DNA of 64,000 nt from Turicibacter sanguinis (GTDB lineage Bacteria; Bacillota_I; Bacilli_A; MOL361; Turicibacteraceae): NCBI RefSeq assembly GCF_013046825.1, contig NZ_CP053187.1:2824001-2888000 (forward strand), written 5' to 3'. Below are positions 1 through 64,000 of this stretch, in pieces. The notes below the pieces were generated by a model. It was not told where the DNA came from. It was given only the letters and a program-made list of their open reading frames with translations, and made no database searches. The number at the start of each line of letters is the position of its first letter. The stretch's first letter is position 1. A program made the position numbers and the translations under genes.

Positions 1-3000
1 TTCCATTTCAAAAACATCTGCACGTTTTGAGAAATAAGCACAGTAATAATAAATAGGATGATGAACTTTAAACCACGCGATACGAATGGCCATTAAAACG
101 TAAGCTGTCGCGTGGGCTTTTGGGAACATGTACTTAATTTGACCACATGACCAAATATACCATTCTGGAATCTTATGCTTACGCATCTCTTCTTCAAATT
201 CTTTCCATCCATCTGGATTTTTACTCGCTAATCCTTTACGAACAAACTCCATGATTTTAAACGCTAAGGCAGGTTCAAGTCCACCATACATTAAGTAAAC
301 CATGATATCATCACGACATCCGATAACATTTTTGAATTCAACTTTTCCAAACTTATCATATTTTCCGGAAACTAAATCTGCCGCATTATTTAACCAAACG
401 TCAGTTCCATGTGATAGCCCTGAAATTTTAACTAATTCGGCAAATGTCTTCGGTTTGGTATCTTCTAACATATTACGAACAAACGGTGTCCCAAATTCAG
501 GAACCCCATAAGAACCCGTTGTCGAACGAATTTGTTCTGGCGTTACCCCTAATGATTCTGTTGAATAGAATAATTTATAAACTTCAGGATCATCCGTTGG
601 AATATCTTTTGGATCAATACCTGAGATATCTTGTAAATAACGAATAACCGTCGGATCATCGTGCCCTAGAATATCGAGTTTTAATAAATTATCATGAATT
701 GAGTGGAAGTCGAAATGTGTGGTTCTCCATTCTGCTGTTGGATCATCAGCTGGATATTGAATCGGTGTCACATCATAGATATCCATATAGTTAGGAACAA
801 CAATAATCCCACCCGGATGCTGTCCTGATGTACGACGAACCCCTTCACATCCTTTAGCCATTCGTTCAATTTCAGCCGTTCGCATTTCACGATTGGTATC
901 TTCAAGGAACCCTTTAACATAACCAAAGGCTGTTTTTTCAGCAACGGTACCAATCGTTCCAGCACGGAACGCAAAGTCATCACCAAACACTTCACGACAA
1001 TATAAATGGGCAACTGGCTGATATTCACCAGAGAAATTTAAATCGATATCAGGTACTTTATCTCCTTTAAATCCAAGGAAGGTTTCAAACGGGATATCAT
1101 GTCCATCTTTTCGCATCTTAGTGCCACAATGTGGACAAGTTGCATCTGGTAAATCAAAACCAGATTCAGCATTTGCTAAAATGTCTTGGAATGCTTCTTC
1201 CTCTGGTCGGATTCCATAGCGTTGTTTCTCCTCTTCGTTCATTTTAAAAGCCGCAAATAAACAGTTTGGACAACGGTAATGCGGTGATAGCGGATTAACC
1301 TCTGTGATATCTGTCAAAGTTGCAACAAAAGACGATCCAACCGAACCACGTGATCCTACTAGATAACCATCATCCAATGATTTTTTTACAAGCATGTGCG
1401 AGATATAATAAATAACGGCAAATCCATTTCCGATAATACTATTTAACTCTTTAATTAAACGATCAAGCACATATTGAGGTAATTCTTCCCCATACCACTC
1501 ATGTGCTCTTTCATAACACATTTCAGTTAAACGGTCCTTGATACTTGGAATCCCTTTATCTTTTAAGAAATCATCAGCAGGCGTGAACAATTCATCTTTA
1601 ATCGCTTTTATCATTTCACAAGAATCAGCAATTGCATTTGGATTAGTGACAATGATTTCTTTTTGTTTCGCCTCATCTAAAAAACTAAAATCATGGTACA
1701 TTTCATCTGTTGTTCTAAAATGCATACTTGGAATTTCTTTAATATCTGGATGATTTAGAGGATGGCGTCCTCCTCCAATCATTGGTGTGCGCGTATAAAT
1801 TTGACGATAAAGTTTATCTTCACGATTTAAATGGTGAACATCTCCGGTTGCGCACACTGGAATATTTAACTCTTCACCCACTTTTATAATCGTTTTAATC
1901 GTCTCGATAATGGACTGAGCCATCTCTTTTGAGTTTTGATCAATGAGATGTGAATAAACTTCGGGTGGCTGTACTTCTAAATAATCATAAAATTTCGCCT
2001 TTTCTTGTAAGTCTTCATATGGCTTATTTAATGCACTTTCCCAGACCTCACCATTTACACAACTACTACCAATTAACAATCCTTCTCGATGAGCTTGTAA
2101 ATAACTTCTTCGAATACGTGGCTGTCCATATAAATCGCACGTCATCGATTGCGACACAACTTTGAATAAATTTTTAAATCCAACTTGGTTTTGCGCCAAA
2201 ATCGTCACATGTGTTGTTCGATCAAGTTTAAACGAGGTTTCTTTATCGACTAACTGATTGACTTCATCATGCGTTTTAATGTCTAATTTTAAAATATCAC
2301 GAAGCATTAGAATAAATGCCTGACCCGTTGCACGCGCATCGTAAATGGCACGGTGATGTTGGGTTAAATCAACTTTAAAGAATTTTGATAAAGCTTTTAA
2401 GTTAAATCGCTTCATCTTACGTTTAAATTTTTCATCAATGGTCGCATCTGTTGCATAGTTCCAATACACTCCATATTGATGGTGATAAAGGACACGCGCT
2501 AAAGCTAAGGTATCCAGAACAGGATTGTCACAAACTCCTAAATTAAAACGTTTATATGTTTGCTCTAAATGTCCCATGTCGAATGCCGCATTATGAGCGA
2601 CTAAAATACAATCTTCCGACCATTCTTTAAAGCGTTTCATGACATCCTCAAGCTCCGGAGCATTATCAACATCACTTTGTAATATATGCGTTAATTCGAT
2701 CGTTTTTAAAGATAATTTTCGATGTGGATTAGCAAAGTCAGAAAACTCATCAATAATCGTTCCGTTTTTAATTTTGACAGCTGCAATTTCGATAATCACA
2801 TCATAGTTCGTTGAGAACCCAGTCGTTTCGACATCATAAACAACATACGTGGCATCATTTAACGGAATCGATTTCTCATTCCAAGCTAATAAGGGTTCAT
2901 CTTCAACTAAATATCCTTCCACTCCATAGATAATTTTAATATCATTTTTTTTCGCGGCATGATAGGCATCTGGAATGGCTTGAACGACTCCATGATCCGT

Positions 3001-4143
3001 TAAGGCAATCGCTTTATGACCCCATTTCGCAGCTTGTTTAATATAATCACCAATATCTGTTACGCCGTCCATGGCACTCATCTTAGAGTGAACGTGTAAT
3101 TCAACACGCTTTTCACCCTCCGGCGCCAAATCTTTTCTCGGCTCTGTTTTGGCATCAATGACATTCACCGCATTTACCATCATTGATAACTCTTTTGAGA
3201 ACGTATCAAATTGAATTTTCCCACTGACACGAACCCAGTTACCTTTTGCTAAAAGTTTAGGTACCATTTTCTTTGTTTCAGCTGACTTGGCAAACATTTT
3301 AATATAAATGGAATCGGTATAATCCGTAAACTTCGCCGTCACGAGTAACATTTCACCATTTCGAATGTCGCGTGATTCTGCATCAAAAATATAACCTTCT
3401 AAAATACAGCGACTCATTTCATCGTCAATTTCTTTACAACTCATCGGATTTCCATTAATTGGACCACCGATTGAAGTATCTGTCACTTCAGGTTCCTTAC
3501 GACTATAACCTCCACGGCTTCCACTATAGCTTTCACTTCGATAGCTTGGTTTAGGCTGTTCCACTGGTGGGGCTTCCACTGGTTTAGGTACTTCAACAAT
3601 TTGTGGCATCGTCGTTTCTCGTTCTGCTAATATATCAGCGTCTGACTTGGCATTAGCAGAGTAAACAGGTTTTACTGTCTGTAATCCAAATCCAAAACGC
3701 TCATACGCCTTTAAAATGTTATTGGCATACTTTTGTTCAATTTCGTTATAATAATGCTCATCTTTCACTTCAATGTGTAACTCATTTGTCTGAACCTTAA
3801 CTGAAAAGCTTTCTAAACAACGAATTAATAAATCTTGACGACTTAAATATTCAATCATAAGTGGCCAATATTCTAATATTTGTTCTTCAGTCGGCTGACT
3901 TAAATATCTAATTAAAAAAGAAGCTTGATTTATCGTTTGAATTTTACTAAACGTTTGATCAAAACGGGAATAAAATTCATAAAAAGCTGCTGGAACTAAG
4001 GGTGTATCAAATACTAAGTGAAAAATCAGTTCTTGGTTTTTTCGTAGGGCATCCACCTTTTCAATCATCTTTTGCTCAAATAAAAAAAGCTGATGATCAG
4101 GATATTGAATTTGTTCTAGCAAAATTTCCATTTGTTTTTGCAT
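1..4143 (-). CDS. polC: DNA polymerase III alpha subunit PolC (3' end outside window)
   Basis: This is the replicative Gram-positive polymerase with built-in proofreading. From the ATG at 4143 there are 1381 uninterrupted codons to the window edge; the family is about 1430-1450 residues, so only the last 50-70 are missing. An OB-fold region lies near residues 240-320. A split PHP domain begins around residue 348 (ELHVHSKMSAMDG). The DEDD exonuclease follows near residue 431 (DVETTGFS) and the PHP domain resumes after it. The zinc-binding CPHCG lies near residue 1002 and the polymerase aspartates (PDIDLNFSGEY) near 1026. The start is set by the ribosome binding site AAAGGGGGG just upstream. 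It lies last in the tsf-to-polC gene order, as in Bacillus, but the proS terminator at 4323-4346 suggests its own transcript. Confidence 0.97.
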   Translation of the reverse strand, partial: MQKQMEILLEQIQYPDHQLFLFEQKMIEKVDALRKNQELIFHLVFDTPLVPAAFYEFYSRFDQTFSKIQTINQASFLIRYLSQPTEEQILEYWPLMIEYLSRQDLLIRCLESFSVKVQTNELHIEVKDEHYYNEIEQKYANNILKAYERFGFGLQTVKPVYSANAKSDADILAERETTMPQIVEVPKPVEAPPVEQPKPSYRSESYSGSRGGYSRKEPEVTDTSIGGPINGNPMSCKEIDDEMSRCILEGYIFDAESRDIRNGEMLLVTAKFTDYTDSIYIKMFAKSAETKKMVPKLLAKGNWVRVSGKIQFDTFSKELSMMVNAVNVIDAKTEPRKDLAPEGEKRVELHVHSKMSAMDGVTDIGDYIKQAAKWGHKAIALTDHGVVQAIPDAYHAAKKNDIKIIYGVEGYLVEDEPLLAWNEKSIPLNDATYVVYDVETTGFSTNYDVIIEIAAVKIKNGTIIDEFSDFANPHRKLSLKTIELTHILQSDVDNAPELEDVMKRFKEWSEDCILVAHNAAFDMGHLEQTYKRFNLGVCDNPVLDTLALARVLYHHQYGVYWNYATDATIDEKFKRKMKRFNLKALSKFFKVDLTQHHRAIYDARATGQAFILMLRDILKLDIKTHDEVNQLVDKETSFKLDRTTHVTILAQNQVGFKNLFKVVSQSMTCDLYGQPRIRRSYLQAHREGLLIGSSCVNGEVWESALNKPYEDLQEKAKFYDYLEVQPPEVYSHLIDQNSKEMAQSIIETIKTIIKVGEELNIPVCATGDVHHLNREDKLYRQIYTRTPMIGGGRHPLNHPDIKEIPSMHFRTTDEMYHDFSFLDEAKQKEIIVTNPNAIADSCEMIKAIKDELFTPADDFLKDKGIPSIKDRLTEMCYERAHEWYGEELPQYVLDRLIKELNSIIGNGFAVIYYISHMLVKKSLDDGYLVGSRGSVGSSFVATLTDITEVNPLSPHYRCPNCLFAAFKMNEEEKQRYGIRPEEEAFQDILANAESGFDLPDATCPHCGTKMRKDGHDIPFETFLGFKGDKVPDIDLNFSGEYQPVAHLYCREVFGDDFAFRAGTIGTVAEKTAFGYVKGFLEDTNREMRTAEIERMAKGCEGVRRTSGQHPGGIIVVPNYMDIYDVTPIQYPADDPTAEWRTTHFDFHSIHDNLLKLDILGHDDPTVIRYLQDISGIDPKDIPTDDPEVYKLFYSTESLGVTPEQIRSTTGSYGVPEFGTPFVRNMLEDTKPKTFAELVKISGLSHGTDVWLNNAADLVSGKYDKFGKVEFKNVIGCRDDIMVYLMYGGLEPALAFKIMEFVRKGLASKNPDGWKEFEEEMRKHKIPEWYIWSCGQIKYMFPKAHATAYVLMAIRIAWFKVHHPIYYYCAYFSKRADVFEME

Positions 4144-4322
4144 GGGTTTCCCCCCTTTTAAATCATTACTTTCAATTTATCTTATAAATTGCAACTTATT
4201 CATTTTATCATTTTTTCTAACTATTTTCACTAAAAAAATCGTTATGTCGAATGGCCTTAACCGCTTACTAACTCCTATAATTTCTGCCATTACTTCATTA
4301 TTATACCTAAGAATATAAAAAG

Positions 4323-4346
4323 CCCTCTCAAATTCTTTTGAGAGGG
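4323..4346 (-). terminator. Intrinsic terminator after proS
   Basis: A perfect 10-bp stem (CCCTCTCAAA / TTTGAGAGGG) with a 4-nt loop is followed on the minus strand by CTTTTTATA. It sits just beyond the proS stop codon and separates proS from polC. Confidence 0.85.
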
Positions 4347-4353
4347 TTTCTAA

Positions 4354-5643
<1,290 letters not shown>

Positions 5644-5738
5644 TTACCATAATTAATAGTAAAATTCGACATACATATACTTTCAATGTTTCATTATCGC
5701 ATCTTTTACCCTTCATTTCAAGTTAGTTTTTCGAGTTC

Positions 5739-6995
5739 TTACTTAAATAAACGAAGAACATCATTAAAACTAACAAAAACAAATAATCCTAAGAATAAAA
5801 TTAATCCAGCTGCATGAATATATCCTTCTACCTTACGATCAACCGGACGTCCAATAACGGCTTCGATTAAAACAAATAAAATACGTCCACCATCAAGCGC
5901 AGGTAATGGCAGTAAATTCATAATCCCAATGTTAACACTTAGGAAACTAATCCAAATAACAAATGAGGTTAATCCATATGTGACCACTTGAGACGTCATC
6001 GTATAAATTCCAATGGGCCCTGCTAAATCACTAACCCCTGCTTCTTTTGTCACGAATAACATTTTAAACGTTTCAAAGATTTGCATAAAAGCATTTTTCG
6101 TTTGTAGCGCAGAATATTTAATTGCATAACCAAGTGAATGTTCACTGCGAAGTGGATGTTCATAATCAACCCCAATTCCAATTTTTGGTGTTCCATCTAC
6201 AAGATTAGGAGTAATCACTAATTGTTTTGTTTGATTATTTCGTTCAATCACAACGGTTGTTTCCTCTGTTGTCGAATCAATGGCATTAATTAAGTCGTCC
6301 CATGACTCAACTTTTTGTCCATTATACTCAATAATTTGATCGCCTACTTGTAATCCTGCCACTTGTGCCGGGGAGTCATCTACTATCGTTCCTAACCTAT
6401 TAGAATAAATCGTTTCTCCATTGACGAGTCCTACCATAAATAATAAAACAATCGCTAAAATAAAGTTCATTGTTGCTCCCGCTGCCATTGTCGCAAAACG
6501 AGCCCATTTAGATTTTGACTCTAAACAACGATCGTATGGAGCAATTTGCTGGGATCCCTTATCAAATACGTAAAAAGCATCATGATCAACTTGATAATGA
6601 TAAACGTGTTGTTGTTCTGTTTCAATGCTAATCGTTAAGGCTTTATACAAATCAATCTCTGTAATCGTTCCAACTACTAAATCGGTTCTTAATTCCGGAT
6701 TTAGATAAATTTTTTCAACACAAGCATTTTTTCCAAGTAATAATCCAACTTTTTGTCCCACTTTGACCATTTCTTTTTCGGCTTCTTCCCCAGCCATAGC
6801 CACATAACCACCGAGTGGAATAGCACGAATTGAATAAGTCGTTTCTCCCTTTTTCTTGCTCCATACGGCTGGTCCCATACCAATTGAAAACTCATGACAT
6901 AAAATTCCGACCTTCTTAGCTACAATAAAATGCCCAAGTTCATGAACTAAAATAATAACACCTAGTGCGATAATAAAACTTAAAATTCCTAACAT
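5739..6995 (-). CDS. rseP: RIP zinc metalloprotease RseP/RasP (site-2 protease)
   Basis: This intramembrane zinc protease cleaves anti-sigma factors and remnant signal peptides within the membrane. The HELGH zinc site is at residues 18-22 in the first membrane segment. A PDZ domain spans about residues 199-240 (DDSPAQVAGLQVGDQI). The second catalytic motif LPALDGGR is near residue 360, followed by a C-terminal membrane segment. The length of 418 residues matches B. subtilis RasP (about 420). The gene lies 14 nt after dxr in the uppS-cdsA-dxr-rseP-proS arrangement found in many Firmicutes. Substrates cannot be read from the sequence. Confidence 0.95.
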   Translation of the reverse strand: MLGILSFIIALGVIILVHELGHFIVAKKVGILCHEFSIGMGPAVWSKKKGETTYSIRAIPLGGYVAMAGEEAEKEMVKVGQKVGLLLGKNACVEKIYLNPELRTDLVVGTITEIDLYKALTISIETEQQHVYHYQVDHDAFYVFDKGSQQIAPYDRCLESKSKWARFATMAAGATMNFILAIVLLFMVGLVNGETIYSNRLGTIVDDSPAQVAGLQVGDQIIEYNGQKVESWDDLINAIDSTTEETTVVIERNNQTKQLVITPNLVDGTPKIGIGVDYEHPLRSEHSLGYAIKYSALQTKNAFMQIFETFKMLFVTKEAGVSDLAGPIGIYTMTSQVVTYGLTSFVIWISFLSVNIGIMNLLPLPALDGGRILFVLIEAVIGRPVDRKVEGYIHAAGLILFLGLFVFVSFNDVLRLFK

Positions 6996-7009
6996 TTATT
7001 CACCCTCTA

Positions 7010-8167
7010 TTATTCATATTTTGCTAGAATATCTCGTCTAACCTCTTGATCTAATTGTAAGATTTGTTCAAGTGATGGGTGGTCAATCTTTTGATGTTTG
7101 TTTAAGGCCTCCGCAACCACTGTCTCAATTTCTAAGAAGCTAATTTTATTTCGTAAAAACAAATCAACAGCTGCTTCATTTGCGGCATTTAAAACAGTCG
7201 GACAGCTCCCCCCTTGCATCCCCGCCTCATATGCCATTTTTAAACATGGGAAACGTTCAAAATCCATTGGCTTAAATTCCAATGTTCCAACTTCTGCTAA
7301 ATTTAAAGACTTCCCTTGTTTTAAATCCATACGCTCTGGATAGCTCATCGCAAATTGAATCGGAATTCTCATATCAGGCGTTCCTAAATGCGCAATAATA
7401 CTCGTATCCTCAAATTCAACCATTGAATGGATAATACTTTGGCGATGTAAAATCGTTTCAATTCGTTCATATGGCATGTCAAACAGCCAATGCGCTTCAA
7501 TGACTTCTAGTCCTTTATTCATCATCGTCGCCGAATCAATCGTAATTTTAGCTCCCATTGACCAGTTAGGATGATTTAAGGCCTGTTCAAGTGTCACTTC
7601 TTTTAACATTTCACGGGTATAATCTCTAAACGATCCACCACTGGCTGTAATAATTAGCTTCTTAATCGCCTTAGCATCTTCACCTTGTAAACATTGATAA
7701 ATAGCTGAATGCTCACTATCCACAGGCAACAGTTTAACACCATGCTGCTTCGCTTTTTCCATCACCAGATGTCCTGCTGTGACTAAGGTTTCTTTATTTG
7801 CAATTCCAATATTGCGCCCCATTTCAATCGCTTTTAATGTCGGAAGTAATCCAACAGACCCCATGACTGCTGTGACAACAAAATCCTCACCACCTAAATC
7901 GGTTTGATAAGTTGCCACACTTTCAAGTCCCTGTGCTCCATACCCAAATTCAACGTTTGGATATAACGCCTCTAAAGTCATTGCTGACTCTTCCTCCATG
8001 ACTGAAACATAAGCAGGTTGAAACTCCTCAATAATCTGCTTCGTTAATTCGATATTACGTCCTGATGAAAAAGCAATCAAACGAAACGCCTCAGGATGCA
8101 TGCGAATGACATCTAATGTTTGTGTTCCGATAGAACCTGTTGCTCCTAATAAATAAATATTTTTCAT
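7010..8167 (-). CDS. dxr: 1-deoxy-D-xylulose 5-phosphate reductoisomerase
   Basis: Dxr converts DXP to 2-C-methyl-D-erythritol 4-phosphate using NADPH, the committed step of the MEP isoprenoid pathway. The NADPH-binding [11 protein letters not shown] is at residues 8-18. The metal-binding DSEHSAIYQ and the flexible-loop segment NHPNWSMG are present, as is the conserved [11 protein letters not shown] near the C-terminus. The 385 residues are the normal length. The gene abuts cdsA with no gap (cdsA stop at 8168) and precedes rseP by 14 nt, so it is part of a tight operon. Its product supplies the isoprenoid units used by UppS two genes upstream. Confidence 0.97.
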
Positions 8168-8980
8168 CTAAATCACCACATTCATGACATTAATTAAAAT
8201 ATATAAAGCTAATGACGCGTATAAATGGCTATCAAATCGATCTAAAACGCCACCATGTCCTGGGAATAATGTTCCAAAATCCTTGATTCCATACTCACGT
8301 TTCATTGAAGAGGCTACTAAATCTCCAAATTGGGCGACAGCTGCTACAACTAAACTCATCATGGCTAAAACGATAACATGATCTGAAACGCCCGTTATCA
8401 CTCCAAAAATGCTTCCAACTAAAACACCAAGGATCGTTCCACCAACCGATCCTTCCACTGTTTTATTTGGACTAATTAATGGGGCTAATTTACGTTTACC
8501 TAATTTTCGTCCTACAAAATAAGCACCAGAATCGGTTACGGCCACTACGATAATCATAAATAAAAATAAATTTAACCCAAGTGAGCGTAAGAAAATCATA
8601 GAATGAAAAGTAGATCCGATATAAAAGATTGTTAACAAATAGTATCCGGCATCATTAACTGTAAATTGCTTTCTCGTAACAACTGCAAGTAATAAAATAA
8701 ACAGAAATAATGCCATGGTTCCCAGTCCAAAAACAAGTGTCCCTGTAAAACTCAATGTTCTAAAATCAAATGAACTAAACACAATCATTAAGATTGCAAT
8801 CATCGTAAATACTTTAATCTCTACTGGTGTCTTAGAAATTGTTTCTCTCATATCAATCATTTCTTGAGAGGCAACTAGAGCAAGTAATACCCCTAAAATA
8901 ATAAAAGGTAATCTCCCATAAATCAAAATGGGTAATCCTATTGCAATGATGACAATAGCTGTCAATACGCGTTGCTTCAT
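8168..8980 (-). CDS. cdsA: Phosphatidate cytidylyltransferase
   Basis: This polytopic membrane enzyme makes CDP-diacylglycerol from phosphatidate and CTP, the branch point of phospholipid synthesis. The CdsA signature is intact near the C-terminus: SSMKREYGIKDFG followed by PGHGGVLDRFDS, with the paired acidic metal ligands. About seven hydrophobic segments are visible in 270 residues, the usual length. The gene lies between uppS (13 nt upstream) and dxr (abutting), as in B. subtilis. Confidence 0.96.
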   Translation of the reverse strand: MKQRVLTAIVIIAIGLPILIYGRLPFIILGVLLALVASQEMIDMRETISKTPVEIKVFTMIAILMIVFSSFDFRTLSFTGTLVFGLGTMALFLFILLLAVVTRKQFTVNDAGYYLLTIFYIGSTFHSMIFLRSLGLNLFLFMIIVVAVTDSGAYFVGRKLGKRKLAPLISPNKTVEGSVGGTILGVLVGSIFGVITGVSDHVIVLAMMSLVVAAVAQFGDLVASSMKREYGIKDFGTLFPGHGGVLDRFDSHLYASLALYILINVMNVVI

Positions 8981-8993
8981 TTTTTACTCTCCT

Positions 8994-9758
8994 TTATTTG
9001 GTTTCAGTTAATCCACCAAAACGTCGATTACGTTTTTGATAATCGTAAATGGCTTCATACAATTGATTTTCTTTAAAATCTGGCCATGCCACAGAGGTAA
9101 AATATAACTCTGCATAAGCTAACTGCCATAATAAATAATTACTAATGCGTTGCTCTCCACTCGTCCGAATCATTAAATCAAGAGGAGGCAAATCGTGCGT
9201 CATTAAATGATTTTCAATAACATCTTCAGTAATTTCTTCAACCTTTAGTTCTCCAGCCTTCACTTCTTTAGCGATTTGTTGAACAGCTTGTTTAATTTCA
9301 TCCTGAGAACCATAATTAAGTGCAATAGTTAATGTCATCGTTTGATTATCTTTTGTTTGGTGTGATAATTCCCTAATTTTCTCTTGTAATTCAGTCGGTA
9401 AGTCTTCAGTATTCCCAATGACCTTTAATCTAATATCATTTTCGATTAATTCTGGTGCAAACTCATCAAAGAATTTTAACGGAAGTTTCATTAAAAATTT
9501 AACTTCTTCTTCAGGGCGTTTCCAATTTTCAGTTGAAAAAGCATAGACCGTCAATGCTTTTACACCAAGTTTCCCACATAACTTTGTTATTTCTCGGACA
9601 TTCATCGCGCCTTCTTGATGACCGGCTGTTCTTGGTAATCCTCTTTTTTTAGCCCATCTTCCATTGCCATCTAAAATGATCGCTATATGTTGAGGTAGAG
9701 GAGCTTTTAAAATCTGCTCTTTACTTACCTGTGTCTTCGTTTTCTTTTTAAAGAACAT
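8994..9758 (-). CDS. uppS: Undecaprenyl diphosphate synthase
   Basis: UppS is a cis-prenyltransferase that extends farnesyl diphosphate to the C55 lipid carrier for peptidoglycan and teichoic acid synthesis. The active-site segment LDGNGRWAKKRGLPRTAGH, with its catalytic Asp, lies near residue 29. The C-terminal IRTSGEQRISNYLLWQ and the YFTSVAWPDF segment bind isopentenyl diphosphate. The 254 residues are typical. In Bacillus uppS follows frr directly. Here about 1.4 kb holding two tiny genes, a GNAT gene and three terminators separates them, so uppS starts its own transcript. Confidence 0.96.
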   Translation of the reverse strand: MFFKKKTKTQVSKEQILKAPLPQHIAIILDGNGRWAKKRGLPRTAGHQEGAMNVREITKLCGKLGVKALTVYAFSTENWKRPEEEVKFLMKLPLKFFDEFAPELIENDIRLKVIGNTEDLPTELQEKIRELSHQTKDNQTMTLTIALNYGSQDEIKQAVQQIAKEVKAGELKVEEITEDVIENHLMTHDLPPLDLMIRTSGEQRISNYLLWQLAYAELYFTSVAWPDFKENQLYEAIYDYQKRNRRFGGLTETK

Positions 9759-9971
9759 TCAAGAAACCGCCTTTCATAAAATTAACCTATCCTGTATATT
9801 TTAATATACTTACCATCTTTTTTCCACAGACAAAGTAGGTTTTATACAAATTATCTCAATGTCTTTAATATTTTTATTAACCTTCTGCATCATTATGAAC
9901 CTAATTTTATGAAATAATCTGATTTTTAATCTTGTTATTATCATGCTCAAAAGATTAAGCCTTTATCAAAA
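9759..9971. other. Intergenic leader upstream of uppS
   Basis: No coding region is seen. The stretch is AT-rich and must hold the uppS promoter, because a terminator lies directly upstream at 9972-10009. A TATATT on the minus strand near 9800 is possible, but no convincing -35 with normal spacing was found. Confidence 0.4.
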
Positions 9972-10009
9972 GAATCCCCCTATTGTCCTAAAGACACGTA
10001 GGGGGATTC
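9972..10009 (-). terminator. Intrinsic terminator upstream of uppS
   Basis: A perfect 11-bp stem (GAATCCCCCTA and its complement) encloses a 16-nt loop, with T-rich tails on both sides. On the minus strand it ends the transcript of the two tiny genes and isolates uppS. It could also work on the plus strand. Confidence 0.8.
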
Positions 10010-10061
10010 TCTTTTATCTTTATTGAAAATCATTCTAAAATATTATCTCATCTTGATTGAA

Positions 10062-10235
10062 TTATGATGAGTGATTATTTGTCAGCCACTTACGTCTCAC
10101 CTTTGTCTTAATACGCGAAATTTCAAGTTTAGTAATCGCATCTAGTTCTTGAGCCATCTCGACGTCTTTTTTCTGATTCTTTAGTGACCCTTTTAACTTA
10201 ATAAAGCAATCTTGATTTTTTTTCAAATAAATCAC
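10062..10235 (-). CDS. Small basic protein, 57 residues, unknown
   Basis: This open frame starts with GTG at 10235, directly after an in-frame TAA two codons upstream, and ends with TAA at 10062. A weak AAAAGG lies just before the start. The product is lysine- and arginine-rich, with a heptad-like stretch in the middle (QELDAITKLEISRIKTKV) that could form a helix. No family is recognised. It lies between the 59-residue gene upstream and the terminator at 9972-10009. Coding is plausible but not certain, because the ribosome binding site is poor. Confidence 0.45.
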   Translation of the reverse strand: MIYLKKNQDCFIKLKGSLKNQKKDVEMAQELDAITKLEISRIKTKVRRKWLTNNHSS

Positions 10236-10268
10236 AGCCTTTTAAAGCTTTGATTTATTATATCGCTA

Positions 10269-10448
10269 CTAATCCTCTTGGCCAAATCCATATCGTAAGG
10301 CATTATTTTTAACGCGTGTTTCAACTGCTTGTGCAGCACGTTTAGCATCACCTACAAATTCAGAACCAAATTCAACCTCCATACGTTTGGTTAATTTGCT
10401 TCTATTATTCGATTGTGAATGTTTACCTTTTTTATGATTTTTTGACAT
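10269..10448 (-). CDS. Small hydrophilic protein with a GPR-like site (possible spore protein)
   Basis: The 59-residue frame starts at an ATG 7 nt after a perfect AGGAGG, so it is very probably translated. The product is basic and hydrophilic (MSKNHKKGKHSQSNNRSKL at the N-terminus). Residues around 24-31 read MEVEFGSEF. The EFGSEF core resembles the EIASEF or EFASE site at which the germination protease GPR cuts small acid-soluble spore proteins. The following helix-like part (GDAKRAAQAVETRV) also recalls gamma-type SASPs. The overall match is weak, so the spore-protein role is inference. Confidence 0.7.
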   Translation of the reverse strand: MSKNHKKGKHSQSNNRSKLTKRMEVEFGSEFVGDAKRAAQAVETRVKNNALRYGFGQED

Positions 10449-10510
10449 ATTTTTGCCTCCTCATTAATATTTTAGAATGATACCATTAATATGTCTTTAA
10501 TTGTCGATAT

Positions 10511-10987
10511 TTATACATATCGAAATCCTTCATTTGAATTTAAAATCCATTCATAAACATTAATTTGTCTGACTCCAACTAAATACATCTCATTATGAAA
10601 TGGTATCAAATAAGTACCAAGCCATGATGTTTTTAATCGCTGACACGTTTTATTAGATGGGATATTTTCAGGTAAACAACTAATATAAACATATGTCATT
10701 CCATGTAATAAGGCAATTTTTTTTATAATTAGACAAGCTTTTGCTGCATAATGATGCCCTTGATAGGGTGGATAAATTTCATAACCAATATTTCCTCCAT
10801 AAAACGTCATTTCATTATGTCCAATCCTAATATCTATTTTTCCTATTTCAACTGATGTTAAATGTTTTTTTATTTTAAAGTGGTATGCTGGCACATGAAA
10901 AGGTTCTAAATTTGCTGGTACTTTTTTTTCTAATATCAAATCAATCTCACCATCTGTTAAATACCCAACCTCAGCGAACCTAAACAT
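10511..10987 (-). CDS. GNAT-family N-acetyltransferase
   Basis: This 158-residue protein has the acetyl-CoA-binding core of the GNAT fold: GNIGYEIYPPYQGHHYAAKA at about residues 65-85 corresponds to motif A of RimJ/RimL-like enzymes. ISCLPENIPSNKTCQRL is the motif-B segment with the conserved N-x-x-S-x-x-x-x-E/Q-K-x-G-like pattern slightly degenerate. Acceptor substrate is unknown. It stands alone behind two tandem terminators that close the frr operon, with GGAGGAGG just before the ATG. Confidence 0.8.
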   Translation of the reverse strand: MFRFAEVGYLTDGEIDLILEKKVPANLEPFHVPAYHFKIKKHLTSVEIGKIDIRIGHNEMTFYGGNIGYEIYPPYQGHHYAAKACLIIKKIALLHGMTYVYISCLPENIPSNKTCQRLKTSWLGTYLIPFHNEMYLVGVRQINVYEWILNSNEGFRYV

Positions 10988-11060
10988 TTTTCTCCCTCCT
11001 CCTGAGGTATTTAAAAACCTACCTTACATCTTACGTATGATGTCCTATAAAAATGAAAAA

Positions 11061-11082
11061 AAAGACAAGATTCCTTGCCTTT
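11061..11082 (-). terminator. Second terminator downstream of frr
   Basis: On the minus strand AAAGGCAAG and CTTGTCTTT pair around a GAAT loop (one G-U) and are followed by a long T run. It lies 45 nt beyond the first frr terminator and before the GNAT gene. Confidence 0.7.
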
Positions 11083-11126
11083 TTGATAAATTATTCATCT
11101 AGAAGTCTCTATGTAATCAAATAAAA

Positions 11127-11149
11127 AAGCCACCCAAAAAGAGTGGCTT
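11127..11149 (-). terminator. Terminator of the tsf-pyrH-frr operon
   Basis: A 7-bp AAGCCAC/GTGGCTT stem is followed by TTTTTTAT on the minus strand, five nt after the frr stop codon. Confidence 0.85.
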
Positions 11150-11154
11150 AAAAA

Positions 11155-11712
11155 TTAGATTGACATGATATCTTTTTCTTTTTCGTCTGCAGTTGCATCA
11201 ACTTCTTTGATTTTTTTATCTGTTAATTTTTGTACATCTTCAGTGTAACCTTTTAATGCATCTTCAGTAATTTCACCATTTTTTTGTAATTTTTTTAATT
11301 CATCATTTGCATCACGACGAACATTACGGATTGCAACCTTCGCATCTTCTGCAAATCCTTTAACTTTTTTCGCTAATTCACGACGACGTTCTTCTGTTAA
11401 AGCCGGAACATTTAAACGAATGACTTCCCCATCGTTGTTTGGAGTTAACCCGATGTTCGCTTCATTGATTGCACGTTCAATTGCTTGTAACATTGATTTG
11501 TCGTATGGTTTTACCACTAATTGACGAGGTTCTGGTACTGTTACTTGTGCCATTTGATTAATTGGTGAAGGCATTCCATAGTAATCAACTTGAATATTAT
11601 CTAATAAAGCTCCACTAGCACGTCCAGTACGTAATACTGAAAATTCACGTTTTAAAGAATCAATTGCTTTGCTCATACGAGCTTCTGCGTTACTTAATAC
11701 ATTTTTAGGCAT
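11155..11712 (-). CDS. frr: Ribosome recycling factor
   Basis: RRF splits post-termination ribosomes together with EF-G. The 185-residue sequence has the family hallmarks: LRTGRASGALLDNI near residue 27, VPEPRQLVVKPYDKS in domain II, and the C-terminal helix RNVRRDANDELKKL. It lies 2 nt after pyrH and is the last gene of the tsf-pyrH-frr transcript, followed by two terminators. Confidence 0.97.
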   Translation of the reverse strand: MPKNVLSNAEARMSKAIDSLKREFSVLRTGRASGALLDNIQVDYYGMPSPINQMAQVTVPEPRQLVVKPYDKSMLQAIERAINEANIGLTPNNDGEVIRLNVPALTEERRRELAKKVKGFAEDAKVAIRNVRRDANDELKKLQKNGEITEDALKGYTEDVQKLTDKKIKEVDATADEKEKDIMSI

Positions 11713-11714
11713 TT

Positions 11715-12455
<741 letters not shown>

Positions 12456-12507
12456 TTATATCCAAAGCAAGGGACACAGTGATGTGTCCCTTAATTAAAA
12501 TAAGTTG

Positions 12508-13380
12508 TTATGCGCGAACTTGGCTCATTACTTCTTCTGCGAAGTTAGTAACCACTTTCTCGATTCCTTCTCCAACTTCTAAACGAACGAATAATTTGAT
12601 AGTTGATCCGTTGTTTGCAGCCCATTTAGCAACTGTTAAATCTCCATCTTTAACGAATGGTTGTTCTAACATACAAACGTCTGCTAAGAATTTACGGATA
12701 CGACCTTCAACCATTTTTTCAACGATGTTAGCTGGTTTTCCTTCATTTAATGCTTCTTGAGTTAAGATTTCACGTTCTTTAGTAACAACTTCAGCTGGAA
12801 CTTCTGATTGTGTTAAGTATTGAGGGTTGATTGCAGCAGCATGCATTGCAGCATCTTTAGCTACTTCTTCTTTACCTTCAACTACTGTTAACGCAGCAAT
12901 ACGTCCACCCATGTGTAAGTAAGATCCGAAGAATTCATTATCTGCTTTTTCAACAACTGTTAAACGACGTAAAGTGATTTTTTCTCCGATTGTTGAAGTT
13001 GCTTCGATTAACATTTCGTTAACTGTTACTCCATCAACAGCGATTTCTAATGCTGCTTCAACTGAAGCTGGTTTGTTAGCTACTAAGATTTTTCCTAATT
13101 TATCTAATAAAGTTAAGAATTGCTCATTTTTAGCAACGAAGTCTGTTTCAGAGTTTAATTCGAAAATAACTGCTGTATTTCCATCGATAGCTACTGAACA
13201 TAATCCTTCAGCTGCAACACGATCAGATTTTTTAGCTGCTTTAGAGATTCCGCGCTCACGTAACCAATCGATTGCAGCTGACATATCTCCATTTGTTTCT
13301 ACTAATGCTTTTTTACAATCCATCATACCTGCACTAGTTTTTTCACGTAATTCTTTAACCATAGCTGCTGTAATTGCCAT
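12508..13380 (-). CDS. tsf: Translation elongation factor Ts
   Basis: EF-Ts is the nucleotide exchange factor of EF-Tu. The UBA-like N-terminus ([19 protein letters not shown]) and the EF-Tu contact [10 protein letters not shown] near residue 80 are clear, and the 290-residue length is normal. AGGAGG lies 8 nt before the ATG. In most bacteria rpsB (ribosomal protein S2) precedes tsf in one operon. Here the 612 bp upstream contain no gene, and a promoter lies about 60 nt before the start, so rpsB must be elsewhere. Confidence 0.97.
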
Positions 13381-13437
13381 TATGATTCCTCCTAGTTTTA
13401 TCTCAATTTAGAGTAAGCTTATATATGCATCCTCTTG

Positions 13438-13466
13438 ATAATAACAAAAAAACACAAATATTGCAA
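13438..13466 (-). promoter_or_regulatory. Sigma-A-type promoter of tsf-pyrH-frr
   Basis: On the minus strand TTGCAA (13461-13466) is separated by exactly 17 nt from TATTAT (13438-13443). Transcription would begin near 13431, leaving a leader of about 50 nt before the tsf AGGAGG. Confidence 0.7.
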
Positions 13467-13599
13467 TACTTTGCACACTTACAACTTCTTTATTTAAACG
13501 AATTTCATCTAAAAAAACTCTTTACTATTGTAAGATGTTTTTTTCAACTTATTCATTTAACGCATTAATTCTTATCTTATTCCATAGACTCTCAAAAAA

Positions 13600-13630
13600 A
13601 ATACCTTTCACTCACTTGAGTAAAGGTATT
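13600..13630 (-). terminator. Strong terminator with no clear upstream gene
   Basis: AATACCTTTACTC and GAGTGAAAGGTATT form a stem of about 13 bp with a short AAGT loop, followed on the minus strand by eight T. The nearest upstream minus-strand gene ends 363 bp away at 13994. Confidence 0.8.
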
Positions 13631-13993
13631 CATTATCAAACTACTAACTACTTCATGTTCCTATAATTTCTTTTCATGACTTCATATGTTCTTGCACTTT
13701 ATACGATTACTAAAAACACGTGTTGATTCTTTGAGCTTTTTATTTTCGAATCTTTTTTTGAAATAGATGATAACAACCTTTTGACAAAATATTTAAAATA
13801 CTGCCTAGATTTTTTATAACGTTTTTGTAAGATGATAACTCTTTTTAAACACCTACCCAAGATTTTCTTTAGAATTGAAAAAAATCATGATTCTATTTGA
13901 CTTCACTTAATTAAGTCGTCTCTATTTTTAAGGTGTCTTGAAATAATTTATCATAGTTCGCTTTTATTTTCAAATCCTTTTACTCATTTTTTA
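13631..13993. other. 363-bp stretch without a recognisable gene
   Basis: The sequence is AT-rich with no credible reading frame. It is either a long 3' untranslated region of the 13994-14392 gene or contains a small RNA ended by the terminator at 13600-13630. A plus-strand TTGACA lies near 13801 but lacks a good -10. Confidence 0.4.
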
Positions 13994-14392
13994 TTAATTG
14001 TAATAATCTAAATCAGATTCATCGGCGACACAAATAATACTTTGAAGTAAAAAGGGTGGAAATGGTAAATCACTTACTCTTAAACGTTTTGGATTTGATA
14101 CAACTTTTGCACAACGAATTCCATCCTGTGTTAAAACCAATACATATTGATCTTTATAGACATTATCATGTAACGTTGAATAAGTAAATCTTCCATTATA
14201 TCCTTTAAATTTAACATCTATCACCGTCACCGATTCTAAAGAATCTAATGCATCCACATTTGATTCGATTTCATTTAATTGTTTGGATGCCAGCTCATCG
14301 TTTCGCTTATTAGGTAATAAGAAGTAGATAAGCATACCCAAAGCTATAATGGCAATGACAATCATGACTGTAACCAACAAGAATTGTTGCAT
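13994..14392 (-). CDS. Membrane-anchored protein, 132 residues, unknown
   Basis: The N-terminus (about residues 3-27) is one strong membrane segment followed by basic residues, so the rest should lie in the cytoplasm. The C-terminal part from about residue 57 is predicted beta-rich (VIDVKFKGYNGRFTYST, then YVLVLTQDGIRCAKVVS). That layout vaguely recalls the barrel of PSP1-like proteins, but the similarity is too weak for a family call. It stands alone between the nrd operon terminator and the untranslated region to its left. Confidence 0.7.
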   Translation of the reverse strand: MQQFLLVTVMIVIAIIALGMLIYFLLPNKRNDELASKQLNEIESNVDALDSLESVTVIDVKFKGYNGRFTYSTLHDNVYKDQYVLVLTQDGIRCAKVVSNPKRLRVSDLPFPPFLLQSIICVADESDLDYYN

Positions 14393-14622
14393 GCTACCAC
14401 CTCGCTTAATGTCAAAATTAATATCGTTCTCTCGTTTTTATAATCAAATTTTATCGAATCCACGTCTTGAAATCAACAATATTATGCATATTTTCCCATC
14501 ATTTTGACGAACCTCAATTTTATTCTTCATTTTTATCTATTTTCGCACAAAAAAAGCCTGATTGAAACCGTTTTAATTGTCGTTTTTTAGCTTTTTCAGT
14601 ATTTTTTTAATAAAAAAAAATC

Positions 14623-14643
14623 AGCCATTTTATAAAAATGACT
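14623..14643 (-). terminator. Terminator of nrdEF
   Basis: AGTCATTTT and AAAATGGCT pair on the minus strand with one wobble and a 3-nt loop, followed by GATTTTTTTTT, about 30 nt beyond the nrdF stop. Confidence 0.75.
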
Positions 14644-14674
14644 AATTTTGTAGAAAAAACAGAGAAACTCTGAA

Positions 14675-15640
14675 CTAAAATAAGAAGTCTTCATCTTTTA
14701 ACATTTCTACTTTTGTGGTCTTAATATAACCATTTCCTTTCGTTGAGAAAAAGTCATGATTTTTCGTTTCAGTAGAAATTCCGTTTAAAACGATTGGATT
14801 AATGTCACTTTCAACAATGTCAAACAAAGGGTTTAAATTTAAACATTGTAAGGCGTAATTCACATTATACTGAATATAACTTACAACGTCATCAATCATG
14901 TCTAAGTTCTCATATAACACCTTTGAATACTCTACTTCTACTTCATAGATTTCTTGCATCATCTCAACCGCTTGTTGCTTCAACTTAGCTTGAATCGATT
15001 CATCAAATTCACTTAATAATTGCTGAGCAAAAAATCCGACTCCTACTGTGTGCAATTTTTCATCTCGTAAAATTAAGTTAATAATTTCCCCACTATTAAC
15101 CATTTTCCCTTGTCCAGCTAACCATAAAGGTAAATAAAACCCACTATAAAAACAAATCCCTTCTAAACACAAACACCCGACCATCGACATAAATAATGAT
15201 TCCTTATCCGCAACTCCATAATATGAACGCATAATTTGATCTACTTTTTCTTGAAGAGGCTTCGTTTCTTCGACCCAATTAAATAACTCTTCAATTCGCT
15301 CCGTTGTACAAAGCGTTTGAAAAATCGTGGAATAGGAACGAGCGTGAATACTTTCAAAACCGGCAAACAAAGCTAAAATACTTTTAATAAATAAGTTATC
15401 TGATTTCTCAGCAATTTTTTGAATCCCTGTTGACTGCTCTGTATCAAGCAAGGTTAACCCACCTAAAATACGCTCGTAAGTCAGTTTAATATTTTCATCT
15501 AATGTATCCCAAATAGATTTATCTTCTGAAACCGGAATTTCTTCTGGTAGCCAAAATTGTTCCGTTTGTTTTAAATATAAATCATCATAAAATTGATAAT
15601 CTGGCGCATTCCAGTTGACCGCTTGATATATTTTCTTCAT
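14675..15640 (-). CDS. nrdF: Class Ib ribonucleotide reductase small subunit
   Basis: NrdF houses the dimetal-tyrosyl radical that starts ribonucleotide reduction in NrdE. The expected ligands are visible: D66 (LLDTEQ), E96 and H99 (FESIHA), E160 (CLEGICFYSGF), E194 and H197 (RDEKLH). The radical tyrosine is Y103 in IHARSYS. The 321-residue length and these motifs fit class Ib rather than class Ia. The gene follows nrdE by 30 nt. NrdI, the flavodoxin usually needed to load manganese, and the glutaredoxin-like NrdH are not in this window. Confidence 0.93.
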   Translation of the reverse strand: MKKIYQAVNWNAPDYQFYDDLYLKQTEQFWLPEEIPVSEDKSIWDTLDENIKLTYERILGGLTLLDTEQSTGIQKIAEKSDNLFIKSILALFAGFESIHARSYSTIFQTLCTTERIEELFNWVEETKPLQEKVDQIMRSYYGVADKESLFMSMVGCLCLEGICFYSGFYLPLWLAGQGKMVNSGEIINLILRDEKLHTVGVGFFAQQLLSEFDESIQAKLKQQAVEMMQEIYEVEVEYSKVLYENLDMIDDVVSYIQYNVNYALQCLNLNPLFDIVESDINPIVLNGISTETKNHDFFSTKGNGYIKTTKVEMLKDEDFLF

Positions 15641-15670
15641 TATAATCGTCCTTTACTAACTAAATTTGAA

Positions 15671-17755
15671 TTAAACAGAACAAGTCGTACATTCTTCAAA
15701 TGATAGATTTTTGGTACGCGTGTAGTATAAACTCTTTAACCCAAGATGATGGGCATATAAATAATATCTCACTAATTCTCGTGTACTGGTATGACTATCA
15801 ACATAAAGTGTCGTACTAATCCCTTGATCAATATGAGGTTGTACCTGAGCTATTAATTCTAAAACCTTCATCATATCCATACGGTAGGCTGATTTATAGA
15901 AGAACATATTATCCTCTGCTAAATAAGGCATTGGATAATACGTTGTCGCATTTCCATAAGTTCGACGTTCCACTAAATCCACCACAGGTAAAATACTTGC
16001 CGTTGCATTTTGAATGTACCCGATACTTTGAGTTGGGGCAATTGCCAGACGGTAAGCATGATACATTCCGTTTTCTTTGACACTTTTAGCTAAGTGAGCC
16101 CAATCATTTTTAGTTGGAATGACCATCTCGTGAAATAGCTCCTTCACACGATCAGATTTAGGCGTAAAATCCTCTGTTAAATATAACTTAAAATACTCAC
16201 CGCTTGCATAATCGGATTTTTCAAATCCAATAAATGAGCGACCTTTTTCCATTGCAATTTGCATGCTACGCTCAATTGAATAATAATTGACCATCATGAA
16301 ATAAGTACGAACAAATTCCTTTGCTAATTCACTTTCGTAGGCAATTTTATTTTTGGCGAAGTATCCATGTAAATTCATGCTTCCAAGACCTACAGCATTT
16401 AATTCTTCATTTGCTTTTTGAATGCCTGGCGCATTTTTAATCTGAGACAAGCTCGAAACCGCTGTTAAAGCATCCATCCCAGCATAAACACTTTCTTTGA
16501 GCGCTCGTCTTTCCATGACATTCACAATATTTAAAGATCCTAAATTACAACTAATATCACGTCGAATTTGATCTTCTTCCCCATAGTCTGTTATGGTTGA
16601 AGTTTCTTGTAATTGGAAAATTTCTGTACATAAATTTGACATCTTAATTTGTCCAATTTCCTTTAAAGGATGGGCAGCATTCGCATTTGACTTAAAGACG
16701 ATGTATGGGTACCCAGATTCAAATTGCATTTTTGCAATATGCGTCAATAATTTCCTTGGATCCAATTGACGTTTTTTGATTGCCGGATTTTGAACTAATT
16801 CATCATACACCTCATCTAAATTTAAATCATCTAAATGCTTTCCAGTCGCTAAAAACACCGTATGTGGGGCAAAAACATACATCGGTTGATTTTCTTTCGC
16901 TAGATTAATAAATTTACTCGGAACAATTAAGCCGATTGATAATGTCTGAATACGACTTTTTTCATCCGCATTAATTTTTTTAGTATCTAAAAATTCCTCA
17001 ACATCCCAGTGGAAGACATTCAAATAAGCTGCTCCAGCCCCTGGTCGTTGCCCTAACTGATTAACATAACTAAATGAATCTTCAAGTAGCTTCATCACAG
17101 GCAATACCCCACTAGCCGCATTCTCAATTTCTTTGATTGACTCATTTCGAGCACGTAATTTCGATAAATTTAAGGCAACACCGCCCCCAATTTTAGAAAG
17201 TTGCATCGAGGTATTTAAATTATAAGTAATCGAGTTTAAGGAATCATCCATTTCAAGTAAAAAACATGACACCATTTCACCACGTCGTGCTTTTCCTGCA
17301 TTTAAAAATGTCGGTGTCGCTGGTTGATAGCGTTGTTCAATCATCGCAATTGCAAATTCGAATGCTTTATTCACATCACCTTGTGCTAAATATAAGGCAA
17401 CTGCAACGATACGGTCCTCATAATATTCTAAATAATATTGATGATCATTTGTTTTTAGAGCGTAATCTTTATAAAACTTTGATACTGCCATAAAAGACTG
17501 GAACTTAAACTGATAAGAAAAAACTTTTTCTTTAATCATGACAATCTCTTCAATGTGATACCACTTAAAAAAGTTTTCATAATAATGATGCTCAATCAGC
17601 CATTCATAACGTTCTTTCTCCGACGTAAAGGTCTTCATTTTCGACTTCACCTCAATTAAAAAAGCCTCCACGGCTAAGTGATCTTTTTCTAATTGATAAA
17701 AATCGTTTTGTTTTTGCATCAGTTCATTATTTAGTTGTATGTATTCTTTTTCCAT
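15671..17755 (-). CDS. nrdE: Class Ib ribonucleotide reductase large subunit
   Basis: NrdE reduces ribonucleoside diphosphates at a cysteine radical. Visible elements are the substrate/redox region NAGKARRGEMVSCFL, the SCNLGSLN and NLCTEIF segments of the barrel, and a C-terminal redox tail ending ECTTCSV with its Cys pair. The start at 17755 is set by AAAGGGTG six nt upstream; an in-frame ATG at 17788 has no such site. That gives 694 residues, close to other class Ib enzymes (about 700), without an N-terminal ATP cone. It is co-transcribed with nrdF. Confidence 0.94.
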   Translation of the reverse strand: MEKEYIQLNNELMQKQNDFYQLEKDHLAVEAFLIEVKSKMKTFTSEKERYEWLIEHHYYENFFKWYHIEEIVMIKEKVFSYQFKFQSFMAVSKFYKDYALKTNDHQYYLEYYEDRIVAVALYLAQGDVNKAFEFAIAMIEQRYQPATPTFLNAGKARRGEMVSCFLLEMDDSLNSITYNLNTSMQLSKIGGGVALNLSKLRARNESIKEIENAASGVLPVMKLLEDSFSYVNQLGQRPGAGAAYLNVFHWDVEEFLDTKKINADEKSRIQTLSIGLIVPSKFINLAKENQPMYVFAPHTVFLATGKHLDDLNLDEVYDELVQNPAIKKRQLDPRKLLTHIAKMQFESGYPYIVFKSNANAAHPLKEIGQIKMSNLCTEIFQLQETSTITDYGEEDQIRRDISCNLGSLNIVNVMERRALKESVYAGMDALTAVSSLSQIKNAPGIQKANEELNAVGLGSMNLHGYFAKNKIAYESELAKEFVRTYFMMVNYYSIERSMQIAMEKGRSFIGFEKSDYASGEYFKLYLTEDFTPKSDRVKELFHEMVIPTKNDWAHLAKSVKENGMYHAYRLAIAPTQSIGYIQNATASILPVVDLVERRTYGNATTYYPMPYLAEDNMFFYKSAYRMDMMKVLELIAQVQPHIDQGISTTLYVDSHTSTRELVRYYLYAHHLGLKSLYYTRTKNLSFEECTTCSV

Positions 17756-17819
17756 ATTTTCACCCTTTGATTTTCTTAAAAGTTGCAACTATTTCTCTTT
17801 TAAAAAGAAGTGCTTTTCC

Positions 17820-17828
17820 ATCATAGCA
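17820..17828 (-). promoter_or_regulatory. Probable extended -10 promoter of nrdEF
   Basis: TGCTATGAT on the minus strand is an extended -10 about 65 nt before the nrdE start. No good -35 is seen. A short dyad CGACG...CGTCG lies just upstream (about 17833-17861) and could be an operator, but it does not look like an NrdR box. Confidence 0.45.
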
Positions 17829-17929
17829 CGCTCGACGTTTTTTTCCTAATCATATGCGTCGAATTTTTATCATTGCTGTCCTTATTTAGTATTTAACTTT
17901 CAGTTAAACCTCATCCGATAAAAATAAAA

Positions 17930-17958
17930 AACGTATAAGGAGCCATTCCCTATACGTT
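17930..17958 (-). terminator. Terminator of the nfeD-SPFH operon
   Basis: AACGTATA and TATACGTT, extended by partly paired GGG/CC, form the stem; TTTTTTATTTTT follows on the minus strand. It lies 10 nt after the SPFH gene. Confidence 0.85.
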
Positions 17959-17967
17959 TCATGAATA

Positions 17968-18897
17968 TTAGTCTTCCTCTTTAACTAAATTTGTTGTTTC
18001 TGCTAAAGACGCAATTAAACCACTGACATTTTGAATTTCTGATGGAATAATTAATTTCGTTGCTTTTCCATCTGCAACTTGTGCTAATGCTTCAAATGAT
18101 TTAATCGTTAATACTTCTTTTGTTGGACAAGATGCATTTAACATACGAAGTCCTTCAGCTGTGGCTTCTTGGACTTTAAGAATCGCCTCTGCTTCCCCTT
18201 CAGCACGTCTAATTTGTGCTTCCTTATCTGCTTCAGCTGATAAAATCATCGCCTGTTTACGCGCCTCTGCTTCAAGAATTTGAGACTCTTTCAACCCTTC
18301 TGCACGTAAAATATTAGATGTTTTTTCTCCTTCTGCTTGCAAGATTTTTTCACGACGTTCACGTTCTGCACGCATTTGTTTTTCCATCGCAGCCTGAATA
18401 TCTTGTGGAGGAACAATATTTTTAACTTCGACACGATTAATTTTAATTCCCCATGGGTCCGTTGCTTCATCTAAAACAGAACGCATACGCGTATTAATAA
18501 TGTCACGTGATGTTAATGTTTCATCTAATTCTAACTCCCCAATAATATTACGTAAAGTTGTTGCTGTTAAATTTTCGATTGCTGCAAATGGATTACTAAC
18601 CCCATAAGTAAATAATTTAGGATCCGTAATTTGGAAAAAGACAACGGTATCAATTTGCATCGTTACATTATCTTTTGTAATGACAGGCTGTGGTCTAAAA
18701 TCAATAACTTGTTCTTTTAATAAGACTTTATTCGCGACACGATCCATAATTGGAATTTTAACATGTAAACCAACATTCCAAGTGGCAGCATAAGCTCCAA
18801 ATCGCTCGATAACATACGCATTCGCTTGGGGTACTACTTTAATATTCGATGCAATTAAAATAATGACAATAAAAATCAAAACTACAAAAATCCACAT
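17968..18897 (-). CDS. SPFH/band-7 membrane protein (QmcA/stomatin-like)
   Basis: An N-terminal membrane helix (residues 2-18) is followed by an SPFH domain (VVPQANAYVIERFGAYAAT) and then a long charged Ala/Glu-rich coiled coil at about 170-245. This is the layout of paraslipin/QmcA proteins, which form large ring-like scaffolds at membrane microdomains. The 309-residue length fits. It lies 22 nt after a gene for a short NfeD protein; SPFH and NfeD proteins are widely paired, which supports a joint role in membrane organisation or quality control. Confidence 0.9.
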   Translation of the reverse strand: MWIFVVLIFIVIILIASNIKVVPQANAYVIERFGAYAATWNVGLHVKIPIMDRVANKVLLKEQVIDFRPQPVITKDNVTMQIDTVVFFQITDPKLFTYGVSNPFAAIENLTATTLRNIIGELELDETLTSRDIINTRMRSVLDEATDPWGIKINRVEVKNIVPPQDIQAAMEKQMRAERERREKILQAEGEKTSNILRAEGLKESQILEAEARKQAMILSAEADKEAQIRRAEGEAEAILKVQEATAEGLRMLNASCPTKEVLTIKSFEALAQVADGKATKLIIPSEIQNVSGLIASLAETTNLVKEED

Positions 18898-18919
18898 AAA
18901 TCCATCTCCTATCGCTTTT

Positions 18920-19369
18920 TTATTTTACAATAACCGTAACGCCTTCAATTCGTAAAACTGTTACAATCTCATTTACTTCATACGTTTGTTTTGAATCAGA
19001 TACTGTACGCCAAACTTTCCCCTCAAGTTTTACTTCACCTGCTTCATGAGGTAAGATTGTTTTGACAACAATCGCTTCTTTTCCAATTAACTCTTCTACA
19101 TTTGTTTTATGTTGTCCAATTTTAAGCTTTTCAACTGCTACTTTACGTGTGGTTGAAACTAAAATTAAAGACACACACAAGAAAATTATTAATTGAATAA
19201 AGAAAGAATCGATGACAAAGGCAAACAACATCGCGATTAATGCTCCAATTGCAAACCAAATTGAAATAATCCCTAGCGTCATCGCTTCAACTACCCCAAA
19301 TACAATTGCAACAATTAACCAAAGCCATGTACAAGACATTCCTAACACTGAACTAGCTAAGATCAACAT
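18920..19369 (-). CDS. NfeD-like membrane protein
   Basis: Three to four hydrophobic segments (about residues 10-85) are followed by a C-terminal OB-fold domain with ELIGKEAIVVKTILPHEAGEV and GKVWRTVSD, typical of short NfeD proteins. I place the start at 19369 (MLILASSVLG) because GGAG lies 8 nt upstream. A candidate TATAAT at 19401-19406 overlaps the ATG at 19400-19402, which makes that upstream start unlikely. It is the first gene of an operon with the SPFH protein. Confidence 0.85.
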   Translation of the reverse strand: MLILASSVLGMSCTWLWLIVAIVFGVVEAMTLGIISIWFAIGALIAMLFAFVIDSFFIQLIIFLCVSLILVSTTRKVAVEKLKIGQHKTNVEELIGKEAIVVKTILPHEAGEVKLEGKVWRTVSDSKQTYEVNEIVTVLRIEGVTVIVK

Positions 19370-19400
19370 CCGCCTCACTCCATTCTTCATATACCTTTTC

Positions 19401-19406
19401 ATTATA
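19401..19406 (-). promoter_or_regulatory. -10 element of the nfeD-SPFH operon
   Basis: A consensus TATAAT lies on the minus strand about 30 nt before the chosen nfeD start. The -35 (TGTTAA, 17 nt upstream) is poor, so the promoter call rests on the -10 and the position. Confidence 0.5.
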
Positions 19407-19450
19407 TCAAACTTACTTAAGGTTTAACACTTATTCCCAATTATTTTATT

Positions 19451-20356
19451 TTATTTCCTATCTTTTCTCGCACGGGGATGAGCCAATGCATAAGCTTGTC
19501 GTAAATGTTCTTTTGAAACATGCGTATAAATTTGCGTACTCGATAAATTTTCATGGCCTAATAATTCTTGAACCGAGCGTAAATCAGCCCCATTGTTTAA
19601 CAAATGCGTCGCAAACGTATGACGTATCATATGAGGAGCCACCTTAATATGTTTCGCGGTTTGATTGGTCATTCGACTCAAAATATCACGAACACCTCTT
19701 TCTGTTAAAGGAGTTCCAAGGTGATTTAAAAATAATACATCGGTTTCTAGGTTAGATTTCTTTAATAATTGAGGGCGGCTTCTTTGTAAATACGCCTCGA
19801 TTGCTTCAACTGCAAACTCGCCAATTGGAACATAACGATCTTTCCCACCTTTACCATGAATTAAAACCGTTCCAAGCTCAACATTTAATTGGGATTGCTT
19901 CATCTGACAACACTCAGAAACTCGAATTCCCGTTCCATATAATAATTCTAACAAAGCATAATTACGACATCCAAGAATTGAAGTTTGATCAATACTATCA
20001 AAAAGGGCTTGTAATTCTTCTTCATATAAAAACTGAGGCAACGTTTCTGCTTTTTTAGGGCCTTTCATAATTAAAAATGGATTTTGTTTAACCTGTTTTT
20101 CTTTTAATAAAAATTGATAATAGGAACGCAATGATGATAATTTACGACTCATCGTGCTTCTTGATAATTGGTGCGTATAACAATCATTCAAATAACTTCT
20201 CACATCGGAATAATCAAATTCAAACTCGTTAATTCCTTCTCGTTGACAAAAACTAAACCACTCTTTTACATCTCGCTCATAATTTAATAAGGTATGCTCA
20301 GAATAACGCTTCTCGTACTTTAAATAATCCATATATTTCAAAATCCATTCATTCAT
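19451..20356 (-). CDS. xerC: Tyrosine recombinase XerC
   Basis: XerC with XerD resolves chromosome dimers at dif during division. The SAM-like N-terminal domain covers residues 1-90. The catalytic set is complete: R145 (GTGIRVSE), K169 (HGKGGKDR), H242 and R245 (PHMIRH), H268 (LLGHEN) and nucleophile Y277 (QIYTHV). The 301-residue length matches the family. In Bacillus this gene (codV) follows trmFO and precedes hslVU-codY. Here a lipoprotein gene is inserted after trmFO and hslVU-codY is absent. No phage context is present, so a housekeeping role is preferred over an integrase. Confidence 0.93.
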   Translation of the reverse strand: MNEWILKYMDYLKYEKRYSEHTLLNYERDVKEWFSFCQREGINEFEFDYSDVRSYLNDCYTHQLSRSTMSRKLSSLRSYYQFLLKEKQVKQNPFLIMKGPKKAETLPQFLYEEELQALFDSIDQTSILGCRNYALLELLYGTGIRVSECCQMKQSQLNVELGTVLIHGKGGKDRYVPIGEFAVEAIEAYLQRSRPQLLKKSNLETDVLFLNHLGTPLTERGVRDILSRMTNQTAKHIKVAPHMIRHTFATHLLNNGADLRSVQELLGHENLSSTQIYTHVSKEHLRQAYALAHPRARKDRK

Positions 20357-20384
20357 AGGATCCCTCCTGTTCAGATAAAGAAAA

Positions 20385-20405
20385 CAGTCCCCTACATGGG
20401 AACTG
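20385..20405 (-). terminator. Terminator between the lipoprotein gene and xerC
   Basis: CAGTTCCC and GGGGACTG pair (8 bp, one wobble) with TTTTCTTT after them on the minus strand. The hairpin starts three nt after the lipoprotein stop codon, 29 nt before the xerC start. Confidence 0.75.
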
Positions 20406-20407
20406 CT

Positions 20408-22072
20408 TCACTCTGTTTCCGTTGGTAATGGTTCTAATTTTGAAATAAGTGACATTGCTTCTTTTTCAGTCACCGCCACGACATCATTTATTTGATCATT
20501 TTCTGCAATTTGCAACGTATTAGAATCTAATAGGGAGAGAGTCAGATAACTTTCTAAGCCATTCAAATACCTCACATAAAGGTTCATCACGGTTCCAGCG
20601 GAATATAAAACCTCATACTGTCCTCTTAGATAACTCCACTGCCCCTCTTCTTGTTTCATCATCTCGATGTGACCTTCAGAATCAAAATAATAAATTATCG
20701 GAATTTCATCAACCTCAACCATCCAATACCCGGTAATAGCTGTTAACTCCACTTCCTTTTGATACAATTGAGTGTTATGAAAGAAGATATTTTTATAGTG
20801 TCCACTTTGATCAACTATCACTTCTTTTACCCCTTCAAAGGGTTTATAGTAAATCTGCCCTTTTTTATGATAGTAGACCCCTTGATTACCTAGAGCAAAC
20901 CCTGAAACAGATTCATCAATTTTTGTTGTTAAGCCTTTATATTCTAAATATAAGTCATTAATTGAATTCATATAAGCAACATGCGTCCCATTATAATCAT
21001 ATTGATAAACATCCTGTGCTACGACTTGTACTTGATGATTTCGATCAATTAAGTATAAGTCATCATTACTTTTATATGTCGCGCAATCTAATTCAGTGTC
21101 AATATTTATTTGTCCCACATTAGACCCTAAAAAAGTAACGTCAGAAGATTCAACATCTAATCCATACAATTCACTTTTATCTGTTAAATAATAAACGTAT
21201 GTTCCTTGAGTCATGATCGAATAATTGATGACATTGGCAAGATGGATCGGGTCAGGATTAAGCGAAGACATCACCGTCATCGTCCCCATTCCACTTTCAA
21301 GATTTAACTCTGAAAAATAGACCATAGTTTCGAAATTTTTACTATAAGTTGGAAACATTAGCCAGTCTGTTACCTCATCAATCACTTTATAGGTCATGGC
21401 ACGGTCATCAGCTAGTTTCACAACAATCCCTTGATTTTTTGCCCAAATCATCATGCTCTGATTAGCTTTTTCGAAACGATAAGCCATCACAGATGGTTGT
21501 TCATAAATAATTTTTCCATCGTGATTAATAACTCTTAAGGTATCTTGATCATCCTGTACAATAATGAGTTGACCATTCAAAGTCGTATCAAATAGTTTAA
21601 CCGTTCCTTCAAATAAGATATTTGACTCTTCATCTTCAAGTAAATATAAATTTTGATTTTCTAATCCACTATAAACAATTTGATGACTCTCACCTAGGAT
21701 TTTCAAATCGCTTGCAGCTGGAACAAATTGCGGTTTTTTATTTTCTAAAAACCAAACAATCCATCGATTATCCTTCTTTTGAATTTTAATCGTGTTCGTT
21801 GCTTTATCAAAATCAAAATAACTAACTTGATCCGATAACTTATATTGTACTAACGTTGGATCGAGATAAAATAAATCATTCTCAACTGTTTGCAAAAAAA
21901 GTCCCTCTTCAGAATGTTGACTTGTTAATTGGGACGCCCCTAAAGGGTGACTCAATTCTTGTTCGTTAGAACTTTGTTGTAGGATATCACTCGGTTGTAA
22001 AATTTCATTTCCTCGTCCCACACATCCCGTTAAAATAAAGAGAAGCCCCCATAAAGCAATAACCTTTCTCAT
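20408..22072 (-). CDS. Lipoprotein of unknown function, beta-propeller-like
   Basis: The 554-residue protein begins with a lipoprotein signal (LLFILTGC; Cys17 would be lipidated), so it should be anchored outside the membrane. The rest is full of short beta strands with aromatic and Asp residues in repeating form (for example NQNLYLLEDEESNILFEG and TYVYYLTDKSELYGLDVES), as in beta-propellers of the DUF5050/TolB-like kind. No catalytic motif is seen. It begins 24 nt after trmFO, hence probably co-transcribed, and is followed by a terminator. Function unknown. Confidence 0.8.
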   Translation of the reverse strand: MRKVIALWGLLFILTGCVGRGNEILQPSDILQQSSNEQELSHPLGASQLTSQHSEEGLFLQTVENDLFYLDPTLVQYKLSDQVSYFDFDKATNTIKIQKKDNRWIVWFLENKKPQFVPAASDLKILGESHQIVYSGLENQNLYLLEDEESNILFEGTVKLFDTTLNGQLIIVQDDQDTLRVINHDGKIIYEQPSVMAYRFEKANQSMMIWAKNQGIVVKLADDRAMTYKVIDEVTDWLMFPTYSKNFETMVYFSELNLESGMGTMTVMSSLNPDPIHLANVINYSIMTQGTYVYYLTDKSELYGLDVESSDVTFLGSNVGQINIDTELDCATYKSNDDLYLIDRNHQVQVVAQDVYQYDYNGTHVAYMNSINDLYLEYKGLTTKIDESVSGFALGNQGVYYHKKGQIYYKPFEGVKEVIVDQSGHYKNIFFHNTQLYQKEVELTAITGYWMVEVDEIPIIYYFDSEGHIEMMKQEEGQWSYLRGQYEVLYSAGTVMNLYVRYLNGLESYLTLSLLDSNTLQIAENDQINDVVAVTEKEAMSLISKLEPLPTETE

Positions 22073-22096
22073 TTCCCCTATTCACCCTCAATATCT

Positions 22097-23395
22097 TTAG
22101 ATTAACTCAGCACATTCTTTAATTTTTTCAATCGCACGTGCAGCATATAATGCTTTTTTCTCTTTCTTTTTCACACGTCCTGGTAAATCTAAGAATAGAC
22201 CAAAGTTTGCATTCATCGGTTGGAATCCATCTTGTGAGGTATGAGTAATATAATAAGCCATTGATCCCATAGCTGTTTCACGTGGGAACTCAATTAACGC
22301 TTCCCCTAAAATATACTTCGCCATATTAATTCCGGCTACCATTCCTGATGCCGCTGATTCAACATATCCTTCAACTCCTGTTAATTGTCCAGCAAAGAAT
22401 AAATCTTCTCTTGCTTTAAATTGATAGGTTGCATTTAATAACACAGGTGAATTAATAAATGAATTACGATGCATGACACCATAACGGACAATTTCAGCAT
22501 TTTCAAGCCCTGGAATCATTTGAACAATTCGTTTTTGTTCTCCCCATTTTAAATGGGTTTGGAATCCAACTAAGTTATATAACGTTCCCGCTGCATTATC
22601 TTGTCGTAATTGAACAACAGCATATGGTGTTTGGCCTGTTTTCGGATCTTCAAGACCAACTGGTTTCATCGGACCAAATAAAACAGTTTGACGACCACGT
22701 TTAGCCATGACTTCAATCGGCATACATCCTTCAAAGAAGACTTCTTTTTCAAATTCCTTAGCTGGAACGACCTCAGCTGTGATTAAAGCTTCATGCCAAG
22801 CATTAAATTCTTCCTCTGACATTGGACAATTCAAATAAGCTGCTTCTCCTTTGTCATAACGTGATTTTAAATAAACTTTATCAAAATTAATTGAATCTTT
22901 TTCAATAATAGGTGCTGCCGCATCATAGAAATAAAATGATCCTTGCCCCGTCATTTCACGAATTGTCTCACTTAAAGCATCACTCGTTAAAGGACCTGTT
23001 GCCACAATAGTCGGTCCTTCTGGAAGCTCTGTTAACTCTTCACGAATCACTTCAACATTTGGATGATTTGATAAAAACTCTGTAATATAGCCTGAAAATC
23101 CTTCGCGGTCTACAGCTAGGGCCCCACCTGCTGGAACTTTATGCATATCTGCAGCTGTCATAATTAATGAGTCTAAAATACGCATTTCTTCTTTTAAAAC
23201 TCCAACAGCATTCGCTAATCCATCAGCACGTAAAGAATTTGAACAAACTAACTCTGCAAAATTTTGCGTATGATGAGCCGGTGTATTTTTAACTGGTCGC
23301 ATTTCGTATAATTTAACTTGAATTCCACGTTTAGCTAGCTGATATGCTGCTTCAGATCCAGCTAAACCTGCTCCAATAACATTTACATATTTCAT
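22097..23395 (-). CDS. trmFO: tRNA m5U54 methyltransferase TrmFO
   Basis: TrmFO is the folate/FAD-dependent enzyme that makes ribothymidine at position 54 of tRNAs in most Firmicutes. The FAD-binding [19 protein letters not shown] is at residues 5-23. [20 protein letters not shown] and the C-terminal [18 protein letters not shown] are family signatures. Length 432 is usual. The start overlaps the stop of a small membrane-protein gene by 4 nt (ATGA), indicating translational coupling. It lies downstream of topA in the conserved topA-trmFO-xerC order. Confidence 0.96.
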
Positions 23396-23655
23396 TTTAT
23401 ATTGCCTCCTAAGTTGCTAACTAATTTATTGCTACAAATGATGATTATATCACAAATCAGGCTTCCTGCTAATAACATTTGCAAAAGCACTGGCCACTCT
23501 GATAAAATTCCTCGCCACATTAAATGCAAAATCAGACAACAAGTCATCACCAACATCACTCGAATCGATTTTACTTTTAAATGATTTCTTTTTAACGCCA
23601 ACAATTCCATTCCTTCTTTGAGAATAATCATCAACATAAATAATAGTTCAGACAT
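23392..23655 (-). CDS. Small membrane protein coupled to trmFO
   Basis: The start at 23655 is set by GAGGAG six nt upstream; longer in-frame starts lack a site. The 87-residue product has two to three hydrophobic segments (about residues 3-18, 31-47 and 52-72) with basic loops. No family is recognised. It shares ATGA with trmFO and lies between topA and trmFO, a place normally empty in Bacillus. Confidence 0.7.
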
Positions 23656-23879
23656 CTTTACTCCTCTATATTTATTCCAACTATAGCATAGATGAAAATC
23701 ACCATTGGCTATTTGCTCCATTATAACACATTCTGACAATATATTAGAACTACTAATAGTTTTCTGTCGTTCAAAACTTTTAGTGATTCTATCGTTACAC
23801 CTTCCTATCAAATAAATCTAAGTCCTAAGTTTGATGATGGGTAATTTTTCTATATAGAGACAGTCTGAGTTAAATAAAA

Positions 23880-23910
23880 ACTCATTGATGCTTGAGACGC
23901 ACCAATGAGT
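23880..23910 (-). terminator. Terminator of topA
   Basis: ACTCATTG and CAATGAGT form a stem extended by partial pairing of TG/CA, with TTTTTATTT following on the minus strand. It lies 6 nt beyond the topA stop. Confidence 0.8.
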
Positions 23911-23915
23911 TTTTT

Positions 23916-25979
23916 CTATTTTTCTTTGTAGTCACACTCTTTGTTTGAGCACTGAACTTCGTTTTTCTTCCCTTTAACTACTAATTGTTCCTGACATTTC
24001 GGACAAGTTTTTCCAATCGGTTTATGCCAAAGCGCGAAATCACACGATGGATATTGGTTACATCCATAAAAGACCTTTCCACGTCTTGTTTTCTTTTCGA
24101 CAACTTCTCCTGTTTCACATTTTGGACACTTAACCCCAATTGAAACAGGTGCTGTCTCTTCTTTTTGTTCTTTTTTAATATACTTACACGTCGGATAAGC
24201 ACTACACGCCACAAATTCACCATATCGACCTCGACGAATCACAAGTGGTGCGCCACATTCTGGACAAGGCTCACCAATCTCCACCGGTGCAATCTTTTCC
24301 ATATTCTTTTGCGCATCCTCAAGCATTGGCATGAAATGATCATAAAACACTTTTAATTCGTCATACCAAACCTTCTGACCTTTTGCAATTTCATCAAGAT
24401 TTTGCTCCATTCCTGCTGTATACTCAACATTAATGAATTCAGAGAAGAACTCTGCTAATTTATCACTCGTTAAAATTCCTTGATCCGTTGGTTTAAATTT
24501 CTTATCTTCAATGGCCACGTACCCACGATTCTTCAGTGTTTCCATCGTTTGAGCATAAGTAGAAGGACGACCAATTCCTAACTCTTCCATTTCTTTAATT
24601 AATTTAGCTTCAGAGTAACGAGCCGGTGGTTGTGTAAAGTGTTGTTGTGGTTCAACATCAAGTAACGATAAAACATCTCCTTCACTTAAACGAGGAAGCG
24701 CCGCATTTTTAGTTTCTTCATAGCTGTATACACGTAAGTACCCATCAAAAACTAAGACTTGACCATTTACACGGAATAAATAATCATTTGATTTCACTTC
24801 AATCGTTGTTGCTTCAACTGTGGCACTCTTCATCAAACTTGCGACTGCACGTTCCCAAATTAATTTATATAAACGTAGTTCATCTCGTTTCAAATAAGGT
24901 TTCATCTCATCAGGTGTTCTAGTCACCGATGATGGACGAATTGCCTCATGAGCTTCCTGTGCATTTTTTACTTTTTTAGCTGCCGTTGCTCCTGTTTTAA
25001 CATAATTCGAACCATACGCCTCTTTAATATACGCTTTAGCCGCATCGACAAAGTTGTCTGCTAAACGAGTAGAATCCGTACGCATATACGTAATTAACCC
25101 GACAGTTTCTGAACCAACATCTACCCCTTCATATAACTTCTGAGCAATGGTCATGGTCTTTTTAGCATTAAATCCTAATTTACTAGCAGCCTCTTGTTGA
25201 AGAGTAGAGGTGATAAATGGTAATTTAGGTTGTTTTAATTTATTTTTCTTTTCAACCTTTTCGACCACATAAGGATCACTTAATTCTGAAAGAATTTGTT
25301 TAACCTCATCTTCATTGTGAATCGTCAATTTCTTATTGGCTTTTTTCATCAGTTCAGCTTCAATTTTAGCTTGTTCACGACCAAACATTGCATGGACAGA
25401 CCAATATTCTTCACTAATAAATTTTTGAATTTCTTTTTCACGCTCAACAATTAATTTTAAAGCAACTGATTGCACACGTCCGGCACTTTTACTTTTGATT
25501 TTACTTTGAAGTAATTTACTTAATTTAAATCCGATGATACGGTCTAAAATACGGCGACTCTCTTGTGAACGAACTAAATCCATATCAATAGCACGTGGAT
25601 GTTTAAAAGCTTCTAAAATAGCATCTTTGGTAATTTCATTAAAAACAACGCGACGATTTAACGAAACATCTAATCCTAATACATCTGCTAAATGCCAACT
25701 AATCGCTTCCCCTTCACGGTCGGGGTCAGTTGCAAGATAAACAGCATCTGAATTTTTAGCCGCTTGTTTTAACTCTTTAATCACTTTAGACTTTCCAGTC
25801 ACATTTTTATAATTCGGTTTAAATTGGTCTTCTACATCAACCCCTAAACCACCAGGGCCTGTTGTGGCTAAGTCACGAATATGTCCAACACTTGAAAGAA
25901 CCGTATAATCCTTTCCTAAATAGTTTTCTATCGTCTTAGCTTTTGCAGGAGACTCTACAATAACCAGATTTTTCCCCAT
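23916..25979 (-). CDS. topA: DNA topoisomerase I
   Basis: TopA relaxes negative supercoils. The Toprim domain begins at residue 4 (VIVESPAKAKTIENYLG) with the acidic DPDREGEAISWHL near 110. The active tyrosine is in YMRTDSTR near residue 300. Three C-terminal zinc ribbons follow (CPECGAPL, CPKCETGE, CPKCQEQL). I start at the ATG at 25979, preceded by AAAGGTG; an in-frame TTG at 26000 is an inferior choice. The resulting 687 residues match Bacillus TopA (about 690). A minus-strand TATAAT at 26075-26080 may be its promoter. Confidence 0.97.
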   Translation of the reverse strand: MGKNLVIVESPAKAKTIENYLGKDYTVLSSVGHIRDLATTGPGGLGVDVEDQFKPNYKNVTGKSKVIKELKQAAKNSDAVYLATDPDREGEAISWHLADVLGLDVSLNRRVVFNEITKDAILEAFKHPRAIDMDLVRSQESRRILDRIIGFKLSKLLQSKIKSKSAGRVQSVALKLIVEREKEIQKFISEEYWSVHAMFGREQAKIEAELMKKANKKLTIHNEDEVKQILSELSDPYVVEKVEKKNKLKQPKLPFITSTLQQEAASKLGFNAKKTMTIAQKLYEGVDVGSETVGLITYMRTDSTRLADNFVDAAKAYIKEAYGSNYVKTGATAAKKVKNAQEAHEAIRPSSVTRTPDEMKPYLKRDELRLYKLIWERAVASLMKSATVEATTIEVKSNDYLFRVNGQVLVFDGYLRVYSYEETKNAALPRLSEGDVLSLLDVEPQQHFTQPPARYSEAKLIKEMEELGIGRPSTYAQTMETLKNRGYVAIEDKKFKPTDQGILTSDKLAEFFSEFINVEYTAGMEQNLDEIAKGQKVWYDELKVFYDHFMPMLEDAQKNMEKIAPVEIGEPCPECGAPLVIRRGRYGEFVACSAYPTCKYIKKEQKEETAPVSIGVKCPKCETGEVVEKKTRRGKVFYGCNQYPSCDFALWHKPIGKTCPKCQEQLVVKGKKNEVQCSNKECDYKEK

Positions 25980-26074
25980 CTTTATCACCTTTTCTATCAA
26001 AAATCAATCAATTTATGTATCCATTCATCAATCAGTCATGATGCAATGACTTATTTTCTTCATTTAACCCATCA

Positions 26075-26080
26075 ATTATA
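26075..26080 (-). promoter_or_regulatory. Possible -10 of topA
   Basis: TATAAT on the minus strand lies 95 nt before the topA start. No convincing -35 is found at 16-18 nt. Confidence 0.4.
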
Positions 26081-26260
26081 ACGTATCAAACTATTTGTTC
26101 TCTTGGTGTCAACTCATCGGTGTGATATGAATCAAAATAAAACACAAAAAATATTACTGGTTTATATCAAGCTTGTCAATATTTAAACTATAATTTAACA
26201 ATATTATCGTCCTACCTTTACCGATTCTCTTCTTTTTTCCCCTAAATCCTCCAAAATATT
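26081..26260. other. Divergent spacer between topA and the deacetylase gene
   Basis: Very AT-rich with no reading frame. TTGTCA and TATAAT occur on the plus strand near 26173-26193 but only 10 nt apart, so they do not form a standard promoter. Nothing else is recognised. Confidence 0.4.
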
Positions 26261-26288
26261 TTTACTATATTTGGATTTATGTTATAAT
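26261..26288 (+). promoter_or_regulatory. Promoter of the polysaccharide deacetylase gene
   Basis: TATAAT (26283-26288) lies 16 nt after TTTACT (26261-26266), which matches four of six -35 bases. The start of translation is 39 nt downstream. Confidence 0.6.
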
Positions 26289-26326
26289 CTTTCAATAAAT
26301 TATGATAAAAACCGGGAGGATAAATC

Positions 26327-27091
26327 ATGAATAACTTTAAAAAAATGATATTTTCAATCATCACGCTTGGACTCGCTATCGGAGTGGTAGTGACCTTCAT
26401 TTTCAAAGATCATCAGATCTTACAGCATAATTCAGACGTTGAGATACAACCTGAAGCCATTGAAGAAGAACATTTAGCTAATCAAAAGGTCATGTATTTA
26501 ACATTTGATGATGGTCCAAGTGAGTACACTAAAAAAATTGTCGATATTTTAGATGAACACCAAGTTCCTGCAACCTTCTTTTTTATTGGAAAAAATGTCG
26601 ATGGAAAAGAAGATTCGGTTCGTTATGCTGCCAAGCATGGTCATACGATTGGCCTACATTCAATCTCTCACAATCGTGATGTGATTTATAACGAAGCAGA
26701 ACCTTATAAACTACTTGAAGAGTCTTTAGAACTCCAATCTTATCTTGAACCCTTAATTGGTTATAAAACTGTTATTATTCGCCCCCCTTATGGAAGCTCT
26801 TTTATGCCTGATGTTATTTTTAATAACGTTGGAGAAGCCGGATTCAAAATTTGGGACTGGTCAATCGATACCAATGATTGGCGTGAAGAAACAACCGTCG
26901 AATCGATTATGACCTTTTTAAATGAGTTTCCTGCGGGGGAAAGAGAGATATTACTTGAACACGAGCTTCCGATTACTCTAGAAGTATTACCTCTGATTAT
27001 TTCCCACTATAAAGAACAAGGCTATCTCTTCAAAGCCTATAATCAAGACGAGCACTTTCCTTATAATTTCCATCTAAATGATAACTATTAA
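26327..27091 (+). CDS. Polysaccharide deacetylase (NodB domain), membrane-anchored
   Basis: A membrane segment at about residues 7-26 anchors the enzyme outside the cell. The NodB motifs are present in order: TFDDGP near 59 (catalytic Asp and metal Asp), HSISH near 105 (metal His pair), RPPYGSS near 152, and DWSIDTNDW near 184. The last motif reads LLEHE instead of the usual L-x-H-D. Likely substrates are peptidoglycan N-acetylglucosamine or N-acetylmuramic acid, giving lysozyme resistance or wall maturation; the exact sugar cannot be read. GGGAGGA precedes the ATG. It is monocistronic, between a promoter and a bidirectional terminator shared with dprA. Confidence 0.9.
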   Translation: MNNFKKMIFSIITLGLAIGVVVTFIFKDHQILQHNSDVEIQPEAIEEEHLANQKVMYLTFDDGPSEYTKKIVDILDEHQVPATFFFIGKNVDGKEDSVRYAAKHGHTIGLHSISHNRDVIYNEAEPYKLLEESLELQSYLEPLIGYKTVIIRPPYGSSFMPDVIFNNVGEAGFKIWDWSIDTNDWREETTVESIMTFLNEFPAGEREILLEHELPITLEVLPLIISHYKEQGYLFKAYNQDEHFPYNFHLNDNY

Positions 27092-27128
27092 AAAAGGTGA
27101 GGCTAACAGCTGTTAGTCTCACCTTTTT
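27091..27128 (+). terminator. Bidirectional terminator between deacetylase and dprA
   Basis: GGTGAG-G-CTAACAG pairs with CTGTTAG-T-CTCACC, with A/T tails on both sides, in the 45 bp between two converging genes. Confidence 0.85.
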
Positions 27129-27136
27129 TCTTTCCT

Positions 27137-27931
27137 CTATAACGGATAAATCATCTTTAATTCATCTAATATCTCTTTATAATCAGTTAAACAATTCGCT
27201 CCTTCTTTAATTAATTCTAAACTCCCTTCTGAATAGATAGAATTATATTCTCCTGGTAAAGCATAAATAATTTTTCCATCGTATAAAGCCTGTTTGGCTA
27301 CATGCGTCATTCTTCCTTCTTTAGTTGCTTCAATAATCATTAAAATATCACTCAAAGCTGTAATAATTCGATTTCTCAGGTAAAAATGTTGTCGCCCTAT
27401 CGGAATATGCGGGGGAAACTCACTGATAACTAAATGTCCCTTTGCCATTAATTGATAAAGTTGATAATTTTCCGACGGATAAATTCTTGAAAATCCAGAC
27501 GCTAACACGGCAATACTTTTTCCATTTTTAGAAGAGACATGATGTGCAATCGCATCAATCCCTAAATCCAAGCCCCCAACTATCACGATGTTTTGGTTAA
27601 TTAATTGAGCAACTAAGGTCTGGCATGATTTCATTCCATAAGTTGAAGGCCGATTCGTTCCCATAATTCCAATTTTTTTCTCTTTAAGTAAGTTAAGGTC
27701 TCCTTGATAATACAAGACAAAGGGTGGCATTTCCATTTGTTTAAAATAACTGGGATATTCCTCATCAACAATCGTGACAATTCTAGTTTGAATGTCATCA
27801 AATAAGGATTCAGCTGATGGTTCAATAGAAAACTGTGTTAATTTAGGATCTTGTCTTAATGCCTCATACATTAAAAACCAATTTCCACGCTTCAGAATAC
27901 TTAACTTTATTAATCGATTTCGCATTGTCAT
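27137..27931 (-). CDS. dprA: DNA processing protein DprA
   Basis: DprA loads RecA onto incoming single-stranded DNA during natural transformation. The Rossmann-like core is recognisable: GTNRPSTYG near residue 90, IVGGLDLGIDAIAHH near 115, AVLASGFSRIYPSEN near 140, ISEFPP and LRNRIITALSD. The usual SGSL-T-A segment reads KEGRMTHVAKQAL. The 264 residues end after the core, so there is no C-terminal winged-helix (DML1-like) domain; B. subtilis DprA (about 300) is similar but slightly longer. AGGTG precedes the ATG. Order topA-dprA-rnhB follows Bacillus. Confidence 0.92.
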   Translation of the reverse strand: MTMRNRLIKLSILKRGNWFLMYEALRQDPKLTQFSIEPSAESLFDDIQTRIVTIVDEEYPSYFKQMEMPPFVLYYQGDLNLLKEKKIGIMGTNRPSTYGMKSCQTLVAQLINQNIVIVGGLDLGIDAIAHHVSSKNGKSIAVLASGFSRIYPSENYQLYQLMAKGHLVISEFPPHIPIGRQHFYLRNRIITALSDILMIIEATKEGRMTHVAKQALYDGKIIYALPGEYNSIYSEGSLELIKEGANCLTDYKEILDELKMIYPL

Positions 27932-27992
27932 ATCATCACCTACTGTGATATACGCTTTACTTGTCTATTTTCCTTCTGAAAAGATAAAAAAA

Positions 27993-28016
27993 AGAGCTTA
28001 TATAATTAAAAGCTCT
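27993..28016 (-). terminator. Terminator of rnhB
   Basis: AGAGCTT and AAGCTCT pair around a 10-nt AT loop and are followed by TTTTTTTT on the minus strand, 7 nt beyond the rnhB stop. Confidence 0.8.
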
Positions 28017-28022
28017 CTTAAT

Positions 28023-28796
28023 CTAATTAAATTTTGAACGAATTGGTTCAAATGACTTACGATGTTCAGAAATAATTCCATGTTGCTCGATAGCTAGTAA
28101 ATGTTCTTTTGTCCCATATCCAACGTGGCGTTCAAACCCATATTGCGGATAAGCTGAACCTAACTTCTTCATATAGGCATCACGTGTTACTTTGGCAATA
28201 ATACTGGCTGCTGCTATCGAAACACTTTTAGAATCACCTTTAATAATTGATGTTTGAGGAATATCTAATCTCGGTAGACTCATAGCATCTAGTAATAAAT
28301 GTTGAGGTTTAGGATTTAATTTTGAAACGGCTCGTTCCATTGCAATTTTAGTTGCCTCATAGATATTATATTGATCAATTTCTTCACTCGTACAAATTCC
28401 AATCCCAATACTAATCGCATTCTTTTTGATTTGCTCATAAAAATATAGTCGTTTAGGCTCTGATAATTTCTTAGAATCATCAATTCCAAACAACCAACAA
28501 TCTGCAGGTAAGATAACAGCTGCCGCAATAACCGGTCCCGCTAACGGTCCACGTCCAACCTCATCGACTCCGGCAATTAATTCGATTCCACTGTAACGCA
28601 ATTCATTTTCATAAATTGACATCGTAATAAATTTTTGAAACTCATCATATTCTTTTTGAATCTTATTTTCATACTGTTTTAGTAGTTTTTGAACGCTCGT
28701 ACGTCCATCTTGTTTTAATTCATCTATAAATACTTCATCAACAACATCTTGTTGTAAGATTCTTTTTATTTCCTCTACCGTGTACTTTTCACTCAT
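28023..28796 (-). CDS. rnhB: Ribonuclease HII
   Basis: RNase HII cleaves RNA in RNA-DNA hybrids and removes single ribonucleotides. The catalytic segment [19 protein letters not shown] is near residue 77, [11 protein letters not shown] near 113 and the acidic LLLDAMSLP near 165. The about 75 extra N-terminal residues form the substrate-binding extension typical of Firmicutes. The ATG at 28796, behind AAAGGTGA, is preferred over the in-frame GTG at 28808, giving 257 residues. It lies next to rbgA as in Bacillus, but an IS element now separates them. Confidence 0.95.
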
Positions 28797-29019
28797 TGTG
28801 CAGCTCACCTTTCCAATTAAAAAGCGATAACTTATTCATTCTACCAACGTTTTGTAAAATAGTCAACATTGTCAGTAAAAGTGCCTAAATTTCTAATTTT
28901 AAACCTCTATCTTCCATTTTCAAACTTTTTTAATTTTAACATCATTTTTATCCAATTTCTACATCATTTTAAATTTGTTTCTCATTTATAGACAAAATTC
29001 TTCTTTTTTCTCAAATCAA

Positions 29020-29027
29020 ATAAAAAG
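29020..29027. repeat. Left 8-bp target site duplication of the IS
   Basis: ATAAAAAG here is identical to 30514-30521 on the other side of the element. Eight bp is the usual duplication length for ISL3-family elements. Confidence 0.95.
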
Positions 29028-29042
29028 GGTTCTATAATATTT

Positions 29043-29071
29043 GGTGTTGCTAACTAAGCAACGCCTTTTTT
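29043..29071 (+). terminator. Terminator inside the left end of the IS
   Basis: GGTGTTGC and GCAACGCC pair (8 bp, one G-U) with a 7-nt loop and TTTTTT after them. It overlaps the left inverted repeat and should block outside transcription from entering the transposase gene. Confidence 0.75.
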
Positions 29072-29152
29072 ATGGCATCAAAAAAAGAGACATCAAGTCT
29101 CTATCCTGTTACAATGTTATCGGCTAAAACAATATTGAAAGGATAATTTTTG

Positions 29153-30439
29153 ATGTCTCACTCATATTCTACTAGAAAATTTTTAAATATTAAAGATAAA
29201 AATATCATCTTTCCTGAAGATTATTTTGAAGAAGTTAAATTAAATGGGATCACTAGCTTTGTTTTTAAGGGAATCTTATCTTACCAACCCACTCATTGTG
29301 AACACTGTGGAACTCTTTTTGATTCCAATTTTAAAAAGCATGGGTTTAAAACTTCTCGAATTATCATTCCAAAAGTATCACTCCATGATACCTATTTAGT
29401 TTTAAAGAAACAGCGTTATTATTGTGGGCATTGTCAATCCACCTTTACATTAAAAACATCTATTGTTGAAAAGAACTGTTATATTTCTTACAATACGAAA
29501 CACGCGATTGCTTTAGAAGCTCAAAATAAAATTTCAGAGTGCGATATTGCCCGTCGCCATCAAGTTTCTCATTCAACCGTTAATCGGATCATTCATAGCT
29601 TTTATGAATCTCAAACTTTGAACTTTAATGATCTACCTGAAAATCTTTGTTTTGATGAATTTAAATCGGTAAAATCGGCTGAGGGTCATATGTCTTTTAT
29701 CTTTTGTGATGCAGATACCAAGCAGATTATTGATATCATTGAAGATCGACGCTTAACCTCTCTTCAGACTTATTTCAAGCGATACACAAAAGAAGCTCGT
29801 GCGCGTGTGAAACATATTGTCACTGATATGTACGCCCCTTATATCAGTTTGATTAAGGAGCTTTTTCCTCATGCCAAAATTGTCCTTGATAAGTTTCACC
29901 TCGTTCAACATATCTCCCGTGCACTCAATAAAACACGTATTCGATTAATGAAAAAATTCAAAAAACATGGTCGTAAATTCAAACGTTACTGGCGACTATT
30001 TTTAAAATCACATACCCTACTCGATACCACAACTTATCGATCTGTTTATTGTTTTAAGCAACCGATGCGTGAAATAGATATCTTAAACTTCCTTCTCGAT
30101 TTATCACCCGAATTAAAAGCAACTTATGAGCTTTATCAAGATTTACTATTCGCCATTCAATCGAAAAATGTGAATCGATTTAATCACTTACTTGAAACAG
30201 AACATCCAATGATTTCACCCGAACTTCAAACATCTTTTCAAACCTTTAAAACCTATGCTTCTTATATCTACAATACTCTGACTACTCCCTATACTAATGA
30301 TCCTATTGAAGGAATCAATAATAAAATTAAAGTCATCAAACGTATCGCGTTTGGATATCGCAGCTTCTATCATTTCAAATCAAGAATTCTTATGATTCAA
30401 AATCTAACTAAACCCAAAAGAAAAATCCTAGCAGCATAG
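29153..30439 (+). CDS. ISL3-family transposase
   Basis: The 428-residue protein starts with a zinc-ribbon DNA-binding part (CEHCG near residue 46 and CGHCQSTF near 92) and a helix-turn-helix (ECDIARRHQVSHSTVNRI). The DDE catalytic domain follows, with acidic residues in CFDEFKS, VTDMYAPY and DPIEGINNKIK. The start at 29153 follows AAAGGA by eight to nine nt. An in-frame TTG lies one codon upstream. The protein is intact. A hairpin (AGAGAC/GTCTCT, 29086-29102) lies in the leader and may limit readthrough translation. Confidence 0.95.
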   Translation: MSHSYSTRKFLNIKDKNIIFPEDYFEEVKLNGITSFVFKGILSYQPTHCEHCGTLFDSNFKKHGFKTSRIIIPKVSLHDTYLVLKKQRYYCGHCQSTFTLKTSIVEKNCYISYNTKHAIALEAQNKISECDIARRHQVSHSTVNRIIHSFYESQTLNFNDLPENLCFDEFKSVKSAEGHMSFIFCDADTKQIIDIIEDRRLTSLQTYFKRYTKEARARVKHIVTDMYAPYISLIKELFPHAKIVLDKFHLVQHISRALNKTRIRLMKKFKKHGRKFKRYWRLFLKSHTLLDTTTYRSVYCFKQPMREIDILNFLLDLSPELKATYELYQDLLFAIQSKNVNRFNHLLETEHPMISPELQTSFQTFKTYASYIYNTLTTPYTNDPIEGINNKIKVIKRIAFGYRSFYHFKSRILMIQNLTKPKRKILAA

Positions 30440-30513
30440 CTACTAGGATTTCAATTCGGTCGTTCATTGTAATAGGTTACAAATTAATCAGCAACACTAT
30501 TTGACAAAGAACC

Positions 30514-30521
30514 ATAAAAAG
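30514..30521. repeat. Right 8-bp target site duplication of the IS
   Basis: ATAAAAAG, identical to 29020-29027. These bases also form the U-tract of the rbgA terminator read on the minus strand. Confidence 0.95.
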
Positions 30522-30554
30522 AGAATGAATTCCTAATCTTAGAACTCATTCTCT
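30520..30554 (-). terminator. Terminator of rbgA, now split from its downstream side by the IS
   Basis: AGAGAATGA and TCATTCTCT form a 9-bp stem with partial inner pairing. On the minus strand the tail is CTTTTTAT, then the right inverted repeat of the IS. The hairpin and one copy of the U-tract are preserved. Confidence 0.75.
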
Positions 30555-30676
30555 TTCTATCTAGACAGAAGTATTTTTAAAATTAGACTTCATCCTGAAG
30601 CCTTGTTACAAATAAAGCACACTTTAATTCAAATAAAAGCTTCCCAAGTCCGAAAACTTATCTAAATTTTTATCCT

Positions 30677-31549
30677 TTATTCACTGACCGTTTCTTGATT
30701 TAAATCTTTTGGACATTCAAATGATAGTCGTCCTAATTTTAGGCTACGAATTTCACGTAATAAAATTTCATAAACTTTATCATAGTCAACAATTCCACCT
30801 GATTGCAAGAACCCACGTTTCGTTCCAATTTCCTCTAGAACCGCTACTTTATCTTCGAAGTTCCCACTTAAATGGTAACGTTCAATTAGGCGCTGTGGAT
30901 AATGTTGAATTAAATAGTCTAACGCATATAAAATAATATGATCAAGGGTTAAAATCGTATCCTTAATTGCACCCGTTACTGCTAAATTATAACCCACACG
31001 TTTTTCTTCAAATTTAGGCCATAACACTCCTGGTGTATCTAATAACTCTAGCTCTTGTCCAACTTTCACCCATTGTTGAGCTTTTGTAACTCCCGGACGG
31101 TCTCCAGTCTGAGCCGCTTTACGTTTAGCTAAATTGTTCATCAACGTTGACTTTCCAACATTTGGGATACCTAAAATCATCGCACGAACTGGGCGAGGAC
31201 GTAATCCTTTCGCTTTTTCTTTAGCGAATTTTTCCTTTAAAATTTCTTTTGATGCCTCTGTTATTTGCTTAATCGCATTTTGGTGAAGAGCATCAATCGT
31301 AATTGCAGGTTGACCTTGCTCTTTGAAATAATTAAGCCACTGTTGTGTGACATTAGGATCAGCCATGTCCACTTTATTTAAAATGATTAATTTTGGTTTA
31401 TGTTTAATAATTTCATTCATCATTGGATTACTTGATGAATACGGAATTCGTGCATCTAGTAATTCAAACACAATATCCACTAATTGTAATTTTTCTTGAA
31501 TTTGACGGCGAGCTTTGGCCATATGCCCTGGAAACCATTGTACTGTCAT
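30677..31549 (-). CDS. rbgA: Ribosome biogenesis GTPase RbgA (YlqF)
   Basis: RbgA acts late in 50S subunit assembly. It is a circularly permuted GTPase: the G4 motif NKVD (near 59) precedes G1 GIPNVGKST (near 128) and G3 DTPG (near 173). The N-terminal [12 protein letters not shown] and a C-terminal ANTAR-like helical domain are present. The 290 residues are the usual length. In Bacillus it lies between lepB-like genes and rnhB, as here. Confidence 0.96.
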
Positions 31550-31673
31550 CTTGTCACTCCCTAAGCTGTATTTTAACCTATCATCATAGGTTTTTAAGCT
31601 TTAAAACTTTAATTAATTTCGTTTACTTCTACTATTATAACTTAAAAAATCCAAAATTTCGACCAAAGTTTGA

Positions 31674-32228
31674 TTACTCAACTTTACCAAAATGTGATAA
31701 AGGCCATTGAATCCAGGTCGCTTTACCAAGGATTTGATCTTCACTAATCAAACCAATATGACGACTATCTTTACTATGTGGACGATTATCGCCAAGTACT
31801 AAATAATAGCCTTCTGGAATCACATCGCAAGGATCAAACTGACAAATTTCTTGTAAGGTGAAATCAAATGTAAAATCATCCACATATGATATGATTTCTT
31901 TTCCTGCCTCTAAAAAAGGTTCGGCTATAGGTTGATTATCAATATAAAGCTGATCATCTTCATAACGGACGGTTTGTCCTGGTAATCCAATCACACGTTT
32001 AACATAGTAAACATCTGGCGAATATTCAAATACGATAACATCAAAGGCTTTGGGTTTATAATTAAATTCCCATAAAATAACTGAGTCTTCATGGTGTAAG
32101 GTTGGATACATAGAAGGCCCATCTACTTTTACAGGTGTAAAAACATACTTATGAACAAGTGTTACGATAATAAAAATAATAACAAATGTTTTTACCCAAT
32201 CAAATATCTCTAGTAATACTTTTTTCAT
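31674..32228 (-). CDS. lepB: Signal peptidase I
   Basis: This membrane-anchored serine protease removes signal peptides. One membrane segment lies at about residues 9-28. The nucleophile is the Ser in GPSMYPTL (near 40) and the general base is the Lys in YYVKRVIGLPG (near 77). GDNRPHSKDSRHIG is the conserved C-terminal box. An insertion with two Cys (ICQFDPCD) precedes that box and might form a disulfide outside the cell. I start at the ATG at 32228, 8 nt after GGAG, instead of the in-frame GTG at 32237. Gene lies between rplS and rbgA. Confidence 0.93.
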   Translation of the reverse strand: MKKVLLEIFDWVKTFVIIFIIVTLVHKYVFTPVKVDGPSMYPTLHHEDSVILWEFNYKPKAFDVIVFEYSPDVYYVKRVIGLPGQTVRYEDDQLYIDNQPIAEPFLEAGKEIISYVDDFTFDFTLQEICQFDPCDVIPEGYYLVLGDNRPHSKDSRHIGLISEDQILGKATWIQWPLSHFGKVE

Positions 32229-32378
32229 TCCTTTCACTCCACACGTTTATTTTGTATCGTCAGTTCTCTCAAACGATTTAAAAATAAAAATTTTGCTACT
32301 TTTTATTATACGCCTTCTTAACTGGACACATTCAGTTTAATGTTAATTTTACCATAAAGTTGAAGTTTTTCATAAAAA

Positions 32379-32412
32379 AAGATGCCCTAAAACAAGGTTT
32401 TTAGGACATCTT
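32379..32412 (-). terminator. Terminator of rplS
   Basis: AAGATGTCCTAAAA pairs with TTTTAGGGCATCTT (one wobble), with TTTTTTTATG following on the minus strand. It lies 33 nt beyond the rplS stop. Confidence 0.85.
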
Positions 32413-32445
32413 CGTTGCAATTGAGGTAATTGTTTTAAACTAAAA

Positions 32446-32796
32446 CTATCGACGCTCTTTAATACGAGCAGCTTTAGCTGATAAGCTACGGATGTAGTTA
32501 AGTTTTGCACGACGAACTTTACCACGACGAGTAACTTCGATTTTTTCGATAACTGGTGAATGTAATGGGAATGTACGCTCAACACCACATCCGAAAGATA
32601 CTTTACGAACTGTGAATGTTCCACTGATTCCTTTTCCATTTTGACGTTTTAAAACTAAACCTTCGAATGCCTGAATACGCTCACGGTTACCCTCTTTGAT
32701 ACGTACGCTTACACGAACGTTATCTCCTGCGCGGAATTCTGGTAAGTCAGTTTTTAAATAAGATTGTGTTAATTCATTGATTAATTGTTGACTCAT
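32446..32796 (-). CDS. rplS: Ribosomal protein L19
   Basis: L19 sits at the 30S-50S interface. The 116-residue sequence has [36 protein letters not shown] and [20 protein letters not shown], all typical. GGAGCG lies upstream of the ATG. It follows trmD in the conserved rimM-trmD-rplS order, but a terminator after trmD and a separate promoter give it an independent transcript. Confidence 0.98.
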
Positions 32797-32820
32797 TTGT
32801 CTACACGCTCCTTCATCGCA

Positions 32821-32855
32821 AATTCATTCAGTTAGCCTTCTAACTCAGCGGAATT
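32821..32855 (-). promoter_or_regulatory. Stem-loop in the rplS leader (possible L19 autoregulation site)
   Basis: A 6-bp AGTTAG/CTAACT hairpin with an AAGG loop is enclosed, across an internal loop, by AATTC/GAATT. It lies about 25 nt before the rplS start. Many Firmicutes have a conserved L19 leader structure; I cannot confirm that this one fits that model. Confidence 0.45.
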
Positions 32856-32885
32856 TGGTGTTTATGCTCCAATGGCACGTCATGA

Positions 32886-32914
32886 ATCATATCATAAACA
32901 ACTCTTCAATTCAA
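32886..32914 (-). promoter_or_regulatory. Promoter of rplS
   Basis: TTGAAT (32909-32914) and TATGAT (32886-32891) are 17 nt apart on the minus strand. Predicted start near 32879, giving a leader of about 80 nt with the stem-loop above. Confidence 0.7.
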
Positions 32915-33023
32915 TCTTTTTTTATAAATATTTTTCAAAAAAGGTTGTTTTTTCGAGGGCACCTGACGAGCTTAGACCACATTTTTCTACAATATGCAAA
33001 ACTTGTCTTCGGCTAATAAAAAA

Positions 33024-33041
33024 AGATAGCGTCGGCTATCT
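33024..33041 (-). terminator. Terminator of rimM-trmD
   Basis: AGATAGC and GCTATCT pair around a 4-nt loop, with TTTTTTATT on the minus strand, directly after the trmD stop. Confidence 0.8.
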
Positions 33042-33042
33042 C

Positions 33043-33777
33043 TTATTTCTCATTTTCAAACTTTTCAATGATTTTTTGATCGGCTTCACTCAATTCGTGA
33101 TGCTTTAATAAATCAGGACGACGAGACCACGTACGATAAAGGGATTGTTCATGACGCCACTTTTCAATCTCTTTATGATTCCCTGACATTAAAACAGGCG
33201 GAACTGTCATTCCTCTAAAATCAACCGGACGGGTATACTGTGGAAACTCTAGTAATCCCATTGAAAATGAATCATTTTCATGAGATTCCTGTTTTCCTAA
33301 CACATCAGGAAGCAGACGAACAATGGCATCTGTCATCACCATCGAAGCAAGTTCACCACCTGTTAACACATAATCACCAAGTGATAATTCATCAGTCACT
33401 AAATGTTCTCGAATTCGTTCATCAAAGCCTTCATAATGACCACAAATAAAAATCAGATGCTCCTCTTTTGATAATTCTTCTGCTTTCGCTTGAGTAAAAG
33501 GCTCTCCCTGAGGACACATCAAAATAATACGAGGATTCGCGCTACTATTTTGACACACTGATTCAACCGCATCAAAAATCGGTTGAGGCGCTAAAAGCAT
33601 TCCCGCTCCACCACCATACGGATAATCATCTACTTTTTTATGTTTGTTTTGTGAAAAATCACGGAAATTCACTGTATTTAGTGTCACAGCTCCACGATCT
33701 TGGGCACGTTTTAAAATGGAACCATTAAAAACTCCTGAAAACATTTCAGGAAATAAAGTTAAGACATCAATCTTCAT
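33043..33777 (-). CDS. trmD: tRNA (guanine37-N1) methyltransferase
   Basis: TrmD makes m1G37, needed to prevent frameshifting. The SPOUT trefoil knot is clear: [12 protein letters not shown] near residue 111 and [20 protein letters not shown] near 136. [10 protein letters not shown] near 54 binds AdoMet. The 244 residues are normal. The start codon overlaps the last base of the rimM stop (TAATG), so the two are coupled. Confidence 0.97.
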
Positions 33778-34283
33778 TATAATAATCCTTCTAATACTTC
33801 AATGATAACTTCTTTGGCTTCAACATCAACCGATTTAACCACATCTTCGATGTATGGAATTAACGCATCTTTTTGACCTTTACGCTTAACCACCCAAACA
33901 TCATTCGCACCTGTTTCTAAAATTTCAGTAATTTCTCCGATTTCTTCACCTGTTGTTGCTTTAACTGTGCATCCAATGATCTCAAAATAATAAAACTCAT
34001 TTTCATCTAAATCATCTAAATTTTCAGCCGATACTAATAAATCACAACCTTTATATTTTTCAACATCATTAATCGAATTTAAATGTTTAAATTTTAATAA
34101 GTCTGCGCCTTTATGTTCACGATGCGTCGCAACTATAACTTCGATGTACTCACCATTAAACTCAATAAACAACTGACTTCCTTTTTTAAAACGTTCCTCT
34201 TTAAAATCACTATTTGAAACAACCTTAACCTCACCTTGTAAGGCATGCGTGTTTACAATTTTACCAACTTGTAAAAATTCCAC
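33777..34283 (-). CDS. rimM: 16S rRNA processing factor RimM
   Basis: RimM aids maturation of the 30S head domain. The N-terminal barrel begins [18 protein letters not shown] and the PRC-barrel domain contains [19 protein letters not shown] and LIPYIEDVV. It starts with GTG at 34283, 8 nt after AGGAGG. Length 168 is typical. The genes usually found just upstream (rpsP and a KH-domain gene) are missing; a tandem repeat occupies the region instead. Confidence 0.95.
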
Positions 34284-34403
34284 AATAAAAACCTCCTATA
34301 AAAAGTGCCAATTAAAATCAAATCGACTTAACTCGCAACCTTTCAACAACATCTATCTTTATTATGGTAATACAAAAAACAATTTTATACAATAAAAAGG
34401 TGG

Positions 34404-34749
34404 AGAAGAACGTTTAACTCCGAACAAAAGTTAACAGACATCTCCGCCTCGCCTTTTGAGGTGTTAGGTGGATGGAACTTTATGGAGGAGTTGTTCTTCG
34501 AAACTAGATTAAATAAAAAGGCGGGGCCCCACACGTTTTTATTCCTCCTTTGGTGGGGTAATAAGAAGAACGTTTAACTCCGAACAAAAGTTAACAGACA
34601 TCTCCACCTCACCTTTTGAGGTGTTAGGTGGATGGAACTTTATGGAGGAGTTGTTCTTCGAAACTAGATTAAATAAAAAGGCGGGGCCCCACACGTTTTT
34701 ATTCCTCCTTTGGTGGGGTAATAAGAAGAACGTTTAACTCCGAACAAAA
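34404..34749. repeat. 160-bp structured tandem repeat, 2.16 copies
   Basis: The unit begins AGAAGAACGTTTAACTCC and repeats with an exact period of 160 bp at 34404, 34564 and 34724 (last copy only 26 bp). The two full copies differ at two bases (34446 G versus 34606 A; 34451 G versus 34611 A). Each unit folds: GAAGAAC...AACTCC pairs with GGAGTTGTTCTTC about 80 nt later, enclosing a C(G/A)CCTC...GAGGTG hairpin. The G/A difference at 34446 swaps a G-U for an A-U pair. A CCCCAC...GTGGGG hairpin follows. On the minus strand each unit also carries GGAGGA and a 49-51 codon GTG frame (34539-34694, 34385-34534). Function is unknown. Confidence 0.9.
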
Positions 34750-34771
34750 AATAGAGATCTATTATTTGAAA

Positions 34772-34805
34772 AAGCCCCATCGCATCAACAAAAGCGAAGG
34801 GGCTT
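34772..34805 (-). terminator. Terminator of the rnf operon
   Basis: AAGCCCC and GGGGCTT with an inner TCGC/GCGA pairing form a long stem, with T runs on both sides. It lies 6 nt beyond the rnfB stop on the minus strand. Confidence 0.85.
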
Positions 34806-34810
34806 TTTTG

Positions 34811-35095
34811 TTATCCTTTATTTTCTTTTAAAAATTCATTAATTTTAGCTTTAGCATCTGCACTACATGGTTTACATGAGTTAACGGTACCTCCATTTTC
34901 AATGATGTCTTCTGCTAAACCAGAACAACCAGGAAATCCACATGAACCACAGTTATATCCCGGTAACATTGCAATTAACTTTTCAATTCGCGGATCAACT
35001 TCAACTTTTAAATAAAGGTTCGCCAACCCAAGCAGTCCGCCAAGTACTAATCCTAAACCTCCAATGACTATAATAGGAACTAAAATCGCACTCAC
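34811..35095 (-). CDS. rnfB: Mini-RnfB: membrane anchor plus one iron-sulfur domain
   Basis: RnfB passes electrons from ferredoxin to the membrane Rnf complex. Only the N-terminal membrane helix (residues 5-27) and the first cluster domain are present, with Cys 49, 52, 57 and 74 in NCGSCGFPGC and NSCKPC. The protein is 94 residues; Rnf complexes of clostridia and proteobacteria have a RnfB of about 190-330 residues with two further [4Fe-4S] motifs. The frame ends normally, followed by a terminator, so this is not an edge effect. Start is GTG at 35095 behind GGGGGGAG, overlapping the preceding small gene by 4 nt. Confidence 0.85.
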   Translation of the reverse strand: MSAILVPIIVIGGLGLVLGGLLGLANLYLKVEVDPRIEKLIAMLPGYNCGSCGFPGCSGLAEDIIENGGTVNSCKPCSADAKAKINEFLKENKG

Positions 35096-35250
35096 TCTTC
35101 TCCCCCCTTATAATGAGAACAAGTATGATTCGAACAACGATGACAAGACGTCTGTTCGTTTATTGTAATTGGAGCTTCGGTTCTTTTATTCATGACGTAT
35201 GTCCACATAAAAATGCTCACCAAGACAACAAATAAAACAATCGGCGCCAT
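35092..35250 (-). CDS. Small cysteine-bearing membrane protein inside the rnf operon
   Basis: This 52-residue gene starts with ATG at 35250, 8 nt after GGAGGG, and ends with TGA at 35092. It overlaps the rnfA stop by one nt and the rnfB start by four. The product has one membrane helix (APIVLFVVLVSIFMWTYVM) followed by a short tail with three cysteines and three histidines or more (CHRCSNHTCSHYKGG). The C-x2-C-x4-C pattern could bind metal or a cluster or form a redox pair. No family is recognised, though the layout recalls small FeoB-associated Cys-rich proteins. Its tight coupling on both sides suggests a role in the Rnf complex. Confidence 0.8.
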   Translation of the reverse strand: MAPIVLFVVLVSIFMWTYVMNKRTEAPITINEQTSCHRCSNHTCSHYKGGEE

Positions 35251-35825
35251 CAAACAATCCCTCCAAATCCCATGAAGATGATTGACATAATCGAGGCTGT
35301 AATTAAAGCAATCGGAACCCCTCTTAACGCTTCTGGAATTGGAGCAAGTTCTAATCGTTCACGAATCACAGAAAATAAATAAATAACTAACGTAAATCCA
35401 AGTGCTGAAAATAAGCTAAACACAATGGTTTCTATTAAGTTATACTGATTATCAATCGATAACACGGCAATTCCAAGAACAGCGCAGTTAGTCGTAATAA
35501 GTGGTAAATAAACTCCCAGTAACTTATAAAGTTTCGGTGAAAACTTCTTAACTACCATCTCAACGAACTGAACTAAAGAAGAGATAACTAAAATAAACGT
35601 GATGGTTCTCATGTACGTCATATCACAAGGCACTAAAATATATTCATAAACAAGCCATGAAACACTTGATGAAACGACCATAACAAACGTGACAGCCAAT
35701 CCCATCCCGATTGCAGACTCTGTCTTTTTAGAAACTCCAATGAAGGGACAGATTCCAAAAAACTGAGATAAAATAACGTTTTGAACCAGTAATGCAGTCA
35801 ATGCAATTGGAACTAAAGTTTCCAT
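35250..35825 (-). CDS. rnfA: Rnf complex subunit RnfA
   Basis: RnfA is one of two homologous six-helix membrane subunits that hold a [2Fe-2S] cluster between them and form the ion path. Residues LLVQNVILSQFFGICPFIGVS near 12-32 and LPLITTNCAVLGIA near 107-120 contain the paired cysteines and are typical. The 191 residues are normal. It starts directly after the rnfE stop (TAGATG). Confidence 0.94.
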   Translation of the reverse strand: METLVPIALTALLVQNVILSQFFGICPFIGVSKKTESAIGMGLAVTFVMVVSSSVSWLVYEYILVPCDMTYMRTITFILVISSLVQFVEMVVKKFSPKLYKLLGVYLPLITTNCAVLGIAVLSIDNQYNLIETIVFSLFSALGFTLVIYLFSVIRERLELAPIPEALRGVPIALITASIMSIIFMGFGGIV

Positions 35826-36446
35826 CTACGCCTTCACCTCCTGTTTCACTCTTTTTTTTGATTGAGAGATCCGATATTGATTCATGATTCCAATAATTAA
35901 TCCAAGTGCCAAAAAAGCACCCGCTGGATAAATAAAGATTGGAATACTAATCGACTCGGGTAAAAATTGAACGCCAAATAAACTTCCTGCACCGATTAAT
36001 TCACGGAAACTTGCCAATACACAAAGTCCAAGCGTAAATCCAAACCCCATTCCAAGTGCATCAAAAATAGAATCAATCACCTTGTTTTTACTTGCAAAGC
36101 TTTCAGCACGTCCGAGAATAATACAATTCACGACAATTAATGGAATAAAAATTCCAAGCCTTGCAGCAAGTGATGGAACATACGCGTTTAAAAGCATCTC
36201 AAGGATTGTCACACCTGTTGAAATAATCACAATAAAAACAGGAATTCGAACTTCATCTGGTACTAATTTTCTAATTGACGACACGACAATATTTGAAAAA
36301 AGTAACACAAAAACAACACTTAACCCCATCCCAAGTGCATTTTGCAAAGATGTCGTGACACCAAGCGAAGGACACATTCCAAGTAATAAAACAAATAACG
36401 GATTCTCAGTGATGAGACCCCGCTTCAAAATTTCCTTCTTCGTCAT
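35826..36446 (-). CDS. rnfE: Rnf complex subunit RnfE
   Basis: This is the second homologous membrane subunit. GLITENPLFVLLLGMCPSLG near residue 10 and FIPLIVVNCIILGRAESFAS near 99 hold the conserved cysteines facing those of RnfA. Six membrane segments fit in 206 residues. It lies 16 nt after rnfG. Confidence 0.94.
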   Translation of the reverse strand: MTKKEILKRGLITENPLFVLLLGMCPSLGVTTSLQNALGMGLSVVFVLLFSNIVVSSIRKLVPDEVRIPVFIVIISTGVTILEMLLNAYVPSLAARLGIFIPLIVVNCIILGRAESFASKNKVIDSIFDALGMGFGFTLGLCVLASFRELIGAGSLFGVQFLPESISIPIFIYPAGAFLALGLIIGIMNQYRISQSKKRVKQEVKA

Positions 36447-36462
36447 CCTCTTCCCCCCAATT

Positions 36463-36996
36463 CTAATGTTTTAAAAAATGTGCATTCGCCTCATCAATCG
36501 CCTTCTTAACCGCTGAACTCGTAATCGTCGCGCCTGATAATGTATCAATACTCATGCCATCCACCGGTTTATTTAATATCTGAGATAAAAACTCATCCTC
36601 TTTCACCCGACTCCCAAATCCAGGCGTCTCACTAAATGTTCCAATATAGCGGAGATTAATCAATTCCTTTGTCTTTAAATCATAGGCTACGAACATTTGA
36701 ATATCGCCCCCATAACCTTTCGTCGCTAATTCATAAATTCGGCCCATGCAATCATTATCTTGATCATAAATATTATAAATCACCTGAATCGCTTTAAACT
36801 CTTCCGATTCCGATGTATCTGACTCTTCAAAACGCGTCATACTCGGAAAAAAATCTAATATAGTGGCCTCTTTTTCCGCTTTTTCACGCTCACTGATAAT
36901 AGGGGCTGTCATCGTATTCACACTCGCAATTAATCCTGCACAAATAATTCCAATAACGGCCAAAAAACAAGCTAAATAGATTGGTTTTTTTACCAC
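36463..36996 (-). CDS. rnfG: Rnf complex subunit RnfG (covalent FMN)
   Basis: RnfG has one N-terminal membrane helix (about residues 6-26) and an external FMN-binding domain. The flavinylation motif SGATITS is near residue 156, where FMN is attached to Thr by ApbE (not in this window). GFGSRVKEDEF precedes it as in the family. Length 177 is slightly short of the usual 180-210. Confidence 0.93.
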   Translation of the reverse strand: MVKKPIYLACFLAVIGIICAGLIASVNTMTAPIISEREKAEKEATILDFFPSMTRFEESDTSESEEFKAIQVIYNIYDQDNDCMGRIYELATKGYGGDIQMFVAYDLKTKELINLRYIGTFSETPGFGSRVKEDEFLSQILNKPVDGMSIDTLSGATITSSAVKKAIDEANAHFLKH

Positions 36997-37012
36997 AACG
37001 TCTCACCTCACT

Positions 37013-38101
37013 TTAAATCATGATTCCAATTAAGACAGCAATACCAATAACAATCAAAAAGCTAACTAACCAAAAACAAATTTCTCCTCGTTTAAGTGGA
37101 AGATTCATTCGTCCCATAAATCCTCGGTCAATGACAGGTTTAAATAAATTCATGATTAAAATAGAGAAAAACACACCTTCTGGGTAATTTCCAAGCAGTC
37201 TGATGATGACCGTTAAGATTCCAAGTGCCATTCCAAAAAACACTTTCCCTTTTCTAGAAACGGGTGAGGTCACTAAGTCAGTTGCCATAAACGTAGCTCC
37301 AAATAAAATGCCTCCACTTAAAAGATGAAACAACGGATACCAAATCCCAGCCACTCCATTCATTGCTCCAACTATCCATGTCATGAAAAAGACGGTTCCT
37401 AAATAAAAGGCAGGAATTCGCCAATCAATAATTCGACGAACCACTAAATAAATCATGGCTATGATAATAGCAAATGAAATACTCTCCCCAATTGCTCCAC
37501 CATAAGTCCCCATTAACAAACCGACTAGTCCACCATATGGAGCCGTTAATTGTTCATACGTCCCAATATATTGATTTTGCGCCAAATGCACCAGAGGAGT
37601 CACCGAGGTAACGGCATCAACTTGTGTTAAAGTTGTCGTTAATAATCCTCCAAATGAAATCGTGACCAAGGCACGACCAACCAGTGCTGGATTAAACGGG
37701 TTATAACCAACGCCCCCAAACACTAACTTTCCAAGCCAAACACTGACACAAGAACCAATCGCAACGACCATTAAAGGAGTTCCAATCGGCAAACAAAGAG
37801 CTAATAAAATAGCGGTAATAAGTGAATACGATTTTACAATTAGCGTTAACCATTCATAAACATCTTTAAATCGACGACCACATGCAAAGAAAATGGTTTC
37901 GGTTAAAATAGCAGATATTATTGAAACGAGTAACATCCATATAGCTTTTAGGGCATAGGCACCTCCAAAGGTATAACCATAAACGCTAATTGCAATTAAA
38001 CTAATCACACCTAAAACGGCACTAAATTCATACATAATCTGTTGTGTACTACTTCGACTATGTAAGTGTGGCGTTGGTGACCATTTTGCGATTTTTGCCA
38101 T
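37013..38101 (-). CDS. rnfD: Rnf complex subunit RnfD
   Basis: RnfD is a polytopic subunit of the NqrB/RnfD family with about nine membrane helices in 362 residues. YNPFNPALVGRALV near 139 and FGATFMATDLVTSPVSRKG near 268 are signatures; the latter region carries covalent FMN in homologues. It lies between rnfC (17 nt) and rnfG (16 nt). Confidence 0.94.
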   Translation of the reverse strand: MAKIAKWSPTPHLHSRSSTQQIMYEFSAVLGVISLIAISVYGYTFGGAYALKAIWMLLVSIISAILTETIFFACGRRFKDVYEWLTLIVKSYSLITAILLALCLPIGTPLMVVAIGSCVSVWLGKLVFGGVGYNPFNPALVGRALVTISFGGLLTTTLTQVDAVTSVTPLVHLAQNQYIGTYEQLTAPYGGLVGLLMGTYGGAIGESISFAIIIAMIYLVVRRIIDWRIPAFYLGTVFFMTWIVGAMNGVAGIWYPLFHLLSGGILFGATFMATDLVTSPVSRKGKVFFGMALGILTVIIRLLGNYPEGVFFSILIMNLFKPVIDRGFMGRMNLPLKRGEICFWLVSFLIVIGIAVLIGIMI

Positions 38102-38118
38102 GTTCTTCTCTTCCCCTC

Positions 38119-39507
38119 TTATTTTAAAATTCGTTTGGCTCGTCGCACAAACTCTGTCACTTCAATATGCGATGGACAAACATACGTACACATCCCGCAT
38201 TCTACGCAAGATTTCGCATTTAACTTAGTGAGACGCTCTTTATCTTTAAGTTTAGCCATATCCTTAATCAAAACAGGTTGTAATCCCGTTGGACAATGAT
38301 CAGTACAACGACCGCAACTCACACACGGTTGTTCATCTTTTTCCATGATGACCTCTTTTTTATAGTTCGGCCATAAAATATCCTTAATTCGGTCAAAGCC
38401 TTTATCGGGCCCCTCTTTTTTCTTCGTTGGTAATACCACAATTCCATTAACCCCACGTGATATGACAAAATCATCACTTCTCATCACGCCACCCATCATC
38501 GGTCCCCCAACAATGATTTTAATTTCATCTGCATCATCAATATACCCTCCGGCTAATTGAATTAACTCTTTAGCCGGCGTTCCAATTCGGACATAGTAAA
38601 GTCCTGGACGTTTAATCCCTTCTCCAGAAACTGTGACTAGTCGGCGAATAAATGGCCGATTATCACGAACAGCAAATGAAGTCGCAATAGCCGTTCCAAC
38701 ATTTGAAACAGTAAATCCAAGTTCTGAAGGTAAGCGATCATACTCTCGACCTGTAATCGTTTTAATCAAGACTTTCTCCCAGCCGAGTGGATAAGCATCT
38801 GGTACCTCGTAAACAGAAATTTGATCTCGAACTTGATACTCATCAATCTTTTGCTCTAAAAAAGCTTTTAATTTCTTTTTCCCTTTCTTAATGGCAATGA
38901 TTCCTTTTTTAACATCTGCTGCTTTCATTAAAAATGAAATTCCATCAAAGAACCGTTCTGGTTGATCAAACATAAAATGATAATCTGTTGTTAAATACGG
39001 TTCACATTCAACACCATTAATTAAAACAGTATGGATTCCTTCTGGATTTAAGTATTTAATATACGTTGAAAATCCGCTACCTCCAAGCCCGACAACCCCA
39101 TTTTTACGGATCATCTCCACAATGTCTTCTCGACTTAAAACACTTGAATCAGCGGGTGGTACACAGCTTGGATCCATTTCATATTTAAAATCATTTTGAA
39201 TTTTAACACACAACACTTGTTTTCCACTTCGATGCCATTTCTTTTCAATCGCAACAACATCTCCACTAATACTTGCATGCATTGGAATGTTAATCCCATC
39301 CGTTCGATGACCCACTTCAGTTCCTACATACACATGATCTCCCACTTCAACAATGGCTTTACAATTTAAACTTGTATGATTAGTCAGTGGAATATAAACA
39401 AAATTTGAATTATTGTATTCCATGACATCCACAGTTAAAGCTAACTCTTTTTTTCCCGGAATATGAGTATAAGGATCCGGTTTTAAAATCCGATCAATCA
39501 CCCTCAT
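38119..39507 (-). CDS. rnfC: Rnf complex subunit RnfC
   Basis: RnfC is the peripheral NADH- and FMN-binding subunit where NAD reduction takes place. GVVGLGGSGFSTYIKY near residue 136 is the glycine-rich FMN/NADH site. Two [4Fe-4S] motifs are near the C-terminus: CVSCGRCTDHCPTG and CVECGMCTYVCPSH. The N-terminal biotinyl-like barrel (HASISGDVVAIEKKW) is present. It is the first gene of the operon, with GGAGGA 7 nt before the ATG. Confidence 0.95.
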   Translation of the reverse strand: MRVIDRILKPDPYTHIPGKKELALTVDVMEYNNSNFVYIPLTNHTSLNCKAIVEVGDHVYVGTEVGHRTDGINIPMHASISGDVVAIEKKWHRSGKQVLCVKIQNDFKYEMDPSCVPPADSSVLSREDIVEMIRKNGVVGLGGSGFSTYIKYLNPEGIHTVLINGVECEPYLTTDYHFMFDQPERFFDGISFLMKAADVKKGIIAIKKGKKKLKAFLEQKIDEYQVRDQISVYEVPDAYPLGWEKVLIKTITGREYDRLPSELGFTVSNVGTAIATSFAVRDNRPFIRRLVTVSGEGIKRPGLYYVRIGTPAKELIQLAGGYIDDADEIKIIVGGPMMGGVMRSDDFVISRGVNGIVVLPTKKKEGPDKGFDRIKDILWPNYKKEVIMEKDEQPCVSCGRCTDHCPTGLQPVLIKDMAKLKDKERLTKLNAKSCVECGMCTYVCPSHIEVTEFVRRAKRILK

Positions 39508-39584
39508 GTTTTATCCTCCTCAAATAAAGCTCCTGATGAGCATAACGCCCCTCTAACACACTATATTTTTAAAAATGAAAAGTT

Positions 39585-39590
39585 ATTATA
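39585..39590 (-). promoter_or_regulatory. -10 element of the rnf operon
   Basis: TATAAT on the minus strand 78 nt before the rnfC start. No consensus -35 is seen at 16-18 nt, so an activator may be needed. Confidence 0.5.
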
Positions 39591-39902
39591 CCCTTAGGCG
39601 GATAATTTGCATTTTGACTTAAAAAGTTCACTCTCTTTCGCAAATATCTTATCACTCCTCTGATTCTTTTGGCTAAAATAGCCACTCATTTCACTCATTC
39701 TGACCTACTGTTTGTGAAAAAAACTCTAAATCCCCTCATCCGGTATTTGAAATTTTCTAAATTAGTTAAGTTGTCATATTTTGAAAAGTTGTGTGATTGC
39801 ACCTGAAGGAAAATCCATTCTTTTTATGAATCATCATATATTTTCACCTCTCAAAACATAGACTGAATCAATACCCGAACAGTTTCTTTTTAAAATTCGG
39901 TA
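39591..39902. other. Divergent spacer between rnfC and the CPBP gene
   Basis: About 310 bp without a reading frame or clear structure. It must hold regulatory sites for the two diverging units, but no operator or riboswitch is recognised. Confidence 0.4.
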
Positions 39903-39911
39903 TGCTATAAT
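39903..39911 (+). promoter_or_regulatory. Extended -10 promoter of the CPBP gene
   Basis: TGCTATAAT is a full extended -10, 34 nt before the ATG. The -35 region (TTTCTT) is weak, as is common with extended -10 promoters. Confidence 0.65.
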
Positions 39912-39944
39912 AATCCATAATTAAAACATTTTTGGAGGTGTCAG

Positions 39945-40619
39945 ATGAATTTACGTCAATCTAAATCCGTTTTACTCATTTTTTCATACGTATTTGTGAT
40001 GTTTTTACTACCATACGTCACGCTATATGGAATTTCAGCTCTATTTAATATCTCAGATCCAATTGCTTTACAAGTTTATACGAATCTTGTTTCCTATCTA
40101 GTTTTAGTCGCGATTACATTATTATTGTTTGGAAAAGAATTATTAACTGAATTAAAGGAAATCAAATCCACTGGAAAATATCTTCGTGCTGTTTTAGTGG
40201 GGTGGATTATTTTATGGGGTTGCTCCATTTTAGCAAATTTAATCGTGATGGCGATCACGCAATCTGAGGAATCATCAGTCAATCAACAAGTCATTGAACA
40301 ATGTATGAACATCTATCCAGTGTTGATGGGAATCACAACCGTCTTATTTGCCCCATTAGTCGAAGAAGTCGTGTTCCGTTATACGATTATGAAAGGTTTC
40401 TTAAATCGTCCATGGATTGGCATTGCCCTCAGTAGTTTCTTATTTGGAATGATTCACGTTATTTCCGCAGGTGATTTTATTTATGCTATTCCTTATATTG
40501 CCATGGGATTTGCTCTTGGATATGCGTACTATAAAAATCAAAACATCTGGTATTCTATCGGCGTTCATTTATTCCAAAACTTATTTTCAACCATCATCTT
40601 AATTTCATCAATGCAATAA
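39945..40619 (+). CDS. CPBP-family intramembrane metalloprotease
   Basis: This 224-residue polytopic protein has the CPBP (Abi/Rce1-like) signature in order: EEVVFRYTIMKG near residue 142 (EExxxR), FLFGMIHV near 171 (FxxxH), and HLFQN near 213. Such proteases act on bacteriocins, prenylated or membrane peptides, or transcription regulators; the substrate is not evident. GGAGGTG lies before the ATG. It is monocistronic. Confidence 0.9.
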   Translation: MNLRQSKSVLLIFSYVFVMFLLPYVTLYGISALFNISDPIALQVYTNLVSYLVLVAITLLLFGKELLTELKEIKSTGKYLRAVLVGWIILWGCSILANLIVMAITQSEESSVNQQVIEQCMNIYPVLMGITTVLFAPLVEEVVFRYTIMKGFLNRPWIGIALSSFLFGMIHVISAGDFIYAIPYIAMGFALGYAYYKNQNIWYSIGVHLFQNLFSTIILISSMQ

Positions 40620-40624
40620 AAAAA

Positions 40625-40649
40625 GCACTGAAACTTACAGTTTCAGTGC
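40625..40649 (+). terminator. Bidirectional terminator between CPBP gene and feoB
   Basis: A perfect 10-bp GCACTGAAAC/GTTTCAGTGC stem with TTTTT on one side and AAAA on the other, between two converging genes. Confidence 0.9.
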
Positions 40650-40663
40650 CTTTTTACTTCAGT

Positions 40664-42655
40664 TTAAAATATAAAATGACCTATTTGATAAAAGACAAAC
40701 GTCACAACATAAGCCACAATCAATCCAAAGCCAACCATCATCATCGTCGTCTTCGCTGATTTTGTTTCTTGATACATTACCCCAACGGTCGATAAACATG
40801 GGATGTAAAGGAGTGAGAACACTAAGAAAGAAAATGCTTGAAGTGGCGTAAATAAGTTCATTAGTCCCGCTTCACCACCACAGATAATAAGCATAGATGA
40901 AGCCACAAGTTCTTTGGCTAAGAATCCGACCACTAAACTACTCGCAGCTTGCCAAGTTCCAAATCCAAGAGGTAAAAACAAAGGAGCTAAGACACCACCG
41001 AGTATCGCTAAATAACTCTCGTCACCTGAAACATGTAGGCCGGCTGGCCCCATCTCATTTAAGATCCACATAATAATTGAACCTAAAATAATAAATTTCC
41101 CTGCAGTATGTAAGAAGTCACTTCCACGATTTAACGTTTGATTTAATAAATTTTTAAATTGTGGCACACGATACGGTGGAATTTCTAAAATAAAATTCGT
41201 TTCTGTTTTCTTAAACATCGAGACCGATAATAATTTAGCACTTAATAAAGCGATGATAATGCCTAGTAAATAAAGGGCCATGATAATTAACGACTGAAAA
41301 CGACTAAAAAACATTCCCACGAATAAAACATAAACCGGTAAACGAGCTGAACATGACATAAATGGAATAATCATCATCGTTTTAATACGTTCTGAACGAT
41401 CTGGAATCGTACGAGTCGCCATAATAGCGGGAACGTTACATCCAAATCCTGTGACTAAGGGAACAATGGCTTTTCCATTTAATCCAAAGCGAGAGAAAAT
41501 ATAATCCATCACAATCGCCACACGTGCCATGTAACCTGTTGCCTCCATTAACGATAAACAGAAGAACAAAATTAAAATTTGAGGTAAGAATATAATCACA
41601 CCACCAACCCCAGCTACAAGACCATCTATTATGGCACCGTAAATAAATCCATCAGGTGAGGCCCCTAGCATCACTAATAAATTCTCGATTTGTGGGATAA
41701 TCCAATCATTTAAAACGCCATCAAATCCATCCGAAATACGATTTCCAACTAAATCAAATGTAATCGAATAAATGAGAAGCATAAAAATAAAGAAGATGAT
41801 AGCTCCCCAAATTGGATGCGTTAAAATGCGATCAACACTCGTTAACTTCGGCTTCACATCCGGTTGAAACCCTGGAATTACTTCCATCGATTCTTGATAT
41901 ACCTTATAAATAAACTCACGTCGTTTATTAAAAATGGCTCCTTTTAATGATAGGGCAATTTCTTTTTCGATAATGATTTGCTCTGTTTTAGCAACCACCT
42001 GTCGAATCTCATCCGCATGTGATAAAGATAAATGACTAAAAATCCCTTCATTTCCTTCTAAAATTTGAATCGCAATCCAACGTGAATCCAAATGAGTAGG
42101 TGTTGAATCAAGTAACGCACTAATTTTACTAATCGCACTCTCAACTTCCACACCATAATACAAATTAAAGGCTACCTTTGAACTTGATGTAGGTAACACG
42201 CTAATTAAGTCATCCATTCCTTGATTTTTACGGGCGGAAATTAATGAAATTGGCACACCAATCAACGCTTGTAACTTTTCTACATTTAATTGCAATCCTT
42301 TTCTATTTAAGGCATCCATCATATTCATCGCAATGGTCATTGGAACGCCAGCTTCTAACAACTGAATCGTCAAATGTAAATTACGCTTTAAGTGTGTGGC
42401 ATCTACAATATTTAAAAATCCATTGTAATCTTCATTTAAAATGGCAAATGTCACAACTCCCTCGTCTTCACTACTTGGAGTCACACTATAAGTTCCAGGA
42501 AGATCGATTAAAACGTCATCCGTTTTCTTAATACTTCCCTCTAGCTTGTCAACCGTTACCCCACTCCAGTTTCCAACATGAGCATTCGAACCCGTTAAAT
42601 TATTAAATAAAGTGGTCTTCCCTACATTTGGATTTCCTATTAACATGTATCTCAT
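40664..42655 (-). CDS. feoB: Ferrous iron transporter FeoB
   Basis: FeoB imports Fe2+. The N-terminal G domain has G1 GNPNVGKTTLFN (residues 7-18), G3 DLPGTYS near 50 and G4 NMMD near 110. The transmembrane part contains the two Gate domains with VPLVTGFGCNVPAIMATRT and the LPVYVLFVGMFF segment. The 663 residues are a normal length. It lies 22 nt after feoA, under a Fur-type operator. Confidence 0.96.
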   Translation of the reverse strand: MRYMLIGNPNVGKTTLFNNLTGSNAHVGNWSGVTVDKLEGSIKKTDDVLIDLPGTYSVTPSSEDEGVVTFAILNEDYNGFLNIVDATHLKRNLHLTIQLLEAGVPMTIAMNMMDALNRKGLQLNVEKLQALIGVPISLISARKNQGMDDLISVLPTSSSKVAFNLYYGVEVESAISKISALLDSTPTHLDSRWIAIQILEGNEGIFSHLSLSHADEIRQVVAKTEQIIIEKEIALSLKGAIFNKRREFIYKVYQESMEVIPGFQPDVKPKLTSVDRILTHPIWGAIIFFIFMLLIYSITFDLVGNRISDGFDGVLNDWIIPQIENLLVMLGASPDGFIYGAIIDGLVAGVGGVIIFLPQILILFFCLSLMEATGYMARVAIVMDYIFSRFGLNGKAIVPLVTGFGCNVPAIMATRTIPDRSERIKTMMIIPFMSCSARLPVYVLFVGMFFSRFQSLIIMALYLLGIIIALLSAKLLSVSMFKKTETNFILEIPPYRVPQFKNLLNQTLNRGSDFLHTAGKFIILGSIIMWILNEMGPAGLHVSGDESYLAILGGVLAPLFLPLGFGTWQAASSLVVGFLAKELVASSMLIICGGEAGLMNLFTPLQAFSFLVFSLLYIPCLSTVGVMYQETKSAKTTMMMVGFGLIVAYVVTFVFYQIGHFIF

Positions 42656-42677
42656 TTTTTCACCTCTACTCTCATCC

Positions 42678-42908
42678 TCATGATATTTTTTCTATTTTAA
42701 TTTTTTTCGCATCTTCAACACGGATGCAAAAATCAACATCTTCGATTGATATATAAAATAATTGTCCAAAGTTTAACACATTCAACATCGTCACTTCAGA
42801 ACCAATTGAAATCCCTACATCATAAAGACGACGACTAAAACTATCAGAAATCCCATTAAATTCAAGAATGACAGCCGTTTCACCTATTTTTAATGTCGAT
42901 AAATCCAT
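42678..42908 (-). CDS. feoA: FeoA, SH3-like accessory protein of iron uptake
   Basis: FeoA is a small cytoplasmic protein that stimulates FeoB. The 76 residues MDLSTLKIGETAVILEF to KKIKIEKIS fit the family. The longer frame from 42971 would start upstream of the predicted transcription start (the -10 is at 42955-42960), so the ATG at 42908 is chosen; GGGGG lies upstream of it. Confidence 0.93.
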   Translation of the reverse strand: MDLSTLKIGETAVILEFNGISDSFSRRLYDVGISIGSEVTMLNVLNFGQLFYISIEDVDFCIRVEDAKKIKIEKIS

Positions 42909-42929
42909 TCTCTTGGCCCCCTTCTTTTT

Positions 42930-42948
42930 ATTGATAACTATTATCAAT
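42930..42948 (-). promoter_or_regulatory. Fur-box-like operator of feoAB
   Basis: ATTGATAATAGTTATCAAT is a perfect 8-3-8 palindrome and matches the Fur 7-1-7 consensus TGATAAT-n-ATTATCA with one change. It covers the predicted transcription start, so iron-loaded Fur would block initiation. Confidence 0.8.
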
Positions 42949-42954
42949 AAATAT

Positions 42955-42983
42955 AGTATATCATATGCCAAATTATCTGTCTA
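42955..42983 (-). promoter_or_regulatory. Promoter of feoAB
   Basis: TAGACA (42978-42983) and TATACT (42955-42960) are exactly 17 nt apart on the minus strand, each with five of six consensus bases. Confidence 0.8.
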
Positions 42984-43019
42984 CTTGTTTAAAAGTTGAC
43001 TCTTGGCATCAGATTTAAT

Positions 43020-43048
43020 ACATATTTGCTTAACTTAAATAATACATT
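43020..43048 (+). promoter_or_regulatory. Sigma-E-like promoter of ylbJ
   Basis: ACATATTT (43020-43027) and AATACATT (43041-43048) are 13 nt apart. This matches the sporulation sigma-E pattern (ATATTT, 13-14 nt, CATACA-T) better than any sigma-A pattern here. In B. subtilis ylbJ belongs to the sigma-E regulon. Confidence 0.55.
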
Positions 43049-43066
43049 CATTATAGGTGAAGAAAA

Positions 43067-44191
43067 ATGAAAAATATAATGAAATCTGTTGTGTTATTAT
43101 TATTTCTAGTTTTATTACTGCTTTATCCCGCTCCTATTATTGCCTCGACAAAAACTGGACTCTTAACATGGGCTGAAAAAGTAGTTCCCGCTCTCTTTCC
43201 ATTCTTTGTGCTCACTCGCTTGATGATTTACTATCAAGTGCCTCAAATGATTGGAAAATTATTCGCACCCATTTTCAAATCGGTTCTTAAAATTTCGCCT
43301 TTATCCTTCTTTGTGATGTTCATGAGCTTCATTAGTGGAAATCCATCAGGGCCGAAAATGGCACGTGAGTACTATGATAAGCATCTGATTTCCGAACGAG
43401 AGCTAACTGGACTTCTTTATTTTTGTAACTTTTCAAGTCCACTCTTTATCATTGGAACAATCGGAGTTGTCCTTTATCAATCGACACAAATAGGATATCT
43501 GTTATTAACGAGTCATCTTCTTGGGTCTATCACTGTTTTTATTCTGTGTTATCCCTATTTTAAGACGACCTCTTCTAAAACACTTAATATCGAATATCCA
43601 ACACAATCCTTTGCTACTATTTTAATCGACTGTATTGAAAGTAGCATTCAAACCTTATTACGTGTGGGTGGAATTATCGTCTTTTTCTACATTGTCTCAG
43701 AAGCTTTTAACATCATTCACTTAATTGAGTGGTTCGATCAACTGTTAGCACCTATTTTATCTTCTATGAACATCAACACGATTGAGCCATTCTTTGCAGG
43801 ACTGCTCGAGTTTACACAAGGTGTGACAAAAGTTGCCTCAGCTTCTTTCCCATTTAAAACGAAACTGATTTTAACTGCCTTTATTGTGAGCTTTACAGGG
43901 CTTTCAATTCACACTCAAACCTTTATGTTCGCTAAAAATTTAAACGTTTCTTACATCAAGTACTTATTCATGCGATGCGTACACGGTATAAGTAGCGCTC
44001 TGATCGTCCTATTTGGCTATCAATACCTCGAGCAAACAGATGATGTATTTTTACAAGTCGGATTTCATCCGTTATTCATTCTAAATCCTTTTGTTAAATT
44101 AACACTTGGATTCATGATTTCATATCTGATTCTTAAACCTCTACAACTTATCATTCATCAGATGGATCGTTATAAAAAAGCAAAAAGATGA
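43067..44191 (+). CDS. ylbJ: Sporulation integral membrane protein YlbJ
   Basis: The 374-residue protein has eight to nine membrane segments and two Gate-like (nucleoside-recognition) halves. SFISGNPSGPKMAREYYD near residue 85 and LYFCNFSSPLFIIGTIG near 113 are characteristic of YlbJ, which B. subtilis needs for spore cortex formation. The ribosome binding site GGTGAAG is weak. Its presence and its promoter argue for a spore-forming host. It converges with a cytochrome-b5-like gene on a shared terminator. Confidence 0.88.
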   Translation: MKNIMKSVVLLLFLVLLLLYPAPIIASTKTGLLTWAEKVVPALFPFFVLTRLMIYYQVPQMIGKLFAPIFKSVLKISPLSFFVMFMSFISGNPSGPKMAREYYDKHLISERELTGLLYFCNFSSPLFIIGTIGVVLYQSTQIGYLLLTSHLLGSITVFILCYPYFKTTSSKTLNIEYPTQSFATILIDCIESSIQTLLRVGGIIVFFYIVSEAFNIIHLIEWFDQLLAPILSSMNINTIEPFFAGLLEFTQGVTKVASASFPFKTKLILTAFIVSFTGLSIHTQTFMFAKNLNVSYIKYLFMRCVHGISSALIVLFGYQYLEQTDDVFLQVGFHPLFILNPFVKLTLGFMISYLILKPLQLIIHQMDRYKKAKR

Positions 44192-44218
44192 GGGAAAACT
44201 CCTTCATCTTTTTGCTTT
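44177..44218 (+). terminator. Bidirectional terminator between ylbJ and the cytochrome-b5-like gene
   Basis: AAAGCAAAAAGATGA-GG pairs with CC-TTCATCTTTTTGCTTT across the end of ylbJ. It overlaps both reading-frame ends. Confidence 0.75.
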
Positions 44219-44516
44219 ATTTGTGTTTAATATACCCGACTAAATTTGTTTCGTTCACCAGCATTTTAACTTTTCCTAAGTGACAATCATTAATTTCTGT
44301 TTTAACTTCATCAATATATCCAAACTCTTCGTAAAAATCATTCAAACGATCGGTAATATCAAATACTAACCCATTGACAACCACGTAAGTTGGATTTCCA
44401 TTCTTTCCATTGAAGAAACGATTAATTTCTTCTAACGTGAACACTTGATTAGGATAAATAAGTTTAGAAACAGTGGCACGGTGCGTTTTACCATCATCAT
44501 AACTTTTTAAAGGCAT
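44217..44516 (-). CDS. Cytochrome-b5-like heme/steroid-binding domain protein
   Basis: The 99-residue protein contains FTLEEINRFFNGKNGNPTYV and VVNGLVFDIT at about residues 26-55, the start of the small cytochrome-b5-like domain found alone in many anaerobic Firmicutes. The later part is divergent: only H79 (DCHLGK) is a candidate heme ligand and the usual tryptophan is missing, so heme binding is uncertain. About 28 N-terminal residues precede the domain. It is monocistronic. Confidence 0.75.
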   Translation of the reverse strand: MPLKSYDDGKTHRATVSKLIYPNQVFTLEEINRFFNGKNGNPTYVVVNGLVFDITDRLNDFYEEFGYIDEVKTEINDCHLGKVKMLVNETNLVGYIKHK

Positions 44517-44692
44517 ATGTTCTTTTCCCCTCTCTTGCTATTTCACCTTACTGTTCTTCTCATATAATCTATGAGAGAAATTCATAAATAGGTACTGATT
44601 TAGCCTAAATAAGTCTTTTGTCGCTAAACATTTCACTATATGAAACCATCGAGTCGATTATTAGCAAATAAGAACAAATGTCTAAAAAAAAA

Positions 44693-44726
44693 GATAAAAC
44701 CATTGTTCTTAAACGCTGGTTTTATC
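44693..44726 (-). terminator. Terminator of rsmD-coaD
   Basis: A perfect 10-bp GATAAAACCA/TGGTTTTATC stem, followed on the minus strand by a run of T, 18 nt after the coaD stop. Confidence 0.85.
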
Positions 44727-44744
44727 CATTCATTATTTATTAAA

Positions 44745-45230
44745 TTATTTATTAAATTTTTTCTTTAATGCCTCTTGCACAAACTCAGGAACAAAGCTTG
44801 AAACATCTCCACCAAATCTAGCAACTTCTTTTGTCGTAGAGGATGATAAAAACATGTTTTCAGCACGCGTCATTAAAAACACTGTTTCAATACTAGGTTG
44901 TAATCGTTTATTCGTCGTTGCAATTTGAAACTCATATTCAAAATCCGTTACCGCTCGTAATCCACGTAAAATCGTTTTAGCACCAAGTTGATTAGCAAAA
45001 TCAACTACTAACGCATCAGCACAAACAACGACTTCAACACGTTCTAAATGTTTGGTTGCTTTTTTTAACATGTCAACACGTTCCTCGACCGTAAACAATG
45101 TTTTTTTATTAATATTTTCAGCAACAGCGATATATAAATAATCAAATAATTCATATCCACGACCAATGATATCTAAATGACCATTGGTAACAGGATCAAA
45201 CGTTCCTGGATAAATTCCAATCTTTTTCAT
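44745..45230 (-). CDS. coaD: Phosphopantetheine adenylyltransferase
   Basis: CoaD makes dephospho-CoA, the penultimate step of coenzyme A synthesis. The nucleotidyltransferase motif GTFDPVTNGHLDII is at residues 9-22 and the second motif SSSTTKEVARFGGDVS near 128. Here the usual YSFISSS reads NMFLSSS. Length 161 is normal. It lies 35 nt after rsmD, an old Firmicutes pairing. Confidence 0.96.
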   Translation of the reverse strand: MKKIGIYPGTFDPVTNGHLDIIGRGYELFDYLYIAVAENINKKTLFTVEERVDMLKKATKHLERVEVVVCADALVVDFANQLGAKTILRGLRAVTDFEYEFQIATTNKRLQPSIETVFLMTRAENMFLSSSTTKEVARFGGDVSSFVPEFVQEALKKKFNK

Positions 45231-45265
45231 AACTGCTATTCCTCCACTATCATCCTTACAAAGGA

Positions 45266-45817
45266 TTAATCACGATGATAAATCGTAATGGATGTGATGC
45301 CATAAATTTCACGTTTAACTTGTTTGATATCCCCTATCATCTCATGCAATTCATCTTCTTTTAAGCACTCCGCCATAATGATTCCCCCAGATGCTAATAG
45401 GTTGTGTTCATTTACAAACTCAATAATCTCATTAATTTTCTGTCCCTTATAAGGTGGATCTAATAAAATTAAATCAAACTGAATGTCTCGCTTGACTAAC
45501 GCCTTTAACGCTCTAAAATAATCATTACGATAAATTTCGACGCAATCTTCAATTCGTAAATCTTTAACATTTTCTTTAATCGTGTTAATAGCAATCGTTT
45601 CTCGATCGACAAAAATGACTTTATCAATTCCTCGACTTAATGACTCGATTCCTAAATTTCCACTTCCACCAAATAAATCAAGAGCGATTCCACCATCAAA
45701 ATATGGGCCAATAATATTAAAAATACTTTCCTTTACTTTATCAGTCGTTGGTCGAGTATTCGTACCTTTTACTGCTTTGATGCTTCTTCCTTTTAATGTT
45801 CCGGCTACGACTCGCAT
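45266..45817 (-). CDS. rsmD: 16S rRNA (guanine966-N2) methyltransferase
   Basis: RsmD modifies G966 of 16S rRNA. AdoMet motif I is DLFGGSGNLGIESLSRG near residue 47 and motif IV is LLDPPYKG near 118. The N-terminal RVVAGTLKGRSIKAVKG is typical. Length 183 is normal. First gene of rsmD-coaD. Confidence 0.95.
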   Translation of the reverse strand: MRVVAGTLKGRSIKAVKGTNTRPTTDKVKESIFNIIGPYFDGGIALDLFGGSGNLGIESLSRGIDKVIFVDRETIAINTIKENVKDLRIEDCVEIYRNDYFRALKALVKRDIQFDLILLDPPYKGQKINEIIEFVNEHNLLASGGIIMAECLKEDELHEMIGDIKQVKREIYGITSITIYHRD

Positions 45818-46431
45818 TTTATCACTTCCTAATATTTTTCTATTTTATCTCATTATTAAAATGTAATTGAACTTATCATCTTTTATTATCTGGAGTAACT
45901 CCATCATGACTAGCGGGAAAGTTCATTAAAAATGTCTAGTTACAGTTAGCGCTCTATCTTAATCTCTCTTACTATTAATGTTAAGAATTATCTAACTCAA
46001 ACTTTTAATCTGACGAATACTCTTTTAATTTTAATGTTAGAAGGTCGAAAAATCAACAAAATATATTTCTTTAAATCTATTGCGATCAATTCACTTCTAT
46101 CTTTTCAATAAAGTTTACTAATTTTATAGTATTTTAAAATCCTAATGTTTTAATTAAAACACCTTTTTAATGATCATCTTCAAACTATTACGATTGCATC
46201 GATTTCCAATGACAGAGTTTTTAATCTGAATAACTTCAATTCATATTCCCTTCATCAAAAATATAATTTGGAAAAATTATATAAAATTAGCTTAAATACC
46301 ATAAAAAAGATATTTACGTATAATTTCAGCTTGTTTACGTTAAATAATCTCAAACTTAATATTAACGTGATATATTAAAAGTGCTTTGAAAAGCAAAGTA
46401 TAATTGCTAGGAATAAATAAAAAACTGGACC

Positions 46432-46485
46432 AATTAACCTTTCTATACCAAAGACTGATTAGTCTATCCAACAAGAATGTTAATT
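46432..46485 (+). repeat. Imperfect inverted repeat (stem-loop) 1
   Basis: AATTAAC and GTTAATT form the base and AGACT/AGTCT with a GATT loop the tip, with partly paired sequence between. It lies upstream of the small membrane protein at 46603. Confidence 0.6.
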
Positions 46486-46508
46486 TATGTGCTTTTATTT
46501 CCCCTTTA

Positions 46509-46540
46509 ATGCATCTATTAAAGATTTTTAGCAAATGTAT
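46509..46540 (+). repeat. Imperfect inverted repeat 2
   Basis: About 19 of 29 positions match the reverse complement, centred near 46525. It follows inverted repeat 1 closely. Confidence 0.45.
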
Positions 46541-46602
46541 ATTTACCCTCATATTTGATTTATCTAAATCTTTTATATCATCAACAAGGAGGTTACTAAA
46601 CG

Positions 46603-46848
46603 ATGAAAGCTTATTCTCAAATTATCGGACTATCAAGTCTTATTATCGGATGTTCATTAAACGTAGTGTTATTCACTTCTTTAATTAATTCAATGATCGC
46701 TGTTATCCTATTAGCAGTTATGGGGGTTGCTCTAGCTGCCTTCTCTTTATCTTTAAAGCCAGAAAAAAAATGGATTGGAATTGCCGGACTTCTCTTAAAT
46801 CTAATTCCTTTAGCTTATATGGCTATTTTATTTGTCGGGCTTGGATAA
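46603..46848 (+). CDS. Small membrane protein with three predicted helices
   Basis: AGGAGG lies 9 nt before the ATG. The 81 residues form three hydrophobic segments (about 5-26, 30-50 and 58-79) with a basic loop KPEKKW between the second and third. No family is recognised; similar small three-helix proteins are common in Firmicutes. A terminator follows, so it is monocistronic, with a possibly structured leader. Confidence 0.75.
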   Translation: MKAYSQIIGLSSLIIGCSLNVVLFTSLINSMIAVILLAVMGVALAAFSLSLKPEKKWIGIAGLLLNLIPLAYMAILFVGLG

Positions 46849-46876
46849 TCTAAATTAAAAATTAATATTATAACCA

Positions 46877-46906
46877 AAAGATGTTAGATGAATTTCTAAT
46901 ATCTTT
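46877..46906 (+). terminator. Terminator of the small membrane protein gene
   Basis: AAAGATGTTAGA and TCTAATATCTTT pair (12 bp, one wobble) with a 6-nt loop and TTTTTTC beyond. Confidence 0.8.
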
Positions 46907-47232
46907 TTTCTTTTTCAATCAACAAATATAATTTCCTAACACCCCCCTAATCTACTCCCCTCCAATGATTATTTCTCCAAAATTAAGTATCTTCTACAAT
47001 GTCATCGATCTTTGAAGCTAGAGAATAACTTATAAAACACTCTGTTTTGTCAATTATCTTATAATCCCTTAAAGGAACGACAAAAACTCTTATCTATTTT
47101 TAAAATAAACGTATAGAAAATAAAAAGATGGTCAATATTATTAGTGTAGCCGAGAGGTTACAGTAATATAATCCCCCCTATTCTTCTATCATACTTCTCC
47201 TCTCCCTTTCACATATGGTCAAAGTATGAATG
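46907..47232 (+). ncRNA. Candidate small RNA region (unproven)
   Basis: About 325 bp without a reading frame but ending in a strong plus-strand terminator at 47233. It contains a stem-loop at about 47138-47167 (TATTA-TGTA-GCC with a GAGA loop) and several C-rich runs. No good promoter is seen, although a TATAAT occurs at 47060-47065. A non-coding RNA is the simplest reading of the orphan terminator. Confidence 0.3.
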
Positions 47233-47269
47233 AATAAGCCGCCCCCCCCTAGGCGGCTTATTTTTTTAT
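47233..47269 (+). terminator. Strong orphan terminator
   Basis: A perfect 11-bp AATAAGCCGCC/GGCGGCTTATT stem with an 8-nt C-rich loop is followed by TTTTTTTATC on the plus strand. No plus-strand gene lies between it and the previous terminator at 46877-46906. Confidence 0.85.
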
Positions 47270-47270
47270 C

Positions 47271-47299
47271 TTTACTACCCAATGAAAGCGTGTTATAAT
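47271..47299 (+). promoter_or_regulatory. Promoter of the RDD gene
   Basis: TTTACT (47271-47276) and TATAAT (47294-47299) are 17 nt apart, directly after the orphan terminator and 32 nt before the start codon. Confidence 0.65.
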
Positions 47300-47331
47300 A
47301 TCTAAAAATTGGTAAAAAGAGAGTGATTGTA

Positions 47332-47820
47332 ATGAAAGAAAGTTATTATCTTGCTCCATTTAAAAAACGAATGAATGCCCATGCTTTGGATTTATCGATG
47401 ACGATTGGTCTTATGTTTATTCTTATTTTGGCACTAACAGGGCCGATTCAATACCCTGTGGTTATCATTGTCTTTTATGTCATGGCCATCTTATTTCCTA
47501 GCTTAAATCATGGACAAACGATTGGAAAAAAATTAATGAAAATTAAACCGGTTATGATAAAAGATGAGAAAGAACTCACTTGGTGGCAAATTCATCTTCG
47601 AGAACTTTTTAAATACTTATCCCTATACTTTTCTTTCGGTATCACCCATTTGGCTAGCTTTTATATGATCAGCGAACGAAAGGATAAACGAACGATACAT
47701 GATTTAATTTTCAAAACACGTGTCGTAGACTTAGACCCTCAATTATTATATGCACAACGCGATCAAGCAGCTGAAGACGATTACTATAACCATTATAATT
47801 CCCAACGAAGCATCCGCTAA
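47332..47820 (+). CDS. RDD-family membrane protein
   Basis: RDD proteins are small membrane proteins, some linked to Na+/H+ exchange. The motif RMNAHALDLS (Arg then Asp) is near residue 11, GQTIGKKLMKIKPV near 64, and the closing DKRTIHDLIFKTRVV near 117. About four membrane segments are seen in 162 residues. I use the ATG at 47332; an in-frame GTG at 47323 overlaps the AGAGAG ribosome binding site. Function in the cell is not known. Confidence 0.85.
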   Translation: MKESYYLAPFKKRMNAHALDLSMTIGLMFILILALTGPIQYPVVIIVFYVMAILFPSLNHGQTIGKKLMKIKPVMIKDEKELTWWQIHLRELFKYLSLYFSFGITHLASFYMISERKDKRTIHDLIFKTRVVDLDPQLLYAQRDQAAEDDYYNHYNSQRSIR

Positions 47821-47825
47821 AAATG

Positions 47826-47862
47826 AAAAGTATCGAGTCCTCAAGAAGGATTCGATACTTTT
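47826..47862 (+). terminator. Bidirectional terminator between RDD and YibE/F genes
   Basis: AAAAGTATCGA and TCGATACTTTT pair, extended by TCC/GGA, with a T tail on the plus strand, between converging genes. Confidence 0.85.
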
Positions 47863-49014
47863 TTATTGAGTTAGTTCCATCACTAATTCTTCTTGTTTCT
47901 TTCTTGATATAGGACAATAAAAAACTCCACAAATCAAAGCAGTTAAAGGAGAAACCAGCACCAGTCCCATACATCCAATAAACGTGTGCAAAATTTCAGC
48001 TGAAATCTTTTGAGAATTTAAAATGGATAACAAAGGCGTTCCTTGTGCTAAATAAACCATTAAAATCGTAATGTAACTTCCCATATAAGCCAACAGCAAG
48101 GTCGTCATTTGACTCCCAATAACTGACTTTCCAATTGTAAGTCCCGATTTAATTAAGGCAGTGCGTTTGATGGTCGGATGATGCTTTAACACCTCCTCAA
48201 GTGCCGCTGAAATATCAATGGCTAAATCTAGAACGGCACCCGAACATGCTAAATAAATACCCGCTTGAAAAATACCGTCTAAATCCAAATTTTGATAACC
48301 TGAATACAAAAGCGATTCTGACCAATCCATTACCGCTCCATCAATATTAAATAATCTTCCAAACCATACCGCTAATAAACAAGTCAAAAAAGAACAAATC
48401 ATCGAACTTGCTATGGCTGTATAAGCCTTTTTGGTCCAGCCTGCTACTAATAACAACGTCACGATGGTTAATAAATTCCCCACCATTAAAGCCATAAAAA
48501 GTGGATTCCAACCTCTTAATAAGGACGGAATTAAGATTTTACAAATGCTCAGTAATGCAAAAGCAAAAGACAATAACGTCCGAACCCCGGTAAATCCAGA
48601 AACCATAATGAGTAAGAAGATAAAACAACCAACTAAAATCAGTTGTTCGTCCAATCGATAATAATCAATTAAATTAGCAAATATGACTTGACCTGATGAA
48701 TTTTGCTCAATCAACGTCCATACCTTATCTCCGACTTCATATAACTTATCGACTTCTAGTTTTCCCGTTAAAAGATTCATTCCTTCAACGATTTCACCTT
48801 TATGTGCTCCACTTAAAATTTCAATTTCGCATCGCTGATCCCCCTGATTAAGTAATCCAGTCGTGTAAACCCCACTGTTATTGACAGATCTCACGGTTGC
48901 TTTAACGCCTGATGAATTAATATAAATCTGCTGTTCATAACCTGTTGGTAAAAACCAAAGAATCGCTAACAACAAAACAAAAACACTAACAAATACTATC
49001 TCTTTACGCTTCAC
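47863..49014 (-). CDS. YibE/F-like membrane protein
   Basis: The 383-residue protein has an N-terminal membrane helix, an external beta-rich domain (about residues 30-110, VKATVRSVNNSGVYTTG and GEIVEGMNLLTGKL) and about seven C-terminal helices with SGFTGVRTLLSFAFALL and GAVLDLAIDISAALEEV, the core of the YibE/F family. The activity of this family is not established. I choose GTG at 49014, 8 nt after GGAG; the TTG at 49047 inside the phosphatase gene is unlikely. It starts 18 nt after the phosphatase gene, so the two form an operon. Confidence 0.82.
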   Translation of the reverse strand: MKRKEIVFVSVFVLLLAILWFLPTGYEQQIYINSSGVKATVRSVNNSGVYTTGLLNQGDQRCEIEILSGAHKGEIVEGMNLLTGKLEVDKLYEVGDKVWTLIEQNSSGQVIFANLIDYYRLDEQLILVGCFIFLLIMVSGFTGVRTLLSFAFALLSICKILIPSLLRGWNPLFMALMVGNLLTIVTLLLVAGWTKKAYTAIASSMICSFLTCLLAVWFGRLFNIDGAVMDWSESLLYSGYQNLDLDGIFQAGIYLACSGAVLDLAIDISAALEEVLKHHPTIKRTALIKSGLTIGKSVIGSQMTTLLLAYMGSYITILMVYLAQGTPLLSILNSQKISAEILHTFIGCMGLVLVSPLTALICGVFYCPISRKKQEELVMELTQ

Positions 49015-49031
49015 ACTGCTGACTCCTTCAC

Positions 49032-50540
49032 TTAATCTACCTGACAAATTTCAACTAATTTATGAAAGACATCCACATTATCGTAAAATCCACTAAACAA
49101 TTCAGCTCCAACACCTCTCGCATAAATCGCAACCGGTGCTCCCGTATGCGCATAAGATGTCCAACCAATACCTGCTTTATTATTTAAAAGATGAGTTAAG
49201 CTAACCGATAGTGGATCATATCCGCCATATAAAATTTGAGCCTCCTCAGTTTGATCTCGATCATCCTTATTTTTCATCGACTCTTCAAAGCCAGCCTTTA
49301 ATTTCTTCAACTCATCATCCGACATGACAAACAATGCCTTTTCTCCATGAGTAGCCTCTTCATCTTCTGATGATATCAATCCAAAGTTTTCTTTAATAAT
49401 CGGATATACATCCTCAAACGTTAAATTTGGGTTGCTTGCTTTTAAATCTTTAATTAATTCATCAAACGCAACATAAGACATTTTTTGTGCCTTTAACAAC
49501 TCAAACGCTGTATGATAACCTGTTTTAGCATATCCAATACTCATTCCTCCTGTTTCATGATCACCGGTCACCAAAATTAACGTTTCTTCAGGATGCTCAT
49601 TTGCAAAATCAATTGCCACTTGAACGGCATCTTCAAAAGCTAACACTTCAGCAATGGCCGTCATGGCATCATTTGCATGACAAGCCCAATCGACTTTCCC
49701 TGACTCTACCATCATAAAAAATCCTTGTTCGTTATCTAGGACTTTAATCCCTTTCTCGACAAAATCAGCCAACATTAAATCGTCTTCTTTGGCATCAATG
49801 GCATAAGGCATGGCTCCTGAATCTTGTAACACAGGACTTTGAGCATATACCTTACCTGATGAGGAGTCAAGCGCCAAAATATCTTCCTTCGTCTTAGCTA
49901 CTTGATATCCATTTTCTTCAATGATCTCATACACATTTCGTTCATCTTCATTTTTTCCCGTTGGCTGTGCAATGCTTCCCCCGCCAAAATAATCAAAGTT
50001 AGATGTTGCTAATTGTGTGGCAATCTCGTAATAATCACCTCGAGATGGAACATGAGCATAATACGCTGCAGGGGTTGCATGATTAATCGTGACTGTTGTC
50101 ACAATTCCAATTTTTTTTCCTGCTAATTTTAATTTTTCAGTGATGCTTTCTGTTACCTTCGTTTTATTTGCTTCTAACCCAATGACTCCGCTATGCGTTT
50201 TCACACCAGAAGATAAAGCTGTAGCTGTAGAGGCTGAGTCTGGAACGAAAGACGTTGAATTATGTGTCGTGACCAATCCAACCGTAGGAAAAGCTGTAAA
50301 ATTTAAATTATTAGTTGTGATTTCACCCTCTCCATCATTTCCTGTATAGACTTGGGCAGCATTTACCTGAACCTGTGACATTCCATCTCCAATGAACATA
50401 AATACATACTTAGGCGCCACCGTCACTTCAATTGTTTCAGCAACTGATACTGATTTTTCTTCTTCATTTGAACACCCCATCACAACCGTTAAAGCAGTTG
50501 CCATTGATAATAGGATGTTTAACCATTTTTTATTCATCAT
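49032..50540 (-). CDS. Alkaline phosphatase, predicted lipoprotein
   Basis: The N-terminus (about residues 5-22) is a lipoprotein signal ending VVMGCSN, so the enzyme should be anchored outside. The alkaline phosphatase core follows: FMFIGDGMS near 48 (metal Asp), the nucleophile Ser in PDSASTATALSSG near 101, TINHATPAAYYAHVPSR near 153, CHAND near 288, and LVTGDHETGGMS near 324. Length 502 is usual. The second Met (50537) is an equally good start, both behind AGGAGG. It releases phosphate from external monoesters; no Pho box is recognised. Confidence 0.93.
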   Translation of the reverse strand: MMNKKWLNILLSMATALTVVMGCSNEEEKSVSVAETIEVTVAPKYVFMFIGDGMSQVQVNAAQVYTGNDGEGEITTNNLNFTAFPTVGLVTTHNSTSFVPDSASTATALSSGVKTHSGVIGLEANKTKVTESITEKLKLAGKKIGIVTTVTINHATPAAYYAHVPSRGDYYEIATQLATSNFDYFGGGSIAQPTGKNEDERNVYEIIEENGYQVAKTKEDILALDSSSGKVYAQSPVLQDSGAMPYAIDAKEDDLMLADFVEKGIKVLDNEQGFFMMVESGKVDWACHANDAMTAIAEVLAFEDAVQVAIDFANEHPEETLILVTGDHETGGMSIGYAKTGYHTAFELLKAQKMSYVAFDELIKDLKASNPNLTFEDVYPIIKENFGLISSEDEEATHGEKALFVMSDDELKKLKAGFEESMKNKDDRDQTEEAQILYGGYDPLSVSLTHLLNNKAGIGWTSYAHTGAPVAIYARGVGAELFSGFYDNVDVFHKLVEICQVD

Positions 50541-50718
50541 CCATCCTCCTGTTTTTAACCAATAAACTTATGATAACCAAATGATAGATTTTTCATCAAA
50601 AAATCTAAATTTAGAGAATATGAGGAATATCTAGACGACATGATATTCTCTTATTAATCTGACTTATCTTTATCAATCGTATTTTTTATTTTTCGTAAAA
50701 TCTAAATTTTTATGTCAA

Positions 50719-50749
50719 AAAAGAGAGCACTAATTCAGTACTCTCTTTT
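50719..50749 (-). terminator. Terminator of ylxM-ffh
   Basis: AAGAGAG and CTCTCTT pair with an inner ACT/AGT after one mismatch, with TTTTTT after them on the minus strand, 7 nt beyond the ffh stop. Confidence 0.8.
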
Positions 50750-50756
50750 AACGATA

Positions 50757-52184
50757 TTAGAAACGGAAGCCACCGCGACCTTTACCTTTTCCTTTTTTAC
50801 CTTGTCCCATCATGCCTCCAAAGCCACCCATTGCACCTGGATTACCTCCGCGTTGCAAGGCATTGGCCATACGTTCCATCTGTCGTGGATCCATGCTTGA
50901 GAATTTCTTCATCATTTTACGCATATCTGTAAATTGTTTAATCATACGATTAACTTCTGCAATATCACATCCGCAACCTTTTGCAATACGTTGCTTACGA
51001 CTTGCATTAATTAAATCAGGATTTTTACGCTCTTGCTCTGTCATTGAGTAAATAATCGCTTCAACACGTGCCATTTGTTTTGGATCAATATTAATATCTT
51101 TTAATTGGTTTCCGACACCCGGAATCATTTTTAAAATATCTTCAAATGCTCCAAGTTTTTTCATTTGTTTCATTTGCTTTAAGAAATCATTAAAGTCATA
51201 AGTAGCATTCATCATTTTGTCCGCTAACTTCATGCTTTCTTCTTCATCGAAGTTTTCTTGAGCACGTTCGATTAAGGTCATAACATCTCCCATTCCTAAA
51301 ATACGAGATGCCATACGCTCTGGATGGAAGACTTCTAATGTATCTAATTTTTCACCAAGACCGATGAATTTAATTGGAACATTAGTAATTTTACGAATTG
51401 ATAAAGCAGCACCACCACGAGTATCACCATCTAACTTCGTTAACACAACCCCTGTTAAATCCAATTGATCATGGAATGATTGAGCGACATTAACCGCATC
51501 TTGTCCAGTCATCGCATCAACGACTAATAAGATTTCTTGAGGATTAACAAGCTCTTTAATATTTTTTAACTCATCCATTAATTGCTCATCAATATGTAGA
51601 CGTCCAGCTGTATCGATAATGACTAAATCATGACCATTTTCACGAGCATAAGTCATCGCTTCTTTTGCGATATCAACTGGGTTCATTGATGTTCCTTTTT
51701 CATAAACCGGAATATTTAATTGCTTACCGATTGTTTTTAACTGATCAACGGCAGCAGGACGATACACGTCACAGGCAACTAATAATGGATTTTTCTTTTC
51801 TTTTTTACGTAAATAACTTGAAATTTTTCCTGTGTGTGTCGTTTTCCCGGCTCCTTGTAATCCGACCATCATAAAAACAGCTGGTTTAGCATGACCAAAG
51901 TTTAACTCAGCCGCGCTATCCCCCATTAATTTCGTTAACTCTTCATTAACAATCTTAATCACTTGCTGCCCTGGTGTTAAGCTTTTTAAAACAGCTTCTC
52001 CGACAGCTTTTTCCTTAACTTCATTAATAAATTCACGTACAACTTTAATATTAACATCGGCTTCAAGTAACGCTAAGCGTACTTCACGCATCATCACGTC
52101 AACATCTTTTTCAGTTAATTTTCCTTTACGTGTGACACTTTTTAAGGCCGATTGTAGTCGTTCTGATAATGTTTCAAATGCCAT
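50757..52184 (-). CDS. ffh: Signal recognition particle protein Ffh
   Basis: Ffh binds signal sequences and targets ribosomes to FtsY and the Sec translocon. The NG domain has GLQGAGKTTHTGKIS near residue 108, DTAGRLHID near 190 and TKLDGDTRGGAALS near 248. The M domain (from about 300) binds signal peptides and 4.5S RNA and ends with a Met/Gly-rich tail (GGNPGAMGGFGGMMGQGKKG). The 475 residues are slightly longer than B. subtilis Ffh (446). It lies 3 nt after ylxM. Confidence 0.97.
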   Translation of the reverse strand: MAFETLSERLQSALKSVTRKGKLTEKDVDVMMREVRLALLEADVNIKVVREFINEVKEKAVGEAVLKSLTPGQQVIKIVNEELTKLMGDSAAELNFGHAKPAVFMMVGLQGAGKTTHTGKISSYLRKKEKKNPLLVACDVYRPAAVDQLKTIGKQLNIPVYEKGTSMNPVDIAKEAMTYARENGHDLVIIDTAGRLHIDEQLMDELKNIKELVNPQEILLVVDAMTGQDAVNVAQSFHDQLDLTGVVLTKLDGDTRGGAALSIRKITNVPIKFIGLGEKLDTLEVFHPERMASRILGMGDVMTLIERAQENFDEEESMKLADKMMNATYDFNDFLKQMKQMKKLGAFEDILKMIPGVGNQLKDINIDPKQMARVEAIIYSMTEQERKNPDLINASRKQRIAKGCGCDIAEVNRMIKQFTDMRKMMKKFSSMDPRQMERMANALQRGGNPGAMGGFGGMMGQGKKGKGKGRGGFRF

Positions 52185-52187
52185 AAA

Positions 52188-52514
52188 TTAAACCTCCAAA
52201 TCGAGTTGTTGCAACTCATTAATCCACTTCATCATCTGCTCATCCTGTGTATGAACTTGCATCTGATCTAAAATTTCTTCACGTATTTCACGCTTTTTTA
52301 ATAATTGTAACTTCGTTTCATAATCTTCTAACAATTTCTCTGTTCGTTTAATGTTATCAAACACGGCATTACGACTTACCTCAAATTGTTCAGCAATTTC
52401 ACTCAACGATAAATCTTCTTGGTAATAAAGCTCAAGATAAGTCTTCTGCTTTGATGTTAATAATACTTGATATGCATCATACAGTTCATTCATTCGATTG
52501 ACTTTTTCTAACAT
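52188..52514 (-). CDS. ylxM: YlxM/p13 helix-turn-helix protein
   Basis: YlxM is a small protein that in streptococci assists SRP. The sigma-70 region-4-like helix-turn-helix [20 protein letters not shown] is at about residues 29-48. I start at ATG 52514 behind GGGGG, giving 108 residues, rather than at 52544. The conserved ylxM-ffh pair follows ftsY after 172 bp. Confidence 0.9.
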
Positions 52515-52686
52515 CACAATGCCCCCACTAGCTTCTATATACAAACTAAACGATAATTTATAATTTCATAATCAGACTTAATCGTTAAGCTCTTTTGATA
52601 CTAAAGAGACCTATAGTCCCGATAAAAGTTTTCAACTGCATCAAACTTATCAAGACCCATCTATTCAGCCCTACCTAAAAACCTAA

Positions 52687-53694
52687 TTACTCCGCTTCAT
52701 TTTCAAATAAATCTGCAAATAATCCATAAATATATTGTTCAATATCAAAGTGAACTAAATCTTCGGCTTTTTCTCCTAAACCAACAAATTTAATCGGAAT
52801 CCCAATTTCATTTCGAATGGCTAAAACAATTCCACCTTTTGCTGTTCCATCTAATTTTGTTAAAACAATTCCAGATACATCTGTCGCTTCTAAAAACGCC
52901 TTCGCTTGATTCATTCCGTTTTGTCCTGTTGTTGCATCAATGACTAATAATGTATCATGAGGCGCTCCTGGAACTTCACGTTCAATCACGCGTTTAATTT
53001 TTTCTAACTCTTTCATTAAGTTAACTTTATTTTGTAAACGTCCTGCCGTATCACATAATAACACATCAACATTACGAGCCTTCGCTTCTTTAATCGCATC
53101 AAACATAACGGCTGATGGGTCTGAACCTTCACTTAATGACACCACATCGACCCCAATGCGGTCTCCCCAAACCTGTAATTGTTCAATTGCACCTGCACGG
53201 AACGTATCTCCTGCGGCTAATAAAACAGACTTTCCTTTTCCTTTTAATTGATGAGCAATTTTTGCAATTGAGGTTGTTTTTCCAACCCCATTTACCCCAA
53301 CAAATAAAATAACAGTTAATCCTTCTTTATTCAGACGTAAGTTTGAGTTCACAAACTCACCTTTAACGTAAATTTCAAATAGTTTATCGACCATAATACG
53401 CTGTAATTCTTTTGGATCCGTAACATTATGTTCGCGTACAGTCTCTTTTAATTGATCAATGAAATCTACCACGGTATTAACACCAATATCAGCCATAATG
53501 AAGATTTCTTCTAACTCTTCAAACATCTCTTCATTAATGTCATTATAGCTTGAAAAAACAGACTGTAACTGTTTTAAAAGGTTACCACGTGTTTTTTTCA
53601 TACCTTCTTTATAATGTTGCTGAGCACGAATTTCTGTCTCAGAGACTTCTTTTTTTCCAAGTACCATCGACTTTAGACGATCAAATAAACCCAT
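52687..53694 (-). CDS. ftsY: SRP receptor FtsY
   Basis: FtsY is the membrane-associated GTPase receptor for SRP. GVNGVGKTTSIAKIA near residue 133, DTAGRLQNKVNLM near 216 and TKLDGTAKGGIVLA near 278 are the GTPase motifs. The short N-terminal charged region lacks a long acidic A domain, as in other Firmicutes. Length 335 is normal. It follows smc in the conserved smc-ftsY-ylxM-ffh order, with an 85-bp gap. Confidence 0.96.
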   Translation of the reverse strand: MGLFDRLKSMVLGKKEVSETEIRAQQHYKEGMKKTRGNLLKQLQSVFSSYNDINEEMFEELEEIFIMADIGVNTVVDFIDQLKETVREHNVTDPKELQRIMVDKLFEIYVKGEFVNSNLRLNKEGLTVILFVGVNGVGKTTSIAKIAHQLKGKGKSVLLAAGDTFRAGAIEQLQVWGDRIGVDVVSLSEGSDPSAVMFDAIKEAKARNVDVLLCDTAGRLQNKVNLMKELEKIKRVIEREVPGAPHDTLLVIDATTGQNGMNQAKAFLEATDVSGIVLTKLDGTAKGGIVLAIRNEIGIPIKFVGLGEKAEDLVHFDIEQYIYGLFADLFENEAE

Positions 53695-53779
53695 CAGGCT
53701 TCACCTCAATTAATTAATAATATCGTGTCATACAAAATGACTTTAATGCTACTCTATCATATTTTACGGTCTATGACTA

Positions 53780-56700
53780 TTATTTTTCATCATCTAGATA
53801 ATCTGAAACATTATCCATACGAACTGACACGAGTTTCGTTACCCCTCGTTCTTGCATCGTCACTCCGTATAATACATCAGCTTTTTCCATCGTTCCTTTA
53901 CGGTGAGTAATAACGATGAACTGTGTTTCTTTACTAAATGCCTTTAAATAATTGGCATAACGAGAAACATTGGCTTCATCAAGTGCAGCCTCAACCTCAT
54001 CGAGCACACAAAACGGAACCGTACGAACTTTTAAAATGGCAAATAATAAGGCAATCGATGTTAAGGCTTTTTGTCCACCTGATAATAAATTTGAAGTTTT
54101 TAACTTTGTTCCAGGTGGCTGTGCAATGATTTCAACCCCAGTATTTAATAAATCGTGAGGATCAGTTAACACTAAATCAGCGGTTCCACCACCGAATAAT
54201 TTTTTAAAGATTTCAATGTACTCAACACGAACCAAGTCAAAGGTTTCTTTAAATTTAATGGTCATCTCTTGGTCCATTTCATTAATCGTTTCCTCTAAAT
54301 TAGCTTTCGCTTCAATTAAATCATCGCGTTGTGTCGTTAAGAATTCGTATCGTTCTTTCACTCGTTGGTACTCGGCAATTGCAGCCACATTGATCTCACC
54401 GAGTGAAGCAATTTGACCTTTTAAGCTACGAATTTTTTGTTTAACTTCTTCAATACTTCCCTTTAAAGGATAATGTTCATTCGCATAGTCAAACGTCATT
54501 TGATGTTCTTCTTCAAGTTTTTTAATCATTAAATCCATCTCAACATCAACTTTTCCAATCGCAACATCGAGTTGATTAATTGACTCCGTCATTTTTTGAT
54601 GAATTTTATGACTTTCTCTTACTTCACGCTCTAAAATCTCAAGTTCTTGACTGACTTTTGTTAAAGTCAAACGTTGTTCTTGAATTTTTTCAACAATCGA
54701 TTCACGAGATTCTTTCTGTTGCTCAATTTGTGTTTCAAGTGAAATAACTTCATCATCATTTCCAAGCATTTCTTGTTCGCTTTGCTCTAATCGATTGATT
54801 AATTCTGCTAAACGTTCTTTTGCTTGGCCTGATTCCTCTTGCAAACGATAATGAGTCGCAATTTCACTTGTTAGAGCCGTCTCAAGTTTAGCCACTTCAA
54901 CTTTTAACTCCGTCATAACTTCCATCAACTGAGTTTTCATTTCTTCTTGTTGTTCAAGTTGCTCTTCTAGTGTATCAATGATTCCTTTAGCTGATTCAAT
55001 TCGATTTTCAAGTCTTAAACGCGATTCGGCTAAATCATTATTCTTTTCAACTAATTGCTTATACTCCGATTCATGTTCACGACGTTCAATTCGAAGTAAT
55101 TCGTCACGTTCATTTTGTGCTTTTTCACGATATTCAAACGCTAATTTTTGTTGATTCGTCTCCGACATTTTATCTTTTAAACGTTCGCCAGCCGATTGAA
55201 GTTTTGATAATTGTTTTTCAGAATTTTTAACGACTTCTTGTAACTCTTGTTGAAGTCCTTTTGATTGTTCGACTTCTTCATTTAACTCTGCAATTTTCTT
55301 TTGACAATCTTCAATTTCATTTTTTTGACGTAATAACGATGAACCTTGACGTTTAACAGCCCCTCCGGTCATCGCTCCTCCTGCATTAATAACGTCTCCT
55401 TCAAGCGTGACAATACGATAACGATAATTCAATTGCTTTGCTAAATTTTTAGCCACATTTAAATCTTTCGTAACAATAATACTTCCTAAAATATTCTCAA
55501 CAATTTGTCGATATCGTTCTTCATAACCCACTAATTGTGAAGCCACACCTACAACATCTTGATTATTTTGAATACGATTTAAAACATCCATTGGCAACAC
55601 ACGAGACTTAATAACATTTAAAGGTAAGAATGTCGCACGCCCCGCATGATGACGCTTTAAGAAATCAATAGCATTTTTAGCAGCATCGTCACTTGTTGTC
55701 ACAATTTGTTGCATAACAGGACCTAGTACCACATCCATCGCCAACTCAAGTTCTTTAGGAACAGACACTAGTTCAGCAACGGCTCCCTCAATCCCATTAA
55801 TTTGATTTTGCTCACGAGCCTTTAAGATTTTTTTTACCCCTTCGTTAAATCCTGAGAAATCTTTTTGAGCATCCTCTAGCCATTGTAAACGATTCATCAT
55901 TTTATCGACTTGATGCGTTAACTGTCTAAAACGATTTGTCTCCATTTCTAATTGCTTTAACGAATGTTGATGCGTTTTTTGTAATGTTTGATACTCTTCA
56001 CGCTTCTCCTTTAATTGTGCACTTAATTTATCATACTCTTGCTTAAATCCTTCTTGCTCACGACGCAACGTCTCACGATCAATAAGCGATTTATTTTCAT
56101 CACCACTAATGCGTTCAAGCGTCACCTCTGTCTTTTTAATTTGCTGATTAATCGAAATGTATTGATTTTTAACACTAGCTAGTTCATTAACATCTTCAAA
56201 GTAAGCCTCTCGCGTGGACTCTAATTCTGTTTTTAAATTTTCCTCCAAGTGTTGATATTCTTCCGTCACTTGATTTAACTGTGTTTGTTTGGCTAATAAA
56301 CGGGATTCGGTTTCTTTCATCGAACTGGTCGCTAGTTCTAATTGCTTCGTCGCTAGTTCTAACTGCTGTTCAAGTTCGACCTGTTGTTCCGTCAGTTGCT
56401 CTTTATTTGAAGAGGCATTTTTATGACGTTCTTTTAAAACATCTCGTTGACCTTGTAATTTTTGAATTAACTCTGACGTTTCAACTAACTCAGTTTGTAA
56501 GGCTTCTAACTGTTGTTCTTGAGCTTGTTGCGTTTGCTTTAAATTATCCATTCGACGCTCATCCGTCGCAATCTTTCCATTAATACTTAAATGTTCAAAC
56601 TCCACTTCTTTACGTTCTTTTTTTGAACGTTCCATTTGGTCATTTAACGTTTTAATATCATAAGCTAACACACTGATTTCTGACTCACTACATTCCTTTT

Positions 56701-57355
56701 TTAAGACCATGTACTTTTCAGCTTTTTCTGATTGCTTACGTAAGGGTTCAACTTGGTCTTCTAACTCAAAAATAATATCTTGAACACGACTTAAATTATC
56801 ACTAGTCGATTCAAGTTTGCGCGTTGCTTCTTTTTTACGCATCTTATACTTTAAAACACCTGCTGCCTCTTCAATAATCACACGGCGATCTTCAACCCTT
56901 GCCTCGACAATGGCTTTAACTTTATCCTGAGAAATAATGGATAACGAATCATGGCCAATCCCTGAATCCATAATCAAATCAATGACATCTTTTAAACGAA
57001 CTTTTTGTTTATTAATTAAGTATTCACTATCCCCCGTTCGATAAACACGACGGGTAATACTTACTTCATCATAATCAATCGGTAAGCTTTGACAACTATT
57101 ATCTAAAACGAGTGTCACTTCAGCAAAGTTAAGTGGTTTACGAGTTGATGTCCCGGCGAAGATAATATCTTCCATTTTCCCACCACGTAAACTTTTTGCC
57201 GACTGCTCTCCGAGTACCCAACGAATCGAATCTGAAATATTACTCTTCCCTGATCCATTCGGTCCTACGACAGCCGTTACGCCTCGTTCAAACTCGACTA
57301 CAGTTTTATCGGCAAAGGATTTAAAACCAATTGTTTCAATTCTTTTTAAATACAT
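53780..57355 (-). CDS. smc: Chromosome partition protein Smc
   Basis: Smc is the ATPase of the bacterial condensin that aligns chromosome arms. Walker A is GPNGSGKSNISDSIRWVLGE near residue 32. Two long coiled coils (about 165-500 and 670-1020) flank a hinge with GRATFLPLNVI and GDVINAGGAMTGG. The signature LLSGGQKALTSIALLFAI and Walker B PFCVLDEVEAALDEAN close the head. The start at 57355 is preferred because AAAGG lies at proper distance; the ATG at 57364 has none. Length 1191 is typical. The rnc gene usually upstream is not here. Confidence 0.97.
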   Translation of the reverse strand: MYLKRIETIGFKSFADKTVVEFERGVTAVVGPNGSGKSNISDSIRWVLGEQSAKSLRGGKMEDIIFAGTSTRKPLNFAEVTLVLDNSCQSLPIDYDEVSITRRVYRTGDSEYLINKQKVRLKDVIDLIMDSGIGHDSLSIISQDKVKAIVEARVEDRRVIIEEAAGVLKYKMRKKEATRKLESTSDNLSRVQDIIFELEDQVEPLRKQSEKAEKYMVLKKECSESEISVLAYDIKTLNDQMERSKKERKEVEFEHLSINGKIATDERRMDNLKQTQQAQEQQLEALQTELVETSELIQKLQGQRDVLKERHKNASSNKEQLTEQQVELEQQLELATKQLELATSSMKETESRLLAKQTQLNQVTEEYQHLEENLKTELESTREAYFEDVNELASVKNQYISINQQIKKTEVTLERISGDENKSLIDRETLRREQEGFKQEYDKLSAQLKEKREEYQTLQKTHQHSLKQLEMETNRFRQLTHQVDKMMNRLQWLEDAQKDFSGFNEGVKKILKAREQNQINGIEGAVAELVSVPKELELAMDVVLGPVMQQIVTTSDDAAKNAIDFLKRHHAGRATFLPLNVIKSRVLPMDVLNRIQNNQDVVGVASQLVGYEERYRQIVENILGSIIVTKDLNVAKNLAKQLNYRYRIVTLEGDVINAGGAMTGGAVKRQGSSLLRQKNEIEDCQKKIAELNEEVEQSKGLQQELQEVVKNSEKQLSKLQSAGERLKDKMSETNQQKLAFEYREKAQNERDELLRIERREHESEYKQLVEKNNDLAESRLRLENRIESAKGIIDTLEEQLEQQEEMKTQLMEVMTELKVEVAKLETALTSEIATHYRLQEESGQAKERLAELINRLEQSEQEMLGNDDEVISLETQIEQQKESRESIVEKIQEQRLTLTKVSQELEILEREVRESHKIHQKMTESINQLDVAIGKVDVEMDLMIKKLEEEHQMTFDYANEHYPLKGSIEEVKQKIRSLKGQIASLGEINVAAIAEYQRVKERYEFLTTQRDDLIEAKANLEETINEMDQEMTIKFKETFDLVRVEYIEIFKKLFGGGTADLVLTDPHDLLNTGVEIIAQPPGTKLKTSNLLSGGQKALTSIALLFAILKVRTVPFCVLDEVEAALDEANVSRYANYLKAFSKETQFIVITHRKGTMEKADVLYGVTMQERGVTKLVSVRMDNVSDYLDDEK

Positions 57356-57518
57356 ATGTTTCATCCTTTATCTACATTCTTTATCTATTTTATTATACCA
57401 AAAAGTCATACGTAAAATAAAGGGACTTCTACGTTTATCAAACATTAGTTCTAAGATTATCTTCTAAATCACATATCATTTTCCAAAGCTATCCCCTCTT
57501 GTGATGCTTATACAAAAA

Positions 57519-57542
57519 AACAGCACTTCTTTTCGTGCTGTT
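57519..57542 (-). terminator. Terminator of uvsE
   Basis: AACAGCAC/GTGCTGTT is a perfect 8-bp stem with an 8-nt loop and TTTTTTTGTA after it on the minus strand, 7 nt after the uvsE stop. Confidence 0.85.
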
Positions 57543-57549
57543 TTCACCA

Positions 57550-58506
57550 TTAAACTTCAAAGGTTGTCCCATCTAACCACTTCCAATGTGGTCTTGCAAC
57601 TTTTATATCCTGTATGAGGCGATATAAGGCTAAATCTTTTTGTTTTGCTTCAATCATAATATCTAGATCTTGATTAAGGGGTTGAACCAACTCAATAAAT
57701 CGAAGCAAATCCTCAATTTCAATATAATCTGAATGACGACGATCCGTGTCAAATTCTTTCGGACTTGAAATATGAACTTTAGGAGGCCAAGGATTTTGAT
57801 CCCACGTTTTAAAAATGGATTCTAAAAGGGGTTGAAGCTCTATCCCTTCGTTATAGCAACGATGATGATGAATATCAAGAACCATGGGGATATTTAAGGT
57901 TTGACATAGCTTAAGAACATCATCGGCTGAATAAACTTTATCATCATTTTCAATGATTAAAGCCTTTTGAATATTTGGTGGTAGCCGATGAAATGTTTGA
58001 ATAAATCGCTCTAATGCCGCCTCTTTCCCACCGGCTTTCCCCCCCACATGTAAAACAAGTTGAGGAGACTTAATATCAAATAACTCAAATAAATGCAACT
58101 GATGTAAAAGGGATTGAATCGACGCTTCAATCACTGCTTCATTGATACTATTTAAAACATTAAACTGATCGGGGTGTGCATCGACTCGCATGTCATATTT
58201 CTTAATTAGATCTGCAACTTCTTGACATTCCTCCTGAATGACTTTGGAATAATCCCATAGAACCTCTTGATGGGTGGCCAATGGAATTAATTTTGATGTC
58301 ATTCGGTAAAAATGAATCTCTTGTTTCGCGTTATAATTTAAAATTTTAATCAAATCGTGCAAATTTGATTTAGTTACGCGCGTTAATAAACTAAGTTGCT
58401 CACGCTTTGAAGAAAGTGATGAATATTTTTTATAGGTCACAGGTGATGAACTTGTAACCTTATCTAACTTTAGCGCAATAGCTACATAACCTAAACGAAT
58501 TTTCAT
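57550..58506 (-). CDS. uvsE: UV damage endonuclease UvsE/UvdE
   Basis: UvsE nicks DNA 5' of UV photoproducts and starts an alternative excision repair. It is a TIM barrel with metal-binding residues in MRVDAHPDQFNVL near 106, LVLHVGGKAGGKEAAL near 150, ALIIENDD near 184 and VLDIHHHRCY near 208. The 318 residues are a normal length. In spore formers it often protects DNA. Its GAGG ribosome binding site lies within the 3' arm of a terminator-like hairpin (58512-58552), so translation may be restrained. Confidence 0.93.
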   Translation of the reverse strand: MKIRLGYVAIALKLDKVTSSSPVTYKKYSSLSSKREQLSLLTRVTKSNLHDLIKILNYNAKQEIHFYRMTSKLIPLATHQEVLWDYSKVIQEECQEVADLIKKYDMRVDAHPDQFNVLNSINEAVIEASIQSLLHQLHLFELFDIKSPQLVLHVGGKAGGKEAALERFIQTFHRLPPNIQKALIIENDDKVYSADDVLKLCQTLNIPMVLDIHHHRCYNEGIELQPLLESIFKTWDQNPWPPKVHISSPKEFDTDRRHSDYIEIEDLLRFIELVQPLNQDLDIMIEAKQKDLALYRLIQDIKVARPHWKWLDGTTFEV

Positions 58507-58511
58507 AAAAA

Positions 58512-58552
58512 AGACCTCGGTTTTCTAGAATCATTCTAGTTTACCCAGGTCC
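58512..58552 (-). terminator. Terminator-like hairpin covering the uvsE ribosome binding site
   Basis: GACCT-GGT pairs with ACC-AGGTC around one mismatch, and CTAGAA/TTCTAG form a second stem inside. TCTTTTTTATG follows on the minus strand. The 3' arm contains GAGG, 8 nt before the uvsE ATG. It can end the transcript of the small gene upstream and hide the uvsE site. Confidence 0.7.
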
Positions 58553-58560
58553 TCTTTAAA

Positions 58561-58701
58561 TTATTTATCCTTAAATCTTTCATCTTGTTTGATCATTTGT
58601 TCCATCTGACGATCGGCGCGTCCCGCTACGACTAAACAACTATATAATGCAACCATCACTAACGTCACCAAACTTCCGACGACGACACCTGCTAAAAACA
58701 T
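58561..58701 (-). CDS. DUF3789-like small membrane peptide, 46 residues
   Basis: GGAGGTG lies just before the ATG at 58701. The product has one membrane helix (LAGVVVGSLVTLVMVALYSCL) and a short charged tail (RADRQMEQMIKQDERFKDK). This layout matches the small DUF3789 proteins of Firmicutes, whose function is unknown. It lies upstream of uvsE, separated by the hairpin described above. Confidence 0.75.
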   Translation of the reverse strand: MFLAGVVVGSLVTLVMVALYSCLVVAGRADRQMEQMIKQDERFKDK

Positions 58702-58806
58702 GGCGTCACCTCCTTTTACCTCTAGTTGTTATTTTCTATGTTTACTAAGCCCTTCTTGTGAGACGACGATCCCCAAAATATCTAATCTATCGCGGATGAA
58801 TCAGAC

Positions 58807-59511
58807 CTAGAGTTCCATTTCACTGACATTTAAAACGAGACTCGTTCCGTTTTCCCTTAAGTTTTCAATTTCATGGTAAAACTCATATCCGGTTAGCAAT
58901 TCAATGTGATTCCGATTTGCAAAATCTTTCGCTTCATCATTAAAATCACTTGTTGTAATGACAATAGCTTGATCTGCTTGAACATCAAAATCTTGCATCG
59001 CTCCTAAAACACCTCGAATGTCACTAACCCCAACGATATCACCGACTGACATTTCTAATCCTGCTGGATCGGTATATAAATCTTTGATTAAGGGAACACA
59101 TTTAAACCACTTGACAATGATTTTTTCACCTTGTGACCACATTAACAAATCATAACCTTGCGTCGCCGGATTAGTCGCTACTTCAACCGATTCATATCCC
59201 TTCAGTTCATAAAATAATTTTAATAATTGGTTAAAGGATTCATCACTTAAATGCTCTAGTTGCTCAAATAAAACGAGTTGGCTTAGCTGTAGTCGACGTC
59301 TTTCATTTTGCTTACTATACTCATCTAATGCTAATTTACGTTGATTTTGTTTATATTTAATCAACAATAAAGCAGCAATGGTTAAGAGTAAAATAATAAG
59401 ATACCAATTCCACATCTGCCACTTTGCAATCCAATCCGTAAATCCATAAAAGAAATCAAAAACAACAAATGCAATAATTAAATATGCAATATAAACGATT
59501 CTTTTTTCCAT
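58807..59511 (-). CDS. Membrane-anchored Mrr-like restriction endonuclease domain protein
   Basis: Two membrane helices (about residues 4-23 and 35-51) precede a charged linker and an Mrr_cat-like domain at about 85-215. The PD-(D/E)xK elements are D121 (QGYDLLMW) and K134/K137 (IIVKWFK), and DIRGVLGAMQDF and IVITTSDFNDEAKDFA are typical of the fold. The usual Q-x-K reads V-K-W-F-K, so catalysis is uncertain. I start at ATG 59511 (234 residues), behind GGTGA, rather than at 59592 inside the YccF gene. Such proteins may act on foreign or damaged DNA at the membrane. Confidence 0.8.
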   Translation of the reverse strand: MEKRIVYIAYLIIAFVVFDFFYGFTDWIAKWQMWNWYLIILLLTIAALLLIKYKQNQRKLALDEYSKQNERRRLQLSQLVLFEQLEHLSDESFNQLLKLFYELKGYESVEVATNPATQGYDLLMWSQGEKIIVKWFKCVPLIKDLYTDPAGLEMSVGDIVGVSDIRGVLGAMQDFDVQADQAIVITTSDFNDEAKDFANRNHIELLTGYEFYHEIENLRENGTSLVLNVSEMEL

Positions 59512-59572
59512 AACATCACCAATTTTATTATGAAAAAAATGGAACGATTTTAAACAAAATCGTCCCAATAAA

Positions 59573-59935
59573 TCAAATAACTTCTTTACCAAACGGCATT
59601 AGAGATAACTTTGCCATTTTAATGGCCTGAAAAGCGAATGGAATTCCAACAATAGAAATAGCTAACATTAAAGCACTCACTAAATTCACTAAAGCCATTT
59701 CTAACCCACCAAAAAGTAACCATAAAATATTTAAAACAAAAGTCCCACTTCCATTGTTGACTGTCACAACCTCTTTACCAAATGGAGCTAATTGTAATTT
59801 AGCTAACTTAAAGCATTGCAGACCAACCGGAATGCCAACAATCGTTAGACACCAGAGAACGCCAAACAAACACCAAATTAATGAGGCCCATAACCCGCCA
59901 AAAAGTAGCCATACTAGATTTCCAAGACATGACAT
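59573..59935 (-). CDS. YccF-domain inner membrane protein
   Basis: Two YccF repeats of about 55 residues are visible: LGNLVWLLFGG...GIPVGLQCFKLAKLQLAPFG and LNILWLLFGG...GIPFAFQAIKMAKLSLMPFG. Four membrane segments result in 120 residues. I use the third-codon ATG at 59935, 8 nt after GGGAG; 59941 is an alternative. Function unknown. The following Mrr-like gene is 61 bp downstream and likely co-transcribed. Confidence 0.88.
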   Translation of the reverse strand: MSCLGNLVWLLFGGLWASLIWCLFGVLWCLTIVGIPVGLQCFKLAKLQLAPFGKEVVTVNNGSGTFVLNILWLLFGGLEMALVNLVSALMLAISIVGIPFAFQAIKMAKLSLMPFGKEVI

Positions 59936-59947
59936 AAGCATCTCTCC

Positions 59948-59987
59948 CTTCCTATTTACTATATCATATGAGAGATTTGATAGGAAG
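59948..59987 (-). promoter_or_regulatory. Inverted repeat around the putative yccF promoter
   Basis: CTTCCTAT and ATAGGAAG (8 bp, perfect) are 24 nt apart and enclose a minus-strand TATGAT (59963-59968). The dyad could be an operator. The -35 is not convincing. Confidence 0.4.
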
Positions 59988-60023
59988 TCGTGTAGGATAT
60001 TACTAGAAATTGTAAATCATTTG

Positions 60024-61466
60024 TTATTTCATAATCTTTTTAATTAATTTTAACTTGTCTTTGTACGGAGGGAACACAAGATTTAAGTGAATTTTCGTCG
60101 AGCGATTCACCATGCTTTTTTCGTAAGTGAACGTCTTAAAACTTGCCTCTCCATGATAACGACCCATTCCAGAACTTCCAACCCCTCCAAAAGGCAGTCT
60201 TGAAGACGCAACATGCGTAATGGTATCGTTGATACAACCTCCACCAAACGAAAACTGCGTGATTAATTGATGACTAAAGGCTTTATTTTCAGAAAAAACA
60301 TAAAAAGCTAATGGATTAGGATGAGCTTTTAAACAACGCTTAATCTCATCCATTGATTGATAAGACATCGTCGGAAGAAGAGGACCAAATAACTCATCCT
60401 CCATTAAAGAAGAAGTTAAGGTCACCTCTTTGAATACAGTAGGTTCAATAAAACGATCTTCTAAATCAACAGCTCCACCCATCACAACCTGATCACGATT
60501 TCCTTCTATTAAATCAGCTAAACGCGACGCATGACGGGTCGTTACAATACGTCCAAACTCAGGATTTGATTGAATGTTATCTCCGTAAAATGACTTAATG
60601 ACCGTCTGTAACTCTTTTAAAAAAGCTTCATAAACGGAATGATGAACCATCACGTAATCAGGGGCAACACAGGTTTGACCAGCGTTCATAAATTTTCCCC
60701 ATGCAATACGCTTAGCAGCCAACTTTAAATTCGCTGTTTCATCTACAATTACAGGTGATTTTCCTCCAAGTTCAAGTGTAAGAGGTGTTAAATGATGGCT
60801 TGCTTTTTCCATCACAATCTTTCCAACATTCACACTTCCGGTAAAGAAAATATAATCAAATCGTAAATCAAGCAAAGCCTGATTCACTTGGTAATCACCT
60901 GTCACCACTGAGACATATCGAGAATCAAAGGCTTCCTTTATTAAACGAACCATAACTGATTCAACATGTGGTGTAAACTCAGACGGTTTTAAAACCGCAA
61001 CATTTCCACCTGCAATAGCCCCGATTAAAGGTTCTAATAACAGTTGCACTGGATAATTAAAGGGACCAATAATTAAAACAACACCATAGGCACTTGGAAT
61101 AATCAAAGACGTTCCAATTAATTGTGCCGCTTCTGATTTCACACGTTTAGGACGCGCCCACTTCTTTAATCTTTTTAACGTATAATCAATAGAAGCGTAA
61201 ATAAAACCTATCTCGGTTGAATAAGCTTCAAATTCATTTTTTCCTAAATCAATCTTTAAGGCTTCTTGTAAGTCCACTTCATATTTTTTAATCGTTTCTT
61301 TTAATCGTTTTAATCCTTCGATTCGTACAGAAAGTGGAATATTCCCTCCTCGTTGCTCAAGATAATCTTGATGCTGAGTCAAAATATGATTTAATTCTGT
61401 CTTCATTGATTCTTGTTTCTCACGATGAGTTTGATGGTTCGTTAAATTAGAATTTAATGCTTTCAT
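60024..61466 (-). CDS. Class 3-type aldehyde dehydrogenase
   Basis: This NAD(P)-dependent enzyme oxidises aldehydes to acids. Visible motifs are IIGPFNYPVQLLLEPLIGAI, FTGSVNVGK, the general base in LELGGKSPV, the catalytic Cys in NAGQTCVAPDYV, and the C-terminal LPFGGVGSSGMGRYHG. It resembles the class 3 (YwdH/fatty aldehyde) group, which is about 455-460 residues and has a C-terminal hydrophobic or basic tail. I use the ATG at 61466 behind AAAGG (480 residues); the ATG at 61409 would give 461 residues and better family length. Frames further upstream overlap corA and are unlikely. Confidence 0.9.
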   Translation of the reverse strand: MKALNSNLTNHQTHREKQESMKTELNHILTQHQDYLEQRGGNIPLSVRIEGLKRLKETIKKYEVDLQEALKIDLGKNEFEAYSTEIGFIYASIDYTLKRLKKWARPKRVKSEAAQLIGTSLIIPSAYGVVLIIGPFNYPVQLLLEPLIGAIAGGNVAVLKPSEFTPHVESVMVRLIKEAFDSRYVSVVTGDYQVNQALLDLRFDYIFFTGSVNVGKIVMEKASHHLTPLTLELGGKSPVIVDETANLKLAAKRIAWGKFMNAGQTCVAPDYVMVHHSVYEAFLKELQTVIKSFYGDNIQSNPEFGRIVTTRHASRLADLIEGNRDQVVMGGAVDLEDRFIEPTVFKEVTLTSSLMEDELFGPLLPTMSYQSMDEIKRCLKAHPNPLAFYVFSENKAFSHQLITQFSFGGGCINDTITHVASSRLPFGGVGSSGMGRYHGEASFKTFTYEKSMVNRSTKIHLNLVFPPYKDKLKLIKKIMK

Positions 61467-61521
61467 CTTTGTCGACCTTTCATTTGAAAAAACTCTTCTA
61501 AATAGAAGGGTAATCATTTTT

Positions 61522-62427
61522 TTATTTTCTTTTATAACGTCGGTTTTCCTTTTTATTAATATAAACACCCGCTAACCCGGTAATAATAATTGAAATAATC
61601 GTTACAATTAAAAAGCCATATTGATTTTCTTGAAATGGCACCGGGACGTTCATCCCCCAGAAACTTGATACAACCGTTGGAACCGCAATAATCACAGAAA
61701 CAACTGTCAAAAACTTCATGACCATATTCAAGTTATTTGAGATAATCGTTTCAAAGACATTTAAGTTGCTATTTAAGATATTTCCATAAATCTTTGACAT
61801 GTCTATGGCCTGCTTATTTTCGATAATCACATCTTCAAGCATCTCAGCTTCTGGCGTATCTGATTTTTCAAGCTTAACTAGACGTTCAAGGACGATTTGG
61901 TTTGAGCGAAGTGAGGATGACATGTATACTAATGATTTTTGTAAGTCTAGCATTTCAATTAAATCTTCGTTTTGAGGCGTTTGGCGAAGGGCACGCTCAA
62001 CTTGACTACTTTTTCGTTCAATGACACGTAAGTATCCTAAATATTGAATCGAAATCGTATAAAGAATTTGATAAATATGACCATTAATACTTTTCGTTTG
62101 GGTCTTTAATCGCTTACTAAAGACACTTAACTCTTGTGTACACAGTGTTAATAATAATTTATCTGTTTTTACAATTCCTAAAGGAACCGTTGAATAATAT
62201 GTATCAGACTCATATGAAACAGGGACGTCAACAATGATCATCGTAAAGTTATCTTCGATTTGAACACGAGAACGTTCCTCCTCATCGAGTGCCGTAATAA
62301 CTGTTTCAAACTCAAGGTCATGCTCTTTACACATAGCCTCAACCTCTTGATGCGTTGGATTAATTAAATTAATCCATTGAAACCCACTATTCGTCAGTGA
62401 ATTAACAAAATTCACTTCATTTCTCAT
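61522..62427 (-). CDS. corA: CorA-family magnesium/divalent cation transporter
   Basis: The N-terminal two thirds form the cytoplasmic alpha/beta and long-helix domain. Two membrane helices lie at about 238-258 and 273-290, with the selectivity motif GMN in FWGMNVPVPF between them. A basic C-terminal tail (NKKENRRYKRK) follows, as expected. Length 301 is normal. It imports Mg2+ or related ions. AGAGGTGA precedes the ATG. A structured leader (62472-62528) could regulate it. The aldehyde dehydrogenase gene follows after 55 bp. Confidence 0.93.
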   Translation of the reverse strand: MRNEVNFVNSLTNSGFQWINLINPTHQEVEAMCKEHDLEFETVITALDEEERSRVQIEDNFTMIIVDVPVSYESDTYYSTVPLGIVKTDKLLLTLCTQELSVFSKRLKTQTKSINGHIYQILYTISIQYLGYLRVIERKSSQVERALRQTPQNEDLIEMLDLQKSLVYMSSSLRSNQIVLERLVKLEKSDTPEAEMLEDVIIENKQAIDMSKIYGNILNSNLNVFETIISNNLNMVMKFLTVVSVIIAVPTVVSSFWGMNVPVPFQENQYGFLIVTIISIIITGLAGVYINKKENRRYKRK

Positions 62428-62471
62428 CGAATCACCTCTTACATTTTCACACCTAAGAACGTTTCACCGCA

Positions 62472-62528
62472 AACATAAGTGTGATTAATTTAATTGTCCG
62501 TATGGGAATGGAATCTTCCACTTATGTT
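62472..62528 (-). promoter_or_regulatory. Structured leader of corA
   Basis: AACATAAGTG and CACTTATGTT are perfectly complementary (10 bp) and 37 nt apart, enclosing a small GGAAGATTCC palindrome. It lies 45-100 nt before the corA start. It does not match the M-box as I know it (no GUUAGGUGAGGCUCC segment). Confidence 0.5.
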
Positions 62529-62787
62529 CACCTCCAAAAGCATGATGCTAACGTTTTAAAAACATAAACTACTCGATCGTAATTAGTGTTTGCACACGCT
62601 AGACTAAATATAACAGGATAATTTTTTTCCTTTTAAAGTATACAACTATTTTCATAAAATAACCACCTTGAAGCGGAAGTTTTTTCACGTTTCGACATTT
62701 TAATTATTTTCGACACGATACCTTACCCTCAAACTCTCTATAATTGGAAGACTGCGAAAGGAAATCCGAAAAGATACGGAGATTTTC

Positions 62788-62816
62788 TTAACTTTTGACA
62801 TTAAGTCGGATATAAT
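62788..62816 (+). promoter_or_regulatory. Promoter of the TIM-barrel protein gene
   Basis: TTAACT (62788-62793) lies 17 nt before TATAAT (62811-62816). A consensus TTGACA at 62795-62800 is only 10 nt from the TATAAT and so cannot pair with it normally. Confidence 0.6.
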
Positions 62817-62861
62817 GGTTATATTACAATTTTGTTGATTTGAAAGGACGTGACTATTTAA

Positions 62862-63605
62862 ATGACTTCTGAAAAAGTTCATACACCCGAAAAATTAGTT
62901 CCTGAGGTTACTAGTAACTTGCGTAAAAATTTTGTTCGCGTTCCTGAAGTGATTCGTAATTGCAGTGGAATCCGTATTTTTGGTAAACGATTAAAATCAT
63001 TTATTTTTACAACTGATGTTGCAATCATAAAAAATACAAATGCTGATGCTGTTATTGCTGTTTATCCATTTACCCCACAACCTACTATTACCCAAGCCAT
63101 CTTAACAGTCTCTGACATCCCTGTTATCTGCGGAGTTGGTGGAGGATTAACTCACGGAACACGTTCTGGAAACATTGCGCTTCACGCTGAATTCCAAGGT
63201 GCAATTGCCGTTGTCTTAAATGCACCAACCCCACACGAAACCATTAGGTACGTTAAAGAAAGTATCGATATTCCAGTTGTTGTAACCGTTGTTTCGGAAT
63301 CAACAGATGTTCAATCTAAAATTGAAGCGGGAGCTGACATCATTAATGTCAGTGGAGGTGCCAATACCGCGGCCATTGTTCGTTCTATTCGTCAAAAATT
63401 CCCAACTATCCCAATTATGGCAACGGGTGGACCAACAAATGAATCAATCTTAGAAACCATTGCGGCAGGAGCAAATGCCATTACTTATACACCTCCAACA
63501 AATGGAGAATTATTCCGTGTTAAAATGGAACAATACCGTGAAATTGAAAACAGTGGTCAAACTTATCAATTAACACCCACTGAAAAAGAAGCATTAGCTG
63601 AATAA
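62862..63605 (+). CDS. TIM-barrel protein of unknown function
   Basis: The 247-residue protein shows the beta/alpha rhythm and phosphate-binding ends of the ribulose-phosphate-binding barrel superfamily: DADAVIAVYPF-like strand ends, GVGGGLTHGTRSGNIAL near 92-108, IEAGADIINVSGG near 157, MATGGPTNESILETIAAGAN near 185. Such proteins are often labelled hydrolase or keto-acid-aldolase-like without proof. AAAGGA lies 13 nt before the ATG, an unusually long spacing, but no better start is seen. Monocistronic. Confidence 0.75.
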   Translation: MTSEKVHTPEKLVPEVTSNLRKNFVRVPEVIRNCSGIRIFGKRLKSFIFTTDVAIIKNTNADAVIAVYPFTPQPTITQAILTVSDIPVICGVGGGLTHGTRSGNIALHAEFQGAIAVVLNAPTPHETIRYVKESIDIPVVVTVVSESTDVQSKIEAGADIINVSGGANTAAIVRSIRQKFPTIPIMATGGPTNESILETIAAGANAITYTPPTNGELFRVKMEQYREIENSGQTYQLTPTEKEALAE

Positions 63606-63613
63606 GAAAAAAG

Positions 63614-63638
63614 CTCTGATAATCTCAGAGTTTTTTTT
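63614..63638 (+). terminator. Terminator of the TIM-barrel gene
   Basis: CTCTGA/TCAGAG with a 5-nt loop is followed by TTTTTTTT, 8 nt beyond the stop codon. Confidence 0.85.
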
Positions 63639-63727
63639 ATAAATGTCCCTCTCCTCCTTCTTAAACCGTGCCATTTCTCCTTTCCTTTGAGTAATTTATA
63701 TTAGGCATCAAATAAGGGGGGAAATTT

Positions 63728-64000
63728 GTGAAGATCCATAGATTAATCGTAAATAGTACAAATAGTTTGAGCATTGAACCAATCGATTTCCATTCACTAA
63801 CACTCCTCGTTGGAGTCTCAGGATCAGGAAAAAGTCAAGTTCTTCATTATATTAAAGAGTTAACCCAACTGTTACAAACTGGACAAACCAAGACACTCGA
63901 ATCTGGGCACTACGTCCTTGATTTTGAATACAATGAGCACCTATATACTTATGAAGTGACACTTGATAACTATCATATCATCAATCAAGATTTAAGTTCT
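63728..64000 (+). CDS. AAA-family ATPase, N-terminal part (cut by window edge)
   Basis: A GTG start at 63728 lies 6-8 nt after AAGGGGGG and opens 91 codons to the window end. Residues 26-37 (LLVGVSGSGKSQ) contain a Walker A motif very near the N-terminus, preceded by beta strands (KIHRLIVNSTNSLSIEPIDF). This is the pattern of AAA_15/AAA_21 ABC-type ATPases such as OLD-like or RecF-like proteins. Whether it belongs to a defence system depends on sequence to the right. Confidence 0.75.
   Translation, partial: MKIHRLIVNSTNSLSIEPIDFHSLTLLVGVSGSGKSQVLHYIKELTQLLQTGQTKTLESGHYVLDFEYNEHLYTYEVTLDNYHIINQDLSS

Follow-up and report, generated by a model that had tools for sequence, protein, structure and literature searches.

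The tandem array at positions 34404–34749 of the window (the whole 64,000-nucleotide stretch of Turicibacter sanguinis DNA analysed here) is built from a mobile structured repeat that combines unusually strong RNA structure in its individual copies with placement at transcript ends and that may have a function at the RNA level. The repeat family is absent from Rfam and restricted to one small bacterial family. Our preferred reading, to which we assign a probability of about 0.6, is that the ~122-nt unit is a MITE- or BOX-like mobile repeat, confined to this family of bacteria, and that its RNA fold is under selection as a self-contained hairpin at transcript ends, the window array being a local tandem duplication. 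Judging dispersed bacterial repeats by sequence overlooks families that have only their fold in common. Here, strong structural constraint on each copy is found in a mobile repeat that abuts stop codons and stable-RNA genes, and the long-standing question of whether repeats of this kind are junk or RNA parts becomes directly testable. A covariance model would add to Rfam a family that it lacks and would account for numerous intergenic arrays that lack annotation in these genomes.

A composite 160-bp repeat

The array is reported by TRF as a single row of exactly these coordinates, with a period of 160, 2.2 copies, 98% matches and a score (678) far exceeding those of the window's three remaining TRF rows. 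A sequence-only reading of this DNA had described a 160-bp repeat unit: the period stands, but the unit is not a single element, being composed of two distinct dispersed hairpin elements, the ~122-nt unit and a separate hairpin of ~38 nt that is dispersed in its own right. The first unit (34393–34514, plus strand, 122 nt) scores 112.6 bits (E = 8.4e-23) in cmsearch with model R1 and 101.2 bits with R2, a refined covariance model made from 61 units, 58 of them distinct. In the predicted fold it runs from AAAA through P0 (GGU/ACU), a GA/GA loop, P1 (34405–34411 with 34493–34499), a GUUU bulge (34412–34415), P2 (34416–34421 with 34487–34492) and P3 to a variable apical hairpin, and ends in a 3' AGAUU. 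The 13-bp closing stem proposed in the sequence-only reading is present in this fold (GAAGAAC and AACTCC pairing with GGAGTT and GTTCTTC), and its 5' side carries a 4-nt GTTT bulge. The second unit (34558–34674, plus strand; R1 89.9 bits, E = 2.3e-17; R2 81.0 bits) has almost the same core, but the end of the hairpin before it takes the place of the 5' AAAAGG/P0 strand. A third unit, represented by its first 26 nt only (34724–34749, plus strand), is delimited by TRF; in the sequences downstream of other arrays, a truncated last unit is likewise common.

The second hairpin (CCCCAC...GTGGGG, with UUCCUCCUUUG on its 3' side) lies at 34527–34558 on the plus strand, as indicated by the fold and by a paralogue match, and again, by the 160-bp period, at 34687–34718 on the same strand; this pairing too had been predicted from the sequence and recurs in the fold. 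It matches tandem copies at genome positions 2958645–2958717 at 35 of 39 nucleotides, a site where the model finds no unit, and is thus a dispersed element separate from the ~122-nt unit. Hairpins with a similar UUCCUCC side follow units in relatives, in a list collected by pattern, such that the likeness is partly by construction. On the preferred reading, the window array comprises a unit and an adjoining second mobile hairpin that have been duplicated once, recently.

Some further features of these modules can be recorded. In the second hairpin the outer stem is CCC../..GGG, and a bulge on the 3' side, UUCCUCCNNUGG, contains CCUCC (anti-Shine-Dalgarno letters); the hairpin is often found in tandem after 122-nt units (L060, 1836–1935; L066, 1640–2040; L105, 1228–1340). 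Two more modules recur after arrays in the genome to which the window belongs, a CCCT-hairpin-AGGATAA followed by GATGGTCTAAA..TTCGCAAG..TTAGAACCATC and then the start of the next unit; these can be seen at L049 6027–6128 (three repeats), in L043 near 707832, and in L045, L050 and L051.

Folding of the 160-nt unit on the plus strand gives –50.3 kcal/mol (z = –2.7, with one of 200 shuffles equally good), the minus strand being unremarkable (z = –1.1), and folding of the entire array gives z = –5.2. The copies differ at two positions only, G at 34446 against A at 34606 and G at 34451 against A at 34611, and both substitutions convert a G-U to an A-U pair in the MFE fold. The sequence-only reading had recognised one such conversion correctly and assigned the other change to a loop, whereas the latter affects the pair that closes the 5-nt apical loop. 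Since the two copies are near-identical, evidence of covariation has to be drawn from divergent paralogues and from relatives.

A family of covarying structured repeats found in three genera

A BLAST-type search of the same genome (G000) returned eight places, seven of which are only about 70–90% alike. Inspection of their neighbourhoods revealed whole units of 117–125 nt, arranged head to tail, in which the letters differ and the fold is common. Model R1, a covariance model derived from the window repeat and its paralogues, found 53 matches in this genome at E ≤ 1, and R2 identified 50 places at E ≤ 0.001, with tandem runs of up to eight units.

The consensus unit comprises, in order, AAAA, an outer stem P0 (GGCU/AGCU) of only 3–5 bp, a GA/GA internal loop, P1 (seven pairs), a GNUU bulge confined to the 5' side, P2 (six pairs), a small loop of CG/GA type, P3 (UAAAAGU/ACUUUAUA), a variable tip that usually forms a hairpin, and a 3' AGAUU. 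The stems are freely variable, whereas the letters of AAAA, GA/GA, GNUU and AGAUU are mostly 79–100% conserved (the first A of AGAUU at 71%). In copies from rRNA and tRNA operons, the 3' end reads AGACA (or GGACA) in place of AGAUU.

In a first alignment of eleven units, made from sequence alone, 16 of the 24 consensus pairs display compensatory changes. The median identity between arrays is 60%. Across the 58 distinct units, both sides change in 22 of the 24 modelled pairs, and 91.6% of cells pair, compared with at most 43% for slid structures, in an alignment that is mostly model-fitted and to that extent favours structure. The covariation score for these units is 0.607, against 0.191 ± 0.010 for shuffles and no more than 0.104 for slid structures, and none of 500 shuffles reaches the observed values. 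With strong covariation across divergent paralogues and relatives that neither control reproduces, the units have the covariation expected of a structured RNA family. The sense strand folds better than the antisense in 104 of 107 units, although, with the outermost pair disregarded, G-U exceeds A-C only weakly (39 v 31). Among near-identical copies, 125 changed pairs are kept and 105 broken, a kept share moderately above the neutral 38%, in a count whose cells are non-independent and whose reference fold is a single MFE structure; constraint on recent copies may be weak.

Beyond G000, R2 detects 27, 13, 8 and 1 copies in four congeners and a further 14 and 7 in the genomes of two sister genera, with none in one sister genome of 75% completeness. 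The repeat is thus represented in seven of eight genomes of the bacterial family, spanning three genera. In a draw of 395 genomes from the class, scanned with strict filters and few candidates scored per genome (weak relatives may escape such a scan), only the seven family carriers matched and the other 388 gave no match. Pattern scans yielded five stretches from all genome contigs and ten from viral contigs, none convincing to the model (best 24 bits, L136). Neither the window nor five paralogous loci gave a relevant match to the 4227 families of Rfam 15 at gathering or lax thresholds, all scores falling below the cut-offs; the best match in the window, to PyrR, reached 24 bits where the cut-off is 54. 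The class is therefore as unfamiliar as the sequence-only reading had supposed. A literature search covering few subscription papers found no description of such repeats. Homology to 5S rRNA, suspected from the 5S-like length of the matches in relative G003, was rejected, as these adjoin the 5S gene between the 23S, 5S and tRNA genes.

Mobility, gene ends and competing explanations

Comparison of sites with and without the unit shows it to be dispersed, inserted at positions that are empty in relatives or sister operons, and amplified in tandem. In G003, the 5S–tRNA spacer is empty in L101 and L102 (CATAAATAAATGCGGG) and filled in four operons, the best-kept filled copy (L123) being flanked by a TAAA direct repeat, the sole clear candidate target duplication read. 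The 23S–5S spacer is filled in 13 places in G003 and empty in those operons of G000, G001 and G004 that were read; the purB 3' end is empty in G001, G002, G003, G005 and G006, and that of yebC in several relatives. Copies at unrelated loci are mostly 92–97% identical in G005, as are two G000 arrays (at 417528 and 703100; 97%), and the 5' flanks of units are TAA-like. Short, non-coding, present in many copies and missing from empty sites, the unit resembles a MITE in these respects.

The units also have a marked preference for gene ends. Outside rRNA and tRNA clusters, 24 of the 32 non-orthologous arrays have the same orientation as the gene upstream (p = 0.007; with orthologues included, 31 of 39), and 18 of these 24 begin no more than 12 nt from its stop codon, where random placement in the same gap would predict 3.0. 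The stop codon often falls within the unit, as TAA in AATAAAAGG or TGA in GCTGA, and the last codon of purB is missing or changed in comparison with relatives that lack the unit. In G003, units come after 23S at 13 places and after 5S at four, and in G001 and G004 they come after tRNAs. Two or three species carry diverged units at orthologous positions, namely behind purL, ahpC and ricT and between tRNAs, a sign of long-term maintenance. In G005, many units lie in sense 5–100 nt before a gene, the genes being varied; no –10 promoter is claimed at the unit start there (TATGGTATAAT), as the tandem linkers carry identical letters. A riboswitch or leader, expected in the 5' UTRs of one pathway, was rejected, with most units following varied genes and those before genes in G005 preceding varied ones. 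The sequence-only reading had suggested a structured RNA or a regulatory element, and of these the former is borne out, as regards structure, by paralogues and covariation, whilst regulation would be hypothetical; the copies are dispersed over unrelated genes and behave like a mobile repeat. The outcomes that would have told against that reading, a lack of further copies or of covariation, were both contradicted. As judged by sequence inspection, several G000 genes upstream of arrays resemble nucleotide-metabolism genes (purL, purB, dUTPase, nrdD, deoxynucleoside kinase, thymidine kinase and pyrR). In L040 (12004–16324), nrdD-like reading frames are split by two ORFs resembling GIY-YIG endonucleases, which suggests an interrupted, putatively intron-bearing gene.

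According to the preferred reading, the unit would be co-transcribed at gene ends and its fold selected at the RNA level, as argued by the sense orientation, the better sense folds, covariation at ~60% identity and the retention of orthologous positions by diverged units. Such a self-contained hairpin might spare the neighbouring gene and RNA maturation, or might shield or delimit RNA 3' ends, and could be spread by an enzyme acting in trans. A Y1 transposase (PF01797) or a reverse transcriptase was rejected as the mobiliser since neither is present in all carriers: no Y1 match was found in G005 or in G000, the genome richest in copies, and reverse transcriptase is absent from G001 and G003. 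This same absence of Y1 from the copy-richest genome counts against a rather doubtful alternative, that the unit is purely selfish hairpin DNA (a MITE, or of the IS200/605-like single-strand type), with a fold that is relevant solely at the DNA level in transposition, and whose orientation and position result from target choice (after TAA or TAAA) and purifying selection. The empty and filled sites, the TAAA repeat, the TAA-like flanks and the near-identity of G005 copies would all fit selfish DNA, but old, diverged copies that still covary are not expected of dead DNA, and both the prevalence of stronger sense folds and a stop-codon abutment in excess of random choice in the gap speak against it.

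Another explanation, which we regard as possible though unlikely, is that the repeats are a dedicated class of functional RNA (cis-regulatory, processing or protein-binding) deliberately kept at transcript ends, with dispersal as secondary domestication. The conservation of unpaired AAAA, GA/GA, GNUU and AGAUU whilst stems covary freely, the orthologous positions held despite diverged sequence, the units in 23S–5S, 5S–tRNA and tRNA–tRNA spacers, and the tight stop-codon abutment would suit such a class; against it, close relatives differ in presence or absence at the sites compared, near-identical copies sit at unrelated loci, no common target pathway was established, and the second window copy and many terminal units are damaged. 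It is conceivable, if improbable, that mobility and function coincide in a new family-confined structured RNA class, spread to and kept at transcript ends by a dedicated factor recognising the internal loops, so that one module would serve as both mobile element and general RNA 3'-end or spacer-processing element. For clusters of hairpins that follow stop codons, a terminator role has been proposed (PMC8355165), and the units do lie between a stop codon and a terminator. A cluster of terminators or attenuators is nonetheless very improbable, and an intrinsic terminator was rejected: the unit ends in AGAUUNAAUAAAA without a U-run, a separate terminator commonly follows arrays, and units occur within rRNA and tRNA operons that continue with further genes. 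Type III toxin–antitoxin systems have tandem RNA antitoxins that are much shorter than the present units; they were set aside with no toxin gene noticed alongside.

REP elements with RAYT (Y1) transposases are hairpin repeats clustered near gene ends; the present units resemble them in this respect but lack a Y1 transposase in G000 and G005. Similar in kind are the BOX, RUP and SPRITE repeats of Streptococcus pneumoniae, which are non-coding, dispersed, mostly shorter than 200 bp, MITE-like and foldable if transcribed, are modular or tandem (the boxB copy number varies), insert near and into one another and, in the case of SPRITE, are enriched at gene 3' ends (PMC3049150). The likeness (short dispersed, modular or tandem, foldable, MITE-like) is one of kind only, taken from descriptions: the present unit has a longer asymmetric helix, conserved internal loops and massive covariation, is found in rRNA and tRNA operons, and starts abutting stop codons, and no BOX-type terminal inverted repeat was seen in it. 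Bacterial stem-loop sequence families are also dispersed structured repeats, some in rRNA precursors, but were grouped by sequence similarity (PMC2267715), whereas the present copies have a common structure at about 60% identity.

The window locus

The window array is exceptional in being antisense to both of its neighbours, reading away from rimM (33777–34283, minus strand, an ORF found in eight of eight family genomes), which is divergent and starts 109 nt from the unit, and against an rnfB-like gene of the Rnf cluster (34811–35095, minus strand, listed as a 94-aa ORF and named from its sequence) whose 3' end faces the array. The array is absent from the matching locus in family relatives and is found there in this genome only; nor does the rnfB-like gene adjoin rimM in those relatives. 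The idea that the array occupies the slot of rpsP was rejected, as the seven family relatives likewise showed no rpsP-sized gene adjoining rimM, the actual difference being the Rnf cluster. The unit and second hairpin would have arrived in this genome-specific junction and then been duplicated.

Between the array and rnfB (34770–34809), a stem resembling a terminator, AAAAGCCCC..GGGGCTTTT, can be read, which has T-runs in either direction; it is missing from the list of a terminator scan with a loop limit of 8. In the window, the Rnf cluster (34811–39507) separates rimM from a CPBP-type gene (39945–40619), the two being direct neighbours in congeners G002, G003 and G004 and in sister genus G006 (L140, L141, L142 and L145). 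An ISL3-type transposase gene is located at 29150–30439, 4 kb from the array.
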